64,000 nucleotides of DNA from Thermoguttaceae bacterium (GTDB lineage Bacteria > Planctomycetota > Planctomycetia > Pirellulales > Thermoguttaceae). A program made the position numbers and the translations under genes. Below the pieces are notes generated by a model. That model was not told the DNA's origin, ran no database searches, and saw nothing but the letters and a program-made list of their open reading frames with translations. Shown piece by piece: positions 1 through 64,000 of this stretch (its first letter is position 1; each line of letters opens with the position of its first letter). The stretch spans positions 186,001 through 250,000 of the forward strand of contig JANXBW010000002.1 of NCBI GenBank assembly GCA_025060325.1. The letters are read 5' to 3'.

Positions 1-150
1 ATCCTGCTTTTGGCCATGGTCACTTATCGTCCAACCTTCCGTCCTGGGTGGTTCATCCTTTCCTTTGGATACATGCTTTCTCAGAAAGTGCCTTCATTTT
101 CCAAAAGCCGGCGCCCGAGGAAACAATAGTTTACCATAGGCACCCTTTAA

Positions 151-1161
151 TCACGGCTCATATTCACCTGTGCCGAAGAATTTCTTTTCTACAGCATGGC
201 AAGTCACCTCATGGCCGTCCAAATTGAGCCGCCGTGGCTCCAGGCGCGTACACACGGGTCGACGAAGCCAACACCGTGGATGGAACCGGCAACCAGGGGG
301 CGGGTTGATGGGGCTGGGGACCTCGCCTTCTAGGATGATTCGATTGCGTTTTGCGCCCGGGTTAATACTTGGCACGGCCGAAAGCAGGGCTTGCGTGTAT
401 GGGTGAAGGGGCCGGCTATAGATTTCCCGCGCTGGCGCAAGCTCCACAATTTGCCCCAAGTACATCACCGCCACCCGATCCGAAAGGTATTCCACCACCG
501 ACAGATCGTGGGAGATGAAAAGATAGCTAAGCTGTTTCTTGGCTCGCAAGTCGACAAGGAGGTTGATAATCTTAGCCTGAATCGACACATCTAGAGCCGA
601 CAGCGGTTCATCGAGGACAAGAAATTTCGGCTGGAGGACAAGCGCTCGGGCCAGGCTAATTCGCTGACGCTGCCCACCGGAAAATTCATGCGGATAGCGG
701 TTTAACGCATCTTGGCCAAGGCCCACTTCGGCCAGTGTCGCGCAGACCCGCTCCAATCGTTCCCGGGGAGTAAGCGTCCCGTGGATGATAAGCGGCTCCT
801 CCACAATGGCGCGGACGGTCATCCGCGGGTTAAGCGACCCGTAGGGATCTTGAAAAACCATCTGCATCTGCCGGCGCAATCGGCGAAGCTCCTCCCCCGA
901 TTGCTCCAGGAGATTTCGCTCCCCGAAGAAAACCCGGCCGGCCGTGGGCTCGTACAATCGCAGAATGGTCCGCCCTATGGTAGTTTTCCCGCAGCCTGAC
1001 TCTCCAACAAGCCCCAATGTTTCCTGTTCATAAACAACAAAAGAAACATCGTCCACGGCGCGCTTGTGGTTGACCACGCGCGAGAAAATTCCCCGGCGAA
1101 TGGGGAAATACTTCTTCAGGTTTTCCACTCGTAATATGACCGACTTGTTCGCCGCAATCAT
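151..1161 (-). CDS. oppF: Oligopeptide/dipeptide ABC transporter, ATP-binding protein OppF/DppF type
   Basis: This cytoplasmic ATPase subunit powers peptide import together with the OppD-type partner encoded just upstream. The 336-residue protein (from the ATG at 1161) has Walker A GESGCGKTT near residues 53-61, the ABC signature FSGGQRQRISLARAL near 160 and Walker B LVLDEPLSALD near 183. It ends with the oligopeptide-transporter C-terminal domain, seen as GCRFHPRCW followed by a further Cys. An in-frame TTG at 1197 would add 12 residues, but it has no better ribosome site. It is the last gene of the minus-strand series oppA-B-C-D-F and lies about 290 bp beyond oppD. No clear terminator was seen in 1-150. 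Family assignment is firm. Substrate (oligo- or dipeptide) cannot be told from sequence. Confidence 0.93.
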   Translation of the reverse strand: MIAANKSVILRVENLKKYFPIRRGIFSRVVNHKRAVDDVSFVVYEQETLGLVGESGCGKTTIGRTILRLYEPTAGRVFFGERNLLEQSGEELRRLRRQMQMVFQDPYGSLNPRMTVRAIVEEPLIIHGTLTPRERLERVCATLAEVGLGQDALNRYPHEFSGGQRQRISLARALVLQPKFLVLDEPLSALDVSIQAKIINLLVDLRAKKQLSYLFISHDLSVVEYLSDRVAVMYLGQIVELAPAREIYSRPLHPYTQALLSAVPSINPGAKRNRIILEGEVPSPINPPPGCRFHPRCWLRRPVCTRLEPRRLNLDGHEVTCHAVEKKFFGTGEYEP

Positions 1162-1450
1162 TGTCCTAGCTAGGTTTTCGAATGCGTTGCCCAGCAACTA
1201 AGATAGCCAACGTCAACCCGCAGGCATTGGCCCTCAGGAGCCCACTACCAAAAACGGAATATTTCGCCCGAGGCTCAGATACGCCGCCATCATTTTCAGG
1301 TGCATTCCCCAGCCATACCCAATAGTCTCAACTCCTTCTTAAGACACTGTCTCTTGCAGAACGTGCCTGTCCGGCAGGCCTCTAGCGACCTGGCCTCGGC
1401 CCCGGCCGGAAGGAAGCCCGGATCCAAGAGCCTTCCGACCGCCCATACAG

Positions 1451-2494
1451 CTACTTTTCGCCCGCAACACCGGGGGTGACCGCCCGTTGTGACCACGCCT
1501 CGAAATCAAGTTTGCCGGCAAAATGGCATTTGGCAGCCACGGTTTCTTCCACCGGCAAAAGCTCAGGTTCCACCTCGCGGCAGACAGGCTCGGCAAACGG
1601 ACAGCGGGGGTGGAATCGGCATCCACCGGGGTAAGCTGTGGCTTTCGGCACTTCCCCAGCAATCTCAGGCAATTTCCGATCTTTCGGCAACCCCAAACTA
1701 GGTCGGCTCCGCAAAAGGAGGTACGTGTACGGATGATACTGTCGATTAAAAACGCGTTCGACCGGCCCTTTTTCAACAATTTGACCTGCGTACATCACGG
1801 CAAGCTGGGAGGCCATTTCTGCCACAATCCCCAGGTCATGCGTGATGAGCAGAATGGATAGCTTTTCAGCCGACTGGAGCAGGCGAAGCAAATCAAGAAT
1901 CTGTGCCTGGATCGTCACATCAAGAGCGGTGGTCGGTTCGTCCGCAATCAGGAGTTTCGGCTGGCACGCCAAGGCCATGGCAATCATCGCCCGCTGCCTC
2001 ATCCCCCCGGCGAATTGGTGCGGATAAGACTCGGCGGCCTGCTCCGGATCGGCGATGTGTACCTTCCGAAGCATGTCCACTGCTAAATCCCAAGCCTCAC
2101 GACGAGAGACGTTGGGTTGATGGAGAAGGATGGCCTCAGCTATCTGGTAGCCGATCGTAAACACCGGGTTAAGCGACGTCATCGGCTCCTGAAAAATCAT
2201 GGAAATCTTTTGCCCGCGGATTTTTCGCATTTCCCGCTCGGGTAGGTCGGTGAGCACCTGTGCTTGATTATCATCGTAGAGGATCACTTTCCCTGCGACG
2301 ATTCGGCCCGGGGGTGGTACAAGACGCATGATGGAAAGGGCGGTCATTGACTTGCCGCAACCCGATTCCCCCACGAGTCCCACCGTTTCCCCGCGCGGAA
2401 TTGTAAGAGACACACCATCGACAGCTTTGGCGACACCCTCGTCGGTGTAGAAATAAGTCTTAAGGTCAACAACCTCAAGGATCGGCTGACTCAT
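1451..2494 (-). CDS. oppD: Oligopeptide/dipeptide ABC transporter, ATP-binding protein OppD/DppD type
   Basis: This is the second ATPase subunit of the peptide importer. The 347-residue product starts at ATG 2494, preceded by AGGA at a good distance; the ORF is open upstream to 2515. It shows Walker [10 protein letters not shown]-loop region [12 protein letters not shown], signature [15 protein letters not shown], Walker [13 protein letters not shown] and the C-terminal oligopeptide-transporter extension [16 protein letters not shown], whose Cys pattern matches that in OppF. The GGM variant of the signature is normal in this family. The gene lies 114 bp beyond oppC on the same strand. Another reading frame open across 1339-1779 is a shadow of this gene. 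Confidence 0.93.
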
Positions 2495-2608
2495 TGCGTG
2501 TCCTAAGTGAAGCAAACCAGGGGGAGTAAGTCAACGAATCTCAGCCCTATGTGCGTCACCGAGCTTCTTTTTCGCCGGTAGAGCTTTCCCAGTGCACTGC
2601 CGCGATGT

Positions 2609-3748
2609 TTATTTTCCGGCTTCCCGCAACCGCGGGTCGGTGGCCTCCTGAATAGCCTCGCCGATTAAATTGTAAGCCAAAACCGTTAAAAATATTGCTG
2701 AGCCGGGAAAAAGGATGAGCCACCACATTTGCAAGTTAGTTCGGCCGGCGTTGAGCAGCGTTCCCCAACTGGGATGTGGTGGCGGCGGTCCGAATCCGAG
2801 GAAGCTCAGCCCGCTTTCAATCAGTATTGCTGAGGCGACTCCAAAGCTAATCGGCACAAGCACAGGGGCCAACGCATTGGGCAGGATGTGGCGAAAGATG
2901 ATTCGCAGCCCGCCGGCCCCCAACGCCCGGGCTGCAAGCACAAACTCGGTATTTTTTAGCCGGATGAATTCGCCCCTTGTCAACCGAGCGATCCCCGTCC
3001 ACCCTGTCACACCAATCACGAGCATCACATGCCAAATGGTGGGCTTGTCGATGATGGCCAGCAGAGCAAGAATCAACACAAGAGTCGGAACACACATCAC
3101 AAGCTCAATCAGCCGGCTAAGCACGATGTCTATCCAGCCGCCGAAATAACCAGCCAAAGCCCCGATAAAAATCCCGATTGCTGCCGCCACGCCCGTTGAC
3201 ACAAACCCTACCAGAAGCGCTGTGCGTGCCCCATGGACCATTTGAGCAAAGACATCGATACCTTCCTGGGTAGTGCCCATGAGGTTGTAGCGATTAGGCC
3301 TTCCCTGAGCACCTGTGGGGTTCCCGGGCTGGCCGGGCCATTCGTTTTCTCCCACGCGGCGATAAGGATCCTGATAAACAAGTGGCCAGATGGCCCAACT
3401 GGTTGGATCCCGCTTTTTGAGGTTCTCTGGGTAGCGCTGACGAAACTTGTCGCGAAAAAAGATGGCCGGCTCCCATCGCCGATTGTAGTAAGCAAGGGCC
3501 GGAAAATAGATGCGTCCCTTGTACTTGCACACAATAGGCCGGGTCCCTACGATCGCCGGCGATAGCACACCCACGATGGCCAGAATGACCACATACCACA
3601 GGGCGATCATGGCCAGGCGCCGGCGGCGAAAGCGAATCCATGCCTCGGCCCAGAACCCGCGTGATCCGGGCGCTTCCAAACCGCCCCTTCCGCTCTCAGT
3701 GCTTGCACCAGCTAGCTGATCCCTGGCTTCAACCATGGTTTTGTTCAT
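2609..3748 (-). CDS. oppC: Peptide ABC transporter permease, OppC/DppC type
   Basis: This inner-membrane permease subunit forms the channel with the OppB-type protein. The 379 residues begin with a short cytoplasmic tail carrying the OppC N-terminal region, then a first membrane helix near residues 45-67. An extracytoplasmic insert of roughly 100 residues follows, rich in Tyr, Arg and Pro and longer than in E. coli OppC. The remaining hydrophobic segments and the cytoplasmic EAA loop (ARALGAGGLRIIFRHILPNA) match binding-protein-dependent permeases. The start ATG at 3748 and a second in-frame ATG at 3736 are both possible. It follows oppB after a 222-bp gap that holds no evident gene. Confidence 0.92.
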   Translation of the reverse strand: MNKTMVEARDQLAGASTESGRGGLEAPGSRGFWAEAWIRFRRRRLAMIALWYVVILAIVGVLSPAIVGTRPIVCKYKGRIYFPALAYYNRRWEPAIFFRDKFRQRYPENLKKRDPTSWAIWPLVYQDPYRRVGENEWPGQPGNPTGAQGRPNRYNLMGTTQEGIDVFAQMVHGARTALLVGFVSTGVAAAIGIFIGALAGYFGGWIDIVLSRLIELVMCVPTLVLILALLAIIDKPTIWHVMLVIGVTGWTGIARLTRGEFIRLKNTEFVLAARALGAGGLRIIFRHILPNALAPVLVPISFGVASAILIESGLSFLGFGPPPPHPSWGTLLNAGRTNLQMWWLILFPGSAIFLTVLAYNLIGEAIQEATDPRLREAGK

Positions 3749-3970
3749 CTCGGCCCAGCAATCCTGGTTCCGATTACTATCTCACTTTTCGGCCACGAGC
3801 ACAGGCACGCAACACTCGCACGGTTTTCCCTTGGCGAATTGGTCTCTTTGTCGCCGTCCTGGGATCATTCCATGCCTAGCAAGGTCAACATCAACTTCCA
3901 CATTTCCTACGGATGGCCGCTGCAAAACACCCCAGGTCGTTTACGAACACCTAGCTTATTGCGACGCCCG

Positions 3971-4963
3971 CTACGAGTACGTCACGCGCGGGTCGACCAC
4001 CGCGTAGAGGATGTCCGCCAGGAGCTGACCCAATAACGTCAACACCGAAAACATGAGCACCAAACCCATAATGGTGGGATAGTCACGTTCGGTAATCGCC
4101 TCGAAGAAAAGCCGCCCCATTCCGGGCCAAGCAAAAATTTGTTCCAAGATCACCGACCCACTTAGTAACCCTGGCAGAGTCAAGCCAACAAGGGTGACAA
4201 AAGGAATCAAAGTATTTCGGAAGGCATGGACCACGACCACTCGCGTGGGAGGGACTCCTTTGGCCCGGGCGGTGCGGATGTAATCCTGCCGGATGACCTC
4301 GAGCATATTCGATTTGACAAACCGGCAAAAATAAGCCAGGCTGCCGTATGTGTAGCAGAGAACCGGCAAGAACATATGTCGCATAATATCAAGTACTTTG
4401 CCGAAAAACGGCAGCTCGCGAAAATGGTCACTATACATGCCGAAAAGCGGCAATTCGAACGGTGTACCGGCAAGTTGCATCGCAAACACGGAAAGCAGGA
4501 AAAGTGCCGCCACAAAGGAAGGAAGCGAGTATAACATGTACAAAAGCGTGCTGATGATGCGTTCGTCGTATGTGCCGTTCCGCACCGACGCATAAAGCCC
4601 CAAGGGAACCGAAAGCAGATATGCTAAAATCAACGACGTGGCCGAAAGAAGAAGTGTCGGGCCGATCCGCTCACCAATGAGAACACTCACCGCCTGTTTT
4701 CGAGACAAAGACCTTCCCAGGTCCCCGCGAAGAAGATTGCCCATCCACTGAAAATACGCCACATACCAGGGCTTGTCCAACCCGTACGCCCGCTTCATCC
4801 GCTCTAGGTCTTCCGGACGGATCTTTCGGCTAGGGTCCGTTTCCCCAAGCTGATAAGTCAACGGTGTTCCCGGCATGTTTCGGATGAGCGCGTAAACGAC
4901 AAACGTGATAAGGACAAGGGTCAAAAGTCCGATTAGAATTCGCCGAACAAGGTAAGCTAGCAT
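3971..4963 (-). CDS. oppB: Peptide ABC transporter permease, OppB/DppB type
   Basis: This is the first permease subunit of the peptide importer, 330 residues, about the usual family length. The N-terminus is a typical signal-anchor helix (MLAYLVRRILIGLLTLVLI). Further hydrophobic segments follow, then the EAA loop ARAKGVPPTRVVVVHAFRNT near residue 240 that contacts the ATPases. The C-terminus ends in the characteristic DPRVTY segment. It sits between oppA and oppC on the minus strand. The 344-bp gap to oppA suggests either a long mRNA spacer or separate processing. Nothing in the sequence is truncated or odd. Confidence 0.93.
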   Translation of the reverse strand: MLAYLVRRILIGLLTLVLITFVVYALIRNMPGTPLTYQLGETDPSRKIRPEDLERMKRAYGLDKPWYVAYFQWMGNLLRGDLGRSLSRKQAVSVLIGERIGPTLLLSATSLILAYLLSVPLGLYASVRNGTYDERIISTLLYMLYSLPSFVAALFLLSVFAMQLAGTPFELPLFGMYSDHFRELPFFGKVLDIMRHMFLPVLCYTYGSLAYFCRFVKSNMLEVIRQDYIRTARAKGVPPTRVVVVHAFRNTLIPFVTLVGLTLPGLLSGSVILEQIFAWPGMGRLFFEAITERDYPTIMGLVLMFSVLTLLGQLLADILYAVVDPRVTYS

Positions 4964-5307
4964 GCTGTCTTCCGCATACCTCCCCAGCTAATATTGCCCG
5001 AGGCACTGCAGCAAGCCCCAAACCTGACTTTCGACGGGCAGAAGCCTCGCCGCTGTGGGCAGAACTTCTAAGTTAGTTTCGGTGTGAGCATGCCCGAACG
5101 GCCGACTTGCCCCCACCAGGCCCCCCTTCGTCAAAGTCCAAGTGAATTGCCGCATTATCCTAAACCTTTGGCCCCCCGAAGCGAGTCAACAACCTCACGA
5201 ACCGGCCCTTTTTCCCTAATGGCATAAGCAGGCCGGAAAGCACTTCGCCTAATCTCAGCTTGGATAACTTTTTCTTGGACACCCTTCGGCTCAGCGCGGA
5301 CTGTGAT
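4964..5307 (-). other. Gap between oppA and oppB, no gene seen
   Basis: This is a 344-bp spacer inside the opp series. I looked for a hairpin followed by T residues on the minus strand after oppA and found none, so the genes may be one transcript. No convincing small ORF was seen. Confidence 0.5.
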
Positions 5308-7434
5308 TTACGGCAGCAGCCTTGTTTTGTAAATGGCCCCAAATCCCGGACCAAAATGGTAAGGACCGCGCGGGCTAAACGTATAACCCCGGAGCTTTTT
5401 GTTGAACGCATACATGGCCGGTCTGAAGTAAAGCCAAGTGTACGGCTGATCTTCGTAGAGGATGCGATGGATTTGTTGATAGATTTTGGCCCGGCGGGCT
5501 AGGTCAAACTCCCGCTTGCCCAACTCAAAAAGGTGATCAACCTCCGGATTGGAATACCGCCCGAAGTTTCGCATTTCCCCGGTCTTCCAGATATTCTCCG
5601 CCGTATCCGGATCCGCCCCTGTGCCCCAGCCACCATGGAACGCTTCGAAATCACCAGATCGAGTCCGCTCCTGAAGGACGGTAAACTCAAGTGGACGAAC
5701 GTGACAGATGATCCCAATTCGCTCCAAACACTGCCTCATGAGGTTAGCGATAGCTATTCGGACGGGGACATTCGACGTCAACATGCTGAACTCGAAACGA
5801 ACGCGCTTGCCATCTACAACTTTGTCCAAAATGCCATCGCCGTCGCTATCGGTCCAACCTGCTTCCTCGAGAAGGGCTTCGGCCTTGTCGAGATCTTGTT
5901 GGAAGAAGGGCAGCGGCGGCTTTGGCGCCCACGGCGATGTGGGGTGGAAGATGCCGTTACAGGGCTCGGCAAGGCCGTAGAGAATCTTGTCAAACATTTC
6001 CCGATAGTCGAAGGCATACGCCATCGCTTGCCGAACCCGCCGATCCCTGAAGAACGGTGTTTGGGTGTTCCAGCAAAAGTAAAAATATGTCCACTCGGTG
6101 GCGTAAACCTTGGTGTTAAGACGATAGAAGTCGGCATCATTAGTCTGCGTGACCCATTGCTCGGCGGTGAGGATCATCTCCTCAATGTCGCCCCGCTTTA
6201 AAGCCATCAAAGAGACCGTCGGATCAGGCAAAACTTTGAAGCGGATCTGCCGGAAGAACGGCTTGTCTCGCACCTGCTTACCCTGAAACATGTAATATTC
6301 TTCCCGCCGCTCGAGCACGATCTCCCGATTGCGACTTCTCGAGACAAGCTTATAAGGCCCTCCGCACACCGGGGATTCCTCGTAGCGCCGGTGATACTCG
6401 CTGTCTTGTAGCGTGGGATCTTCGTAAATCGACTTTTCGTAAATATGTTTGGGAATGATACCAAAGTTTATGTTCCAGACATTGGTGGCCAGTGGTGCCT
6501 TGTGGAAAAATACTAGGGTATAATCGTCATAAGCCTCAACCCATCTGATCTGCTCGGTGCCACTACGCATAGCCGGGATCGGCACTTTGTCGGACATAAT
6601 CACCTTAAACGAAAAGACCACATCATGCGCGGTAATAGGCCGGCCGTCCGACCAGACCAGATCGCGGCGCATCACGATCTTGTCCATCATGCGGTCTTTG
6701 CTTGTTTGCCAGGAGACGACGGCATCTTTGGAAGCAAATGGGCGAAAGTTCCAATCGAAGCTAAAGAGACCAAAACCGGTAAGCCCGATCACGTCGAACT
6801 CGATGGTCGAATCGATCATCAAGGGGTTCGTGCTCTTGACATCGGCAGCGGTGTGCCGATAGATGGTCGCTTCCCACTCCACTTCGTCATCGGAGGCAGG
6901 CAGCCGCCCCAAAGCCGAGAGAATCTTCGCGTTAGCCTCCGGGGAGTTATTCATCAGCCGGAGGGCTTCCTCCACGGTGGCCAACGGTTGCTCGTTTGCC
7001 TGCCGCTCCCGCAAAAGTTGAAGAGAATCTAAGACCGGCTGATCAATCCACTCTACTTTTTGAAGCTCTTCCCAGGTGGGCGGAGTAAAGGGCTGAATCA
7101 AATCGCCCAGGACAAATTTCTCGGACGGCTTCGCGCTTGCTGGACGAGAGCCACCGCCGCCGCTTTCCTGCACAGGAACGCCGGAGGAGCCGGGGGACGA
7201 GGTCGGGCCGGAGCCGCCTTCAGCCTCGACAGAGCGCACCTGTAAGGATGCACCGCCTTGCCCCGCGATTGGGGAGGATTCTTCGAAAGGTTCAGCTGTT
7301 CCCAGATCCTCCGACGCCGGGCCGCCACAACCCAGCACAAAAAAGCAAACAGCAAGAAGGCTGACTCCAACTAGGATTAAAGCCTTGTGGAGAAAGCTAC
7401 AGGGGAGTAGGGCTGAAAATCCTCTTAACTCCAC
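5308..7434 (-). CDS. oppA: Periplasmic/extracellular solute-binding lipoprotein, family 5 (OppA/DppA type)
   Basis: This is the substrate-binding receptor of the peptide importer. The 708-residue protein is long for the family. It has a lipoprotein signal with lipobox VLGC near residue 35, a low-complexity Gly/Ser/Pro linker to about residue 105, and a leading domain of about 90 residues before the classic SBP_bac_5 region. That region begins at about residue 200 (RRDLVWSDGRPITAHDVVFS) and runs to the end. The first in-frame start is GTG at 7434, without a strong ribosome site, so the exact start is uncertain. It is the first gene of the opp series. The 980-bp region upstream should hold the promoter. 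Likely ligand: peptides, by context only. Confidence 0.9.
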   Translation of the reverse strand: MELRGFSALLPCSFLHKALILVGVSLLAVCFFVLGCGGPASEDLGTAEPFEESSPIAGQGGASLQVRSVEAEGGSGPTSSPGSSGVPVQESGGGGSRPASAKPSEKFVLGDLIQPFTPPTWEELQKVEWIDQPVLDSLQLLRERQANEQPLATVEEALRLMNNSPEANAKILSALGRLPASDDEVEWEATIYRHTAADVKSTNPLMIDSTIEFDVIGLTGFGLFSFDWNFRPFASKDAVVSWQTSKDRMMDKIVMRRDLVWSDGRPITAHDVVFSFKVIMSDKVPIPAMRSGTEQIRWVEAYDDYTLVFFHKAPLATNVWNINFGIIPKHIYEKSIYEDPTLQDSEYHRRYEESPVCGGPYKLVSRSRNREIVLERREEYYMFQGKQVRDKPFFRQIRFKVLPDPTVSLMALKRGDIEEMILTAEQWVTQTNDADFYRLNTKVYATEWTYFYFCWNTQTPFFRDRRVRQAMAYAFDYREMFDKILYGLAEPCNGIFHPTSPWAPKPPLPFFQQDLDKAEALLEEAGWTDSDGDGILDKVVDGKRVRFEFSMLTSNVPVRIAIANLMRQCLERIGIICHVRPLEFTVLQERTRSGDFEAFHGGWGTGADPDTAENIWKTGEMRNFGRYSNPEVDHLFELGKREFDLARRAKIYQQIHRILYEDQPYTWLYFRPAMYAFNKKLRGYTFSPRGPYHFGPGFGAIYKTRLLP

Positions 7435-8415
7435 GACTTGGGCCCTTTGCTATGGGAGGAATTGTTTTTGCCAGGTATTGCTCCAGGGGGAAACAAAAGG
7501 ACTTCGAAACGCCCGAGGGCTCCGGTTAAACGGGCGCTTCCGTGGTGGTTTGTGCCCGCTTAGGCGGGAAATTTGCCAAAGCCAGCGAAGCTCGCTTCGT
7601 CTTAACTGCCGAGTTGGCCTGTCCGCTCCGCACAGTTCCCTCAGTTTGACCAAGTTTACCGCGCGCAACCATTTTCGTCTTGGCCAAATTCCTCAGAGGC
7701 GCTGGTTGGAAGCTCCCGCGGCCGCCTTTGTAAGGCTGAAATTCCCAAAGAATGTGACCCCGCCAAGCGGCCATGGGGAACTGCCATTCGACAACCGCCG
7801 GCTCATTGCAAGCAAGAATGTCCGGACAGGAGCGCTGGTGGAACTTCTTCGCCGGGTCGAATGACAAGACCAGCTGTTCGTGGCCAGTTATCCGCGAATG
7901 AGCCCACACGTGCATTCAACGGAGGACCGCTGTCCACCCTAACAAGAAGCGGCACCCCATGTCACCCAAGAGAGGGGATCACGGGGATTGAATGTAGGTT
8001 ATCCGCACAGATCCTCCGTACGAGCTTTTATGCCGAACCGTCCGGGCAAAGTCCGCAGTTCCTTTATCTCCGACCCACGGCATGCCCCCTCCCTTTCACG
8101 GGCTCAGTCCTGCCCCCCATGCGGCCGGAATCTCCCGGAATTTGTTCGGCAAATGGCGGAGTACTCAAGCAAATGGACAAATTTAATGGCAATTATCTGC
8201 CGGGTTACCGGATGGCATCCAACCGCCCATGGAAAATCGGGAATTTTGTCGGTCCGGATGGACAGAATCTTGGTGGGACGAGTATTTGCCGCCCCCAAAA
8301 CAGGTGAACATCCCGCCAGTCTGCTTCGGCAAAACGGAACACAGCGACAAACCGGCTGGAACCCCCACGCTCCTTTATGAAACGCGCCTTGTACGGGGTT
8401 GCACCCGAGTGAGGG
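7435..8415. other. Long intergenic region upstream of opp genes, no gene recognised
   Basis: This 981-bp stretch lies between the start of oppA and the end of the SDR gene, both on minus. Open frames crossing it lack ribosome sites and family features. Two short G+C-rich inverted repeats are visible: CGCCCG at 7510 with CGGGCG at 7531, and CCCGC at 7555 with GCGGG at 7564, the second followed by AAATTT. Neither has a proper T run. Confidence 0.5.
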
Positions 8416-9201
8416 TCAGAAAATTCGGGCAAGTGCACCGCCGTCTACTACTAAACACGTGCCCGTGATGTACCGTCCTGCTTCGCTTGCCAAGAGAAGG
8501 GCCGCCCCCACCAGCTCCTCCGGGTCCGCCCAGCGACCTAGGGCAGTTCGGGCAGCTAACGCCTGTTGCTGCTCCTTAGACAGGATCGACATGGGCATTT
8601 CTGTCGCTATGGGTCCGGGAGCAATGCAGTTGACCGTAATCCCAAAGGGTCCTAGGTCGAGGGCGGTCGCCTTTGCCATAGCAACAAGCGCCCCCTTGGT
8701 GGCGGAATAGGCATTCCGCTTCGGAGTGCTGGCAAGTCCCATGATGGATGAGATGTGGATGATGCGTCCCCATTGGCGGGCTTTCATCTGAGGGACAAGT
8801 GCCCGCGTCAGGGCCATCACACTCGTCAAGTTAAGTTCGACTAGATAGTCCCAATCCTCATCGCGAATCTCGTCGATGGCCTGCGGAATGTTCCACCCGG
8901 CGTTGTTCACCAAAATATCCACCCGCCCGAACCGCTCCAAGGCTGTAGCGGCCACACGTTGGGCTTCCTGTCGAGAGGAGACGTCGGCCACCACCCATTC
9001 CACTCGTCGGCCCGTTTGCGCCGAGATTTCCTGAGCCGCCTGCCGGAGCGTCTCCTCTTTGCGCGCACAAATGAAAAGATCGGCCCCAGCGTCGGCCAAT
9101 CCACCGGCGATCGCTCGGCCAATCCCCCGACTTCCCCCCGTCACCAAAGCCACGCGTCCAGAAAGGTCAAACAGTCGCTGGATCCTCTCGCCAATCGGCA
9201 T
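8416..9201 (-). CDS. Short-chain dehydrogenase/reductase (classical SDR)
   Basis: This is a soluble NAD(P)-dependent oxidoreductase of 261 residues, the normal classical-SDR length. The cofactor motif TGGSRGIG is at residues 21-28 and NNAG at 99-102. The catalytic residues are Ser152, Tyr165 and Lys169 (YSATK). The closest families by overall look are gluconate 5-dehydrogenase and 3-oxoacyl-ACP reductase, which cannot be separated here. The Arg-47 region (CARKEE) after the second strand suggests NADP(H), an inference. ATG 9201 has GGAAGG five bases upstream. It lies 261 bp beyond leuB on the same strand; no functional link is evident. Confidence 0.88.
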   Translation of the reverse strand: MPIGERIQRLFDLSGRVALVTGGSRGIGRAIAGGLADAGADLFICARKEETLRQAAQEISAQTGRRVEWVVADVSSRQEAQRVAATALERFGRVDILVNNAGWNIPQAIDEIRDEDWDYLVELNLTSVMALTRALVPQMKARQWGRIIHISSIMGLASTPKRNAYSATKGALVAMAKATALDLGPFGITVNCIAPGPIATEMPMSILSKEQQQALAARTALGRWADPEELVGAALLLASEAGRYITGTCLVVDGGALARIF

Positions 9202-9462
9202 CTTGCCTTCCTAACCCCCTGAAACTAGCCAATGTGTATTAGGCCACATCCGTCGCAAAAGCGAGCCAATCACTGAACCAGTAGCGCCGGCCCTCAGTCG
9301 CTCAAACTAACTTTTCATCGCGGATGACACTGGTTTCTAAAATGTCAACAAAACCCGGCTGGGAACGATCGCTCTCTTTCCACTATTCATGTCTGGCCGG
9401 GACAGGCCTCACTCTGACTATTAAGCCAAGGGCAGGTAAAAGTTGATCGCGTCTTGGGCTCG

Positions 9463-10584
9463 TTAAACGGCCCCCAAAGCTTCCACCACGAGGTCACCTA
9501 CCTGGCTTGTGGTGTAGCCCATTTTCCCTGCGGCCTGGCTTTTCATTTTAGTCCCGGTGACGATCTGGATCGCCTTTTGGACGCGCTCGGCAGCCCGGGG
9601 ATATCCACAGTGCTCAAGGAGCATTGCCAAGGCCGCGATACATGCAATCGGATTTATCACGCCAAGGCCCGTGTATTTTGGCGCGCTCCCCCCCATTGGC
9701 TCGAACATGCTCGTGCCGCCGGGCTCCGGATTAATATTGGCGCCGGCCGCCACGCCCATGCCCCCCTGGATGATCGCTGCCAAATCGGTGATGATGTCCC
9801 CGAACATGTTGGTCGTCACGATGACGTCGTACTGCTCGGGGTTTTTGACCATCCACATGCAGCAAGCGTCGACATGATTATAGTCCGTCTGGATGTCGGG
9901 GTATTCCCGCGCCACTTCCTGGAAGGTCCGCCACCACAGGTCATGACCGTAAGTTAACACATTGGTTTTGGCTACGAGTGTCAACTTTCGCTTCTTATTC
10001 CGCTTCCGGGTGTATTCAAAAGCCCAGCGGATGCATCGCTCGCAGCCTTTACGGGTGTAAATAGCGATTTGTGTAGCAACTTCGTACGGCGTCCCCTTGC
10101 GGAAAAAGCCCCCCATGCCGCAGTAAAGGTCCTCGGTGTTTTCCCGAACAACAACAAAGTCGATATCCTCCGGCCCTTTGCCCGCAAGAGGCGTCTCCAC
10201 ACCTGGATAAAGTTTCACCGGCCGGAGATTAATGTACTGATCAAAGTGAAAGCGAATAGCAAGAAGCAGTCCGCGCTCCAGAATGCCGGGGGGCACTTTC
10301 GGATGGCCGATCGCTCCAAGCAAGATCGCGGGGAACTTTCCCAACTCCTCGAGCGCACCCTCCGGTAAAACTTCCCCAGTGCGCAGGTAATATTCGCCCC
10401 CGTAATCAAAGTGCTTCGTTTCGTACTGAATGTTTTCCAATTTGGCAACAGCATCGAGGACTTTTAAAGCCTCGGCTACCACCTCCGGCCCTGTGCCGTC
10501 GCCCGGAATAACGGCAATCCGAAGCACCTCACCCCGGCGAGACTCCACCGTCTTTTCTTCCGGTAAGGTCGCAACTGATACCAT
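9463..10584 (-). CDS. leuB: 3-isopropylmalate dehydrogenase (isocitrate/isopropylmalate dehydrogenase family)
   Basis: This enzyme catalyses oxidative decarboxylation of 3-isopropylmalate in leucine synthesis. The 373-residue protein starts with a 20-residue leader, then IAVIPGDGTGPEV typical of the family. It also has the substrate and metal region seen as VVRENTEDLYCG, the Lys/Asn segment LVAKTNVLTYGHDLWW, the metal-binding TTNMFGDIITDLAA and the adenine-binding GGSAPKYTG region. The family also includes tartrate and isocitrate dehydrogenases, so specificity is inferred. Support comes from leuC and leuD in the same window, although they lie 30 kb away rather than in one operon. The promoter should lie in the divergent region 10585-11662. 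Confidence 0.8.
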   Translation of the reverse strand: MVSVATLPEEKTVESRRGEVLRIAVIPGDGTGPEVVAEALKVLDAVAKLENIQYETKHFDYGGEYYLRTGEVLPEGALEELGKFPAILLGAIGHPKVPPGILERGLLLAIRFHFDQYINLRPVKLYPGVETPLAGKGPEDIDFVVVRENTEDLYCGMGGFFRKGTPYEVATQIAIYTRKGCERCIRWAFEYTRKRNKKRKLTLVAKTNVLTYGHDLWWRTFQEVAREYPDIQTDYNHVDACCMWMVKNPEQYDVIVTTNMFGDIITDLAAIIQGGMGVAAGANINPEPGGTSMFEPMGGSAPKYTGLGVINPIACIAALAMLLEHCGYPRAAERVQKAIQIVTGTKMKSQAAGKMGYTTSQVGDLVVEALGAV

Positions 10585-11662
10585 GGCTTATCTCAAGCTC
10601 GCACTTGCTGGTCTTTTCACGACAAACAACAAATGGCCTACAGACGAGCCGGTCGCTGTCTTCGGTTCGGAGGACAAAGCCTCTGATCAATAATGTGACT
10701 TCCCACCTCCCGGCATTTTCCACCCCTTATTTCCGAAGCGCGCTGCCCCAGCGATCCGAGCGATTAATCTCCGTCGGCTGCTCAAAAATTTACGGGCAAA
10801 AACCTTCTCGCCCTGGCCAGTTTCGAGGGAACGAGCTATAAGACCGCCCCTCCAGCCATTAGGGCCCGGGTTAAGAAAGCGGATTCTACCTGACGCGCGG
10901 AAGTTTCACAACCAGGGCCAGCCCGCACACCTTCCTAGCGAAAAGCGGGGGTGCGTACCTTGCCTCCACAACTGGCCAGGGTGCCGACGGATTGGGAGAG
11001 GAATCCAACGTCGGGAAAAGCCGCCGTTAAACACCGGTCCCCAGCAACCGAGCGCGGAGCCTCAACCTGTCGGAACTGCCCCCGCGGATTGCGAAAGCCC
11101 GGCGAAAACGCGCCATGCGCTACGTTTCGGCCCCAACATGCCCACAAGGGTGCAAACTCAGTTCGAATCAATAGCGAGCACCCGCAGGAAAGATAGCCGC
11201 TCCTTCAAAGCTTCTGGCTAAAACCGGACGCGTCCTAAAGCAGTGCGCTCCCAGAGGTCACTAGGCTCGCCCCGCCGGTCCTCTCGGGGAAAAGGGTCCC
11301 CACCCGAACTCCCCGGCAAAATGCCCGGTACGGCATATTTTGCAAGACATTCCGTGGCAAGTACTTCCCTTGTGACTCTCACCCACCGGACGCGTTCCCT
11401 GGCCTTTTTGCTTCAAGCACGCCCAGTGGGCCGGTAAGATGACAGTCGATCGCCCCCGGCGGTGCCTGCCGGTGACCAGCTTCGGGGAAATTGTGCCGAC
11501 ACCGGCGCATGGTGGTTCAAACATACGTCAACGCGGCTCGCCCGTTAGGCTTTCAAACATGCCCTCCCTTATGACGCCCCGCAGGAGCCGAGCCAATCGG
11601 CAATGTTTACGTCTGTCAACACCGAGAAGAACACCTGCTTTTGCCCCACCGTGAGAAAACTT
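10585..11662. other. Divergent intergenic region between leuB and the amidotransferase-like gene
   Basis: This is 1078 bp without a recognisable gene. It must contain both promoters, but I could not pick clear -35/-10 pairs. Visible dyads are GGGTGC at 11148 with GCACCC at 11178, and ATGCC at 11321 with GGCAT at 11332, flanked by A-rich and T-rich tracts, which could act as a weak terminator. Confidence 0.45.
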
Positions 11663-13018
11663 ATGATCAAGCTGGGCCCGTTTTGTTCGCGAGGAAGTAC
11701 TTTCATCCTCCAGCCTTCATTGCGTTGGACGAGCATCATACTCTGGGTTACTCTGTGCGCGGCCGTCCCCTCGTCGACACAGGCCGAAAAAATCGGCGTT
11801 GACTTCATCGTCGAAGCCTCCGCTACTGGCGGCAACACTAACCCAGCCGGGGCCGTGGACGGCGACCGCTTTTCCATCCGCCCCGAGTCGGTTTGGCAAG
11901 GCCCTTCCGGCGTCCGAGAGTGTTGGTGGAGCGTTCGTTTCGGATCGCCCCGAAAAGTAGGCAGTATCCTTCAAATTAACGGGACTGGGGAGCTTTCGTT
12001 GCGGCAGGCACCCAAAGATTATCGCTGGCAATGGTCGCCCGATGGAATCCGGTGGGAAGATCTGTCTGAAACACACATACAGGATGAACGCCGGATGTTC
12101 CGCATCCACCGCTTGAAGGAACCGCGCATGGCGCTAGGTCTTCGCCTGCTAATGTGCGGGCGGGAAAGCGAGCCACCGGTACTTCGCGAGGTGGAATTCT
12201 ATCCCGAGCCGGATAGTGCCATTCCCTTCCCTGACTGGGCGGTTATTATTTTCACCGAAATAAAGGTCAAAACGCCGCCGGATACGCCTCATCTCTTCGT
12301 CAACCTCATCCGAGAATGCCCTGAGTGGCGGGAGCTTGCCTTCCAGCAGATTTGTTATCGGGATGTTGATGAGGCCTTCGTTTCTGCCGAACCGCGTCCC
12401 CTTTGCGCCTTTCTGACCGGAAGTGGCACTGAATGGTGCCAGGTTCCCCCCGAGACATGGCGAGGTGTGGAGGAAGTCCTCAGGGGAAGGCGGCTACCTA
12501 TCTGGGGCGCTTGCGGTGGAGCACAAGTCCTCGCTTTAATCTGGGAACATGGTACAAATGACCGGTGGGATTGCCCGCGCTGTCGCGACCCACAAAGTCC
12601 GCGGTCACCTGTGTACACACACATCGGCCATCTCGGCCCAGCCCGGTGCGGCGATTACAGCCAAAACATCGGTGAGCGAGGCAAGTACCAAGTTCGCTTG
12701 GTTGCCCAGGACCCTGCTTTCGAAGGCCTTCCCCAGGTATTTGAGGTAATGGAAGCCCACTATGGCCAGATTGCCTACGTACCCAACGGCTGGGTTCAAA
12801 TCGTCAAAAAAGGGCCACAGGGTCTTACGGAAAACCAATGTCTGCGGATGAAAGACCGTTACATCTACGCGGCACAGTTCCATATCGAGCTGCCTGGCAC
12901 ACCAGAAAATTCCCGCCGGATTATTAGCAACTTCCTCCGACTAGCAAAGGATTGGGGCGGCTATAATCCGGAAGGCAAAGAGGTGCCAACCCCGGAGCCA
13001 ATGGTGGAAAAGCCCTAG
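11663..13018 (+). CDS. Secreted class I glutamine-amidotransferase-like protein with N-terminal discoidin-like domain
   Basis: The 451-residue product from ATG 11663 has a cleavable-looking signal ending near STQAEK; a longer start at 11603 would put 20 residues before it. The first part (about 45-195) resembles an F5/8 discoidin jelly roll (WWSVRFGSPRKVGSILQING). The second is a class I amidotransferase fold with nucleophile Cys284 in GACGGAQ and the His407-x-Glu409 pair in QFHIE. An intact triad suggests an active hydrolase, perhaps of gamma-glutamyl compounds, but no substrate can be named. Export of such a domain is unusual for glutamine amidotransferases, most of which act in the cytoplasm. 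It begins a three-gene plus-strand run of exported proteins. Confidence 0.75.
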   Translation: MIKLGPFCSRGSTFILQPSLRWTSIILWVTLCAAVPSSTQAEKIGVDFIVEASATGGNTNPAGAVDGDRFSIRPESVWQGPSGVRECWWSVRFGSPRKVGSILQINGTGELSLRQAPKDYRWQWSPDGIRWEDLSETHIQDERRMFRIHRLKEPRMALGLRLLMCGRESEPPVLREVEFYPEPDSAIPFPDWAVIIFTEIKVKTPPDTPHLFVNLIRECPEWRELAFQQICYRDVDEAFVSAEPRPLCAFLTGSGTEWCQVPPETWRGVEEVLRGRRLPIWGACGGAQVLALIWEHGTNDRWDCPRCRDPQSPRSPVYTHIGHLGPARCGDYSQNIGERGKYQVRLVAQDPAFEGLPQVFEVMEAHYGQIAYVPNGWVQIVKKGPQGLTENQCLRMKDRYIYAAQFHIELPGTPENSRRIISNFLRLAKDWGGYNPEGKEVPTPEPMVEKP

Positions 13019-13120
13019 CCAAGTTTCGCTGCTACTAACTACGAGGTAGCCGAATAACCCACCGAGGTTCCCACCCTGTTTGTTGCGAGTACCTCCTATA
13101 CGATGCAAGGGAACAAGCCT

Positions 13121-14473
13121 ATGCGTCCCCGTAGGTCAGGCCTTTCTGGACTCAGCCTGTTCGCACCCACATGCCTCTTAACGCTGGGATTGACCATGGA
13201 GGCGACGTCGGCCGACGAGCCGATTGTACTTCATCCGGACACTAGTTGGTGTTGGTTCCAAGACGAAAGGGCAATCCTTGACAATGGGAAACTCCTTGTG
13301 GGCGGGGTCACGTCCGCGGGCGACATTACCGTGACGACATACGACCTTTCATCAGGCACGGTGACAAGAACAATCCTTCATGAACGGCTTGAAGTTGACG
13401 ATCATAATGTTCCCGCGCTTTTGGTCCTGCCCGATGGGCGCTACTTAGCCGCTTACACCAGGCACGGGACGGACCGGCTCACGCGGTTCCGAATAAGCGT
13501 CCGGCCGGGAGATGCAACCGAGTGGCTTCCCGAGCAGGTCTTCGAGCACCCAGCTGGGGCGACATACTCGAACCTACACTACCTGCCAGCCGAGGGTTCC
13601 AAAGGGCGGATTTACAACTTTGTGCGCGCGGACCAATGGGATCCCAACATCATGATCTCGGACGATTGGGGGAGGAGTTGGCGGCTGGTAGGCCGGCTTG
13701 TCGACAGTGGTTCGCCGCGTCGCCGGCCCTATGTTAAGTACGCAAACAATCGGCAGGATACTATCCACTTCGTCCTCACGGAGGACCATCCCAACCGAAC
13801 GAATACCAGTATTTATCACGGTTATCTAAAGGACGGCAGACTTTCTCGCAGCGACGGCACTTTGGTATGCGATACCATCTTCGGCGGCAAACCTCCCCGG
13901 CCCCAGGATTTCACCCCAGTTTTTGTGGCTGGCGACAATCGCACTGCTTGGCCTTGCGACCTTGAGCTAGACCCTCAAGGCAATCCCTGCGTTATCTATT
14001 CGGTGGTGCTCGATCCGCTGCCGCGAGAGACCGGCCGCCGCGGAATGAACCATGTATACCGGTACGCCCGTTGGAATGGTCAGTCGTGGCAAGACGTCCA
14101 ATTAGCTCACGCCGGAACGAGGCTTTACCCGGCGGAAGCGGAGTATTCCGGCCTTGGAGCTATCCATCCTACCCGGCCGGAAATTGTCGTCATTTCGACA
14201 AATGCCGACCCCGTAACTGGGCAACCGATTCTTGTGGATGGCAGGCGTCGGTGGGAGCTTTACCTTGGGCGATCGCCCGATGGCGGAACCACCTGGCGCT
14301 GGGAGGCTTTGACGCGAAATTCCGCAGAGGACAACCTCCGGCCCATTATTGTTGCGCAGGGAGACATATGGGTGCTTCTTTGGCTTCAGGGCCGATACGA
14401 AACGTATACAAAGTTCCGCCAAAAAGCGCTGGCCCTGGTAAAGCGCTCGGCCGACATTTCCGAGAACAACTAG
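13121..14473 (+). CDS. Secreted BNR-repeat family protein
   Basis: This is an exported beta-propeller protein of 450 residues with an N-terminal signal (basic RPRR, then a Leu-rich core, cleavage near TSADEP). The mature part begins LHPDTSWCWFQDERA, typical of the BNR_4 family found in Bacteroidetes and Planctomycetota. Asp-box-like segments include SDDWGRSWR and SPDGGTTWRWE. Such proteins often lie beside polysaccharide-degrading enzymes; the exact activity is unknown. ATG 13121 has AAGGGA eight bases upstream; ATG 13103 is also in frame. It follows the amidotransferase-like gene by about 100 bp and is probably co-transcribed with it, an inference from strand and spacing. Confidence 0.8.
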   Translation: MRPRRSGLSGLSLFAPTCLLTLGLTMEATSADEPIVLHPDTSWCWFQDERAILDNGKLLVGGVTSAGDITVTTYDLSSGTVTRTILHERLEVDDHNVPALLVLPDGRYLAAYTRHGTDRLTRFRISVRPGDATEWLPEQVFEHPAGATYSNLHYLPAEGSKGRIYNFVRADQWDPNIMISDDWGRSWRLVGRLVDSGSPRRRPYVKYANNRQDTIHFVLTEDHPNRTNTSIYHGYLKDGRLSRSDGTLVCDTIFGGKPPRPQDFTPVFVAGDNRTAWPCDLELDPQGNPCVIYSVVLDPLPRETGRRGMNHVYRYARWNGQSWQDVQLAHAGTRLYPAEAEYSGLGAIHPTRPEIVVISTNADPVTGQPILVDGRRRWELYLGRSPDGGTTWRWEALTRNSAEDNLRPIIVAQGDIWVLLWLQGRYETYTKFRQKALALVKRSADISENN

Positions 14474-14728
14474 CCGCGAATCTCCCCGAAGAAGCCCAGA
14501 GGGGCGTACAAAGTTCTCTATAAATTCGTATCCACCATCCCATTTGGGCGCCCGAAGATGTTGTTGAAAAACGCGTGCCGCAAATGCTTTGCCTGTTTCC
14601 GGTTGGAAGCGATCTTTCGGCAATATAGCATCAATCGAAAATCCGTCTTCCGGTACCAGTTTTGCTACGTGAATTGCCCCTTAGTTTTGTCACAGGCATT
14701 GTTTCAAATTTTCGGAGAGGTGCCTGCC

Positions 14729-16324
14729 ATGAAGACCACGCTTTCCACCAAGCGGTTTTGGCTCCTGGGAATTGCAGGTGGCCTGGTATTGAGTGGGGCG
14801 TTTTTAAGCTTCGCTCAAGAGGCCCAAAACTTGCCGGCCGAGGCATTTCGCTCCGAGCGGGCCGGTAAGCTTGCCCTCTTTACACGCTGGCGAGCAGCCA
14901 GTCCGGAAGGTGGGCAGCTTTCAATTCTCTACAAGACCGTGTTTTGGGACCCAGCCAAAACGGCGGCTATTGTGTGTGACATGTGGGACAACCATCACTG
15001 CCCCTCGGCGGCCCGGCGCGTTAACGAAATGGCGCCGCGGATGAACCGGCTACTCCATGCTCTTCGCAACCAAGGCGTGCTTATCATCCACGCACCAAGC
15101 GACACGATGAAGTTTTACGAAGGCTGGCCCCAACGCCAGCTAGCGCTTGCGGCCCCAAAAGTAGACACCCAAGTCCCACTCCTCCGTTGGTGTAAACTCG
15201 ATCCGGAGCGCGAAGGGCCCCTGCCAATCGACGACAGCGACGGCGGCTGTCCAGAACCCGACGAACCGAAAATCGTCTGGACCCGTCAGAATGAGCTTTT
15301 AGAAATATTGCCCCAAGATGCCATCGGCGATGGTTTCGAAATCATTTACCTCCTTAAGCAACGCGGAATTGAGAATGTGCTAATCATGGGCGTGCATACG
15401 AACATGTGTGTTCTCGGTCGGCCGTTTGGGATTCGTCAACTTGTTCGGCAGGGGTTCAACGTGCTCCTGGTCCGAGATATGACCGATAGCATGTACAATC
15501 CGGCACGCCCGCCCTATGTTCGACACGTCCGCGGGACGGAATTAGTCATCGAGCATATTGAGCGCTATTGGTGTCCGACGGTAAGCTCGGGCGATATTCT
15601 CGGTGAACCGGCGTTTCGTTTTCCCGAAGACGATCGCCCCCATGTGACCTTCCTTGTTAGCGACGACCATTATCAAGCCGACAAACTCCTCCCGCAGTTT
15701 GCTCAGGAATTGAGCGACCGCTATGACTGCTATACCTCGGTAATCCACGGGCAGGGGAAGAACTATCTGTGGGGGATCGAGGAACTGGCCGCTGCCGACT
15801 GCCTGGTCCTTTACGTGCGGCGACTGGCCCTCACGAAGGAGCAGCTTGACGCAATTCGCGCCTATCTTGCGGCCGGCAAGCCGCTTGTAGCCCTTCGCAC
15901 AGCAAGCCATGCGTTTGACGTGCGGGGTGAGCCGCCAGCCGGATGCGCCGAATGGCCAGAGTTCGACCCCGAAGTCTTGGGCGGGAATTACAAAGGGCAT
16001 ACGATGACCGGCGGCAGCCTCGTTTACGTTGTGCCGGAACAATCCCAGCACCCTGTAGTGGCCGGCTTACCGACCGAACCGTGGCGAAGCGAGGGCACGC
16101 TCTACCTGGCCTCACCTGTCCGGGAAGATGCGACGATCTTAATGCTAGGCGAAGCGGCCGGCCGAAAGGAGCCCGTCACCTGGGTGCGTACATATCAGGG
16201 CGGGCGGGTTTTCTATACCTCCCTTGGCCATCCCAAGGATTTCGAAAGCCCGGCATTTCGCCAGCTTTTAATCAACGCGATCTTTTGGGCGATGAATCGG
16301 CCTGTTCCGCAACCCCGGCAATAA
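14729..16324 (+). CDS. Secreted isochorismatase-like hydrolase fused to a ThuA-like domain
   Basis: This 531-residue exported protein has two enzyme folds. ATG 14729 follows GGAGAGG, and the signal peptide ends near SFAQEA. Residues about 70-275 form a cysteine hydrolase of the isochorismatase family, with Asp84 in VCDMWDNHHC and Cys227 in GVHTNMCVLG as the expected catalytic residues. Residues about 300-525 resemble ThuA / trehalose-utilisation glutamine-amidotransferase-like domains (LVALRTASHAFD, then GRVFYTSLGHPKDF). The open frame extends upstream to 14558, but without a signal or ribosome site. ThuA-like proteins are common in Planctomycetota. The fusion to an isochorismatase is the notable point. 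A strong terminator follows eight bases after the stop. Confidence 0.85.
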   Translation: MKTTLSTKRFWLLGIAGGLVLSGAFLSFAQEAQNLPAEAFRSERAGKLALFTRWRAASPEGGQLSILYKTVFWDPAKTAAIVCDMWDNHHCPSAARRVNEMAPRMNRLLHALRNQGVLIIHAPSDTMKFYEGWPQRQLALAAPKVDTQVPLLRWCKLDPEREGPLPIDDSDGGCPEPDEPKIVWTRQNELLEILPQDAIGDGFEIIYLLKQRGIENVLIMGVHTNMCVLGRPFGIRQLVRQGFNVLLVRDMTDSMYNPARPPYVRHVRGTELVIEHIERYWCPTVSSGDILGEPAFRFPEDDRPHVTFLVSDDHYQADKLLPQFAQELSDRYDCYTSVIHGQGKNYLWGIEELAAADCLVLYVRRLALTKEQLDAIRAYLAAGKPLVALRTASHAFDVRGEPPAGCAEWPEFDPEVLGGNYKGHTMTGGSLVYVVPEQSQHPVVAGLPTEPWRSEGTLYLASPVREDATILMLGEAAGRKEPVTWVRTYQGGRVFYTSLGHPKDFESPAFRQLLINAIFWAMNRPVPQPRQ

Positions 16325-16331
16325 CGATCCT

Positions 16332-16353
16332 CCAAGGGATAGCCTTGGTTTTT
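16332..16353 (+). terminator. Rho-independent terminator
   Basis: A perfect 6-bp stem, CCAAGG with CCTTGG, encloses the 5-base loop GATAG and is followed directly by TTTTT. It lies eight bases beyond the stop of the isochorismatase-ThuA gene and should end the 11.7-16.3 kb transcript. Confidence 0.85.
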
Positions 16354-17044
16354 GATCGGCCAACCGGCTGTCCCTGCCATAAGAAGCTGCACCTAGCGGA
16401 AGCACAAGAGGCCCCCTACCGCGCAGAGGGTGTCAACGCTGAGCAACGATCCCCATACGGAGCGTATAGACAAACGCTTGGAGGGACCTGGATGCTCGGC
16501 CACCCCTCCTGCCCCCCAAGTACGACTGCGCTTTGCGTCCGCGAAGGACTTGCCACCCTTGGGAGACCTTGGTTTTTCCCGCACTGGGCGGAGTGTCCGT
16601 CTTTACCTAAAACATCCGGGAGGGGCCCATAGGTCCGTTGGAATCAGTTCGGGAAGAGTGCTGCGTCTCGGTTAAAGGTTGAATACCAATTCTCACTTCC
16701 CTCCCCTTTAGGGCTTGACAGCCGATCGGAAAACGGACCCACCCCTAAGAATCCACCACCTTTGAAAGGCCGCGAAAAAGGAATTCTTGTCAGAAGGTCA
16801 CCCCAGACCGGTCGAGGCCCGCCCGTTTCTCCCGGTCGGAGTAGAATACTACGAATGTTTGTCGCCAAGCTAATGGATGAAAAAGGCCGAGCTGCAAAAA
16901 CTCCGCGGCGAGCGAAGATTGCCTCGGAAGGTCAGACGGGCGGAAAAACCCCCTGCGTAGGTCGGAGGGTGTTTCGCATATGCTTGGCGAACCGAAGGCC
17001 GTCAGTTCGCTTTTGAGCAAGTTTGGGTTCTGTCGGAGAAGCCA
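16354..17044. other. Intergenic region upstream of hypF
   Basis: This is about 690 bp with no recognised gene. A TAGAAT hexamer at about 16841 could be a -10 element, but no good -35 lies at the right distance. An ORF from 16762 to 17016 has no ribosome site or family features and was not accepted. Confidence 0.4.
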
Positions 17045-19423
17045 TTGCCTGATTTGCAGACCGGAGTTCGTGGGCAGGTGAGCTTGGATCGAGCCTGCGT
17101 GCCATTGGTGCCTCGGTGTTCGGTGCAAACCGATGTGCTGGTTCGTCGGGGGATCCTCGTCCGGGGGATCGTCCAGGGAGTGGGGTTCCGCCCATTTGTT
17201 TTTCAGCTCGCAAGTAAGCTAGGCCTCACCGGATTTGTGCGAAACGAGTCGGCCGCTGTCCGAATCGAAATTCAGGGAACCACTAGTCAGGTCGAGCAGT
17301 TCGAGAGAACTCTCCGCCACCATCATCCTCCCCAAGTACGGATCGAAGACTGGGAAGCCACCTGGCTGCCGCCGCTGCCGAAAGAATTTGGATTTCACAT
17401 CGCCTCCAGTGACTCCGGGGGCGGACGAGCACCGGTGATCCCCGCTGATCTTGCGACATGCCCTGCTTGTGTTGACGAGATCTTCGATCCGACCGAGCGG
17501 CGCTTCCGATACCCGTTTACCAACTGTACTAATTGCGGACCGCGGTGGTCAATCATCCGGGGATTGCCGTATGATCGACCGCTTACAAGCATGGCCCATT
17601 TTGCCATGTGTTCAGATTGTCAACGGGAGTACGGGGATCCTCGGGATCGTCGCTTCCACGCCCAACCAATTGCCTGCCCTGTCTGCGGCCCCCAGCTCAC
17701 CCTGTTGGATTCCGCGGGGAAACTAATCGCCAGGGAGGCGCATGCTCTTTCCGAGGCAGTTTTGGCCGTGCAGGCGGGCAAGATCCTCGCTCTCTTAGGT
17801 CTTGGCGGATTTCAACTGATTGTCGACGCCACGAATCCAGCGGCGGTAAGTGCACTCCGCGCGCGAAAGCGCCGGCCACACAAACCCTTTGCCATCATGT
17901 GTCCGTCCCTCGAGTCGGTGGGCAATTGGTGCCATCTGGGGACGGAGGAAGCCGCTTGGCTTTCCGCACCGCAGGCGCCAATCCTCCTTCTCCGCCGGCG
18001 GCAAACCATCCCGGTTGATATCCCCCCCATCGCCGAGGAAGTTGCCCCGGGCAATCCTTACTTAGGCGTCATGCTCCCCTACACGCCGCTACACCATCTT
18101 TTCATGCATCAAATCGGCCGGCCAATTGTGTGCACAAGTGGCAATCTTTCCGAAGAGCCGATGGCGACCGCCGTTGAGGAAGGATTGACCCGACTGGGTG
18201 CGGTGGCCGATCTTTTCCTCGTACATAATCGACCCATTGTCCGCCCCGTTGACGATTCGGTAGCGCGCGTCTTTCGGGGCAGGCTGCAACTTCTGCGTCG
18301 CGCTCGGGGATTTGCCCCTTTGCCGCACAAAATCAACACTGGAGGAAAGGTCATCCTAGCGACAGGTGCTCACCAGAAAAACACAATTGGTCTGCTACTA
18401 CGAAATAATGCCATTATCACTCCTCACATTGGCGATCTCGATAGTCCCCTCACCGTAGAAGTGTTTACGCGGGCAATTGAGGACCTTCTTCGCTTCTACG
18501 AGGTAAGCCCGGACGCAATCGCCTGTGATCTTCACCCGGACTATGCATCCCGGCGGTTAGCCGAGGAACTTGCCCGGAAGCACGATGTCCCGCTTGTTCC
18601 CGTTCAGCATCATCATGCCCATGTGGCAGCCTGTCTTGCGGAACACCATCTGGAAGGCCCAGCCTTGGGGATAGCCTGGGACGGGGCCGGGTACGGTCCG
18701 GATGGCACCGTTTGGGGAGGTGAGTTTCTTGCGTGCTCGCCGGTGCGATTTGAGCGAGTTGCCACTTTTCGGCCATTCCCCCTTCCGGGGGGAGATAAAG
18801 CAGCGCGACAGCCTCGCCGAAGCGCTTTAGGCCTCCTTTACGCTTGGCAGGGCGACTCGGGGGCGGCCCACTGCCGGGCCATGTTCAACCCCCAAGAGCT
18901 AGAAGTCCTTTGCGCGATGTTAGCTCGCGGGGTAAACTCCCCCCTTTGCTCAAGTGTGGGCCGGCTTTTTGATGGCGTTGCTGCCCTTCTGGGGCTGTCG
19001 CCGCAGGTGTCTTTCGAGGGTGAGGCCGCGATGGAACTAGAATTTCTAGCTCGGCCTGCCGAGGGCGCCCGTTACCGGTTTGAGCTTCAGGGGCAAGACC
19101 CGATCATTCTGGATTGGTCGCCTGTGGTGGAAGGAATACTTGCGGATCTTGAGGCCGGCTTCCCTCGCGAGGCGATCGCGTGGTGGTTCCATGAGGCCTT
19201 AGCCGATGCTGCTTGCCAAGTGGCCGGCCGGATAGGTCTCAAGACTGTGGTAATCACGGGGGGCTGTTTCCAAAACGCCGTATTGAGCCAGTTGATTGTC
19301 AACAAGCTGAACGGACAGGGATTTCGGGTATTTTGGCCAGAAGCGTTTCCCCCAAACGACGGTGGAATTGCCCTGGGTCAGTTGGTCGTGGCAGCAGCCG
19401 CCCTGGAGGCCCCGATGCGCTAA
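17045..19423 (+). CDS. hypF: Carbamoyltransferase HypF, NiFe-hydrogenase maturation
   Basis: HypF makes the thiocarbamate on HypE from carbamoyl phosphate and ATP, the first step to the CN ligands of NiFe-hydrogenase. The 792 residues run in the family order. An acylphosphatase domain covers about 34-120 (RGIVQGVGFRPFVF). Two zinc-finger pairs follow (Cys139/142 with 161/164, and Cys189/192 with 211/214). Then come a YrdC-like domain (about 225-410) and a Kae1-like carbamoyltransferase domain with VQHHHAHVAACLAEH. The TTG start at 17045 has GGAG at 17035; the 30 residues before the acylphosphatase domain are not conserved, so a later GTG is possible. First of hypF-C-D-E. Confidence 0.95.
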   Translation: MPDLQTGVRGQVSLDRACVPLVPRCSVQTDVLVRRGILVRGIVQGVGFRPFVFQLASKLGLTGFVRNESAAVRIEIQGTTSQVEQFERTLRHHHPPQVRIEDWEATWLPPLPKEFGFHIASSDSGGGRAPVIPADLATCPACVDEIFDPTERRFRYPFTNCTNCGPRWSIIRGLPYDRPLTSMAHFAMCSDCQREYGDPRDRRFHAQPIACPVCGPQLTLLDSAGKLIAREAHALSEAVLAVQAGKILALLGLGGFQLIVDATNPAAVSALRARKRRPHKPFAIMCPSLESVGNWCHLGTEEAAWLSAPQAPILLLRRRQTIPVDIPPIAEEVAPGNPYLGVMLPYTPLHHLFMHQIGRPIVCTSGNLSEEPMATAVEEGLTRLGAVADLFLVHNRPIVRPVDDSVARVFRGRLQLLRRARGFAPLPHKINTGGKVILATGAHQKNTIGLLLRNNAIITPHIGDLDSPLTVEVFTRAIEDLLRFYEVSPDAIACDLHPDYASRRLAEELARKHDVPLVPVQHHHAHVAACLAEHHLEGPALGIAWDGAGYGPDGTVWGGEFLACSPVRFERVATFRPFPLPGGDKAARQPRRSALGLLYAWQGDSGAAHCRAMFNPQELEVLCAMLARGVNSPLCSSVGRLFDGVAALLGLSPQVSFEGEAAMELEFLARPAEGARYRFELQGQDPIILDWSPVVEGILADLEAGFPREAIAWWFHEALADAACQVAGRIGLKTVVITGGCFQNAVLSQLIVNKLNGQGFRVFWPEAFPPNDGGIALGQLVVAAAALEAPMR

Positions 19424-19694
19424 GTCATCAGGTGTTAGTTGCCGCCAGTGAATAGCGCCCAGCTTTCGAAGGGTGGGCAATAGCACACCCTCCAGCGATC
19501 CTTGCCGTCGTACAGGAGACGAAATGGCAAACCATCGCCGGACGGAGGTAGGTCGACGAATCTTGGTTTTCGCAACAGGTGGACGGGCTGAGGCAGTCGC
19601 TATCGTTTACTAGGGAGCACAGGCAACACTGTTTCGTAGCTCGTCGTTTGCCGCTTGTACAGAGGAAGGCTATCAACGGGAAAGTAACTAGCCG

Positions 19695-20000
19695 ATGTGT
19701 TTGGGAATTCCCGCGAAGGTTACAGAGATTTACAGGAAAGATGGCCTTCTTATGGCTAGGGCGGAAGTGGGCGGTATTGCCAAGGAAATTTGTTTGGAGT
19801 ACACGCCTGAGGCCAAGGTGGGAGACTACGTGGTCGTCCACGTGGGTTTTGCAATCAGCATTTTGGACGAGACCGAGGCTCAGGAAATGCTCGCAACACT
19901 ACGAGAATTGGCGGAGCAATTGGACCCGGCAAGTTATTCGCGCCCTATTGAGCCGGAAGCTCCTGCTAACCTCTCGGCAACGGAAGACAAGTCGCGGTGA
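19695..20000 (+). CDS. hypC: Hydrogenase maturation chaperone HypC/HupF
   Basis: HypC carries the Fe(CN)2CO unit with HypD and delivers it to the hydrogenase large subunit. The 101-residue protein starts MCLGIPAKV, with the essential Cys2, and shows the OB-like core ending VGFAISILDETEAQE. The roughly 25 residues after that are an acidic, Pro-rich tail longer than in E. coli HypC. It lies 271 bp after hypF and 193 bp before hypD, looser than in most hyp operons. No second HypC paralogue is in the window. Confidence 0.95.
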   Translation: MCLGIPAKVTEIYRKDGLLMARAEVGGIAKEICLEYTPEAKVGDYVVVHVGFAISILDETEAQEMLATLRELAEQLDPASYSRPIEPEAPANLSATEDKSR

Positions 20001-20193
20001 CCGCCCAACGTACCTTTAACCCAATCCAGCGGAACTTGCCTGATACCGCTCCGTACATGCGTCCTTAGTGGCGAGAAGATGGATGTCAACAACTGGGACC
20101 AAAGCGACGTGTGGGAACCCTTAAGAGAGCCTTGCGGTTGAATTTGGCAAAGATCAATTAGCCGGTCCTTTATCCCCGCCTACAGAGAAGTCT

Positions 20194-21288
20194 ATGGCCG
20201 TCCGATACGTCGAGGAATTTCGCGATCCCGCCAAGGTGAAGGCCTTAGCCGGTCAAATCGCCGCCATGGTGACTCGGCCATGGACGATTATGGAAATCTG
20301 CGGCGGTCAAACACATGCCATCTTGCGCTTTGGGTTAGACCAACTACTGCCGAAAGAGATTTCCCTCATCCACGGCCCGGGCTGTCCGGTGTGTGTTACC
20401 CCTGTCGAGTTAATCGACCGAGCCATCGCGGTGGCGCGGCGCCCGGAGGTGATCTTGTGTTCTTTTGGCGACATGCTGCGTGTGCCGGGGTCAGCGGGCG
20501 ATCTTCTGGCCGCCAAGGCCGAAGGGGCGGATGTCCGCGTGGTGTATTCGCCCCTTGATGCCGTGGAGATTGCCCGCAAAAATCCCAGCCGCCAAGTGGT
20601 CTTTTTCGCGGTCGGATTTGAGACCACGGCACCTGCTAACGCCATGGCTGTGCTCCACGCTTTTCATCAACGACTTCGGAATTTCTCGGTACTGGTCGCC
20701 CATGTCTTGGTCCCGCCGGCTGTTGAGGCGATCCTCGCAAGCGGGGCTAAGATCGACGGCTTCCTGGCCGCAGGGCATGTGTGCACGGTAATGGGCATCG
20801 AAGAATACGAACCTATCGCCGAGCGTTTCCGGGTTCCAATCGTGGTCACCGGGTTTGAGCCACTGGATATCTTGCAGGGCCTCGCCATGTGTCTTCGCCA
20901 ATTGGAATCCGGTGAAGCCCGCGTGGAGATCCAGTACGACCGATCTGTGCGGCCGGAAGGTAACCAGGCGGCCAAGCAAGTGATCTTACGTGTTTTCGAA
21001 ATCACCGATCGCAAATGGCGCGGGATAGGGCTATTGCCCCGCAGCGGCCTAAAATTGCGTGAGGAATTCCGCGATTTCGATGCAGAAGTGCGATTTAACC
21101 TCGGGGCCCTTGAGCGCGAGGAAGAGCCGGGGTGCATCGCCGGGTTAGTGCTCCAAGGTAAAGCCCGGCCAACAGACTGTCCGTTCTTTGGCACAAAGTG
21201 TACTCCGGATCATCCACTTGGAGCACCTATGGTATCAAGCGAAGGGGCATGTGCGGCATACTTCCGCTACCGACGGACTGGGTTGTGA
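20194..21288 (+). CDS. hypD: Hydrogenase maturation iron-sulfur protein HypD
   Basis: HypD is the scaffold on which HypC-bound iron receives CN and CO. The 364-residue protein keeps the family motifs: ICGGQTHAI near residue 30, [10 protein letters not shown] near 66, the central [10 protein letters not shown], and the C-terminal 4Fe-4S cysteines in [24 protein letters not shown] and [12 protein letters not shown]. Its stop codon overlaps an in-frame ATG for hypE in the arrangement TGATG at 21286-21290, which suggests translational coupling. Confidence 0.96.
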
Positions 21289-22490
21289 TGGCGGGTCGGA
21301 TGGGCTGGACCTCAAGGGATTGTGAGCAGGGTGCGTTTGGGAAACTAAGTAGACCTTTGCCGATGAACGAACCTTTCCCTAACCTCGAACAAAAATCCTC
21401 GCCGTCGGGAGGTCCACCCACTTCGCAGCATCTGTGGACCGGTATCTGTCCCCTTCCGTTTCAAAACGCAACCAGTATCCAACTTGCCCACGGAGGTGGC
21501 GGCCGGCTGATGCGCGAGCTCATCCGCAACCTTTTTGTCCCTATCTTTTCCCGCCGAGAAGTCGCCGGTCTTTCTGACCTAGTGGGAAAACATGATAGTG
21601 CGGTGCTTCCCCTTTCCGGATTGCGGGTGGCTGTGACAACCGATAGCTATGTGGTTCGCCCGCTCTTTTTCCCAGGGGGTGATATCGGTCGGCTGGCGGT
21701 GTTTGGCACGATTAACGACCTGGCAATGGCCGGCGCCCAACCGGTGGCCCTTTCCGCCGCTTTTATCTTGGAAGAAGGCTTCCCCCTCAGTGAGCTTCTG
21801 CGGATTGTCCTTTCAATGGAGCAAGCGGCTGAGGAAGCCGGAGTCGTAATCGTCACGGGCGACACGAAGGTCGTGGATCGGGGAAAGGGAGATGGTGTTT
21901 TCATCACCACAACCGGGGTGGGTGTTGTCCCGGCGGGCGTGGACATTGGACCGCACAGAGTCAGGCCGGGCGATGCGATTATGGTCAGCGGTGATATTGG
22001 CCGACACGGCGTCGCAATCCTTTCGGTTCGGGAGGGCCTCGCCTTCCACACGGAGATCCAAAGCGACTGTGCCCCTCTGGAGCGAGCTGTGCGGGCGCTA
22101 ATATCGGCTGGTGTGGAGATCCATTGCCTGCGGGATTTGACCCGGGGCGGCTTGGCGGCCGCGCTAAACGAAATAGCTGCGGATGCGGGAGTGGGGATAG
22201 AGCTGGAAGAAAGTGCCATCCCGGTTTCCGAACCAGTACGCGCTGCCTGCGAGCTCTTGGGGCTCGATCCCCTGTACGTCGCCTGCGAAGGTCGATTGGT
22301 CTGCTTTGTACCGCCTCAGGCAGCAGACTGGGCCCGGCAAATCCTCAGCTCCTTCCCGGGCGGGGAATGTGCGGCTCAGATCGGGAAGTGCGTCAGGGAC
22401 CATCCGGGAACCGTTGTCGCGCGAGGACCATGGGGCACGGAGCGAGTGGTTGACCTCCTCTCCGGGGAGCAAATGCCCAGGATATGTTAG
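21288..22490 (+). CDS. hypE: Hydrogenase maturation protein HypE (carbamoyl dehydratase)
   Basis: HypE dehydrates the carbamoyl group received from HypF to a thiocyanate on its C-terminal Cys. The last residues PRIC, identical to the family tail, carry that Cys. The AIR-synthase-type core starts near IQLAHGGGGRLMREL and includes TDSYVVRPLFFPGGDIGRLA, the ATP site VTGDTKVVDRGKGDG and DLTRGGLAAALNEIA. Starting at ATG 21288, overlapping the hypD stop, gives 400 residues, about 60 longer at the N-terminus than E. coli HypE. ATG 21363 would give 375. The longer start is preferred only because of the overlap. Confidence 0.94.
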   Translation: MAGRMGWTSRDCEQGAFGKLSRPLPMNEPFPNLEQKSSPSGGPPTSQHLWTGICPLPFQNATSIQLAHGGGGRLMRELIRNLFVPIFSRREVAGLSDLVGKHDSAVLPLSGLRVAVTTDSYVVRPLFFPGGDIGRLAVFGTINDLAMAGAQPVALSAAFILEEGFPLSELLRIVLSMEQAAEEAGVVIVTGDTKVVDRGKGDGVFITTTGVGVVPAGVDIGPHRVRPGDAIMVSGDIGRHGVAILSVREGLAFHTEIQSDCAPLERAVRALISAGVEIHCLRDLTRGGLAAALNEIAADAGVGIELEESAIPVSEPVRAACELLGLDPLYVACEGRLVCFVPPQAADWARQILSSFPGGECAAQIGKCVRDHPGTVVARGPWGTERVVDLLSGEQMPRIC

Positions 22491-22608
22491 GAGGATGCCC
22501 GCATTTGCCCATGCTCGGGAAAATCGCTGGCCAACCGGGCAAGAGTAGCCCGCGGCGAGCTTGACCAAAGCTTGGCTGCAACTTCAGGGGCCAAGGCGCA
22601 AACGCTCA

Positions 22609-23634
22609 ATGATCAAAATAGTCAACTTCACAAAACACTACGGCCAAAGGGTAGCTGTCGATCGGCTCAACCTCCTTATTGAGCCAGGGGAGATCTTCGG
22701 GTTCGTCGGGCCTAATGGCGCCGGTAAGACAACAACCATTCGCTTCTTGGCCACTCTGATCCGGCCAACTGAAGGCGAGGGATGGATTTGCGGTTATAGC
22801 GTGGTACGCGAGCCGCTTGCCGCCCGCCGTGTACTTGGCTATATGCCAGACAGCTTCGGCGCCTACTTGGGTATGCGGGTGAAGGATTTCTTAGAGTTCT
22901 TCGCGGAGATCCACGGAGTACCCCGTCCTCTGCGGAAGCAGGCGATTTCGCGCGTGGGGGATCGGCTGGAATTAGGCCCGGTATGGAACGAATACGTCAC
23001 CCGGCTATCCCGAGGAATGAAACAGCGGCTGTCATTAGCCCAGGCCCTTATCCACGATCCACCCGTGCTAATCCTCGACGAGCCTGCAAGTGGGCTGGAC
23101 CCGAAAGCGCGGATTGAGCTCAAGCGGCTACTACTTGAACTGAGAGCTGCCGGCAAAACCATCTTGATTTCGAGCCACATCCTTGCCGAGCTTGCCGACT
23201 GGGCGACTACGGTCGGGATTATCCACAAAGGTCGATTGCTCCTTCGCGGACCGCTCCGCGTGGTCGCTCAGCACTTACGACCGGTTCGGCGAATTCACAT
23301 TCGCTTTTCTTCTGATCCGGAAAAGGTGATTCGCATAGTGGAGTCGATCCCGGGTGTCCGCTGGGTGCTTCCTCAAGATGGGGCGGTTACGGCGGAGTTG
23401 GAAGCAGGCGACAGTCAGCTGGCCGACCTCTTGCGGAAGCTTGTGAAAGAAGATGTACAGGTGTTTAACTTTGCCGAGGAGGAACCTTCGCTGGAGGAGA
23501 TCTTCCTCTTGGCAACCGGAGCAGGCGGACCCGGGTCGGCCGAGCTACCGGGGTTGGGATCAAGCACTTATCGCCAGGCTGACGGCGGCTTAACTGGCGG
23601 GGGCGAGTTTACCAGCACATTGGCAACAAGCTAA
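22609..23634 (+). CDS. ABC transporter ATP-binding protein without adjacent permease
   Basis: This is a cytoplasmic ATPase of the ABC-2 exporter type, 341 residues from ATG 22609. Walker A is GPNGAGKTTT, the signature LSRGMKQRLSLAQAL and Walker B LILDEPASGLD, followed by the switch His region ISSHILAELAD. The roughly 110-residue C-terminal part after the ATPase domain matches the usual regulatory tail of this family (CcmA/NatA-like). No membrane partner lies on either side. The upstream neighbour is hypE at 118 bp, and a 900-bp non-coding region follows. Role unknown: drug, lipid or polysaccharide export, or gliding-type systems, are all possible. Confidence 0.9.
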   Translation: MIKIVNFTKHYGQRVAVDRLNLLIEPGEIFGFVGPNGAGKTTTIRFLATLIRPTEGEGWICGYSVVREPLAARRVLGYMPDSFGAYLGMRVKDFLEFFAEIHGVPRPLRKQAISRVGDRLELGPVWNEYVTRLSRGMKQRLSLAQALIHDPPVLILDEPASGLDPKARIELKRLLLELRAAGKTILISSHILAELADWATTVGIIHKGRLLLRGPLRVVAQHLRPVRRIHIRFSSDPEKVIRIVESIPGVRWVLPQDGAVTAELEAGDSQLADLLRKLVKEDVQVFNFAEEEPSLEEIFLLATGAGGPGSAELPGLGSSTYRQADGGLTGGGEFTSTLATS

Positions 23635-23943
23635 GGCTTTCGCCGCGACAAAAAAGGTGCTCTCAGCTGGGCCGAACACCGGGGGCGATCATACCTCCCG
23701 AACAAAGTTGCCTCGAGGGGGCGGCCGGTGAAAAGAGCAAGCAACTCCGGAAAGGTGCCGGGCGGGCCGACACTTCAAGAAGCTCGCTTTTAGGTTAAAA
23801 GCTGAACCGTAATCCGGCAAAAACGACGTTTCGACAATTTCCCGGCCGCGCTCTTAATCATTCGCTTATCGACCACCTACGGGGGACGCGCCTCAAAGCC
23901 TCTGCCGCAAAATGCGCCATTAGCGGGGGACGGATATTGCGAG

Positions 23944-23989
23944 ATCGTTTGCCGCTTGAACCGCCGGCCATACTTGCGGCGGTAACGAT
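23944..23989. repeat. Two-part inverted repeat (6 bp + 7 bp)
   Basis: ATCGTT at 23944 pairs with AACGAT at 23984, and ACCGCCG at 23960 pairs with CGGCGGT at 23977. The inner stem closes a 10-base loop, and ten unpaired bases separate the two stems on the left arm. The collinear stems suggest an RNA helix with a one-sided bulge. Confidence 0.6.
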
Positions 23990-24078
23990 TCCATTGTCTT
24001 TCTATACTTCCAGCGGTCTTCTTCCCTAAGTTCCAAATTGGCAAAGCCTTACGCACAAGACCCTTCTTGTCGGTGCTA

Positions 24079-24099
24079 CCAGTTGGCATGGCCAACTGG
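24079..24099. repeat. Perfect 9-bp inverted repeat, 3-base loop
   Basis: CCAGTTGGC at 24079 is the exact complement of GCCAACTGG at 24091, with ATG between. No T run follows on either strand, so it is not a simple terminator. Confidence 0.75.
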
Positions 24100-24119
24100 A
24101 CACCTGGGAAATTGAACTT

Positions 24120-24156
24120 GAGTCGTAACCTTCAGCAAAGAAACAGGTTACGACTC
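24120..24156. repeat. Perfect 12-bp inverted repeat, 13-base loop
   Basis: GAGTCGTAACCT at 24120-24131 is the exact complement of AGGTTACGACTC at 24145-24156. With equal base frequencies fewer than 0.1 such repeats (loop 20 or less) are expected in 64 kb. The sequence after it, TACGTCTTTTCGAC, is only mildly T-rich. It is a hairpin or a protein-binding dyad. Confidence 0.8.
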
Positions 24157-24381
24157 TACGTCTTTTCGACTATCTCTTGGCGTCTTCGGACCTAAACCGG
24201 CCGAAACCTGTCCCCAAGTGCGGAGCCTACCAGCTAATGGATTGACCACTTTTTTTGGTGACATTGTTCCCCCCATGCCAGGGGCACAAATGAGCGTACC
24301 CCCAATACAAGGGGGAAATCTGTCCTGGACACCTCGAGCTTGGTCAACAGCCGCGCCGTTACCGTGCGACCGACCCGTTCG

Positions 24382-24393
24382 GATTGCGCAATC
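24382..24393. promoter_or_regulatory. 12-bp palindrome, possible operator
   Basis: GATTGCGCAATC is a perfect palindrome about 145 bp upstream of the RHH-like gene. Palindromes of 12 bp occur by chance about every 4 kb, so only its position makes it interesting: RHH proteins commonly bind such sites and regulate themselves. Confidence 0.3.
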
Positions 24394-24407
24394 GTCAAAG
24401 TCCTCTT

Positions 24408-24430
24408 GCTTGCGCTAGCAGAATGCAAGC
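24408..24430. repeat. 6-bp inverted repeat in the leader region
   Basis: GCTTGC at 24408 pairs with GCAAGC at 24425 across an 11-base loop. A flanking CTTGC/GCAAG pair (24405, 24432) can extend it. It is the last dyad before the ribosome site of the RHH-like gene. Confidence 0.4.
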
Positions 24431-24538
24431 GGCAAGACACAGTTACAGCCAGTTCTCGCGGACAGGAGCACTCTCTGCCGGCCGAGGGTCCTCGCAACTA
24501 ACTAGGAGACAGTTCCAGCCAAAGGAGGGACAAAAACC

Positions 24539-25138
24539 ATGACGCTCGAACAAGAAAGGCGAGCAATCGGGGCATACGCCGCTCCCGATTCCTCAGAATC
24601 TCTTGACGCAGACCTTGGGCCAGCTGGGGAAACTAGCTCAGAATCGGTCATGGTCGAAGAGCCGGCGGCTGTCGACCCGGAAGCTACCCGCCAAATCTTG
24701 GCGGCAGCAAGGAAGCTGTACGAGGAGCGGTGTAGCTGGGCCAAGTTTTATCAGCAGATTTTGGGCACTAACGGCCTCATTCACCGATTATTTCCCACTG
24801 CGGAAAGCCAGACGGCCTTCCGCCGCAGCAAGGCGTACGGGGAAATTCAGCGGATGCTGGCGGCCCTTAGCGGTCGAAGGCTCCGTCGCCGCCGCACTGA
24901 GCAACCGATCAAAATCATCACGGTGCGCGTGCCCGAAAGCGTTCATGCCGAGCTTGCTCGGGAAGCCGCTTTGAAGGGCCTTAGCGTCAATCAGCTGTGT
25001 GTCATCAAACTGGTGCAACTAATCGAGGCGGAGGCTTTGGCCGCGGGAAATCCACCCCCACTCACCGAAGCCAGCTCCTCGGCTGAACCACCAACCTCTA
25101 CCTCGCATCCCAATGAGTCCCAAGCCGGGGCAAGCTAG
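24539..25138 (+). CDS. Uncharacterised protein with C-terminal ribbon-helix-helix-like segment
   Basis: ATG 24539 has an excellent ribosome site (AAAGGAGGG). The 199-residue product has an acidic, disordered-looking N-terminus (1-45) and a helical middle (about 48-110, KLYEERCSWAKFYQQILG). A very basic stretch follows (RRLRRRR, 113-119). Then comes a segment at 124-165, IITVRVPESVHAELA then LSVNQL, that fits the strand-helix-helix pattern of CopG/HicB-type DNA-binding domains. The tail is Ser/Pro-rich. I do not recognise the family. It stands alone, preceded by the dyad-rich region. DNA binding and self-regulation are inferences. No toxin-like neighbour is seen, so a toxin-antitoxin role is not supported. 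Confidence 0.75.
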   Translation: MTLEQERRAIGAYAAPDSSESLDADLGPAGETSSESVMVEEPAAVDPEATRQILAAARKLYEERCSWAKFYQQILGTNGLIHRLFPTAESQTAFRRSKAYGEIQRMLAALSGRRLRRRRTEQPIKIITVRVPESVHAELAREAALKGLSVNQLCVIKLVQLIEAEALAAGNPPPLTEASSSAEPPTSTSHPNESQAGAS

Positions 25139-25296
25139 GCCGAGGCTCTAAGCACCTCATTTGGTCTCTTGAGACAAGAGTCACTGCGAAGTTCACTGGC
25201 ACGCGCGGCTGCAGGTCGGTAGGCCAGCGGGAGCTTTTAACGGCCTTAGAAAAATGGTTATCCGGGAGGAGTAAGCCGGACCGGTTATTGCTAGAA

Positions 25297-26373
25297 CTAG
25301 AAACAGATGTCAACTGACCTTCTTACCCCAAGTGACTGAGCTACCTGGACTACGCGTTGACGAAGTTGCGTCAAATACCGGGCCCTGGTAGTTTCATCGA
25401 AAAGGAGCCTACGATACCAGCCCACAAGCCCTGGAAAGTGAGCCTCCAGAAGGCGGCAAACGCTTTCCCAGACCTTGGGGCGACGATTAAAGGCGTCGAC
25501 GCATATTTCCTCCGCCCCGGCCTCTAAACCCACTTCCATCATGCGGCGAAGCTCCTGCCTATTGTCGGATAGCGCCGGCAAAATCGGAGCGATCATCAAG
25601 GTTGTCTTTAATCCACAAGCACGAGCCGCTCGGAGCACCTCTAACCGTTTCGCCGGCGGAGCGGCCCTTGGTTCCCATAGATGGGCAAGCTCCTCGTCGA
25701 GCGTGCTCAGAGAAATACCTACCGTCACAGGCCGATCCGCGAAGGAATCGAGATCCTGCAGAATCAGCTGACTTTTTGTGAGGATGCTTATTGAAAACCC
25801 GTAGGCGAGAAGAAGTTCCGCAGATTTTCGAGAAAGCCGGTAGACTGCCTCGACCGGCTGCCAACCGTCGCAAGCACTACTCATAAACACCCGGCCAGGC
25901 CGCAGCCGCCGCAGTTGCCGGCGCAGGGCCTCAAGCACCCCCAGCTTGACGTCGACAAATTGCCCCCACGGTTCGGTGCGCGGATAAAATCTTTGGATGA
26001 ATCGAGCGTAGCAATAGACACACCCGTGGGCACAGCCGCCGTAACAATTGAGGGTGTAGTCACAAATCGCACTTACGTTTAATGCCGTGCGACATGGCCG
26101 GAACCGGATGACGATTCCCTCAGGCCTGCAAGGCTCGCTTGAGCCTCCTTCTTTGGTGGAAGCGTCATTTGTAAATAAAGCTCCCGGAGGGCAGTCCCGT
26201 GGCAAATCCTGATACCGCTCGCCCGCTTCCCCTTGCCAAAGAAGAGGTAACTTGAGTTCCGGCGGATCGGCCAACGCTTCGCGCCAAGGCCCATTTTCGC
26301 CACAGGCTTTGCTTGTCGGAGGAACTTGCTTTTCGCGGCTGTCAGTCATATCTGGCCAAACTCGGGGCCTCAA
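25297..26373 (-). CDS. Radical SAM protein of the spore photoproduct lyase / Rv2578c type
   Basis: This is an iron-sulfur radical SAM enzyme of 358 residues. The cluster motif is Cys114-x3-Cys118-x2-Cys121 within GGCAHGCVYCYAR, as in SPL-like proteins (CxxxCxxC). Other family features are TLNCYGG before it, SSACDGWQPVE, ILTKSQLILQDLD and VGISLSTLDEEL. The N-terminal 80 residues are Pro- and charge-rich and not conserved. An in-frame ATG at 26349 is an alternative start. Proteins of this group are widespread and mostly uncharacterised, so repair of thymine photoproducts should not be assumed. It has no operon partner. Confidence 0.85.
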   Translation of the reverse strand: MRPRVWPDMTDSREKQVPPTSKACGENGPWREALADPPELKLPLLWQGEAGERYQDLPRDCPPGALFTNDASTKEGGSSEPCRPEGIVIRFRPCRTALNVSAICDYTLNCYGGCAHGCVYCYARFIQRFYPRTEPWGQFVDVKLGVLEALRRQLRRLRPGRVFMSSACDGWQPVEAVYRLSRKSAELLLAYGFSISILTKSQLILQDLDSFADRPVTVGISLSTLDEELAHLWEPRAAPPAKRLEVLRAARACGLKTTLMIAPILPALSDNRQELRRMMEVGLEAGAEEICVDAFNRRPKVWESVCRLLEAHFPGLVGWYRRLLFDETTRARYLTQLRQRVVQVAQSLGVRRSVDICF

Positions 26374-26872
26374 GGAACAGAGTTATCTAGCACCACCCGC
26401 CCGCGTAAGTTACGAACCTTGCCCAATTCTTTCAGTACCTGGACATTTGGCAACCTCCTAAGTCTGGGACCACTTGCAGGCCGACTGCCCCGATAAAGGC
26501 ATGCGCCCAGCCCAAATTTGCTTTTCGCGTGAGGTTAGGCGTAGATTGCTTCCGGCAAAGCTTTCGCAAGCACCAATCCTCGATTATAAACTCGCTTGCA
26601 TCTGCCGGCTTTGGTCGCGGATTTCGGCGGGTCATCTCAGGGTGCCAGCACATCTGTGAGAACGCGGACAAAGCTTAGCTTGCGCCTTACCGGTCCGCCA
26701 GCTTAAAGCCAAGGCAGCAAGCGTAAAGCCGGAAGCTCGGCAAAGGGGACGGTATAGGGGGGACTTGAGTTGATAAAGACGGTGGGGTCACTTCGGGCTC
26801 CCCTTTTTGGCCATTTATTGGTTTTTTTGAGGCGGGATACTTTTCCCCTAAGAGGCCCACTCCGGAGAAGTA
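26374..26872. other. Divergent intergenic region, no gene seen
   Basis: This is about 500 bp between divergent genes. An imperfect hairpin lies at 26552-26586 (GATTG with CAATC, plus an inner CTT/AAG). A GGGG/CCCC pair followed by TTTTT is near 26787-26811. It is too weak to call a terminator, and no plus-strand gene precedes it. Promoters were not resolved. Confidence 0.4.
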
Positions 26873-28219
26873 GTGGTTATGACTCAGAGGATGACTGAGC
26901 TCGTAGCAAGCGGCGTCTGCCGGCGGAAGTGGCTGTTCGGCCTAGCAGGTTCGCTGGCCTGGCAGGTGCTAGGTTTGCCCAAGGCCTTTGGCCAGGCCGG
27001 CAGCGCTGGCCTCCACGCCGGGATCGCACCGCCGTCGCTTGCCGCCGAAAAGGTTCGGCAACTGCTTCAGGCAAAGTTCTCCGTTCGCAAGATCACGCGA
27101 GGGCCTCGATTCCACTGGTTCGGCTACTACGACAAATGGCAGTTTGATCCTACCGATCGCTACCTCCTTGGGATGGAGGTAACATTTGATCTGCGATCGC
27201 CGCGGCCGGAAGACGAAATCCGCATCGGGATGATCGACACAGCGGAAGGAGACCGATGGATCGAATTGGACAAAAGTTCAGCATGGTGTTGGCAGCAAGG
27301 GTGCATGCTCCAGTGGTTGCCCGGCTCGCAAAGTGAGATTATCTGGAACGATCGCAGCCGGGACGGGTACGTGTCCCATATCCTGGACGTCAAAACCGGG
27401 CGGAAACGTACCCTTCCCTTACCTGTTTACGCCGTAAGTCCCGATTCGCGCTGGGCGGTGACGCTTGATTTCCGGCGGCTAGCTCATGCGCGACCCGGCT
27501 ACGGCTACGCTGGTTTCCCCGATCCCTTTGCTCACATCCCTGCCCCCGCAGAAAGCGGCATTTGGTGGATGGACCTGGTAACAGGTGACCACCGTCTCGT
27601 TATTTCCTTGGCGGATCTGGCGGCTATTCCTTTTCCCAAAGAGGAGAATTCCCGAGCTACCCATTGGTTCAATCATCTGTTGGTCAGTCCCGGTGGGGAG
27701 CGCTTTGTGTTTTTGCACCGGTGGCGGCAGCCCGGTGCTTCCCGGTGGTTAACCCGGATGGTGACAGCTGGGCCTGACGGAAGCGGTCTTCGAATCCTTG
27801 ATGACAACGGCGTCACGTCCCATTTCATTTGGCGGGATGCATCTCACATCCTGGCATGGTCTGGCCGAGAGGCGCCCGGCGCTTTTTACGTTTTTGCCGA
27901 CACTCCGGAGCGTCAGGTCCAGCTTGTCTACACACATGTAGACGGTCACTGTAGTTATCTTCCGGGCGGCGAGTGGATAGTTTGCGATACCTATCCCGAC
28001 GCCGATCGGCTCCAGCACGTCTATTTGTACCACGTGCCTTCTGGGCAAAAGGTCCCGGTTGGTTCGTTTTATTCGCCCCCTCAGTTTGCCGGGGAATGGC
28101 GCTGCGACACGCATCCCCGGGTCAGCCGGTCAGGGAAATGGATCTGCATCGATTCCCCCGACGAGAAGGAAGGTCGGCAAATGTTATTAATCGACCTTTC
28201 CCCAATTTGGGAAGCCTAA
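26873..28219 (+). CDS. Secreted beta-propeller-like protein
   Basis: This exported 448-residue protein has a twin-Arg-containing signal (RRKWLFGLAGSLAWQVLG) that could use Sec or Tat. GTG 26873 lies five bases after GGAG and ATG 26879 is in frame, so either may start it. The mature part shows repeated blade-like segments (MLQWLPGSQSEIIWND, YAVSPDSRWAVTLD, HILAWSGREAPGAFYVF). Conserved-looking His/Trp residues occur in RFHWFGYYDKWQFD and HWFNHLLVSPGG. This recalls the propeller fold of oligogalacturonate lyases (PL22) and TolB-like proteins, but I cannot confirm the metal site. Enzyme activity is therefore unassigned. Confidence 0.75.
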   Translation: MVMTQRMTELVASGVCRRKWLFGLAGSLAWQVLGLPKAFGQAGSAGLHAGIAPPSLAAEKVRQLLQAKFSVRKITRGPRFHWFGYYDKWQFDPTDRYLLGMEVTFDLRSPRPEDEIRIGMIDTAEGDRWIELDKSSAWCWQQGCMLQWLPGSQSEIIWNDRSRDGYVSHILDVKTGRKRTLPLPVYAVSPDSRWAVTLDFRRLAHARPGYGYAGFPDPFAHIPAPAESGIWWMDLVTGDHRLVISLADLAAIPFPKEENSRATHWFNHLLVSPGGERFVFLHRWRQPGASRWLTRMVTAGPDGSGLRILDDNGVTSHFIWRDASHILAWSGREAPGAFYVFADTPERQVQLVYTHVDGHCSYLPGGEWIVCDTYPDADRLQHVYLYHVPSGQKVPVGSFYSPPQFAGEWRCDTHPRVSRSGKWICIDSPDEKEGRQMLLIDLSPIWEA

Positions 28220-28541
28220 GAGGACCTCGACCGTTCCTGCGTTTGCGAAAGACTCCGGGCCCCTCAAGATGGGAAAGCCCGACGGGATAGCTCGTCGACA
28301 AGTTCCCAGGACGGAAAACACCAAAGATGCTTCTCGGGGTGCATCGTACGACATTTATCCCGGGAACAAGTCCGGAAGTTAGACAGTATTGCGTAAGCGC
28401 CCAGGACGCCCTCGAGAATAGGTCCGGTGAACGACCAGCCCACCAAAGAACACAGCCGAATTCTTGACGCAACTCATAGGTAAAGTCACCAATAGCTCGA
28501 TCAGCACGCGGAGAAGTCCCCAAGCGGTCGACAAGACGTTT
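28220..28541. other. Convergent intergenic region, no gene seen
   Basis: This is 322 bp between the ends of the propeller gene and the epimerase-like gene. A 5-bp stem (CGGGC near 28256, GCCCG near 28277) is present but lacks a T run, so no terminator is called. Confidence 0.4.
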
Positions 28542-29585
28542 TCAAATCCAGCCGGCCTGGCGGTACCACTCGGCGGTTTGTCGCAGTCTTTCCAGTAGCG
28601 GAAAGGCGGGGGCAAAACCAAGTTGTTCGGCTGCTTTCCGCCCCGAGCAAGCCCACGATCCAGAGGTGATCTCTCGGGCCTTATCCCAATCCAGGTACAT
28701 CGGCTTTCGTCGCAAGCGCTCAAGGCACTCGACACAGGTGGCAATCATCCATACACCTGGTGCCGCCACACGGATGATCCAGACTCTATTGCGGCCGAAG
28801 ACCTTTCCCAGAAGTCGGCCGACTTCGGCCCAGCTGGGAAACTCCGGCCCAGCCGCATAATAAACTCCCCGCCCAAGCTGCGCCAGGTCCGCGGAAGAGA
28901 GCTTGTCTGGCTGTCCCCTAAGCGGCTCAAGCCGTTCCCCGCGCTCGGCGGCCAGAATGAGAAGGTGGACCAAATCCTCGGCATGAATCAGGGAGTATTG
29001 CCGGCGTCCCCAGCCCGGGGCTAAGTGAACTCCCCAACGATAGACACTACGAAACATAGGCACACTATTGGGGTCATGAGGACCAAAGACTACTGGGGGG
29101 CGAACCACCGTGATCGGGACCTGGCCGGCGTAGCGACGGGCAGCCATTTCGCCAGCCAGCTTGCTTCGGCCATAAAAGGACACCGGCCGAGGCGGGTCTT
29201 CTTCGCGACGAGGTTGTCCAAATTTTGACGGGCCAGCGGCCGCAAGGGAGGAGACCACAATTAGTACCGGAGGCCGATCCTGGGCCGCGCAGGCCGCTGC
29301 CATATGAGCTACGCCCAGTTCGTTAATCTTCCACAAATCCCGCGGATTCAAAGTCCGCGTCACCCCCGCGACATGGTAAACAACATCCTTACCGCGGACC
29401 GCCGGGGCAAGTAGCTCGGGCGAAAGGAGATCTCCTTCCGCCAACTTGACACCTAGCTGCCGCAACTTGTCCACGCGAGAAGTACTGCGCACGAGGACGG
29501 TGACATCATCGCCCCGCTCGACGAGTTTGCAAACCAAGTTAAATCCGATAAACCCGCTTCCTCCTGTCACCAAAACCGAAGCCAT
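28542..29585 (-). CDS. NAD-dependent epimerase/dehydratase family protein (extended SDR)
   Basis: This oxidoreductase has the extended SDR fold, 347 residues. The N-terminal cofactor motif is VTGGSGFIGFNLV. The pattern VVYHVAGVTRTLNPRDLWKINELG and the active-site SFYGRSKLAGE (Tyr-x3-Lys) resemble dihydroflavonol-4-reductase-like and sterol-dehydrogenase-like members, with FGPHDPNSVPMF after it. The substrate is unknown; sugar nucleotides, steroid or hopanoid precursors are the usual guesses for this subgroup. ATG 29585 has no clear Shine-Dalgarno. It stands alone on the minus strand. Confidence 0.85.
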   Translation of the reverse strand: MASVLVTGGSGFIGFNLVCKLVERGDDVTVLVRSTSRVDKLRQLGVKLAEGDLLSPELLAPAVRGKDVVYHVAGVTRTLNPRDLWKINELGVAHMAAACAAQDRPPVLIVVSSLAAAGPSKFGQPRREEDPPRPVSFYGRSKLAGEMAARRYAGQVPITVVRPPVVFGPHDPNSVPMFRSVYRWGVHLAPGWGRRQYSLIHAEDLVHLLILAAERGERLEPLRGQPDKLSSADLAQLGRGVYYAAGPEFPSWAEVGRLLGKVFGRNRVWIIRVAAPGVWMIATCVECLERLRRKPMYLDWDKAREITSGSWACSGRKAAEQLGFAPAFPLLERLRQTAEWYRQAGWI

Positions 29586-29821
29586 TCGTCCATCCCACCC
29601 TGGCGATCATCTCATGCTTCCGCCAATACACACGACCCTGTCAAACCGGGCTCTATCCGCAAAAAGATTTGGCGCATTTGTTGCGGAGAGGCGTTCGCAC
29701 GTTAAAGCCGGTATAACATGCAGCTCTAGCCCAGGGACGCCGCTTGGCTTTCAAAGACAACTGTCAACAAGCTTAAGTTCCTCGCCGCATGGACTGTAGG
29801 CGGTAGGAGGCAACACCCCCG

Positions 29822-29971
29822 ATGTCAAACTTGTCAGGTGAGCGATGTCACCCCGAGAACAAAAAAGGGACCGCCGACTGCAATCTTGAGGTCGAAAGCA
29901 CGCAGATGCCCTTTACAGGTGGCAAAACAATCAATTGGCTAACTGGTTGGGGCCCCCAGTGCGAGTTTTGA
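29822..29971 (+). CDS. Possible small ORF, 49 residues
   Basis: ATG 29822 follows AGGAGG (29805-29810) by 11 bases. The predicted peptide starts MSNLSGERCHPENKK, has three Cys and no signal or known motif. It is not recognised. The only support is the ribosome site, so a chance ORF is quite possible. Confidence 0.2.
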   Translation: MSNLSGERCHPENKKGTADCNLEVESTQMPFTGGKTINWLTGWGPQCEF

Positions 29972-30314
29972 CGACACCCCCTTGCCTCGGCACTAATCTC
30001 GACCCGGTCCAACGAGCCAGATCCGGGGAAATTTCGACCGATTTTACCCGCTAGCCCTTTCGGAAGGGAATAGGCACCCCCTACTGTCAAATGCCTATGC
30101 GATAGACAACATCCGGAATGTTTAAACAACCAATGGAGAGGGACCTCCGGGAGCACCATTCCGCCGCGAAAGCCCGCAAGAGTATGCCGCGTGTGGGGAG
30201 ATCCGCACTTATTTGCGTCTTAACAAGTTTTGCGATCCTGCCAACGAGGGGATAGACTTTTGCGTGTCTAAGTATCCGAGCTTAGTCGGCTGGCCCATTT
30301 AAGGAGGAATTTTC

Positions 30315-30470
30315 TTGAACGCTAACTCGGGAAGTAAAACCGGTGCTTCCCAAGAAATTACCCGGTCACTACCTGGGGACCTTGGCCAGTCTCTATCGAC
30401 GGGAAGAAACCCACGATTGTACGAAAGATCGCGCAAGGATTCTTTCCTCAAAATCGTCTTTTTCTCGTAG
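30315..30470 (+). CDS. Possible small ORF, 51 residues, TTG start
   Basis: TTG 30315 lies seven bases after AAGGAGG (30301-30307), ideal spacing. The predicted peptide is basic and hydrophilic (ends KDSFLKIVFFS) with no known motif. It precedes the large esterase gene by about 140 bp and could be a leader peptide or chance. Comparison with relatives is needed before accepting it. Confidence 0.25.
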   Translation: MNANSGSKTGASQEITRSLPGDLGQSLSTGRNPRLYERSRKDSFLKIVFFS

Positions 30471-30612
30471 CCCAAAAACCAGGTTTCATCCTAAGGACTA
30501 GGTGTATTTCCGTACATAACCCGCGATTACTTGAAAAGGCCAGCCAACGGGTGGCCCCGAACTTGCCTAAGTAAGGAGCTTTTAATCGGGTCCTTATAGG
30601 AGGGTGAAAGGA

Positions 30613-33276
30613 ATGAGGCATGCTGTCAGCATTCACTGGGCCCTGCGCCCCTTTGGCAAGCTTCGTCGCATGGTGTTATCTAGCTGCGTGCAGCACTGCC
30701 CGGGAGGCTACGAGCGCCCAGGGTGCACACCGCCTGGTCACATCAACAAATGGGAAGTGAGTTTCCTGGTGATCGTGATTGCGTTTGGGGCCTTGCTACC
30801 TAATGCTTGGGGGCAAAGCTTCGGCGAGCCGGCAGGCCCGTTGCCTAATAGCCTACCTCTTGAGCTTGAAGGAGACCTTGCCTCCCGGATGATCGACGGC
30901 ATCCACGTTTTCTTGGATCGTTACCTACCTTTGGTGCGAGAGGAGCGCCTCAAAACCTGGGGAGAACTTCTTGCCCCCCTTCCAAGCAAAGGTTCTTCCT
31001 CGGCAAGCGTACCAGAAAAACTAAACGAACTTCGCCACCGGCTGAGGCGAATCTGCGGGGTGCGGGACAATCTGACTGCAAAACCAAGGCTGTTTATTAA
31101 ATCGGCCGTTGATCAGACGGCCGTTGTCGCCCGATCAGAGCACGTAGACATCTACGAAGTTTTCTGGCCAGCCTTTGATGATGTCACGGGCGAAGGGCTC
31201 CTCTTGCTTCCCCGAGGGGAAAAACCACTTGCCTCCGTGGTAGCAATTCCTGACGCCGATCAAACGCCGGAAGAGCTTGCCGCGCTTCGGGAGGTAAAAT
31301 CCGGATGGGCAATGAGGTTAGCTCAAGCCGGCTGTCGCGTGTTGATTCCGGCACTTGTGAGCCGGCAGATTCGGCAGGTTTACAATGTTCGGTTGACCCA
31401 ACGGGAATACGTGTATAGGTCAGCGTACGAGCTGGGCCGCCACATCCTGGGGTACGACACCCAGAAGGTCCTGGCCGGAGCAATGGCACTTCGCTCCTTT
31501 GGCACTCCCGAGGGCCAATCGACAACAAGTGGGTTGCCCATTGGTTTGGCTGGCTGGGGAGAAGGCGGCCAAATCGCCTTAATCGCTGCTGCCCTCTGCG
31601 GCGGATCAGGCTTTGACTGGCCACCAGCCGCCCCGAAACCCAGCTGGCCGTCCACACAGTGGCAGCCGCAGCTTACCCAGGACAGATCCCCTGCCCTGCC
31701 CCCGCTTAAAATAAACGCGGTGCTTGTGGGTGGCTTTTTCGGTCCGCGGGAATTAATGTGGCAGGAGCCGGCCGACAGGAACATCTTCAGTTTTGTCAAA
31801 ACATTTGGCTGTGCGGAATTAGTCGCTTTAAGCCAACCGGCGCGGGTATTGATCGAGCACTCGGAACACCCACAGGTCACCGTCCCACCAGGCCTAGGCG
31901 GTTCTCCGGGGCAAATTTCGACCCCTTCGGTTGAGCAGGTAAAGGCCGAATTTGACCGCGCGGTTTCTCTACGCGAAACGATGCGGCAATTTGTCGACGT
32001 CAGCTCCGCACCTATTTTGCTCATTGGCGACGACACAACACCCACTCCCGCCCTTGGAGAAAAAGCGCTCTCTCTTTTCCTCGGTGCACTGTTGGGGAAG
32101 GACAAGGTTGAACTTGCCCCCGTCCTAGCCGTTGAGCACCTCCGCGAAACAAACCCCGCCGAGCGAGAGGCCCGACAAATCCAGGAGCTTGAACGTCACA
32201 ATCAGTGGGTGCTTGAGGAAAGTCGATTCCTCCGCCGCGAGCGATTGCCGTTCACAGATACAGGCATTGCCAAGAAGGTCCCCTTGGAAGAGTTCGTCCA
32301 AACGATGAAGCGGGAGCGGGAATTCTTTTACAGCGAAGTGATTGGCCGAATTAATCAACCTGTTGCCGCGCCGATCGCTCGGGCCAGACAGTGGCGGAGC
32401 CGGGAGAAATGGACTGGCTACGAGGTGGTCATTGACGTGTTTCCCCCCGAGGTCTTTGCCTATGGAATTTTGCTAGTCCCCAAGGATTTAAGACCAGACG
32501 AACGCCGTCCGGTAGTTGTTTGTCAACATGGTCTAGAAGGCCGTCCACAGGATACGATCGAAGGAGACCATCCAGCTTATCACGATTTTGCGGCCCGATT
32601 GGCCGAACGCGGGTTTGTGGTCTTTGCCCCACAAAATCCGTATATCTTTAGGGATCGTTTCCGATTGCTTCAGAGAAAATTGAATCCGCTAGGATGCACC
32701 CTCTTTTCGGTGATCATCCCCCAACATGCCCAGATTCTTCGCTGGCTCAAATCGCTGCCTTTTGTGGACAGTTCAAGGATCGGCTTTTATGGGCTTTCTT
32801 ACGGTGGCAAGACAGCCATGCGGGTACCGGCCGTCCTCGAGGATTACTGCCTATCCATTTGCTCAGCGGACTTTAACGAATGGGTGTGGAAGAATGCCGC
32901 CATCAACACCCGAGGTCGGTACAGCTATGTGTTCACCGGCGAGTACGAAATCTTCGAATTCGACTTAGGGAGCACCTTCAACTATGCGGAGATGGCGGCG
33001 CTTATCGCCCCCCGGCCGTTCATGGTTGAGCGGGGTCACTTTGATCCGGTGGCCCCGGACGAAACAGTTGCCTACGAGTTCGCCAAGGTCCGCTATCTTT
33101 ATGCGGCAGTCCTGGGACTTGCCGACCGGTGCAATATCGAGTGGTTTGTTGGGCCCCACACAATAAATGGTCAGGGTACGTTCGAGTTCCTCCATAGGTT
33201 CCTTAGTTGGCCGAAACCCGCAACCCCTGCCACCTCGAGCACCCAGGAGGAGACTCACGGCACACAATCCCGTTGA
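30613..33276 (+). CDS. Large exported two-lobed alpha/beta hydrolase, acetyl-xylan-esterase-like
   Basis: ATG 30613 has AGGAGG eight to nine bases upstream and gives 887 residues; GTG 30604 is in frame. A hydrophobic signal lies at about 50-70, ending NAWGQS after an unusually long N-terminus. The C-terminal lobe (about 600-880) has a complete-looking site: nucleophile Ser729 in YGLSYGG, the acid in ERGHFDPVAPDE and His in GPHTINGQGTF. The N-terminal lobe (about 170-500) has a similar fold pattern, but its nucleophile elbow reads G-W-G-E-G at 314-318, with Gly where Ser belongs. It is probably an esterase of plant polysaccharides. The next gene, GH127, is on the same strand. Confidence 0.82.
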   Translation: MRHAVSIHWALRPFGKLRRMVLSSCVQHCPGGYERPGCTPPGHINKWEVSFLVIVIAFGALLPNAWGQSFGEPAGPLPNSLPLELEGDLASRMIDGIHVFLDRYLPLVREERLKTWGELLAPLPSKGSSSASVPEKLNELRHRLRRICGVRDNLTAKPRLFIKSAVDQTAVVARSEHVDIYEVFWPAFDDVTGEGLLLLPRGEKPLASVVAIPDADQTPEELAALREVKSGWAMRLAQAGCRVLIPALVSRQIRQVYNVRLTQREYVYRSAYELGRHILGYDTQKVLAGAMALRSFGTPEGQSTTSGLPIGLAGWGEGGQIALIAAALCGGSGFDWPPAAPKPSWPSTQWQPQLTQDRSPALPPLKINAVLVGGFFGPRELMWQEPADRNIFSFVKTFGCAELVALSQPARVLIEHSEHPQVTVPPGLGGSPGQISTPSVEQVKAEFDRAVSLRETMRQFVDVSSAPILLIGDDTTPTPALGEKALSLFLGALLGKDKVELAPVLAVEHLRETNPAEREARQIQELERHNQWVLEESRFLRRERLPFTDTGIAKKVPLEEFVQTMKREREFFYSEVIGRINQPVAAPIARARQWRSREKWTGYEVVIDVFPPEVFAYGILLVPKDLRPDERRPVVVCQHGLEGRPQDTIEGDHPAYHDFAARLAERGFVVFAPQNPYIFRDRFRLLQRKLNPLGCTLFSVIIPQHAQILRWLKSLPFVDSSRIGFYGLSYGGKTAMRVPAVLEDYCLSICSADFNEWVWKNAAINTRGRYSYVFTGEYEIFEFDLGSTFNYAEMAALIAPRPFMVERGHFDPVAPDETVAYEFAKVRYLYAAVLGLADRCNIEWFVGPHTINGQGTFEFLHRFLSWPKPATPATSSTQEETHGTQSR

Positions 33277-33767
33277 TCAGACTCGCCCGTTCGCAACGTC
33301 GGTTACTTCGCCTCCCGGGCTGTGTCTCTCGGTCCGACGAGTGGGGATTCTGGAACCCAATCCCGGGAGTAACGCAACCGCGCGGCGAGTTGGTTTGCCA
33401 AACCCAACTGTTATCGCGGCGGTGGAGAGAGTTTTTATGTTGGCGGAACTCCTCCACCCCTTATCGAGGAGCTTTGGCCAGCAACTTGTTGAAGGGACCG
33501 TGCCCTTTTTGTTATCATTCCCGAAGCTTGGATACTCCCGGGTGCATTTGTGGCTTAAGACTGGCTGTTTCGGCAGCGAGTCAGCCCGTGTCGCGCGGAT
33601 TTGTTTGCTGACGGGCGCATAAGCTAAGAATCTTCAGAAGCCCGTCAAGGTGGATTTTAATTCTTGCTCGCAACAGCCGCCAGCCGCAGTTGATAAAAAG
33701 ACTGGAGTGGCTAAGGATTCTGGCAGGATTAAGGTATTTGACGATTAGACAAGGCGAGGATTGACCG
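33277..33767. other. Intergenic region upstream of GH127 gene
   Basis: This is 491 bp without an accepted gene. It holds the composite stem-loop at 33378-33419, and TTGATA at about 33690 followed 16-17 bases later by TAAGGAT, a weak promoter candidate for the GH127 gene. GAGGA at 33753 is its ribosome site. Confidence 0.4.
33378..33419. repeat. Composite stem-loop
   Basis: CCGCG at 33378 pairs with CGCGG at 33415, and AGTTGG at 33388 pairs with CCAACT at 33404, with TTT/AAA able to extend the inner stem past one bulged C. No T run follows at normal terminator distance. Confidence 0.4.
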
Positions 33768-36161
33768 ATGGATCCGATCCGGAAGATTATCGTTGCCTTA
33801 ATGATAACGGTGTTAACGATGAGCGGCCTTTCGGCAATTGCTGAGGAAAAACCGGGACCACCGCCCTACAGAAAGCTTCAGCCCGTGCCTCATCCGCAGG
33901 TGCGACTCACTGACGGTTTTTGGGCCAAGCGGATCGAAGTCAACCGGGTGGCAACGTTGCCACACAATGTGGAATGGTGCGAAAAAACCGGCCGGCTAAG
34001 CAACTTTGACAAAGCCGCGGGAAAAGTCGCAGGGAAATTCGAGGGTATCTATTTCAATGATTCTGACGTTTACAAAGTGCTGGAAGGGGCTGCTCATATT
34101 CTTGCCGCTACCGGCGATCCCCAGCTAGATAAGGAGCTCGACACGTTAATTGCGCGGATAGCCGCTGCCCAGCAACCCGACGGGTATCTCAACACTTTCT
34201 TTACGCTAGTGGATCCACAAAACCGATGGGCCGATTTGCACTATCGGCATCAACTATATCTAGCAGGACATCTTTTCGAGGCAGCCGTGGCTCATTATCG
34301 GGCTACCGGTAAGCGTAACCTCTTCGATGTGGCAGAGCGGTTCGCTGATTTGATTGTGAAGGAGTTCGGACCGGGGAAGCGGTTGGATCCCGACGGCCAT
34401 CAGGAAATCGAGCTAGCTTTGATCAAGCTGTTCGAGGTAACGGGAAAACGTGAGTATCTCGAGTTGGCAAAGTTCTTCATTGACGTCCGGGGCGATGCAT
34501 CACGTCGCCAATTGTGGGGACCAAATGTTCAAGATCATAAGCCCTTTCGAGAACAAGAGGAAATTGTTGGCCACGCAGTGCGGGCCATGTACATGTGCTG
34601 TGGTGCTGCTGATCTCTACGCCTGGACCGGCGAAGAGGCACTTCTTGCGACTCTGGACCGACTGTGGGCGGATCTCACGCAATACAAGCTCTACATCACC
34701 GGCGGGATCGGTGCTCGAGGAGCCGGCGAAGCCTTCGGCGAGCGTTATGAGCTCCCCAACGCGCAGGCCTATGCGGAAACTTGCGCGGCAATCGGGTTGG
34801 TGCTTTGGAACTGGCGGATGGCCCTGCTAAAAGCCGACGCTCGTTATGTGGACATCATGGAACAGGCACTTTACAACGGGTTTTTGTCCGGCGTTTCGCT
34901 TGACGGCCGACTTTTCTTTTACGTTAATCCGCTGGAATCGGCTGGCAATCACCACCGTCAACCCTTCTACGATTGTGCGTGTTGCCCCACGAACGTCGTA
35001 AGGATCATCCCGCAGGTCCCCGGGCTGTTTTATGCGCAGGATGCCACAGGGGTTTACGTACACCTTTACGGCACCGGGGTAACTCAACTGACCTGGAATG
35101 GCACGCCCGTGGAGATCCGTCAACGGACAGAGTATCCATGGGACGGGCGGGTGGAATTGATCTTGGCGGTGCCTTCCCCGGTGAAGATGGCTCTCCGGCT
35201 TCGCATCCCGGGTTGGTGTCGGCAATGGGCGATTGCCGTCAATGGCAGAAAGCTTGAGGTTCCGTGTCAGCAAGGCTATGCCGTCTTGGAAAGAGAGTGG
35301 ACGGGCAAAGAACAAGTGCTGCTTGAGTTTGCCATGCCTGTCGAGCGGATAGAAGCCCATCCGGCAGTCCTTGCCAACCGCGGTCGGGTGGCGATCCGCC
35401 GTGGTCCGATTGTTTACTGCTTCGAACAAGTGGACAACGGCGGTCCCGTGCGGCATCTGGTTTTGGCCAAGGATCCCCAGTTCCAAACAAGTTATCGTGC
35501 CGATTTGCTAGGTGGGGTGGTCGTTGTGCACGCGCTTGATGCCAAAGGTCAGAAGCGGATTGCGATCCCGTACTATGCTTGGGACCACCGGGAGCCCGGC
35601 GAAATGATCGTCTGGGTTCGGCAACAAGGCAAACCGCGGCAGGTGCCAGTCGATGATCCCTCATGGAAAGGGCTGCTGTATCGGGTCTTGACGCCGGAAA
35701 GCTTAACGTCCGAGGAGGAGTGGACTCTGAGCGAACGGGCCGTTCCGTCGGCCTCTCACTGTGCCGCTCAGGACACGGTTACCGCACTGAATGACTTAAT
35801 TGAGCCTGCCAATTCCTGCGATTTGTCGATTCCCCGATTCACCTGGTGGGATCGTCGCGGCACAAAAGAGTGGGTTCAGTACGAGTTCGGGGAACCAGTG
35901 CGCGTTCAGGCGGTCGGAGTGTATTGGTTTGACGATGGGCGAATCAACCGCCACTGTCGAGTGCCGGCCTCCTGGCAACTTCTCTACCGCAAAGGCGACC
36001 AGTGGGTGCCGGTGAAAAACCTCACACCCTACGGCACGCAGCAGGACCGGTATAATTGGGTGCGTTTTGAGCCGGTTGAAACCTCGGCGCTACGAATTGA
36101 GGTGCAGCTTGACCCGAGCGGACCGTGGTCCGGCGGCATTCTCGAATGGAAGGTGGAGTAG
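33768..36161 (+). CDS. Glycoside hydrolase family 127 (beta-L-arabinofuranosidase-like), exported
   Basis: This enzyme likely removes terminal beta-L-arabinofuranosyl units from plant glycans. The 797-residue protein has a short signal (cleavage near AIAEEK), the alpha/alpha-barrel typical of the former DUF1680, and the zinc and catalytic cysteines. Glu337 and Cys339 lie in AETCAA, and Cys405-Cys406 lie in ACCPTN, matching the Glu, Cys and Cys-Cys set of the characterised HypBA1. A further C-terminal domain (about 690-797, VQYEFGEPVRVQAVGVYWF) looks like a discoidin or carbohydrate-binding jelly roll. GH127/GH146-like families share these motifs, so linkage specificity is inferred. A terminator follows about 165 bp later. 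Confidence 0.9.
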   Translation: MDPIRKIIVALMITVLTMSGLSAIAEEKPGPPPYRKLQPVPHPQVRLTDGFWAKRIEVNRVATLPHNVEWCEKTGRLSNFDKAAGKVAGKFEGIYFNDSDVYKVLEGAAHILAATGDPQLDKELDTLIARIAAAQQPDGYLNTFFTLVDPQNRWADLHYRHQLYLAGHLFEAAVAHYRATGKRNLFDVAERFADLIVKEFGPGKRLDPDGHQEIELALIKLFEVTGKREYLELAKFFIDVRGDASRRQLWGPNVQDHKPFREQEEIVGHAVRAMYMCCGAADLYAWTGEEALLATLDRLWADLTQYKLYITGGIGARGAGEAFGERYELPNAQAYAETCAAIGLVLWNWRMALLKADARYVDIMEQALYNGFLSGVSLDGRLFFYVNPLESAGNHHRQPFYDCACCPTNVVRIIPQVPGLFYAQDATGVYVHLYGTGVTQLTWNGTPVEIRQRTEYPWDGRVELILAVPSPVKMALRLRIPGWCRQWAIAVNGRKLEVPCQQGYAVLEREWTGKEQVLLEFAMPVERIEAHPAVLANRGRVAIRRGPIVYCFEQVDNGGPVRHLVLAKDPQFQTSYRADLLGGVVVVHALDAKGQKRIAIPYYAWDHREPGEMIVWVRQQGKPRQVPVDDPSWKGLLYRVLTPESLTSEEEWTLSERAVPSASHCAAQDTVTALNDLIEPANSCDLSIPRFTWWDRRGTKEWVQYEFGEPVRVQAVGVYWFDDGRINRHCRVPASWQLLYRKGDQWVPVKNLTPYGTQQDRYNWVRFEPVETSALRIEVQLDPSGPWSGGILEWKVE

Positions 36162-36325
36162 CAAGCTTCGCTAGCGATTGTTATACCGCTATCGGGTGTC
36201 CGTGTTGGTCAAGAAAGACGCCCGCGTCAAGGTGCGTAAGATCTGGCCGGTTAGCTGGTTCTGCCGCGCTGGGCAACTGGGGTAGCGTTTCTAAGAAGGC
36301 CGCGCAGTTTGGGATTGCCAAGCCA

Positions 36326-36357
36326 AGGCGGCAAGGGATTAGGCCGCCTCAGTTTTT
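36326..36357 (+). terminator. Rho-independent terminator after GH127 gene
   Basis: AGGCGGC at 36326 pairs with GCCGCCT at 36343 across a 10-base loop, followed by CAG and TTTTT. It lies just 35 bp before the HAD phosphatase start, so that gene would need its own promoter or read-through. Confidence 0.7.
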
Positions 36358-36391
36358 GTCAACGACTTAGGCCTTTTTTTAGCCATAGCCA

Positions 36392-37075
36392 ATGATTCTC
36401 GTTCTTTTTGATATCGACGGGACATTACTTCGTACTCGGGGTGGCTCGATCCGTGCCATGAGGCGGGCGGCCGAGCAGGTCTTTGGCACGCCAGGCGAGT
36501 TCGAGAAGGTCCGCTGCGCCGGGAAGCTGGATCCGGAGATTATTACGGAAGCACTTCGACCCTGTGGCATCCTACCTTGGGGGGATGCCCTCGAGCGGTT
36601 TAAGGTGTGCTATTTTGAGGCACTGCGCCAGGAGGTTGATCATTTTCGATTAGTACCCGGAGCTGACCGCCTCGTTCAGCGGCTTGTTGATTCCCGGAAA
36701 GCTCTTCTTGGTTTGGCGACGGGCAATTTCACAGAGTCGGGCTTCATCAAGATCGAAGCTGTGGGCTTACGCCCGGAATGGTTCGTGGCCAATGCCTTCG
36801 GCGAGGAGGTCTCGACCCGCTCAGAGCTCGTTCGCCTGGCCATCGAGCGAGCGTATCGGTGGACGGGTGCGAAGCCGGATCGGATTGTTGTCGTCGGGGA
36901 TACTCCTAGGGATGTCGGGGCCGCCAAGGCCAACGGGTGCTTGAGCGTCGCAGTCAGCGCCGGGGGATTCTCGGCGGAAGTTCTTGCGCAGAGTGGCGCC
37001 GATTACTGTGCGGAATCACTTGAGCCGACCGCCGAACTTCTTGAATTCATCTTCGACGGCCACATCCGCCGGTAA
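36392..37075 (+). CDS. HAD-superfamily hydrolase, phosphoglycolate-phosphatase-like
   Basis: This soluble phosphatase of 227 residues has the HAD subclass I fold. Motif I is LFDIDGTLL (Asp8 nucleophile, Asp10 acid/base). Motif II falls near GLATGNF, and the Lys of motif III lies in the region before KPDRIVVVGDTPRDVGAAKANG, which holds motif IV acidic residues. The helical cap lies between motifs I and II. Family resemblance is to Gph/PgmB-type phosphatases; the substrate is unknown. ATG 36392 has no clear ribosome site. Its start is only 34 bp from the preceding terminator. Confidence 0.85.
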   Translation: MILVLFDIDGTLLRTRGGSIRAMRRAAEQVFGTPGEFEKVRCAGKLDPEIITEALRPCGILPWGDALERFKVCYFEALRQEVDHFRLVPGADRLVQRLVDSRKALLGLATGNFTESGFIKIEAVGLRPEWFVANAFGEEVSTRSELVRLAIERAYRWTGAKPDRIVVVGDTPRDVGAAKANGCLSVAVSAGGFSAEVLAQSGADYCAESLEPTAELLEFIFDGHIRR

Positions 37076-37405
37076 GCTTTTCAAACGCGCGCGGCGTTGA
37101 ATTACACTCGGAATTCAGAGCCCCAACCGCCTGCGCTTGTGCTACCAGTGCGAGGCCCGGAAAAGATCGGCTACACTCTTATTCGGTCGAGTTACCTTCC
37201 ACCCGATGTGACCTTGTCGCCCCGTTCTGGAAAAGAGAAGGCCCAGAGCACTAGGCCCTGGGCCGAAACTCCACTCGGGCAATCATTTCCGGCCGGGCCC
37301 GATTCGGCCTAACCCCCCCCGACCGGATGGTGTTGGCCCTGGGGTAGGACTGATGACGGCTGAGGACCTCATTGCCCCCGGGAGGCGTTACGAGCGCAAC
37401 CCCCC
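37076..37405. other. Convergent intergenic region
   Basis: This is 330 bp between the HAD gene and a small minus-strand gene. It contains the minus-strand terminator at 37231-37264. Nothing else is recognised. Confidence 0.5.
37231..37264 (-). terminator. Likely intrinsic terminator for the small secreted protein gene
   Basis: GGCCCAG at 37240 pairs with CTGGGCC at 37258 across 11 bases. On the minus strand the stem is followed by TTCTCTTTT, a broken T run. It lies about 140 bp past the stop of the gene starting at 37846. Confidence 0.5.
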
Positions 37406-37846
37406 TTAATGGTTGGTGCTATTTCCGCCACCAGCGCTGGGCGACTCCGCTGGCAGGATGATTACCGTCGACGCAGGCCTAAACGACCAGTGATAAGGTC
37501 GTAGGACCGAGCCGGAGGTCCATCGCGGTGCTCTGTCGGCAAACATGATGTCCGCGGTGGTGGTTGGCCGGGATACAGAAATCCCATACCAAGCGCGGCT
37601 GGCAATCCGAAGTTGACGTTGTTGAGCGTAGAACTGGGCCCGCTCCCAAATCAGGGTCCGGGGATCGCTCGCCGCTGACCCGTAGTACTGCATATACCAG
37701 GGGTCATCGGAGCGAGTCGTCTGAGGCACGGCTTGGTCACTTCCGTTGGAGGGTAGCGCCCCCAAACGAAGGCTCTGCCCTAAAGCCAGCGAAGCGCAGA
37801 AGACGCTCGCGAGAACGGCCACAGCGAATTCGGCGGAAAAGCGCAT
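37406..37846 (-). CDS. Small secreted protein of unknown function
   Basis: ATG 37846 is preceded by GGGGAGGAGAG, and the signal peptide (FAVAVLASVFCASLALGQS) gives good support for a real exported protein of 146 residues. The mature part is rich in Ser, Arg, Tyr and Trp (DDPWYMQYYGS, RPYHWSFRP) with no family I recognise. An upstream extension to 37936 was dropped because it would bury the signal. Its neighbours give no clue to function. Confidence 0.65.
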   Translation of the reverse strand: MRFSAEFAVAVLASVFCASLALGQSLRLGALPSNGSDQAVPQTTRSDDPWYMQYYGSAASDPRTLIWERAQFYAQQRQLRIASRAWYGISVSRPTTTADIMFADRAPRWTSGSVLRPYHWSFRPASTVIILPAESPSAGGGNSTNH

Positions 37847-38145
37847 GGTTCTCTCCTCCCCTTGTTCAAATGCAGGCAAGGTTGGCCTCGAAGGTAGGAG
37901 GGTTCGATCCCGAGATTCGGCCAACTGCCAATCCAAATTTGCGGCTACTTTCCCTTAGGCGCCACTTCGGCAGAACGGGCGGGAAAACAAACCGGCGGAG
38001 ATTGGATTTCGCACTGTGACGGTCAAGGAAGGATTACCGGCTCGGGGGATGAGCCCGCAAAAGCTGGGGCCGGTATTTCAGATGACATCAACGAAAACCG
38101 CCAAACGGGGAGAAGTTGGAGGAAATTTGGCGCGGGGTTTCTTCG

Positions 38146-38694
38146 CTATTCCACTTCTTCTTCCTGTTGATCGAAAAGGTGTTCAGAAATTTGGCGGTAA
38201 TAAGCTTGTCCGCAATCGGAAGGCATACGGCTTTTGCCCACCACTGGCCAAGGTGCCACGCCCTGCAATTCCGGCATAATTTCGACAAGCTGATCCATCA
38301 ACATCTGGGCAAGTCGCTGGATGGATGCTTGGCGACTCCGCTCCCGGATGGTCACCGCGGTTTTCATCAGCCTTAATAATTGAGCCCGAAGTTTGATCGG
38401 CTGGGAAAGTTCCTCGGCCGGCTGAACTAATAGCTCTTGAAGCGGCACACCCAAGGCTTTTTGCCATCGATACAAGGTACTCACCGGCACATCGTTAAAT
38501 TCGTTTTCCTCCCAGCGGATCTGCTTGATGCTGACCTTCATCCGCCGCGCTAATGTCCGCCGCGACACCCCTTCCAACTGCCGAACCGTAGCCAGGCGAT
38601 GAAACCGCTGCGGTTCGACCGGACTAGCCCGGGCGGATTCGGCACGGGCCTCCGCACCGTCAGACTTTCCCCTTTTTGACGGAATGACGCTCAT
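38146..38694 (-). CDS. XRE-type helix-turn-helix regulator
   Basis: This is a 182-residue cytoplasmic DNA-binding protein. The start at ATG 38694 follows GAAGGGGG; the frame is open to 38934, but upstream sequence looks non-coding. A cro/C1-type helix-turn-helix lies at about 32-80 (GVSRRTLARRMKVSIKQIRWEE, then STLYRWQKALGVPLQEL), preceded by a basic, disordered N-terminus. The C-terminal half is helical with a long amphipathic segment (LRAQLLRLMKTAVTIRERSR) that could mediate dimerisation. It diverges from the STAS/ATPase pair, and a dyad lies between them. The target is unknown. Confidence 0.75.
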   Translation of the reverse strand: MSVIPSKRGKSDGAEARAESARASPVEPQRFHRLATVRQLEGVSRRTLARRMKVSIKQIRWEENEFNDVPVSTLYRWQKALGVPLQELLVQPAEELSQPIKLRAQLLRLMKTAVTIRERSRQASIQRLAQMLMDQLVEIMPELQGVAPWPVVGKSRMPSDCGQAYYRQISEHLFDQQEEEVE

Positions 38695-39008
38695 AGAGCA
38701 CCCCCTTCGAAGAGGGGTAAACGTCCGGAGATACAAACGGGCTTTTCTGGTTCCCTTGGCACGCAGAACTTTATCTGGCGAGAGCTGATGGGTTGGCGCC
38801 CTTCCAGCGACACTCTGGCAGCGAACAGCTGGCTCCCCGACCCAGTCGGGTGAGTGCGGCCCTCCATGGCGTCGGCCAGCTGCCGCGGCTGGGGGGACAC
38901 CAAATTCGTCAGCGGCCGCTTCCACACCTCCCACCGAAACCTTGGCCCACTAGGGCACTGCATATCCCGTGCCAAAACCAGCTATAAAATCTTGGTCATA
39001 AGTCCTTT

Positions 39009-39025
39009 CATAACCGCACGTTATG
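39009..39025. promoter_or_regulatory. Operator-like dyad CATAAC-N5-GTTATG
   Basis: Two exact 6-bp half-sites are separated by five bases, centred in the A+T-rich divergent region and about 30 bp upstream of a -10-like element. Its size suits a dimeric helix-turn-helix protein; the adjacent XRE regulator is the natural candidate. This is inference. Confidence 0.4.
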
Positions 39026-39031
39026 TAAAAC

Positions 39032-39060
39032 TTTGGTCCCGCCCCGTTTAGGCTTATACT
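39032..39060 (+). promoter_or_regulatory. Possible promoter for STAS/ATPase pair
   Basis: TATACT at 39055-39060 is a good -10 hexamer. TTTGGT or TTGGTC 16-17 bases upstream is a poor -35, which would fit a promoter that depends on an activator. It lies about 130 bp before the gene. Confidence 0.35.
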
Positions 39061-39190
39061 TATTGCGGTCGTCGGTAGATCAAAATGAAGCAACTTAGGG
39101 CAGGACTTCGCGGGGCTTTCCTAGTCCACGAAATTTGCGATGCATTGCGCGTTTTCCCGTTAAGGCAACCGGGAGCGAGGGGACTAAGGC

Positions 39191-39556
39191 TTGCGAACGT
39201 TCTTCCGGCATCTGGAAGTGCGTCGAGTAGGCACGGCAGTTGTCGCCTACTTTGTCCGCCCCAGAATTTTGGACGGCTCTGAGCACGATGAGCTAGCGGA
39301 GGAACTTCGCGAGGTCGTCCAGCAGCATCGTCCCAAGATGCTGGTGCTTAACTTGCGGAATGTGGTCTTTTTGCCAAGCGCCGTTCTCAGCCATTTGGTC
39401 ACCTTCAAGGTTCGCTTGGCAAAGGAGGGGCGACTGCTGGCGCTGACCAACCTGCGCCCGGAGATTGCGGAGATTCTTCGGATCGCGGCTTTGGACCGTT
39501 GGTTTGATATTTACCCGGACGAACGCGATGCCTTAGCGGCTTGCGCCGAAAAGTGA
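39191..39556 (+). CDS. STAS-domain protein, anti-sigma-factor antagonist type
   Basis: This small cytoplasmic protein of 121 residues has the SpoIIAA/RsbV STAS fold: a strand region VVAYFVRPRILDG, then KMLVLNLRNVVFLPSAVLSHL. Ser63 in the LPSAVLS segment is at the usual phosphorylation position, although the DSSGL-type context is altered to PSAVL. The start is TTG 39191. The stop overlaps the start of the ATPase gene (GTGA at 39553-39556), so the two are translationally coupled and very likely partners in a switch. No sigma factor or PP2C phosphatase gene is nearby. Confidence 0.85.
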   Translation: MRTFFRHLEVRRVGTAVVAYFVRPRILDGSEHDELAEELREVVQQHRPKMLVLNLRNVVFLPSAVLSHLVTFKVRLAKEGRLLALTNLRPEIAEILRIAALDRWFDIYPDERDALAACAEK

Positions 39557-40029
39557 CAAATCCTGCTCCTGATTACATGTCCCCTGAGGAAACCGATGTT
39601 TGGATCTGGCAGTTCCATCGCGTTTGGCCGAGTACGCTTAGCGAAGCGGCTCGAGTTCTCGGGGAAATCGTAGCGGAACTCCAGCGACAAGGATGGTCAG
39701 ATCGGGATATCTTCTCGGTCCAGCTTGCTGTCGAAGAAGCCTTAGTCAACGCAATCAAACACGGCAATCGATCCGATGTTAGCAAATCCGTAGTTACGCG
39801 GTGTTGGTTAAGTTCCCGGCTCCTGCGTGTGGAGATTGCGGACGAGGGCGACGGCTTCGACCCGGATGCAGTTCCTGATCCAACCTTGCCCGATCGGCTG
39901 GAGGAGCCGTCTGGACGAGGAATAATGTTGATGCGAACTTTTATGACCCGCGTGACTTATAACACCAAGGGTAATGTTGTCACGCTGGAGAAAGAACGCT
40001 CCAACGCCGTTGATCATGATTGCACGTAA
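39553..40029 (+). CDS. Anti-sigma-factor-type serine kinase / HATPase_c protein (RsbW-like)
   Basis: From GTG 39553, overlapping the STAS stop, this gives 158 residues. The Bergerat ATP fold is clear: the N-box is VQLAVEEALVNAIKHGN, the G1 box EIADEGDGFDP, the G2 box GRGIMLM. By family it should phosphorylate the STAS partner or bind a sigma factor. Planctomycetota carry many such pairs in partner-switching systems. The target here is unknown. The stop is followed by a convergent region with direct repeats before leuD. Confidence 0.88.
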   Translation: MTNPAPDYMSPEETDVWIWQFHRVWPSTLSEAARVLGEIVAELQRQGWSDRDIFSVQLAVEEALVNAIKHGNRSDVSKSVVTRCWLSSRLLRVEIADEGDGFDPDAVPDPTLPDRLEEPSGRGIMLMRTFMTRVTYNTKGNVVTLEKERSNAVDHDCT

Positions 40030-40127
40030 GCGGTTCTCATCGCGCCCTGCTGATGCCGGGCAGAAACGGGTGTCGTTAGCCATGCTAGCGATTCACTTCA
40101 GCATGGCGGCGTAACGCTCTTACCAGC

Positions 40128-40154
40128 CTAAAATCCGCACATGCCGGGAATCCT
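40128..40154. repeat. 27-bp direct repeat, copy 1
   Basis: This is identical at 25 of 27 positions to the copy at 40189 (CTAAAATCCGCA ... GGGAATCCT). It is flanked by GTAACGC at 40111 and GCGTTAC at 40162, which can form a 7-bp stem around it. Confidence 0.7.
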
Positions 40155-40188
40155 AGGTGGCGCGTTACACCCAGGTGATTCCGGTCCA

Positions 40189-40215
40189 CTAAAATCCGCA
40201 TATGCGGGGAATCCT
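40189..40215. repeat. 27-bp direct repeat, copy 2
   Basis: This is the second copy, 61 bp from the first. Its core CCGCATATGCGG is a perfect 12-bp palindrome; copy 1 has two substitutions that break it. GATTCC at 40177 and GGAATC at 40208 can pair around the core. It ends ten bases before the leuD stop. Confidence 0.7.
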
Positions 40216-40224
40216 GTCCTCCGC

Positions 40225-40845
40225 TCAAACAATACCGTGGGCTTTTTCGTAAGCAAGAATCTTGTCCTCATGCAGCAAAGTAAGCCCGATATCGTCCAAC
40301 CCCTTTAGTAAACATTCTCGCCGGAAAGGATCGACCTCAAACAATATCCGAAGACCATACTCGTCCTCGATTACACACCGCTCCAAGTCCACCGTCAGGC
40401 GATACGGCAGGTGCTTTCGGGCTTGCTGGAAAAGGCCCTCTACAACCTCCTCAGACAAAACGATGGGCAACATGCCGTTTTTAAAGCAGTTATTGAAAAA
40501 GATGTCAGCAAAGCTTGGGGCGATGATTACGCGAAACCCATAATCAAGCAGTGCCCACGGGGCGTGCTCACGGCTCGAACCGCACCCGAAATTCCGCCGG
40601 GTCAAAAGGATGGTTGCCCCCTCAAATTCCGGACGATTCAGCTCAAAGTCCGGATTGGGAGAGCCATCTTCCAAGAACCGCCAATCATAAAAAAGAAATT
40701 TGCCAAAACCTGTTCGTTCAATCCGCTTGAGAAATTGCTTCGGTATGATCTGATCGGTGTCGACATTCGCCCGATCTAGGAGGGCCACAATTCCCGTATG
40801 CCGCACGAAGGGTTCCATGAGCGATTCGATCCTATTTCTCAACAA
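40225..40845 (-). CDS. leuD: 3-isopropylmalate dehydratase small subunit
   Basis: LeuD pairs with LeuC to isomerise 2- to 3-isopropylmalate in leucine synthesis. The 206-residue protein has the family order: [20 protein letters not shown] near the N-terminus, then [20 protein letters not shown], then the swivel-domain motif [15 protein letters not shown] near residue 90. It ends in the usual KILAYEKAH. It lies 146 bp beyond leuC on the same strand, so the two probably form one transcript. The start may be at residue 10 (MEPFVRHTG, 40818). Confidence 0.95.
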
Positions 40846-40991
40846 GACCTAATCGCAGCAAACTACTGCACCCTTAAACCATTTGCCAATAGCCTCACGA
40901 CCGTTGTTTCCCTCCCGATTCCTTCGTCTTGGGCGCCCTATGAAGGCCACAAAACGCTAACCGGACCGAGATAGCTTGCAACGCCCAAAAG

Positions 40992-42401
40992 CTACTTAAA
41001 GCGCCACTTACGGATATCCACAAAGTGTCCCGCGATAGCCGCCGCTGCCGCCATGGCCGGCGACACAAGATGGGTCCTACCGCCACGACCTTGACGACCC
41101 TCGAAATTACGGTTGGTACTCGAAGCGCAGCGCTGGCCCGGTTCGAGCCGGTCCGGGTTCATTGCCAAGCACATACTGCAGCCTGGTTCCCGCCATTCAA
41201 AGCCGGCTTCTAAGAAGATCCGGTCCAGGCCCTCTTGTTCCGCCTGACGCTTGACGGTCCCACTGCCGGGCACGACCATCGCCTGAACCCACGGGGCGAC
41301 CTTGTAACCCCGCACCACCGCCGCAGCAGCGCGCAAGTCCTCGATGCGCCCGTTAGTACATGAACCAATGAACACGCGGTCGATTCGGATCTCTTCAATC
41401 GGAGTGCCTGGCTCCAAACCCATGTAGGCAAGGGCCTTCTCCGCCGCCGCTCGTTCCACCGGATCGGGAAATTGGCTGGGATCTGGCACACGACCGGATA
41501 CGGGCACGACCTGGGCTGGGTTGGTTCCCCAAGTGACCTGTGGCTCGATCCGGGATGCATCGAAAACAAGCGACTTATCATACCTGGCGCCGGGATCCGA
41601 GGACAAAGTCTGCCATTTAGCCACGGCCCGCTCAAACGCTTCCCCCTTAGGCGCAAAAGGCCGATCGCGGAGGTAATCAAAGGTTTTGTCATCAGGAGCA
41701 ATAAGACCGGCCCGAGCACCGGCCTCAATCGACATATTGCACACGGTCATTCGCCCTTCCATGGAAAGTTGACGAATAGCCTCGCCCGTGTATTCGATAC
41801 AGTAGCCGATTCCCCCCTGGACGCCGATTTGGCCGATGAGGTAAAGGATCAGATCTTTGGCCGATACTCCTTCCGGAAGCTGGCCTTCCACGCGGATTTC
41901 CAATGTCCTGGGCTTAAATTGGGGCAAGGTCTGGGTCGCCAAGACATGCTCGACTTCGCTTGTGCCAATCCCAAAGGCTAAGGCGCCAAAAGCACCATGG
42001 GTAGAGGTGTGACTATCGCCGCAGACAATTGTCATACCGGGCTGGGTCAATCCCAGTTCCGGTCCGATGACGTGGACAATTCCCTGCCGGCTATCGTGGA
42101 TGTCGAAAAGTTGAATGCCGAATTCTTCGCAATTGCGTCGCAACGTCTCTATCTGCTGGCGGGCAATCGGATCGAGGATAGGCAGGCTTCGGTCGGTGGT
42201 GGGGACATTGTGGTCCACAGTGGCGAAGGTTCGCTCCGGACGACGAACGCGCCTGCCGGCAAGACGAAGCCCCTCAAAGGCCTGCGGGCTGGTAACCTCA
42301 TGAATTAAATGAAGATCGATATAAAGCAAAGTGCGTTTACCATCCTCCTCGTAAACGACATGATCATCCCAAATTTTCTCAAACAGTGTTCTCGGTGCCA
42401 T
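40992..42401 (-). CDS. leuC: 3-isopropylmalate dehydratase large subunit
   Basis: This is the aconitase-family catalytic subunit, 469 residues from ATG 42401 (ribosome site TAGGAG). Features include [27 protein letters not shown], the cluster Cys in [13 protein letters not shown] and the second pair in [14 protein letters not shown]. These three Cys bind the 4Fe-4S cluster. The C-terminal [18 protein letters not shown] is typical. It is the first gene of leuCD. The 895-bp region upstream, shared with a divergent TPR gene, gave no recognisable leader peptide. Confidence 0.96.
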
Positions 42402-43317
42402 TTCTCCTAACTCTCTTACCAATTGGAAATCAGCCTACCTTCTGACCGATTGCCCCGGCTTCATGCACCCCAAATCCAGGGAAGGAAGACAGCATACTTT
42501 ACGGCAGCTTGCGAGCACGCGGACCCCGGACGGACAAAAACCGAATCGTCTCCCTCAAGGTTGCCAGGGTAAGGTTGTCAGGTGGTGCGGCCCTCCGTCC
42601 GCAGTCCTCTGCCGGAAAATCAATTGGGGAGCCGAAATATTAGTCCAGTACTCCAATTTCCGCGGGCTAAAGTCTCCTGAGTTAAACCATAAGCGACGTC
42701 AAGAGCTCACCCCCAGCTCGATTCAGCGGAAATTCTATCAACGATCATACTTTCTCGAGAAGTCAGCGAGGAAGAACACCCGGTAGCTAAAGATTCAGCT
42801 CATAATCAGCCCAAGTGAAACCCCGATACCGTCCGCCTCAAGTTCTACTGTGACGTGGAATGGCACTCCCCTATGATGAAAGCAGAATGGGTAGGCTGCC
42901 CATCCGGGACCAAGCCCGGCCAACTTCCCGGAGTTGGGGCCTTCGGGACGTGGCGGAGTTTGGCTCGATTGCCCCAAGATGCATTTTGTGCACTGAAGAG
43001 GGGGTTAATACTGGCCAGTTGGCCCAAAGGTTCTACCGAGGAAGGAGTTCACTCAAGAATCGAAACCTGCTGGGCCGGAAAGGGAGCGGGCAAACCCGGG
43101 TTGGCAGCAGGGAAATTATTTTGAGGCCGGGCCGCTGGTGTCGCCTCGTGGAAGAGCGATTTTGCGTCTTAGCGCCACCTTTAGCACCAGGGAACACTCC
43201 CAAGACCAGAAGGCCGAGCGCTCGCCTTCCCGGGCGCTTGGGCAGCCAAATGGCATGGAATTGAAGTGCATTTCGGCGGAGAAGTAAACGCATAGTGTGG
43301 AGGAAGGCTTGTCAAAC
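42402..43317. other. Divergent intergenic region between leuC and the TPR gene
   Basis: This is about 915 bp without an accepted gene. I looked on the minus strand for a leucine-rich leader peptide or T-box-like elements before leuC and saw none. The TPR gene ribosome site GGAGGAAGG is at 43299. Confidence 0.45.
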
Positions 43318-45039
43318 ATGCGGGAGTTCTTCACGAAAGTTGGCCAACCTTTAACCGCTATGATCGTGCTTGTCATGGTGACAAGCTTTGCCGTCCCGGC
43401 GCAGGCTCAATCCCCGGGCCAAGAGGATCTCGACCGAGCGGTGATTCTTAAGGTCCAGGCTCGAAGTTTCGCTCAGCTTGGGGAAGTCATTCGGCTTTGC
43501 GAAAGCGCCATTCGAAAAGGGCTTGATCCTGATCACGAGCAATTCGCGAAAGAATTGCTCGCTGCTACCCGAATCCAGCGGGGAATGCTTCTTGCTCGGG
43601 AGCTACTGCCGGCGTTGCCTCCGCAGCATCCAGAATTCCCCAAGATCCGCCAGCTAGCTGTGGACGACCTGACGAAGGGTCTGGAGAACGATCCCACCCT
43701 AAGTATTGGTTGGTTGACCCTAGCACGGCTTGAACTGCTGCCGGGCGGGAATGCGGAAAACGCTCGAAAGGCGATCGATCAAGCTGTGACCACAGCGGCC
43801 GGGGACTCGCAGCTTCGGGGCGAGGCCCTTGTGCTTCGGGCAAGTATCGACCGTGATCCCCAGAACAAGCTTCGTGATTTAACAAGCGCGATTGAGGCAC
43901 GACCCGAATGGGCGATGCCCTATCGCTTGCGTGGCGCCCTTTACGCTGACCTGGGTGAGGTGGAAAAGGCCCTGGCCGATCTGGACAAGGCTATTGAACT
44001 TGAGCCTAACCACGCGCTCACCTGGCAGGTTAAGGGAATGATCCTTGCAAAACAGGAGCGGTACGAAGAGGCACTGAAATGCTTTGAGAAGGTGCAGCAG
44101 CTTGCGCCTGAGGCAACCGCTCCGCTTCTCGAGCAGGCACGTATTCTCGGCATTCAGACAAAATTCGAAGACGCATTAGGCCGGTTGAACCAGGTCCTGG
44201 AGCGCGAACCAGGCAATCTTGCTGCCCTGATGCTCCGAGCTGCTGTCCTGGCGGAGCTTAAGCGCGTTGACGAAGCCTTGGCTGATCTTAACAGAATCTT
44301 GGAGTCCGATCCGGATTTCAAACTCGCCCTTCGGTTGAAGGCGACTTTACTAGTCCGGCAGGAAAAGCTACAGGAAGCTGCCCGAACTCTATCTCGACTG
44401 CGGGAGCTTGAGCCGGAGGACAAAGTCCTTCTTCTTCAGCATGGGCTGATCGAGATGGCTCTTGGCCGGCCGCGAAAGGCGATTGGCCTTCTGACACAGT
44501 TTTTGGAGAAGGAACCGAACAACGCTTCGGCGCTCATTGCCCGGGGCGATTGCTACATTGCCATTGGCAAACATGCTGAGGCCCTTGCTGATTTCGAAAA
44601 GGCCCTTCCGCTTGCAGGAGATAATGCCACATTCCTCAACAATTTTGCTTGGCTATTGTGTACATCTCCAGACGACCAGTTGCGAGATGGTAAACGGGCA
44701 CTTGAGCTTGCTGAGAAGGCCTGTAAACTCCTTGAGTATAAAGCTGCTTTCGCCCTCAGCACTCTTGCCGCAGCATACGCGGAACTTGGCGATTTCGACA
44801 ACGCCATTCGCTGGGCCGAAAAAGCGGTGGAATTAGCCGAGGGAGAGGAGAAAGAACACATCGAAAAGGAACTTGAGTGCTATCGACAAAGAAAGCCGTT
44901 CCGCGAGCGGCAAGACAAGCCGGAAGCGCCAGAGGAAGAAGCACCCACCTCGACGGACACTGGCGAGGAACCCGGCTCCGAAGCCAGCTCCCCGAAGATA
45001 ACGGAGCCGAGCGCCGCCGGACGCCAATCCACCCCATAA
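43318..45039 (+). CDS. Exported tetratricopeptide-repeat protein
   Basis: This is a 573-residue scaffold-type protein from ATG 43318, ten bases after GGAGGAAGG. The signal peptide is KVGQPLTAMIVLVMVTSFAVPAQAQS. Most of the rest is TPR units of about 34 residues. Clear ones carry AMPYRLRGALYADLGEVEKA, ALTWQVKGMILAKQERYEEA, AALMLRAAVLAELKRVDEA and ASALIARGDCYIAIGKHAEA. A final unit is preceded by NNFAWLLCTSPDDQLRDGKRA, a segment often seen in planctomycete TPR proteins. The C-terminus is acidic and Pro-rich. Probably protein-protein contact in the periplasm; partner unknown. Confidence 0.88.
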   Translation: MREFFTKVGQPLTAMIVLVMVTSFAVPAQAQSPGQEDLDRAVILKVQARSFAQLGEVIRLCESAIRKGLDPDHEQFAKELLAATRIQRGMLLARELLPALPPQHPEFPKIRQLAVDDLTKGLENDPTLSIGWLTLARLELLPGGNAENARKAIDQAVTTAAGDSQLRGEALVLRASIDRDPQNKLRDLTSAIEARPEWAMPYRLRGALYADLGEVEKALADLDKAIELEPNHALTWQVKGMILAKQERYEEALKCFEKVQQLAPEATAPLLEQARILGIQTKFEDALGRLNQVLEREPGNLAALMLRAAVLAELKRVDEALADLNRILESDPDFKLALRLKATLLVRQEKLQEAARTLSRLRELEPEDKVLLLQHGLIEMALGRPRKAIGLLTQFLEKEPNNASALIARGDCYIAIGKHAEALADFEKALPLAGDNATFLNNFAWLLCTSPDDQLRDGKRALELAEKACKLLEYKAAFALSTLAAAYAELGDFDNAIRWAEKAVELAEGEEKEHIEKELECYRQRKPFRERQDKPEAPEEEAPTSTDTGEEPGSEASSPKITEPSAAGRQSTP

Positions 45040-45458
45040 TAAGTTCTCAAACCGGGGGTGAGTTTAGATCCTTTGGCAAGCGCGCGGAACTGACAAAGTT
45101 CGGCAAGTTGGAAGCCGACGCAGCGATTGGCCCACTCACGTAGGGCCTCGCAGGCAGCCGTAACCTGCTATGAGCGTTAACTTCCTGCGATCGAATCCAC
45201 TCCGTTAAATGTTGAATTGCGTCCCAGTACGCCTTTGGGCAACGCAAATTGCTCGAGCCGGCCCCTTCTCGAAGCCTCGAAACGGCAATTTAGTCCCAGA
45301 TTCGCTCGCCAGCGGTGGACTAATTCATTCTCCCACCATCAATCTGCCAAGATGAATCTATCGGGTCGCTACCCAAGTTGACAGAATGAAGAAATTGAGG
45401 GGGAGTCGTCGCCCCACCGGAATTCGGGCAACAGTTCGGCTTCTCTCTGGCCAAAGTT
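45040..45458. other. Convergent intergenic region, no gene seen
   Basis: This is 419 bp between the ends of the TPR gene and the esterase gene. No hairpin with a T run and no credible ORF was found. Confidence 0.4.
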
Positions 45459-46376
45459 CTACTTTTTAGGAAGAAAGCCCATGTTCCGCAGCCACGCCTC
45501 GCACAAGCTGGGCCAAGCTTCCGTGCCGGAAATACCCTCGCCCAAGCCGATTCCATGTCGGCCCACGCGGAAAATATGGAGCTCAGCCGGCACTCCCGCC
45601 TTCCGCAAAGCTAGGTAAAAAACTACGCTGTTTTCCGGCGGAACACCCTGGTCTTCGTCTGTGTGGAATAAAAAGGTCGGAGGCGTGTTCGGGCGAACCT
45701 GTTTCTCGCTAGAAAGGCTCCTCAAAAGCTCCAGATCGGGATTGTCGCCAAGCAGGTTCCTTTGAGAGCCAATGTGCGTAAACGGTTCCCCAAAAGCGAT
45801 CACCGGGTAACAAAGAATCGCAAAGTCCGGCCGAGAGCTTACTCGTTCAACCGGATCGTCCGCCTGGGGGTTTCCGTCGTCGAAATGCGTGATCACAGTG
45901 GAAGCCAAATGTCCCCCGGCTGAAAACCCCATAATGCCGATCCGGTCCGGCCGAACACCAAACTCCTCGGCCCTTGCCCGCACCGTCCGGACGGCACGCA
46001 GCGCATCTTGCAGCGGCGCAGGATGCCCGTACCCCTTGCGGCGGTGCCGATAGTCAACAACAAACGCCGCTATTCCCAAGGAATTAAACCACCGCGCAAT
46101 CTGCCGACCTTCGTGGTCAAAAGCCAGAAACCCGTAACCCCCTCCTGGACAAACGCACACGCCCGTGCCGACGGCTTTCTGTTTTTCCGGAAGGAAGATA
46201 AAGAGCATAGGGCGGTCTTCCGGGCGGTCGCCGAGTGCACCGGGTGCTCCCTTAGGCCAAAGAAGTTCCGCCCGGGCATCCCTCATCGCCTCCGGGATCT
46301 GCCCTTTGGCAATTGCTGCGACGGCCGCCGTGGCGAAAAGAAAGACAGCCAAAAACAAAAGCGACTTTATCTTCAT
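45459..46376 (-). CDS. Exported alpha/beta hydrolase (acetyl-esterase / BD-FAE-like)
   Basis: The 305-residue protein from ATG 46376 begins with a clean signal peptide (KSLLFLAVFLFATAAVAAIAKG). The oxyanion region is CPGGGYGFLAFDHEG, the nucleophile elbow IMGFSAGGHLAS, the acid TDEDQGVPPENS and the His VGRHGIGLG, so the triad is complete. Bifunctional DUF4886/BD-FAE-type esterases that deacetylate xylan look like this. The exact substrate is inferred. An extension to 46529 lacks a signal and was dropped. It follows the Gfo/Idh/MocA gene by 162 bp on the same strand. Confidence 0.88.
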   Translation of the reverse strand: MKIKSLLFLAVFLFATAAVAAIAKGQIPEAMRDARAELLWPKGAPGALGDRPEDRPMLFIFLPEKQKAVGTGVCVCPGGGYGFLAFDHEGRQIARWFNSLGIAAFVVDYRHRRKGYGHPAPLQDALRAVRTVRARAEEFGVRPDRIGIMGFSAGGHLASTVITHFDDGNPQADDPVERVSSRPDFAILCYPVIAFGEPFTHIGSQRNLLGDNPDLELLRSLSSEKQVRPNTPPTFLFHTDEDQGVPPENSVVFYLALRKAGVPAELHIFRVGRHGIGLGEGISGTEAWPSLCEAWLRNMGFLPKK

Positions 46377-46538
46377 GGTGCACATGGCTTCACGATGCCA
46401 GTTTGTCATGTGGGCGAAACTGCGAATACCGCAAGGCATAAGGCGACCGCACCGGCCTACCAGCGTAGGCAAGTTTCGTTGCTCCGGGGTGGCCGGGCAA
46501 CTCTTCCGAGGCCTTTTACCGCTTTGCAAACGGCCGAA

Positions 46539-47777
46539 TTACAACACTTCGGCCCCCCGGCCTTGCTGGATTTTTGGGATGTACTTCTCTAGCTCAGCTG
46601 CTGTAGCTGGATCGGTTAGGTCGATGGTAGCGCGGCGCTCGGCCGAAAGATAAGCGGCCATTGTCAGCCGGGTAATCTCCACACCGTAGTCCCAATCCAG
46701 TAGGGGCGGTCGGCCGGTTCGGAAGGCCTCGGCCGCGTCAACATTCTCGTCGGTGTAACCGTATAGATCGGCTTCGTTAGGTTGCACGGCGAGCAAGCCA
46801 CGACTGGCCTGCGCCTTTTCTAAGGCCAGCTCTGTATCTGCCAAACCTGCCGCCGCCACGTCCCCAATAAACACTTCCAAGGGCGAGCGGAGCGAGTTCA
46901 TCTCGAAGGCATAACCCGGACCAATTCCGTCCAGCGACAGCCGCAGCCCCATCTTGTCATACATCCACGAGACCGTAAACTGCGCTTTGACCTTCCAATT
47001 AGTCTCAGGGTTAAGATAAGTCACCATGCCGGTGGCGAAGTCCTCCGCAGGAGTCTTCCCATAGTCCACCCCGTAACGTTTGAGCAACTCCTCCTTCCAT
47101 CGCGGCTGGCCCCACTTAAGAAGCGCAAGATCCGCAGACACTGACAGTGGCTGCAAAAACCGAACTGGCTTGCCTGGTGGCGTAAGAGCATACCAACCGA
47201 CAGCCAGACAGTGGCAACCCATATCGCTCATCACTCCCCCGCCCTGCCGAGTTGGATCCCAAAACCATCCACTGTGGGGCCCAGCGTGCTCCTCTCCGGA
47301 TCTCACCAACAGTGGTGCACCCATGGCGGCCATTACAGGCTCAAGCTGTTGACGAGCAGCCTTCACGCACTTCATGTGGATTTGGTTCTCGAAATAAGCT
47401 GTGGGGATACCAAGGGGCCGGACAAGGTCCATAATCCGGCGTGCTTCCGGCATATTACGGGCAAACGGTTTTTCGCAAATCAGTCCCTTAAGCTGGGCAC
47501 CAGCTTTAACAGCGTCGACAATTTCCTCGACTACTTCCACCCGGGCAAAGTTGGGCGCAAAGATTGCGACCACATCGCAGTGTGGAACCATTTCTCGAAT
47601 GCTTGCAAACGCTCGAGGTTCTCCTAACCCGAGGTTACGGGCGAATGCCAGAAGCTCATCGAGAGGATCCTTGGAAACGAATCCGACGACATCGATTCCT
47701 CTGACCTGTGCCAAAGCCCGGCAATGAAAACGAGCGACAAACCCGCCACCGACAATTCCGTACCTGAGCGTTTGCAT
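46539..47777 (-). CDS. Gfo/Idh/MocA-family NAD(P)-dependent oxidoreductase
   Basis: This is a sugar or cyclitol dehydrogenase-type enzyme of 412 residues. The Rossmann motif is GIVGGGFVARFH at residues 7-18, and the family EKP motif appears as ICEKPF. A C-terminal alpha/beta domain follows, with GGGVMSDMGCHCLAVG carrying the conserved His. ATG 47777 has GGAGG eight bases upstream. There is no Tat signal, so it acts in the cytoplasm, unlike many planctomycete paralogues. Its neighbour esterase suggests a role in carbohydrate breakdown, by context only. Confidence 0.9.
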   Translation of the reverse strand: MQTLRYGIVGGGFVARFHCRALAQVRGIDVVGFVSKDPLDELLAFARNLGLGEPRAFASIREMVPHCDVVAIFAPNFARVEVVEEIVDAVKAGAQLKGLICEKPFARNMPEARRIMDLVRPLGIPTAYFENQIHMKCVKAARQQLEPVMAAMGAPLLVRSGEEHAGPHSGWFWDPTRQGGGVMSDMGCHCLAVGWYALTPPGKPVRFLQPLSVSADLALLKWGQPRWKEELLKRYGVDYGKTPAEDFATGMVTYLNPETNWKVKAQFTVSWMYDKMGLRLSLDGIGPGYAFEMNSLRSPLEVFIGDVAAAGLADTELALEKAQASRGLLAVQPNEADLYGYTDENVDAAEAFRTGRPPLLDWDYGVEITRLTMAAYLSAERRATIDLTDPATAAELEKYIPKIQQGRGAEVL

Positions 47778-48645
47778 TGCGTGGTCCTCCTTCGCTTGTT
47801 GACGTAGCTCCTCTCACACAATATGCTGAGTCACACAACAAATCTCGCTCGGCCGGCAAATGAGGCTTGTTCGTTAGCCGCCGAGCCGGCTCTTCTGCGA
47901 TTACGCTCCAATAGGATAGCCTCTACGCTTGTTGATTTCAAAAGGCCCGGCAGTAAGCGGAATGTTGCGGGGCGACCTTTCATCGCCCCGATTAAGCACA
48001 GTTTGTCTCAAGCCAGCTCAGCCTTCCGCGCTCTTGACATGCGCCAGCCAGCAAGGCCTCCATTAGGTTCTGCCAAACGGAGCTGGCCCCTAACGCGGGA
48101 AAATGAGCCGCCCAATGCCCATAAAGTTTCCCGGAGCGCACTTCTTTGCGCCGTCTGTCTGACTTACGCCGGGCTGTTTAACCACCGAGGAAGCACCGTC
48201 CGGACAGTAGGAGCAACCCGGTCGATGCGGGCCAGTATGTTCCGCGGGAAATTCCATCCCGTGACTATGGATTAGCTTATCCTTGTATGCCCAAATCTCC
48301 CCCCAACCCGCTGGGGAATATCAGCACAGGCGAAAGGAACACTGCTGGCTGATCCCCAGCCGAATTGCGCCGGCAGAGGGCAGGCTCCGTTAACTCCTTT
48401 TGGGGGCCCAAGCCTAAGGAGTTCGCAAGGGTGCGTTTTGGGAGGAAGCCCAACACCTTCGGACAGCTCGGCTGCAGCAAACTCACTGGGGCACCAGCCA
48501 CGGACAACAAGGCCCCTCGGCCAAGCGGCCAATTGACTCCGGTGCGGTGCATGTCTAAAATGATTAGTTTGGACTGGGGGCATGCGGGTTGCCAGCGGAT
48601 TTGTTGCCATCGTACACATCTTCGTTTACATGCGGAGAGTGGGCT
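47778..48645. other. Divergent intergenic region upstream of dksA-like gene
   Basis: This is 868 bp without an accepted gene. It contains a strong stem-loop at 48392-48423 and a simple CCCCA/TGGGG hairpin near 48302. A plus-strand frame at 48365-48736 lacks family features. Confidence 0.45.
48392..48423 (+). repeat. 8-bp inverted repeat that encloses a Shine-Dalgarno-like AAGGAG
   Basis: AACTCCTT at 48392 pairs exactly with AAGGAGTT at 48416, and an inner TTGGG/CCCAA stem sits inside. It lies about 220 bp upstream of the dksA-like start. No T run follows. Confidence 0.5.
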
Positions 48646-49038
48646 ATGCCGAAGTCGAAAGCACTTACGCCGGAGGAGCTTAAGGCCTTCAAGAACCAGC
48701 TCCTCCAAATGCGGGCTCGTCTTCGCGGCGAGGTGACACATATGGCCGAGTCAGTGCTGGGGAGGAACTGGACCCAAGGAGGCGGTGAGTTATCGGTGGC
48801 CCCGACTCATCCAGCGGAACTTGGTGCCGAGAATTACGAGCAGGCCTTCGCCGTTAGTCTTATCGAAGCCCAAAGCAACATATTGGATCAAATTGAGCTG
48901 GCTTTGGAGCGGATCGAGGAAGGAACCTATGGCATCTGCGAGGAGTGCGGCTGCCAGATTCCTCGGGTCCGTCTTCACGCAGTGCCTTATGCAACCATGT
49001 GTGTAAAGTGTGCCGAAAAATCTGAGCGAAGGGCTTAA
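48646..49038 (+). CDS. DksA/TraR-family C4 zinc-finger protein
   Basis: This small RNA-polymerase-associated regulator has 130 residues from ATG 48646. A helical coiled-coil N-terminus (EELKAFKNQLLQMRARLRGEV) precedes the zinc finger Cys98-x2-Cys101-x17-Cys119-x2-Cys122, with YGICEECG and MCVKCAEK. The N-terminal extension is shorter than in E. coli DksA, as in many Gram-positive and planctomycete homologues, so a role in the ppGpp response is plausible but not certain. lspA starts 50 bp downstream, a pairing seen in other bacteria. Confidence 0.9.
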   Translation: MPKSKALTPEELKAFKNQLLQMRARLRGEVTHMAESVLGRNWTQGGGELSVAPTHPAELGAENYEQAFAVSLIEAQSNILDQIELALERIEEGTYGICEECGCQIPRVRLHAVPYATMCVKCAEKSERRA

Positions 49039-49088
49039 GCTGGAGCTTGATCATAAACGCCTGAGAACGGCAAGTTCGTTCGCCCAGG

Positions 49089-49706
49089 ATGAAAGTCAGT
49101 CTGGAAACCCGAGTTGCGCCTTCTTCGGGGTTCGACGTCTTTTCCGTGTGGCGATTCTTTATCACCGGCTGTGCATGCATCCTGGTTACCGCGGCAGACC
49201 TTTGGACAAAAGCTTGGGCTTTTGAATTGCTAGGCGGCCCGGGTGAGAAGCCAATTTGGTGGGTTTGGGAGGGCGTGTTCGGCTTCCAGACAACGCTTAA
49301 TGAGGGGGCGGTGTTCGGGTTGGGCCAAGGTTGGACCAACGCGTTTACGGCTTTTGGCGTCGCTGCGACCATCTTTCTCATCGGATGGTTCGTGTGGGTA
49401 GCGCCGCGGAATGACTTTTGGGTGTCCTTGGCCGTCGGGATTATTCTGGGCGGAATCTTTGGGAATCTTTACGACCGGCTAGGACTCCACGGATTGCGGT
49501 GGCAGGAAGCTTGGATCGCTGGCAGGCCACACGCCGTGGGTGAACCCGTGTACGCAGTCCGCGACTTTATCCTTGTCATGATTGGGCCTTATCATTGGCC
49601 GAATTTTAACCTCGCTGATAGCTCACTGGTGTGCGGCGTGGCGGGCCTTATCCTGAGGCTGTGGATGATCGAAGGTCGGGCGGCAACACACCGACCGTCA
49701 AGTTGA
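49089..49706 (+). CDS. lspA: Lipoprotein signal peptidase (signal peptidase II)
   Basis: This inner-membrane aspartic protease cleaves lipoprotein signals. The 205-residue protein has four hydrophobic segments. The family motifs are ADLWTKAWAF, NEGAVFGLGQG, the first catalytic Asp129 in GGIFGNLYDR, and the second, Asp177, in FNLADSS. The roughly 25-residue insert between the two Asp motifs makes it longer than E. coli LspA. It is needed for lipoproteins such as the OppA and the small lipoprotein in this window. Probably co-transcribed with the dksA-like gene. Confidence 0.95.
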   Translation: MKVSLETRVAPSSGFDVFSVWRFFITGCACILVTAADLWTKAWAFELLGGPGEKPIWWVWEGVFGFQTTLNEGAVFGLGQGWTNAFTAFGVAATIFLIGWFVWVAPRNDFWVSLAVGIILGGIFGNLYDRLGLHGLRWQEAWIAGRPHAVGEPVYAVRDFILVMIGPYHWPNFNLADSSLVCGVAGLILRLWMIEGRAATHRPSS

Positions 49707-50059
49707 TATCGTGTGAGGTGGCCAACGTGCTCAGGAAAAGCCTGGCCTCCCCGCCCATGCTCCGTTGAGTAAAAGCGAAGCATTGCCGCCCTGCTAGCTT
49801 ACGCCTTGCGAGCTGACCAAAAAGCCGGATCGCTTCCCGCCGCAGGGGACACGATAACGGGTTTTCCCCAGCCGCAGAACCGCGAGTTTCTCCCGATTTT
49901 CGGGGACCGAGCGCTCTCCAGCACTAATTCACCAGGAAAGGCCGAGGGCGTTCCGAGGCGCCCAAAGCCGACTGGGCTTCTCCTGGTCTAGCCGGCCATT
50001 CTTTCGGCAATTTAGATTCTCGGGCCCGCTACCGACCTCTCACCAGCATCACAAGCCCT
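49707..50059. other. Convergent intergenic region, no gene seen
   Basis: This is 353 bp between lspA and the sialidase-like gene. A 5-bp GCCCA/TGGGC stem is present near 49962-49979 without a T run. Nothing else was recognised. Confidence 0.4.
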
Positions 50060-51238
50060 TTATTCTTCCAGCTTCCAGTGCGCCTGGCGCAACACGGCGT
50101 AGGGCGATGAGGCCAAAACTTCGTACCACACCGTCAGCAAGGATCCATCCCCTAGCTGCACAGTGGAAGGGTACCCCAGGTCGGCTCCGGCGCCATCGTC
50201 GGAGATAACAATCGGCTCTGACCAGCTCCGGCCATTGTCCTCGCTGAGTCTTGCTTGATTGCCGAAAGGTGGACGCCTATGTCCGTAGCTCATAAGCAGG
50301 CGACCGTCTGCCAGGCGGAGCAAGTGCGAGGGCAATCCCCAAACTCCGATGGGATGCGGGACGGACCAAGTCTTGCCGCCATCGGCCGATTCGCTCTGCA
50401 AAGTTTCCCCGTCGTTGGGCCGATTATGGTTACGAATGTGGACAATGATAGTTCCGTCGCTGGCCTCCACTCCGTGAAGTTCATGATATTTTTGCAGCGA
50501 ATCTCCCGGCCGCACTGGGATGTCGCTAAGCCAATTCCAGGTAAGTCCATCGTCGACTGATTCGCACACACCTACGCGAACCTCCGACGCCCACAGCGAC
50601 TTGCCAGCGTAGAGTAGCCGGCCATTTCGCAAAACAAATGGTCCGTGGGGACTATTCACAGGGCAGCGATAACGCCCAGACCACGTAAGTCCCCCGTCTG
50701 TGGACCTGGCCATCCAGCAGTCAAGCACGGCGCGGCGGCCCTCGGCCGAGGTGCGAGCATGCGCCGCTTGCCAACGCCGGAGTCGCTCCGCAGGCCAGGC
50801 GTTTGGGTCCTCCGGCTTGGTCTTGAGAGCCTGCTCCAGGATCGGCTCATAAGCCACCGACGTAAAAGTTGTGGCAAGAAGCGTTCCCTGAGCTGTTTCC
50901 ACAATCCCTGCGTCACGATCGTCAATCGGGCTGTCAAAAATCACTTGTGGATACGTCCACGATTTGCCCTCATCGTAGGAGCGCATCAGCTCAACCCGGC
51001 CAAAAGGACACACATGCGCCTCCCGGCCGCCGGAATAGACCAACACCAAGTCACCATTTTTCCGCCGGGCTACGGTCGGCCAACCGTGATAAAGCCCGGA
51101 TTCGTGACTGATAACTTTCCTTTCCAAAACGACGGCCTTGGGAGCAGCTTTTGCGAACGGCCCTCGGCTCAGCATTAAAAGGCCCACAGCTCCCAAGCCG
51201 GAGCGCAAAAAAGTCCGCCGGCTTTCGCCCTTTCGCAT
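50060..51238 (-). CDS. Tat-exported sialidase-like (BNR/Asp-box) protein
   Basis: This is a 392-residue exported six-bladed propeller of the sialidase superfamily. ATG 51238 follows GGAGAG, and the N-terminus has a twin-arginine signal, SRRTFLRSGLGAVGLLML. Asp-box repeats are clear: SYDEGKSWTYP, STDGGLTWSGRY, SVDDGLTWNWL, SADGGKTWSVP and SEDNGRSWSEP. The conserved catalytic Arg triad, Tyr and Glu of true sialidases cannot be confirmed by eye, so a general glycoside-binding or hydrolase role is as far as the evidence goes. Confidence 0.85.
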   Translation of the reverse strand: MRKGESRRTFLRSGLGAVGLLMLSRGPFAKAAPKAVVLERKVISHESGLYHGWPTVARRKNGDLVLVYSGGREAHVCPFGRVELMRSYDEGKSWTYPQVIFDSPIDDRDAGIVETAQGTLLATTFTSVAYEPILEQALKTKPEDPNAWPAERLRRWQAAHARTSAEGRRAVLDCWMARSTDGGLTWSGRYRCPVNSPHGPFVLRNGRLLYAGKSLWASEVRVGVCESVDDGLTWNWLSDIPVRPGDSLQKYHELHGVEASDGTIIVHIRNHNRPNDGETLQSESADGGKTWSVPHPIGVWGLPSHLLRLADGRLLMSYGHRRPPFGNQARLSEDNGRSWSEPIVISDDGAGADLGYPSTVQLGDGSLLTVWYEVLASSPYAVLRQAHWKLEE

Positions 51239-51642
51239 GATCACACTCTCCAAGTCCTAGGGTGTTCACCAAAAAGCCCACCGCTGGAAGGTTGGTCCAT
51301 CCTATGCGGGCGGTTTAACGAGCCGTCTCACCTGCCAACCTAGGGCCGAACGCCAAGGTTATTGGCTTTTCCGAGGAGATGCAACCGGATTCCGGAGCCC
51401 TTCACACCGGTGGATTGATTTTGCTACCCTGACCAAGAGAATGGACTTGATGAGCGATGCTGGTCGCATCGGAAGCGTCTAACACTTTAGACAGGCCAAA
51501 AAGCTGTTGACAACCGGGACGAAAACGCCGGTGCGGCCAAGTCTGTTTAGAAGAGCAGAACCTAGCGGTAGGTCAAGCGACGCAAAATGCCCGCTGGCAG
51601 CTAGTGTTCCCGGGCAGGCCCCTTTTGGGGTAGCCGTTTTCG
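51239..51642. other. Divergent intergenic region
   Basis: This is 404 bp between divergent genes. A TTGACA lies at 51508, but no matching -10 follows at 16-18 bases. CCCCTTTTGGGG near 51620 is a short hairpin. No gene was seen. Confidence 0.4.
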
Positions 51643-52770
51643 ATGGAAGAGAAACCCCTCCGGACGGAAATTGAATGCGCTTATTGCCTCCAGCCGTTCT
51701 CTGCTCCGCCCATATCGGAGCAGGAGCTTATCTGCCCCTATTGCGGCTTTCGCCAACTTGTGAGAAAGCCCCGGCCACAAGCGGAGCATCCGTCAGACGG
51801 ACCCGGCGCGCCGGTTCCTAGCATGTTCCGAAATGGCGGCACGCCGAGCATGCCACCGCCTGCTTCGACGCTTCTCCCAAGTGGCCATGGTTTGGAGGCA
51901 GTGACCCCGTCACCCCCAGAGTTGTCACATCCCCCCGGCCAATCATACGTGGCCAATTCACTGGTGCCGGCCGGGGTGAAACCGCCGCCCCGAGTTGCCA
52001 CACCTCCCCTCCCGACTAAGCCACTCGAATCGCAGTCGCTGGAGCCTGAGGGGATTGTTGCCGAGGAAAAGCCAGCACCCACCTCCTCCGCGCGGCCACG
52101 TCGCCGGGGGAGGCGGTGGAGTTTGGGTCCACTGACAGAGGCGAGCTCACTTGTCACTATTGCCGCCGTTTCGCTAGCGGCGGCTCTTGCCGGCTTTGCT
52201 GCGGGTTTTTGGGTTGGCCGATACGGGCGGAACGTTCTTACCAGCTCCACTCAGGGCGCTAGCTGGGCGGCACACGGTCAGCGACGCATCCTTGTGGAGG
52301 GCCGGATTACCTTCCGACCTGATCCCCTCTCGGGCCAACCGGATGCGGGGGCTGTGATCATCCTCCTGCCGGCCAACAATTTGCCTAGCAAAACTTTGCC
52401 AGTGGAGGGTCTGCGTCCCTTCGAGCCGCCTCGCTCTGACGCCCTGGGGCCCAGGGCCGTTGCCGAACTCGGCGGTACTACGGAGCGGGCCGACGAGTCC
52501 GGTCGTTTTATGCTCGTCTTGTCGCCGGGTGAATATTACGTGCTTATCATTTCTCGAAAAACTCGACGGCCCCAGGGGGCACCTATCCGCCCATCGGACT
52601 TGGCGGCTATGCGGAAGTATTTCTACGCCGCTGAAGACCTAATCGGAACGGCAAAGTACCATTGGTCTCTTTACCGATTTCGCGAAGGCAAATACACCGT
52701 TGACCATAATTTCGGGCTAGACGAAGGAAACCAAGTTTTTGATCCATTAAACGAGATCCGTACCGACTAG
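51643..52770 (+). CDS. Zinc-ribbon membrane protein of unknown function
   Basis: This 375-residue protein has three parts. Residues 10-36 form a double CxxC zinc ribbon (Cys12/15 and Cys31/34). Residues 40-165 are Pro/Ser-rich and disordered, ending in RPRRRGRRW. One membrane helix follows at about 169-191 (LVTIAAVSLAAALAGF), with the basic stretch before it placing the ribbon in the cytoplasm. The outer part (215-375) contains a beta-sandwich-like segment, ILVEGRITFRPDPLSGQPDAG then ESGRFMLVLSPGEYYVLI, as in carboxypeptidase-regulatory-like domains. I do not recognise a named family. Confidence 0.75.
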   Translation: MEEKPLRTEIECAYCLQPFSAPPISEQELICPYCGFRQLVRKPRPQAEHPSDGPGAPVPSMFRNGGTPSMPPPASTLLPSGHGLEAVTPSPPELSHPPGQSYVANSLVPAGVKPPPRVATPPLPTKPLESQSLEPEGIVAEEKPAPTSSARPRRRGRRWSLGPLTEASSLVTIAAVSLAAALAGFAAGFWVGRYGRNVLTSSTQGASWAAHGQRRILVEGRITFRPDPLSGQPDAGAVIILLPANNLPSKTLPVEGLRPFEPPRSDALGPRAVAELGGTTERADESGRFMLVLSPGEYYVLIISRKTRRPQGAPIRPSDLAAMRKYFYAAEDLIGTAKYHWSLYRFREGKYTVDHNFGLDEGNQVFDPLNEIRTD

Positions 52771-53123
52771 CAAAACCCCAAGTCACAAAGCTCTCGCGTT
52801 GCGCAGATAAATGGCTTTGTGCTGTCTCATTGAGGTTTCCCATAAGGCACCCGTGTCCGGGGCTTTGGACCGTAGTGCGTTTCATAAACGTGAGCCGAAC
52901 CTGCTAGGCCCGTCAAGCACGCCGGACCCTAAAACGTCGGTGTACAGGGTCCGGACGCTTAGGGAGGATTCACGCAGTATGCCTTCCGCAATAGGCGAGT
53001 GGGCACCCCTGAACTGACTCCGCTTAGTACGAGCTAAAACTTCGAAGTCGCACAAACTTTCAAAAGAAGATCTAAGTTGACAAAAGCTGCCACCTGGACC
53101 ACCGACGAAGCGTAAACTGCACC
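52771..53123. other. Intergenic region upstream of MazG-like gene
   Basis: This is 353 bp without an accepted gene. TTGACA at 53076 has no -10 at the right distance. No terminator was found after the zinc-ribbon gene. Confidence 0.4.
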
Positions 53124-53498
53124 ATGGACGACCAGTCCACGACCCTTGCTCAGCTGCGGGAAATGATCCAGCGATTTGTCGCCGAGCGCGACTGGGGCCA
53201 GTTCCATACGCCAAAAAACTTGGCCATGTCTCTTGCCATTGAAGCCGCCGAGGTGATGGAAGTTTTCCAGTGGTTGACCCCTGAAGAGTCATGGTCACTG
53301 AGGGAGGAGTGTCCCGAAAAAGAAGCGCTTTGCGACGAATTGGCCGACGTTCTCGCTTATCTCTTAGCTATCTCCAACCAGCTTAACATCGATTTAGCCT
53401 CGGCCCTGAAGCGAAAGATGGCCAAGAATGAGGCAAAGTATCCGGTTGAGGAGTACCGCGGGCGTTACGGCCCGCGAGACAATCGAGCGCCTCGGTAA
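53124..53498 (+). CDS. MazG-type nucleotide pyrophosphohydrolase (dCTP pyrophosphatase-like)
   Basis: This small all-alpha house-cleaning enzyme of 124 residues converts NTP or dNTP to NMP and pyrophosphate. The magnesium-binding pattern is Glu40-x2-Glu43 in IEAAEVMEVFQW and Glu72-x2-Asp75 in DELADVLAYLL. Preceding NLAMSLA and the C-terminal KMAKNEAKYP are typical of the DCTPP1/MazG-like subgroup. It is a single-domain form, unlike the two-domain E. coli MazG. The gene stands alone upstream of the chemotaxis locus, on the opposite strand. Confidence 0.9.
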   Translation: MDDQSTTLAQLREMIQRFVAERDWGQFHTPKNLAMSLAIEAAEVMEVFQWLTPEESWSLREECPEKEALCDELADVLAYLLAISNQLNIDLASALKRKMAKNEAKYPVEEYRGRYGPRDNRAPR

Positions 53499-53816
53499 CG
53501 GGGCCGCGCTGGCCGGCGCGAACCCTGCTGCCATATCCACCGGCTGAGCCCGCCTCGTCCGCCTCCGAGTCAGCCAAGCCACAGCACCGGACCCTCCGCG
53601 AACTTGGCTTTTCCGTGCGCCAGGCCGATTTCCCCGTGCGCCGGGATCGAACCTCCCCAAGTTACAAACTTTCCTTCGGAAGATCGCGTGAAAAGGTCGG
53701 AAGCCACCCAATCCGATGAGACAGTTCTTGAATCGCGGAACCAAAGCCCTTTATGGGGAGCGTCAGCCAGAGGTGCCTTTCGGTCCGCCCGTCGGCATCA
53801 TAAGAAACTCACCTTC
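53499..53816. other. Convergent intergenic region, no gene seen
   Basis: This is 318 bp between the MazG-like gene and cheD. A short direct repeat, CCGTGCGCC, occurs twice about 25 bp apart near 53614-53645. No terminator was identified. Confidence 0.4.
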
Positions 53817-54389
53817 TTATAGCATCCGAGGAGATTCCCCAACCACCTGAACGAGAAGCCGGCCGGTTGCTAAGTCAAAAACAATCCGTCGACCTTTCGT
53901 TCCCGCTACGTCCTGGGCCACTACCGGGATGGAAGCTGCTTGGAGGCATTTAATCGCCTTCTCGATGTTCGCCTCGCCAATCTGAAGCGGACCATTTGTA
54001 GGAAACATGCAGGCGCCACCAGCGAGCTTGGCAACTAACTCGTCGCTGGGCACCCCAAGCATCTGCAATTTTTCCTGGAGGAAACGAATAGCCGTGTCGA
54101 CGAACTTGCCTGGCACCTGGCTTGGTTGTCCATTGGATTGCGGCAAAACTGTGTGGGCCATTCCCCCCACCCTGCTTCGGGGATGCCACAGGCAGATCCC
54201 GAGGCAGGAGCCAAGCACAGCCGTCAACTTAGTGGGGGGTCGACCGACCACTGCCTGGCCCATCCCCACGCTGATGGTCTCTTCCGCTACTCGGTCCGAA
54301 AACATATGGCTTCGCTGCTCCAAACCGATCGCATAAGCTGCGTGACATTGCTCAAGGGAGGGTTCGCCAATCTTTACCGATCCGACCAT
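53817..54389 (-). CDS. cheD: Chemoreceptor glutamine deamidase CheD
   Basis: CheD deamidates glutamines on chemoreceptors and binds CheC. The 190-residue reading has the active-site set Thr56, Cys62 and His79 (LTAVLGSCLGICLW, then GGMAHTVLP). Their spacings of 6 and 17 equal those of Thr21, Cys27 and His44 in the Thermotoga enzyme. The C-terminal region KGRRIVFDLATGRL is also typical. ATG 54389 has no ribosome site; ATG 54305 (162 residues) is closer to the usual length, so the start is uncertain. It is the last gene of the cheW-R-A-C-D series. Confidence 0.92.
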   Translation of the reverse strand: MVGSVKIGEPSLEQCHAAYAIGLEQRSHMFSDRVAEETISVGMGQAVVGRPPTKLTAVLGSCLGICLWHPRSRVGGMAHTVLPQSNGQPSQVPGKFVDTAIRFLQEKLQMLGVPSDELVAKLAGGACMFPTNGPLQIGEANIEKAIKCLQAASIPVVAQDVAGTKGRRIVFDLATGRLLVQVVGESPRML

Positions 54390-54601
54390 AGAACAAAACA
54401 GGCAAGTAACGCGACGACTTTTTCAGTGACAAACGGTCGCCATAAACCAAATTCAATTACTCATCTCTTCGCGGTAACATGCCCTGAGTAATCCCTTTCT
54501 GATTATGTGGATGTTCAAAAACCATTGAGCCACGCTACGAAGGGGCAAAAGAATGGGCGCAGCTAATTGCCGAGGCCCACCTGAAGGGCCGTGCCCCGGC
54601 A

Positions 54602-55249
54602 TCAAACCGATGACCTACATCGAGAAATCACCGGCCGCAATGAACGGTTCATCGTCTCCTGAAGTTCGGGGCTTGGGAGGAATAACACCCACCAGCTAAG
54701 ATTCTGATCCCCGCGTGTGAAGCGCGTGCGCGACACCACAACGTAGTCGGAGTACTGAAGCTGAAGGGCCAAAGCTTGCTGCAAGACACTCTGGGCAAAG
54801 TCACACACAAGTGTCGGCGCTGAAGGAACAAGCTCGTGGTCGATCATCCGGCTCAAAGCGTTGACGTAAGCACATCCTAGGATGTTGCCAGTTTCCAAAA
54901 GGGCCGAGCGCTCCAATTCGCTCCAGCACTCCTGTTGCTGCGTGATGACGCCAGTTAAGGCAGCGGCTAGTGCCCGGGCACTTTGCTGGTCAAAATGCAG
55001 GAGGATTTCCCCAGCTAGCGGCGGCCGAAGCGTAAGCACAACGAGGACACTCACCGACTCGTCAAGTCCCAACTGAGCCGAAACGGCCTCCAGAGGAACG
55101 GCCTGAACATCCTCTAGCTCAAGGTCTATAACCTCCCCCACCCATCGGGACATAGCTACTGAAGCTTCGCGCGTCGCAGAAGTCAACAGCTGTCGGAAGA
55201 TGGAAATCCTCTCCCGCCAGCTTGCGCACGGATAGATCGCGGACTCCAT
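54602..55249 (-). CDS. cheC: CheC-type chemotaxis phosphatase
   Basis: CheC removes phosphate from CheY-P. The 215-residue product from ATG 55249 has two homologous halves. The second active site is intact: Ser115-x3-Glu119-x2-Asn122 in SALLETGN, followed 23 residues later by Pro145. In the first half the matching place reads SATREASV, with Val where Asn belongs, so only one site should work. It lies beside cheD, its usual partner, and 287 bp beyond cheA. CheX-like single-site proteins are an alternative, but the two-half layout favours CheC. Confidence 0.82.
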   Translation of the reverse strand: MESAIYPCASWRERISIFRQLLTSATREASVAMSRWVGEVIDLELEDVQAVPLEAVSAQLGLDESVSVLVVLTLRPPLAGEILLHFDQQSARALAAALTGVITQQQECWSELERSALLETGNILGCAYVNALSRMIDHELVPSAPTLVCDFAQSVLQQALALQLQYSDYVVVSRTRFTRGDQNLSWWVLFLPSPELQETMNRSLRPVISRCRSSV

Positions 55250-55536
55250 AAGCACTACCCCCGAAACTGGTTAGCTCTCAAATGGCTCAAGTTTTCCCGA
55301 ATAAGTGAACAAAATTCTGGTTCTCTAACTCCCCACTACGGCTGCCCCTCTCCGCGAGTGTTCGCTTTGAAGCCTAACTTCCTCCCAAAGGAAAATTGGC
55401 TTCCTTTCTCAACCCTAGCACACTCCAACCGGCTTTTTCCCAACCCCTTAACACAGTTCTTAGGCCTGCCGCTCTTCGATCCCCCACCTATCACGCTGAC
55501 CACCAACTCAAGTGGATCCGTTCCGTGCTCGCCTAA

Positions 55537-58500
55537 TCACCAGCGGACTCCGCCTCCTCCCGAAGCCATTTCCACAAGCGCAGCCACATCAAGAATGAGA
55601 GCCACGCTCCCGTCTCCAAGGATACTTGCGCCGGTCAGCCCCGGAATATTCCGATAGTTGTCAGCTAGTGACTTAATCACCAAGTCTTCTTCCCCAATAA
55701 CATGATCCACATGGAGTCCAATCTCGCGATGCCGATCCGCGAGAATCACAAGGGTGACCCTATCTGTGCCCTGCGCTTCTGCCCCTTGACCGCGCGAAAA
55801 CTCTCCGAAAGCGCCATAGTTCCAAATAAACAGCTCTTGCAGCCGACAAATGGGGATTACCCGGCCCCGTACGATCGCAGTGGGTACCCCTTGAACGGTA
55901 GCGATATCCGAATGAGCAAGCTGAACAATCTCCACAATTGTGTCCACTGGTATCGCGAAAGTATTTTGTGTGACTCGGACCAGTAAACTCGGCAGGATTG
56001 CCAACGTAAGCGGCAGTTTGATCGTAAATGTGGTGCCGACACCGGGTTCCGTGTGCAGCTCCACACTGCCGTTGAGGGCTTCGATCTTGGCCTTGACAAT
56101 GTCCATTCCCATTCCGCGGCCGGAGATCTCGGTGACCTTCTCCGCCGTGCTTAGCCCTGGTCGCCAAATAAGTTGATAAATTTCTTGCGGGCTGAGCCGT
56201 TCTGCCTCTGCAGGTGTTAAAAAGCCTTTTTCCACGGCTTTACGGCGAATTTTCTCAGCATCTAATCCCCTCCCGTCATCGCTCACGCGGATGACAATGG
56301 CATTCCCTTTGTGACAAGCCTCCAGAAGCAAAGTGCCTTCCGCCGGTTTGCCGCGGCGGACCCGCTCCTCCGGCGGCTCGATCCCATGGTCGGCCGCATT
56401 ACGCACCAAGTGGATGAGCGGATCCGTTAGCTCGTCAATCATCCGCTTGTCAAGCTCCGTCTTCTCCCCATTGATAACCAGACGGATCTGCTTGCCGCTT
56501 GAGCGAACTAAATCGCGCACCACACGCTTAAATCGGTGGAACAATGGCCCGATCGGTACCATCCGAGTGTTCATCACCGTCTGCTGGAGCCGGTCAGTAA
56601 TCCGGTCAAGCTGATGAACACTGACGCGAAGCTCATTGGTGACAGCCCGCAAATCCACCCACTGCCGCTGCTCGGCCTCAAGCTCCTCGAGTAAATTCCA
56701 GATGGTCTGCGTCTGAGACGAGCCGTGCGTGATCGGACCCGCGGTGACCTGCGAGCCGTTGCGGTGCATCCGCGCGATGAGTTCCCGCAGCGAGCGGATC
56801 GTCTGAGCCATAGCACTTTCGGCCATTTTGGCCCGGAGGCTTTCCACGAGCTGATTGAGCCTGGCCCGCTGGATGACAAGTTCGCCGGTTAGGTTCATCA
56901 ACTCGTCCAGACGCTCGATATCCACACGAAGTGTCTCACCCACCTGGGCAGTACCCGTTGACGAGCGAGCTCCGCCCGGGTGCGTTTCCCGACCAACCCC
57001 GTCTCCAACCTTCTGAGCAGATCGACTTGGCACGCCCCGGGAAGCCTGCGCTTCCGCCCGTGGCACTAACTCCGTCCCTTTGGGCCCTGTAAGGTTACCC
57101 GCTGTCGACACGTTACCCGGCCGCCCAACGGGCGATTCTTCCCTAGTGCTTTTCGCCTCCGGGGAACGCTTTGCATCATCAACAGGACTGGCCGAAATAC
57201 CTGGCGTATGCGCCGCCGAGATAGCGCCACCCGGCTCTGAGAACTCCTGGGATAACTCCGCCGCCGGAGACGCTTCCCCGACAACGCGACAAATGACAAC
57301 TTGGTGCACGCCCCCAACACTCAGCTGACGGCGAATGACTTCCGGCGCCGCGTCGCTCCAACACGCAAACAAAAGCCCCGCTACATTTTCCGCTTCTTCC
57401 AAGCACTCACCCGGTGGATGGCAATACACAACTTCCCCAAGGCTGGCGAGCTTTTCGAGGACCAAGCGGGCTTTAAGCCCGACAAGCTGCACCTGCTTGC
57501 CAAAAAGGACAAGCCCCACATAACCTATTCGCATCTCAAAGGGCCGAGCCACGAGGCAACTTGCCGCCTGGTCCCACAAAGAGCGAAATTCTTCTGGCAC
57601 CTCCTCGGGGACGGGTCGTTTTCCAAGTGCGGATGAATGAGCTCCGCCGACCGGAGTAGGGTTGTCGGGAAGCTGCGCTTGAATCGAAGTATGCCCGACT
57701 GGGCCGCAGCTAGCCTCTGCATGCTCAAGGAGCTTGGTTTGCTGACTTAATCTGACGGCTGGTTCGCAAAGAACCGCGTTATCTTGGATTCCCCCCGCCA
57801 ATTTGTCGACGTAATTCCGTAGGGCATCCACCACGTGGAGAAGGGCCTCCACATGATTCGGCTCAAGCGGATGCCGTTTTTCGCTTAGGGTCTGAAGGAA
57901 GTCCTCGGCCAAATGAGCAAGCTTTGCTGCCCGACGCAAACCCACGGCGGCTGCCGCGCCTTTTAACCGATGGGCTATCACCATCAACTTTTCCGCCGCA
58001 TGCGGATCGCCATCTTCCTCGCAGGAAAGGAGCGCTTCATGAAGCTCGTCTAGACTGGAGCGGGCTTCGTCGACAAATATGGGAAGATAGTTTGCCGCCA
58101 AACCTCCGCTTATGTCATCATCCACAACCCCAGCAAAAGGATCTTCTGCCTGGCCTGCTGCCGGAATAGTTCGCCTGGCCGTGTGCTCTTCCGGCGCAGC
58201 GACCGCTTCCACTGGCTCCACACGTTGGCTTTGCGACGTGTTAATGGCTGCCGTAGGCACTGTTTCCCCAAGGTCCGCTTTCGGAGAAGCAAAACAACCG
58301 GCCCCATCCCCCAAAGGTTCTGCCCCTACCTCAGCGCCGGGGCAAGCCGCAGCTTCCTCTGGCCCTTCTTCCACCAAGCGATCTCCACCAAACTGGCGGA
58401 TAGCTTCGTTGACAATCTCTTCTGCATGAGAAAGCTGCGACAAGATTGCCTCAGCATCGCGTTGGCTACCTATTGGGCGTTCTGCCCCTGCTTGTTGGAG

Positions 58501-58929
58501 CAACTGGCTAATTGCTCCGAGGATCGCTTCCGGAGCCGGCCCCTCCCCTTCCCCACGACGAATGGAATCGATCTGCTCGGCCAAAGAATCAACGGCGCGA
58601 AAGAGAATGTCAACAGCGGCCAGATCTAACTGCAGCTGGCCCTTTCGCGCGGCATCGAAGACGTTCTCCATCCGATGCGTTAGCTGATTAATCCGGTGAA
58701 AACCGAGCATCCCGGACAGGCCCTTAAGGCTGTGGGCCGCCCGGAACATTTCGTTGAGCATCTCTCCCCCGGCACCGGTTGGGCCGAATCCTTCCGCCCC
58801 TTCGCGGAGCATTTGGTCAACAGCCAGGAGCGTCTCGTTCAGCCGGCTAAGGAGATGCCCGGATTCATCCAGAAAATCGCCGAGCAACTCGGCCATCATT
58901 TCATCGTGGTAAGCGGAACCATCCGCCAT
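55537..58929 (-). CDS. cheA: Chemotaxis histidine kinase CheA with two HPt domains
   Basis: This is a 1130-residue hybrid-length CheA. HPt 1 has His66 in AAHSLKG. A linker follows, then HPt 2 with His320 in IAHRLKG. A P2-like CheY-binding region lies at about 455-550 and a Ser/Gly-rich linker at 550-660. The dimerisation domain covers about 665-785 (IERLDELMNLTGELVIQRARL). The ATPase follows, with N box HLVRNAADHGIE at 841-852, G1 DDGRG near 884 and G2 GRGMGMD near 937. A CheW-like domain runs from about 978 to 1120. It has no receiver domain. A second HPt is uncommon. It is transcribed after cheR across a 358-bp gap that has a perfect hairpin. Confidence 0.96.
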   Translation of the reverse strand: MADGSAYHDEMMAELLGDFLDESGHLLSRLNETLLAVDQMLREGAEGFGPTGAGGEMLNEMFRAAHSLKGLSGMLGFHRINQLTHRMENVFDAARKGQLQLDLAAVDILFRAVDSLAEQIDSIRRGEGEGPAPEAILGAISQLLQQAGAERPIGSQRDAEAILSQLSHAEEIVNEAIRQFGGDRLVEEGPEEAAACPGAEVGAEPLGDGAGCFASPKADLGETVPTAAINTSQSQRVEPVEAVAAPEEHTARRTIPAAGQAEDPFAGVVDDDISGGLAANYLPIFVDEARSSLDELHEALLSCEEDGDPHAAEKLMVIAHRLKGAAAAVGLRRAAKLAHLAEDFLQTLSEKRHPLEPNHVEALLHVVDALRNYVDKLAGGIQDNAVLCEPAVRLSQQTKLLEHAEASCGPVGHTSIQAQLPDNPTPVGGAHSSALGKRPVPEEVPEEFRSLWDQAASCLVARPFEMRIGYVGLVLFGKQVQLVGLKARLVLEKLASLGEVVYCHPPGECLEEAENVAGLLFACWSDAAPEVIRRQLSVGGVHQVVICRVVGEASPAAELSQEFSEPGGAISAAHTPGISASPVDDAKRSPEAKSTREESPVGRPGNVSTAGNLTGPKGTELVPRAEAQASRGVPSRSAQKVGDGVGRETHPGGARSSTGTAQVGETLRVDIERLDELMNLTGELVIQRARLNQLVESLRAKMAESAMAQTIRSLRELIARMHRNGSQVTAGPITHGSSQTQTIWNLLEELEAEQRQWVDLRAVTNELRVSVHQLDRITDRLQQTVMNTRMVPIGPLFHRFKRVVRDLVRSSGKQIRLVINGEKTELDKRMIDELTDPLIHLVRNAADHGIEPPEERVRRGKPAEGTLLLEACHKGNAIVIRVSDDGRGLDAEKIRRKAVEKGFLTPAEAERLSPQEIYQLIWRPGLSTAEKVTEISGRGMGMDIVKAKIEALNGSVELHTEPGVGTTFTIKLPLTLAILPSLLVRVTQNTFAIPVDTIVEIVQLAHSDIATVQGVPTAIVRGRVIPICRLQELFIWNYGAFGEFSRGQGAEAQGTDRVTLVILADRHREIGLHVDHVIGEEDLVIKSLADNYRNIPGLTGASILGDGSVALILDVAALVEMASGGGGVRW

Positions 58930-59287
58930 GACCTTCCATTCTCCTAACGTGCATACAATTGCCGAAATGGGCAGAGATTCTGACTCGGTTCCTTTAATGC
59001 TTCAAGCTGCTCAAACTTGCGATAACTCGGTAGACGGCTTCCATCGCGACCAAGTATCCGTGGTCGCGAAAGATAATCAACAATCTATGGAAGCCCATCC
59101 TACTTACCCCAGCTCAACGAAATGGATATGGTTGTGGACAAAGGCGGGGTCAAACTGCAGGGTTAAATAATCGGAAACTTGTGCGTAGGCGGTTGGTTTT
59201 TGCAAACATCTCCTAGCAAACGGCGCATCGCCTGCGGCTTTATGCCGTGGTAGGCTCAGGCCGGCTTGCGCCGAGGCCAAAAAGCCT
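58930..59287. other. Intergenic region between cheR and cheA
   Basis: This is 358 bp within the che series, without a gene. It contains the perfect 9-bp inverted repeat at 59044-59069. Confidence 0.5.
59044..59069. repeat. Perfect 9-bp inverted repeat between cheR and cheA
   Basis: TCGCGACCA at 59044 is the exact complement of TGGTCGCGA at 59061, with an 8-base loop. Neither side has a T run, so it is not a standard terminator. About two such repeats are expected by chance in 64 kb, so only its position inside the operon supports a role. Confidence 0.5.
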
Positions 59288-60256
59288 TCATTTGACACCG
59301 ACGACCGGAGTGGGCTGGCTACTGCGGGCCGAAACGGCTTCCGCCGTAGTTGGTCCGGGCGTCTTCCGAAAAAGCCAAGCACATTGGCGTACCATTTGTG
59401 GTCCTACATCTCCAACGCCCTCGGCAGGCCCGGTGACCAGGTAGCCGCCCGGCTTGATCCGGGCGACTAGGTTTTCAAGTGCTCGCCGCTTCGAGTGTGC
59501 ATCGAAGTAAATCAACACGTTCTTGAGGAACACTAGGTCAAAAGCCCCTGAAGGAAGGGGATGGAGCAGGTTGTGTTGCCGGTAAGTAATTCGGCTCAGA
59601 AGCGCCGGTTTTACTTTCCAGCGACCGTCCGGCAGGGGAATAAAAAAGCGGCGACGGTAATCTTCCGGCACAAGCCGCATGGCCCGGGCGTCGTAAATGC
59701 CTGCCTTTGCCTCCTCTAGTGCCCCAAGGCCGATGTCAGTCCCCAAGATCCGAATGGTCCACGATTCCCAAGTCGGGATAACCGCTGCTATACAACAAGC
59801 AATAGTGACGGGTTCATCCCCGGTGCTACAGGCAGCCGACCAGATATCCAATTCCCGCGGCCGGCGCTTGCTGGTGACGGCTGCCTGCACCTCTTTTAAA
59901 AACACCTGCCGGAACCAGCGCCATTGATTTTCATCCCGAAAAAGATACGTTTCGTGCGTCGTAATCTCCTGATAAAAAGCGTCCCATTCCGGATGCCCGC
60001 TGGGAAGATTGCTCAAATAGCGATAGTAAGCCTCAAAGTCCGGGAGCCCCGTCTCTCTGATGCGCCGCCGGAGCCGATTGGCAAGCAGCATTTTTTTCTG
60101 GGGCGAAATCCGGATACCAGTGCGCTCGTAAACGAGCCGGGTATACCGGTCCATTTGCGCATCGGAAAGTGGGGCCGGTCCCCAAATACTGGTGACACCG
60201 GCTAAACCACTTTGGGCAGCGATGTCAAATTGGCTCCAATCGAAAGTGTTCGGCAT
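59288..60256 (-). CDS. cheR: Chemotaxis protein methyltransferase CheR
   Basis: CheR transfers methyl groups from SAM to receptor glutamates. The 322-residue protein has the N-terminal helical domain (about 30-90, with GIRISPQKKMLLANRLRRRI). The SAM-binding domain starts at about 95: TTHETYLFRDENQW, then IWSAACSTGDEP at 138-149, LGTDIGLGALEEAKAG, and LVFLKNVLIYFD near 241-252. A Pro/Ser-rich tail follows. No CheB methylesterase is in the window. ATG 60256 is clear. Confidence 0.95.
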   Translation of the reverse strand: MPNTFDWSQFDIAAQSGLAGVTSIWGPAPLSDAQMDRYTRLVYERTGIRISPQKKMLLANRLRRRIRETGLPDFEAYYRYLSNLPSGHPEWDAFYQEITTHETYLFRDENQWRWFRQVFLKEVQAAVTSKRRPRELDIWSAACSTGDEPVTIACCIAAVIPTWESWTIRILGTDIGLGALEEAKAGIYDARAMRLVPEDYRRRFFIPLPDGRWKVKPALLSRITYRQHNLLHPLPSGAFDLVFLKNVLIYFDAHSKRRALENLVARIKPGGYLVTGPAEGVGDVGPQMVRQCAWLFRKTPGPTTAEAVSARSSQPTPVVGVK

Positions 60257-60477
60257 AACCGGTGTGCACGAACCGGAAATTTTTCTAGTTTGTAGACTAA
60301 TAGTACGTGTTCATTCACGTGCCCATGAGGTAGGTAACACAATGACGGCATCACGTGGTGAAGGCTTGCCCGGCGCTCCTTGCTCCGCCAATAGCAGCAC
60401 TTAATACGCCGGGCCTTACCGGGCAGGTCCCATGCCGTACTTCTTCGCCGTCAAGACGCCACCCTTCAAAGACGGTT

Positions 60478-61008
60478 CTAGTTGACGAAGCTCTCGGCGT
60501 TTTCAGAAACCGACCCGAATGGGCCACTCACCTGCTCTTCATCAAGGAGCTTGTCGATATCCAAGAGGATCAGCAACCCTTTGTTGAGCCGCACCAGTCC
60601 CGTCAGGTACTCCCGTCCCGGCCCAGCTACGGCAGGTGGTGGGGGAGCAATCTGATCCCGGCTAATACGAAGCACCTCGTTGACGGCATCCACGACAATC
60701 CCCACGGTCTTACCGCGGACGTTGACCACCATAATGCGTGTCTCGTCAGTGGTGGGCTGTTCTGGCAGGCCAAATCGAAGACGCAAATCAACAATGGGAA
60801 TAACAGTACTCCGAAGGTTGATGAGTCCCTTAATGTACGGAGGCGTCTGGGGGACGCGAGTAATTTCCCCCATGAGGATAATTTCTTGAACCTTCGTAAT
60901 CTCCACTCCGTATTCTTCCTGACCGAGCTGGAAGCTCACAAGCTGCATCGTCCCTGCACCTTCCTGCTTTCGACCGTGAACTTTTGTCAAAGTTTCGGTG
61001 GCTGACAT
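60478..61008 (-). CDS. cheW: Chemotaxis coupling protein CheW
   Basis: CheW links receptors to CheA. The 176-residue protein starts at ATG 61008, with GGAG upstream. The frame is open to 61254, but that part lacks family similarity. The SH3-like core begins QLVSFQLGQEEYGVEITKVQ and includes ITRVPQTPPYIKGLINLRS then IPIVDLRLRFG, all typical. The C-terminal LLILLDIDKLL is also conserved. It is the first gene of the minus-strand che series; the promoter should lie in 61009-61554, shared with cheY. Confidence 0.95.
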   Translation of the reverse strand: MSATETLTKVHGRKQEGAGTMQLVSFQLGQEEYGVEITKVQEIILMGEITRVPQTPPYIKGLINLRSTVIPIVDLRLRFGLPEQPTTDETRIMVVNVRGKTVGIVVDAVNEVLRISRDQIAPPPPAVAGPGREYLTGLVRLNKGLLILLDIDKLLDEEQVSGPFGSVSENAESFVN

Positions 61009-61554
61009 GCCTTCGGCTCCTTTCAGCGGTTGACTAGTCGGTTGTTTGGGATTAACTTGGCGAACAATTGCCGGCAGGCGGATCTTCTCAAACAGAGGCC
61101 GCCAGGTAACTTCGGCTCTTTTCTTGCAAATATAGGTTGCAGATTTAGTTGCCGAATCTCTTAAACGAAAAACCTCCCACATTCCGGCGCGAGAGCCTGG
61201 GGCCTCAATCGGAACGGATTGGACTGAGCCCAAACTTGCGTGAAAACGCACCACAATGTGCTAATGTCCCTCGAAGCCGCGATACTGGTCCCAAACGCCT
61301 CCGAGGGCTGCCCGTCGCTCCACTGGCTTTTGATCCTCGAGGAGGCAGCACTTTCACCATTTAGGAATTCAAGCGTTTAGGCGGTTTTTGCCGGCCGGAG
61401 CAAACTGGTCATTCTCGCTTGAGGGATGCGAAACCTGGTTGGCTGTTTGACCAATGATCCTTGTGACCTAGACTGCATTGAGGACAAAGTAAGAGGCAAG
61501 TGTCCACAAGAAGAGCGATCGGCTTATCAGTTGATGGGTGGAGGAAGTAGCGCA
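61009..61554. other. Divergent promoter region between cheW and cheY
   Basis: This is 546 bp without an accepted gene. A motif TTGGCGAACAATTGCC at about 61065 resembles a sigma-54 element, but the spacing is one base short. No other clear promoter was seen. Confidence 0.4.
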
Positions 61555-61914
61555 ATGCGCGTTCTTGTTGCCGACGATTCCAGCACGATGCGAAAAATCA
61601 TCATCCGATCCCTTCAGGCGGTGGGCATAAACACAGCGGTGGAAGCAGCAGACGGCAATGAGGCTGCCGCACTCTTCAAGCCGGGCGAATTTGACTTGGT
61701 CCTTACCGACTGGAACATGCCGGGAAAGACCGGCCTCGAGCTGGTTCAGGAGATCCGAAGCAAAGATCCGAACGTTCCAATCATCATGATCACCACCGAG
61801 GCAGAGAAGGCTCGCGTGCTTCAGGCCATTCAGGCCGGGGTCTCCGACTATATTGTCAAACCGTTTACCCCCGACACGCTAAGGCAAAAACTGGAAAAGT
61901 TCTGCACGAACTAA
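61555..61914 (+). CDS. cheY: CheY-type single-domain response regulator
   Basis: This is a 119-residue receiver domain. The acidic pocket is Asp7-Asp8 with phospho-acceptor Asp52 in LVLTDWNMPG. Thr80 in IIMITTEAEK and Lys102 in YIVKPF complete the active site. ATG 61555 follows GGTGGAGGAAG by about eight bases; the frame is open to 61426 but non-conserved there. It diverges from cheW. It is the likely phosphate acceptor of CheA and substrate of CheC. Confidence 0.95.
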   Translation: MRVLVADDSSTMRKIIIRSLQAVGINTAVEAADGNEAAALFKPGEFDLVLTDWNMPGKTGLELVQEIRSKDPNVPIIMITTEAEKARVLQAIQAGVSDYIVKPFTPDTLRQKLEKFCTN

Positions 61915-63075
61915 CTTCAAGTGGAGTGAGCGGGTCACAACGTCGGTTGGCCCAGACCGGGTTCACCACCCTCCTTTTTCCGGTGGGGAATCCCCGTTAT
62001 TTCCAAACCTTTTTCTCTGGTTGTCCCGGGGCATCGCGCGCCCAGCCCTGCGTCAGCCCTTCGGTCCACTCCGTTGGAAAGTCTCTTTTCGTAGTTACCC
62101 TGCGGACTTGAGAGCTCTGCCCTCGGCCTTATGGGGCCGGCGCTATCCTGTAAACCCCCCGTTACCCCCTGTCCCCAGCACCGGAAAAAACCCGAAGGTG
62201 CGGGGAAAGTGAACGCAAGTAAAGAGAATTAGGAATTATGAAGCTGATTATCAACTTTCCTCATTAAAGGCCGAGAAAAGTGTTTTCCCTCCCTGCGACA
62301 GCCCATGCAACGTGCCGGGGTTGAAGCCGCGTCAAAGGGAACGGAGGCAAGGCTCGACTCGGCCTGCCAATCACAATCTCCTGGGAATGGGCCACCAGGC
62401 AGTGGGTTGCTCACGGCACACCCAAAGTCGCAACGAGACGCGAGGAACTGCCACGCGTTTTGACCCCGCTCTAAGACCTCCGTCGACCGTTCTACGCGGT
62501 CACTTCTTCGGCAGGCGACAGCCGGGCATGGCTTCCGGTTTTTCTGAGCCCACACTGCTCGACCCACCCGCGCCGCCCGGGCGCTCTCGCTCCTCGGGGG
62601 GAGCGTAATGCCGCGAAACGCTCCGTTCGGCTTCTATAACCCGGTCCGCGGAAAGGGGGCGAGATCCCATCTTCGCATCCAGCGCGAAAGGAGCGGGTCC
62701 GAGTAGAGAAGCTTCCCCGGCTTTGGAGGGGCTTTCGCGCTTCCTTTCGGTGGGTTTTCTCACCGCGATCGCAAGAGCTAAAACCTCCACCCAGATTTCA
62801 CTCTGGCCAACTGGGCGGGCAAGACGCTACACATTTTCCCCGCCGAAACTTGGGAGAAACACCCTCGATCCATTTAGCTCTCACAACTGGCCAGGCTGCG
62901 AAGGCGGTGGGGACAATGCAACCTGCGGGTAAGTTTCGGGAACCAGGCCGCACAAAGAACTGGCCGAAATTTCCGGCACTATAGGCTTTTGGGGAAGCCA
63001 ATCGATATGAAGTTCCTCTCCGAGGCACTATTTAGCCCGAGCGAAAGCAAAACCCGCGCGATAACGGGTGGTGCG
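61915..63075. other. Long intergenic region, no gene recognised
   Basis: This is about 1160 bp. A bulged hairpin lies at 62173-62205 (CCCC-A-GCACC with GGTGC-GGGG) around an A-rich loop, with no T run. Open frames on both strands (for example 62500-62790 minus) are Pro/Arg/Gly-rich and lack ribosome sites. Confidence 0.4.
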
Positions 63076-63294
63076 ATGGGGCAAAGGATCCTCCGAACAG
63101 CTTTCTCGGTGGCGGCGATGGCGCTCCTTTTCGCCGGCTGCCAGTCCTTGTCCCCATGGGATAAGCCCCGCGATTTCCCGCCGGACCAAGCGGCCGCAAC
63201 ATTCCGCGCGCTTCGAGGCAGCGAACGCCAAGAAGCAGGTGTTGGAGTGTCGCGAAAGGCCCGGGAGATCGAGCGCGATTTGGGCTTCAAGTAG
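63076..63294 (+). CDS. Small lipoprotein of unknown function
   Basis: This is a 72-residue lipoprotein. Starting at ATG 63076 gives a textbook signal (MGQRILRTAFSVAAMALLFAGC) with lipobox FAGC at residues 19-22. ATG 63007 has a better ribosome site (GGGGAAG) but would bury the signal under 23 residues. The mature part is short and charged (SLSPWDKPRDFPPDQ, then ARE and IERDLGFK). No family was recognised. A terminator-like hairpin overlaps the stop codon. Confidence 0.65.
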   Translation: MGQRILRTAFSVAAMALLFAGCQSLSPWDKPRDFPPDQAAATFRALRGSERQEAGVGVSRKAREIERDLGFK

Positions 63295-63326
63295 CCGTTT
63301 CTCCCAACACGGCTTCACGTTTTCTC
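63293..63326 (+). terminator. Probable intrinsic terminator
   Basis: AGCCGT at 63293 pairs with ACGGCT at 63309 across ten bases, followed by TCACGTTTTCTCC. It starts inside the stop codon of the lipoprotein gene. Confidence 0.5.
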
Positions 63327-63863
63327 CGCATTAAGACGACCTGGGCCAGTCGCCCTGGGACGAGTCTCAGGAAATTGCTAGGCTCCGGAAATTAAGCTCA
63401 AAACCGACAACTCTGCCTACCTTCGGCAAGATTTGCCACCATCTCCTATCTTCCGCACTTCTCCCAAACCCCCAAGACCACCCTAGCCGAACGCTCCCCT
63501 TTGGTTGCCGCCGGTTTCTTATGCGCCAATTCAGCCCTAACTTTGCCGCTTGCCGGAACTAGCCTTAAAAGCTATCAAACTGATAAAGGTTTGCATCTGT
63601 CCCCAGGCACATTGCGGCCAAGATCCTCGGGAAGCTTGCGTGAGCCGCCTCACCGGCGCGTCGTGGTTGCCGGCTTTCGGATAAATCCGCGGCCGGGCTG
63701 GTTGGCATGCCAGGTGGCTGCTATTTACCGGCGCTGGCAGCTGCAATCTTAGGGATGAATTCGCTAGGAATTTGGGCTGCCGTGCCACATTCACTTCGCA
63801 TGGAAGCAACCCCCTGTGCTGGGACCTTCTAACAGTCCTAAGTGGGTAAGCGGAGGTGACGCG
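63327..63863. other. Intergenic region upstream of FmdB-like gene, no gene seen
   Basis: This is about 540 bp. No ORF with a ribosome site, no repeat and no clear promoter were found until GGAGG at 63852 before the next gene. Confidence 0.4.
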
Positions 63864-64000
63864 ATGCCAATCTACGAGTTTTACTGCAGCCGGTGTCATA
63901 TGATCTTCAACTTCTTTGCCCGGCGCTTCAACACGACCAAGCGGCCGGATTGTCCCAAGTGCGGTAAAAAGGAGCTGGAGCGTCGACCTTCGGTGTTTGC
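63864..64000 (+). CDS. FmdB-type zinc-ribbon protein, cut by the window end
   Basis: Only the first 45 codons are present. ATG 63864 follows GGAGG with good spacing. The N-terminus MPIYEFYCSRC and the second pair CPKCG give Cys8/Cys11 and Cys30/Cys33, the zinc ribbon of the FmdB/CxxC regulatory family, including the typical IPxYEF-like start. These proteins are often 70-110 residues long. The family was first linked to formamidase regulation, but most members have no known role. Confidence 0.88.
   Translation, partial: MPIYEFYCSRCHMIFNFFARRFNTTKRPDCPKCGKKELERRPSVF

Follow-up and report, generated by a model that had tools for sequence, protein, structure and literature searches.

Ribbon-helix-helix (RHH) proteins often regulate their own genes through operators. 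Autoregulated RHH repressors and antitoxins, among them AmrZ, CopG, KacA, AtaR, CopASO and MobC of RA3, resemble the locus described here in their RHH DNA-binding domain and in the dyads upstream of their own gene. Unlike these systems, the present protein carries an extra N-terminal part predicted to be helical, its gene lacks an adjacent HicA gene in the genomes and places listed and is widespread across an order of bacteria, the Pirellulales, and its upstream element has three 17-bp dyads of similar build flanked by two other blocks. HicB antitoxins (PF05534), which have an N-terminal RNase H-like domain, share the RHH segment with the present protein. The palindrome TGC-N11-GCA is named in an excerpt of PMC10746234 as an NtrC motif of activated and repressed promoters. 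The relatives' loci share these half-sites and their spacing, and the window has one such palindrome; in contrast to NtrC-type sites, however, the element belongs to a single gene and keeps its three dyads in a fixed frame. Among titles and abstract openings in the literature on ribbon-helix-helix, HicB and transcription factor binding in Planctomycetes or Pirellula, none concerned the gene or the element. Together they are best called a further, probably autoregulated RHH regulator, whose control region is unusual in its wide distribution and its rigidity.

The window, the whole 64-kb stretch of DNA that was analysed, belongs to a Thermoguttaceae genome (G000) and was compared with two genomes of the same genus (G001 and G002). 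A gap of ~900 bp separates a gene for an ABC-type ATPase (22561-23634) from a 199-aa gene (Table 1). The first-pass annotation, made from the letters alone, had described here a dyad-rich segment (23944-24430) leading into an unrecognised gene for a 199-residue protein, with an RHH-like segment, behind a very strong ribosome site. The reading frame and its Shine-Dalgarno sequence are present as described, and comparable Shine-Dalgarno sequences precede many homologues. The gene can be recognised, however: residues 125-153 matched Pfam HicB (29.3 bits, cut-off 21; E = 8.1e-7), as did 18 of 21 family members at E ≤ 0.01. The RHH assignment was borne out by this match and by superposition of residues 123-171 on the solved RHH domains of AtaR, KacA, PutA, CopG, AmrZ and Arc (rmsd 1.1-2.1; Z 4.3-5.1, modest if taken alone). 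AmrZ was the sole match at E ≤ 0.1 in a profile search of solved structures (E = 0.0028), and Foldseek with the predicted structure returned no match at E ≤ 0.001. The N-terminal RNase H-like domain of HicB was not seen in the AlphaFold monomer, in which residues 47-121 are predicted as helices only (pLDDT mostly 89-98); the RHH helices were placed at 133-168, and the RHH strand was not assigned. The best match of the N-terminal fold, the N-terminal part of the PheRS alpha subunit (Z 8.7), was rejected at an rmsd of 4.9 and may reflect only a common helical arrangement. HicA (PF07927) had no match in G000, G001 or G002, which rules against a toxin-antitoxin pair. It was found somewhere in 35 of 60 relatives, and among the places listed none adjoins a strong match to the RHH gene.

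The dyad excess in the segment is real. Perfect inverted repeats with arms of at least 6 and loops of 3-40 numbered 9, against a shuffle mean of 3.7, and none of 200 shuffles reached 9. With arms of at least 7 there were 4 (shuffle mean 0.87; 2 of 200 reached 4), and with arms of at least 9 there were 2 (0.085; 1 of 200 reached 2). Since 7 of the 262 stretches of 487 bp tiled over the 64 kb equalled the segment in arms of at least 7, it stands out for long arms only; two arms of at least 9 occurred solely in the 2 stretches that overlap it. Seven inverted repeats with exact 12-bp, 9-bp and 7+6-bp arms had been listed for the segment at first. The 12-bp and 9-bp arms proved exact, whereas the count of exactly seven and the "7+6" pair were not reproduced. 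No sigma-70-like promoter was detected by the tool's consensus in 23635-24560.

Table 1 Features of the RHH locus in the window (positions refer to the 64-kb stretch).
Feature	Position	Strand	Sequence	Remarks
HicB-type ribbon-helix-helix gene, 199 aa	24539..25138	+		predicted helical part 47-121, RHH 123-171; based on ORF, Pfam, homologues, AlphaFold and structure matches
Strong Shine-Dalgarno	24521..24529	+	AAAGGAGGG	from sequence
Block A	24097..24117	+	TGGACACCTGGGAAATTGAAC	relatives' consensus close to TGGACACTTTGGAAATGnGAc; best A-matrix score in the window on both strands, 15.3
Exact 12-bp dyad	arms 24120-24131/24145-24156	.	GAGTCGTAACCT...AGGTTACGACTC	immediately follows block A; not found in G001 and G002
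Exact 9-bp dyad	arms 24079-24087/24091-24099	.		abuts block A; absent in G001 and G002
Two adjacent CCCC..GGGG dyads	24269-24317: 24271-24274/24281-24284 and 24299-24303/24311-24315	.		comparable short C-run/G-run pairs in G001 and G002
Block C	24404..24436	.	TCTTGCTTGCGCTAGCAGAATGCAAGCGGCAAG	conserved on the left side in all three genomes of the genus; contains TGC-N11-GCA at 24411-24427

A conserved element was found upstream of the homologous genes in relatives. The k-mer TGCAAGCA occurred within 350 bp upstream of 14 of 30 homologues, the largest count in 40 shuffles being 7, and alignment of the upstream regions resolved a block A (TGGACACTTTGGAAATGnGA), three dyads and a block B (GACGTAAGTGCTAGCAnTGCAATnACAT). 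Exact TGC-N(10-12)-GCA dyads numbered 71 in 31 loci, compared with a mean of 9.9 and a maximum of 18 in 200 shuffles. The motifs were first spotted by eye after the k-mer counts, and loci outside the training set served as the independent check. A sequence-only model built from 23 training sequences, R1, was run on the best 80 of 306 loci. In 70 of these it detected the element (E ≤ 1e-4) on the same strand as the gene and upstream of it; among the ten loci without a match, two have insufficient upstream sequence. Sixty-five of the 70 positive loci were non-training loci, and in them the core of the first dyad was exact in 60 of 63 cases, mostly at offset 33-34. A -35-like TTGAC box followed the start of block B at a distance of exactly 41 or 42 nt in 30 of 58 testable loci, and 26 of the 58 had no TTGAC at 28-55 nt after that start. 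The array thus lies upstream of a promoter-like box where the box is visible. Across 60 genomes, 34 R1 matches were obtained at E ≤ 1.4e-4, one per genome and all beside the RHH gene, many of them in training genomes; under stricter filters, which lose some weak matches, every match at E ≤ 0.0121 adjoined the RHH gene. The R1-matched part lay on the strand opposite the gene in two genomes, G007 (E = 2.5e-10) and G020 (E = 5.1e-8), and weak reverse-strand matches elsewhere (best E = 1e-4) would be expected from the palindromes themselves. A first written pattern for block A was too tight and matched in 0 of 60 genomes, and an ungapped A matrix reached a score of 10 in 26 of 78 loci, L119 and L122 being left out for too little upstream DNA. 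By eye, block B appeared inverted directly behind block A in L054 and L066, as though a segment of the control DNA had been flipped. Hairpins with an ANGGA loop, which we take to be a CsrA-like shape, were observed in the 5'UTR downstream of the TTGAC box in 4 of 70 loci (for example L126 and L139), compared with 0.64 in mononucleotide shuffles (maximum 3).

We read the segment as promoter and operator DNA of a HicB-type RHH regulator that is widespread in the Pirellulales and likely autoregulatory, and place the probability of this reading at roughly 0.55. At the level of sequence comparison, the conservation of the element, its geometry, its DNA-like substitution pattern and its occurrence as a single strong copy per genome next to the gene are established. 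The RHH protein itself would most likely occupy the dyads cooperatively and thereby set its own expression, and other proteins may also share the array. Which protein binds the array, whether it represses or activates, and whether the rebuilt version in the window's genus works alike are points on which we infer. As a unique array stands beside the gene in each genome, a dedicated local operator fits better than a regulon. An operator-like element conserved enough to be detected from sequence alone could be examined, through footprinting or ChIP-seq, in a relative that can be cultured.

A possible, though tentative, alternative is that the RHH gene is under the control of another transcription factor, for example of the NtrC or Fis type, that recognises the TGC-N11-GCA dyads; the RHH product would then act elsewhere. 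The naming of this palindrome as an NtrC motif in the excerpt cited above is in keeping with it. So is the finding that the RHH strand core ITVR is unchanged in the window's genus while the palindromes are lost there, a combination not expected of an RHH protein that depends on these palindromes. Several observations argue the other way. A simple pattern found a sigma-54-like site in only 1 of the 70 loci, none being seen in the other 69, unlike at NtrC-type sites, and in the search of 60 genomes under the stricter filters the R1 matches at E ≤ 0.0121 were confined to the neighbourhood of the RHH gene. Furthermore, TGCCYAAnnnTTRGGCA with at most one mismatch exceeded its reversed-pattern control in 12 of the 60 genomes, in 11 of them by no more than 3, and clearly only in G040. 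In that genome 35 matches stood against 5 in the control, and most of those listed read TGCTCAATTCTTAGGCA or its complement; they are either a genuine regulon of that one genome or a repeat dispersed through it.

The first-pass annotation had offered a structured leader RNA, an independent RNA or a multi-site DNA element bound by the RHH-like protein. We consider a structured leader or independent small RNA unlikely. Hairpin-capable dyads do recur in relatives, and the window segment folds better than shuffles on the plus strand (z = -2.70), but the minus strand folds better still (z = -3.65). Mismatches and covariation were evaluated in 65 loci, the five training loci having been removed from the 70; dyads with at least two core mismatches were left uncounted, so that 63, 55 and 61 of the 65 were kept for the three dyads. 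G.U mismatches, compatible with pairing in a plus-strand RNA, and A.C mismatches, incompatible with it, stood at 8:8 at the three outer (core) pairs and at 99:114 at the inner four. Dyad position 4 was the sole inner pair whose covariation exceeded that of shuffles, in the first (p = 0.019) and third (p < 0.001) dyads; the correlated halves there could reflect a hairpin or a symmetric dimer. G.U mismatches as frequent as A.C, together with a single covarying pair position, point to protein-binding DNA and not to RNA. RNAalifold on the three same-genus regions gave an unfavourable covariation term of +4.77, a value from three sequences only. Rfam returned no match in the window at the gathering score, and in the loci of 16 relatives, searched at E ≤ 0.5, RNase P alone reached it, two further matches falling below theirs. 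The position of the array upstream of the fixed TTGAC box in the 30 loci, and the inversion of part of the element in two genomes, also speak against RNA. On balance, the evidence favours an element that behaves as double-stranded DNA in the relatives. Of the three initial readings, the multi-site DNA element fits best, judged mainly on the relatives and with binding by the RHH protein as the probable mechanism, and both RNA readings are disfavoured.

In the window's genus, the putative operator looks different. R1 had no match in the window or in G000, G001 and G002, so the window clearly keeps only block A, which aligns with A-like sequence in G001 (weak, score 3.8) and G002 (10.8). The relatives' three TGC-N11-GCA palindromes behind block A are absent from the window, and the dyads present instead are specific to the genome or the genus. 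Farther downstream lies block C, whose own TGC-N11-GCA is kept in G001 and has lost its right half in G002. The control region thus appears largely rebuilt in this genus, with A retained, the palindromes gone and other dyads in their place. Under the autoregulatory reading, this rebuilt version, which has the conserved block C at 307 bp from A, would work in the same way.

That the window's dyads are merely drifted intergenic sequence, left by decay of the array in the genus with long arms arising by chance, seems improbable to us. The interior between the blocks is only 27-36% identical among the three same-genus regions in register, R1 matches nothing in the window, and the 12-bp and 9-bp dyads are not common to the three genomes, all of which would fit drift. 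The distance from A to C is nevertheless 307 bp in G000, 307 bp in G001 and 308 bp in G002, the 32-base core of block C differs at 3 positions between G000 and G001, and the excess of arms of at least 9 (2 against 0.085 in shuffles) is likewise at odds with chance. The control region illustrates how spacing can outlast sequence. The first-pass annotation had made its proposal depend on conservation of the stems and the gene in close relatives; this failed for the 12-bp and 9-bp stems in G001 and G002 and left the gene unaffected. Three further candidates were rejected. Block C is not an order-wide motif: of 60 genomes, just G000 and G001 contain its 32-base core with no more than 3 mismatches. 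Nor is it a canonical block B, as the four best B matches of the region, down to a score of -3.5, do not include it. The 12-bp dyad gives a weak block-B-like match on the plus strand (score 5.8, the best in 23635-24538 and the fifth in the window), and as an inverted B box it did not reach significance with any of the 11 sequences compared, the two best being L067 (41/300 shuffles) and L054 (24/300).

The distribution of the gene was followed in relatives and in a class-wide sample. A single-sequence search found it in 46 of 60 relatives, with one match in 40 of the 46. In a profile search of the class-wide sample, 85 of 87 genomes of the Pirellulales were positive, and genomes of other orders matched more weakly in 23 of 210 cases; the totals of 87 and 210 assume a list ordered by kinship, in which 169 genomes without a match are not displayed. 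By family, the positives were 7 of the 8 order genomes that belong to the window's family and 78 of the 79 that do not. The full search of that family found the gene in 43 of 119 genomes, and in 22 of the 43 better ones. To call it universal in the order would be too strong, as the class-wide sample holds only 8 order genomes from the window's own family: elsewhere in the order almost every genome carries the gene, and more than half of this family's genomes lack it. Outside it, one regulator is present in nearly every sampled Pirellulales genome. That the mostly single-copy RHH protein and the unique array of evenly placed dyads, one per chromosome, make up a chromosomal landmark that contains the gene's promoter, for example a site of partition or of nucleoid organisation, is very improbable, and was rated lower because the gene is missing from much of the window's own family.

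Gene neighbourhoods were compared using frames of at least 40 aa around the 80 loci and the window. A co-directional upstream gene was common to 31 of the 80 loci, two of them on the other strand; in the two that were read (L114 1797-2732 and L156, Blastopirellula marina, 1482-2381) it encodes a PF01261 xylose-isomerase-like TIM-barrel protein, and no such gene was seen beside the RHH gene in the window. Downstream frames common to 29 of the 80 loci overlap RNase P RNA matches where both were scanned. Of the 36 loci scanned, 16 had RNase P RNA (RF00010) no farther than ~1.8 kb downstream of the RHH gene, namely L068, L014, L021, L022, L061, L018, L025, L030, L127, L106, L121, L108, L129, L115, L109 and L105, and it was convergent in 15 of the 16, L127 having it on the same strand; in this count L126 and L012 are one contig counted twice. 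Rfam found no RNase P RNA in the window. The neighbours of the window were common only to L101 (uncultured Thermoguttaceae bacterium) and L102 (uncultured Thermogutta sp.) among the 80 loci, and these two are the loci closest to the window in the relatives' contigs. Upstream of the ABC ATPase gene, the window carries a [NiFe]-hydrogenase maturation cluster (17045-22490) with HypF, HypC, HypD and a HypE-like AIR-synthase-related protein according to Pfam. Downstream of the RHH gene, a convergent radical SAM gene (25297-26373, minus strand) is related to the Rv2578c/PA0069 types, with NCBIfam scores below the cut-offs, and its homologue is also present in the G001 and G002 stretches.
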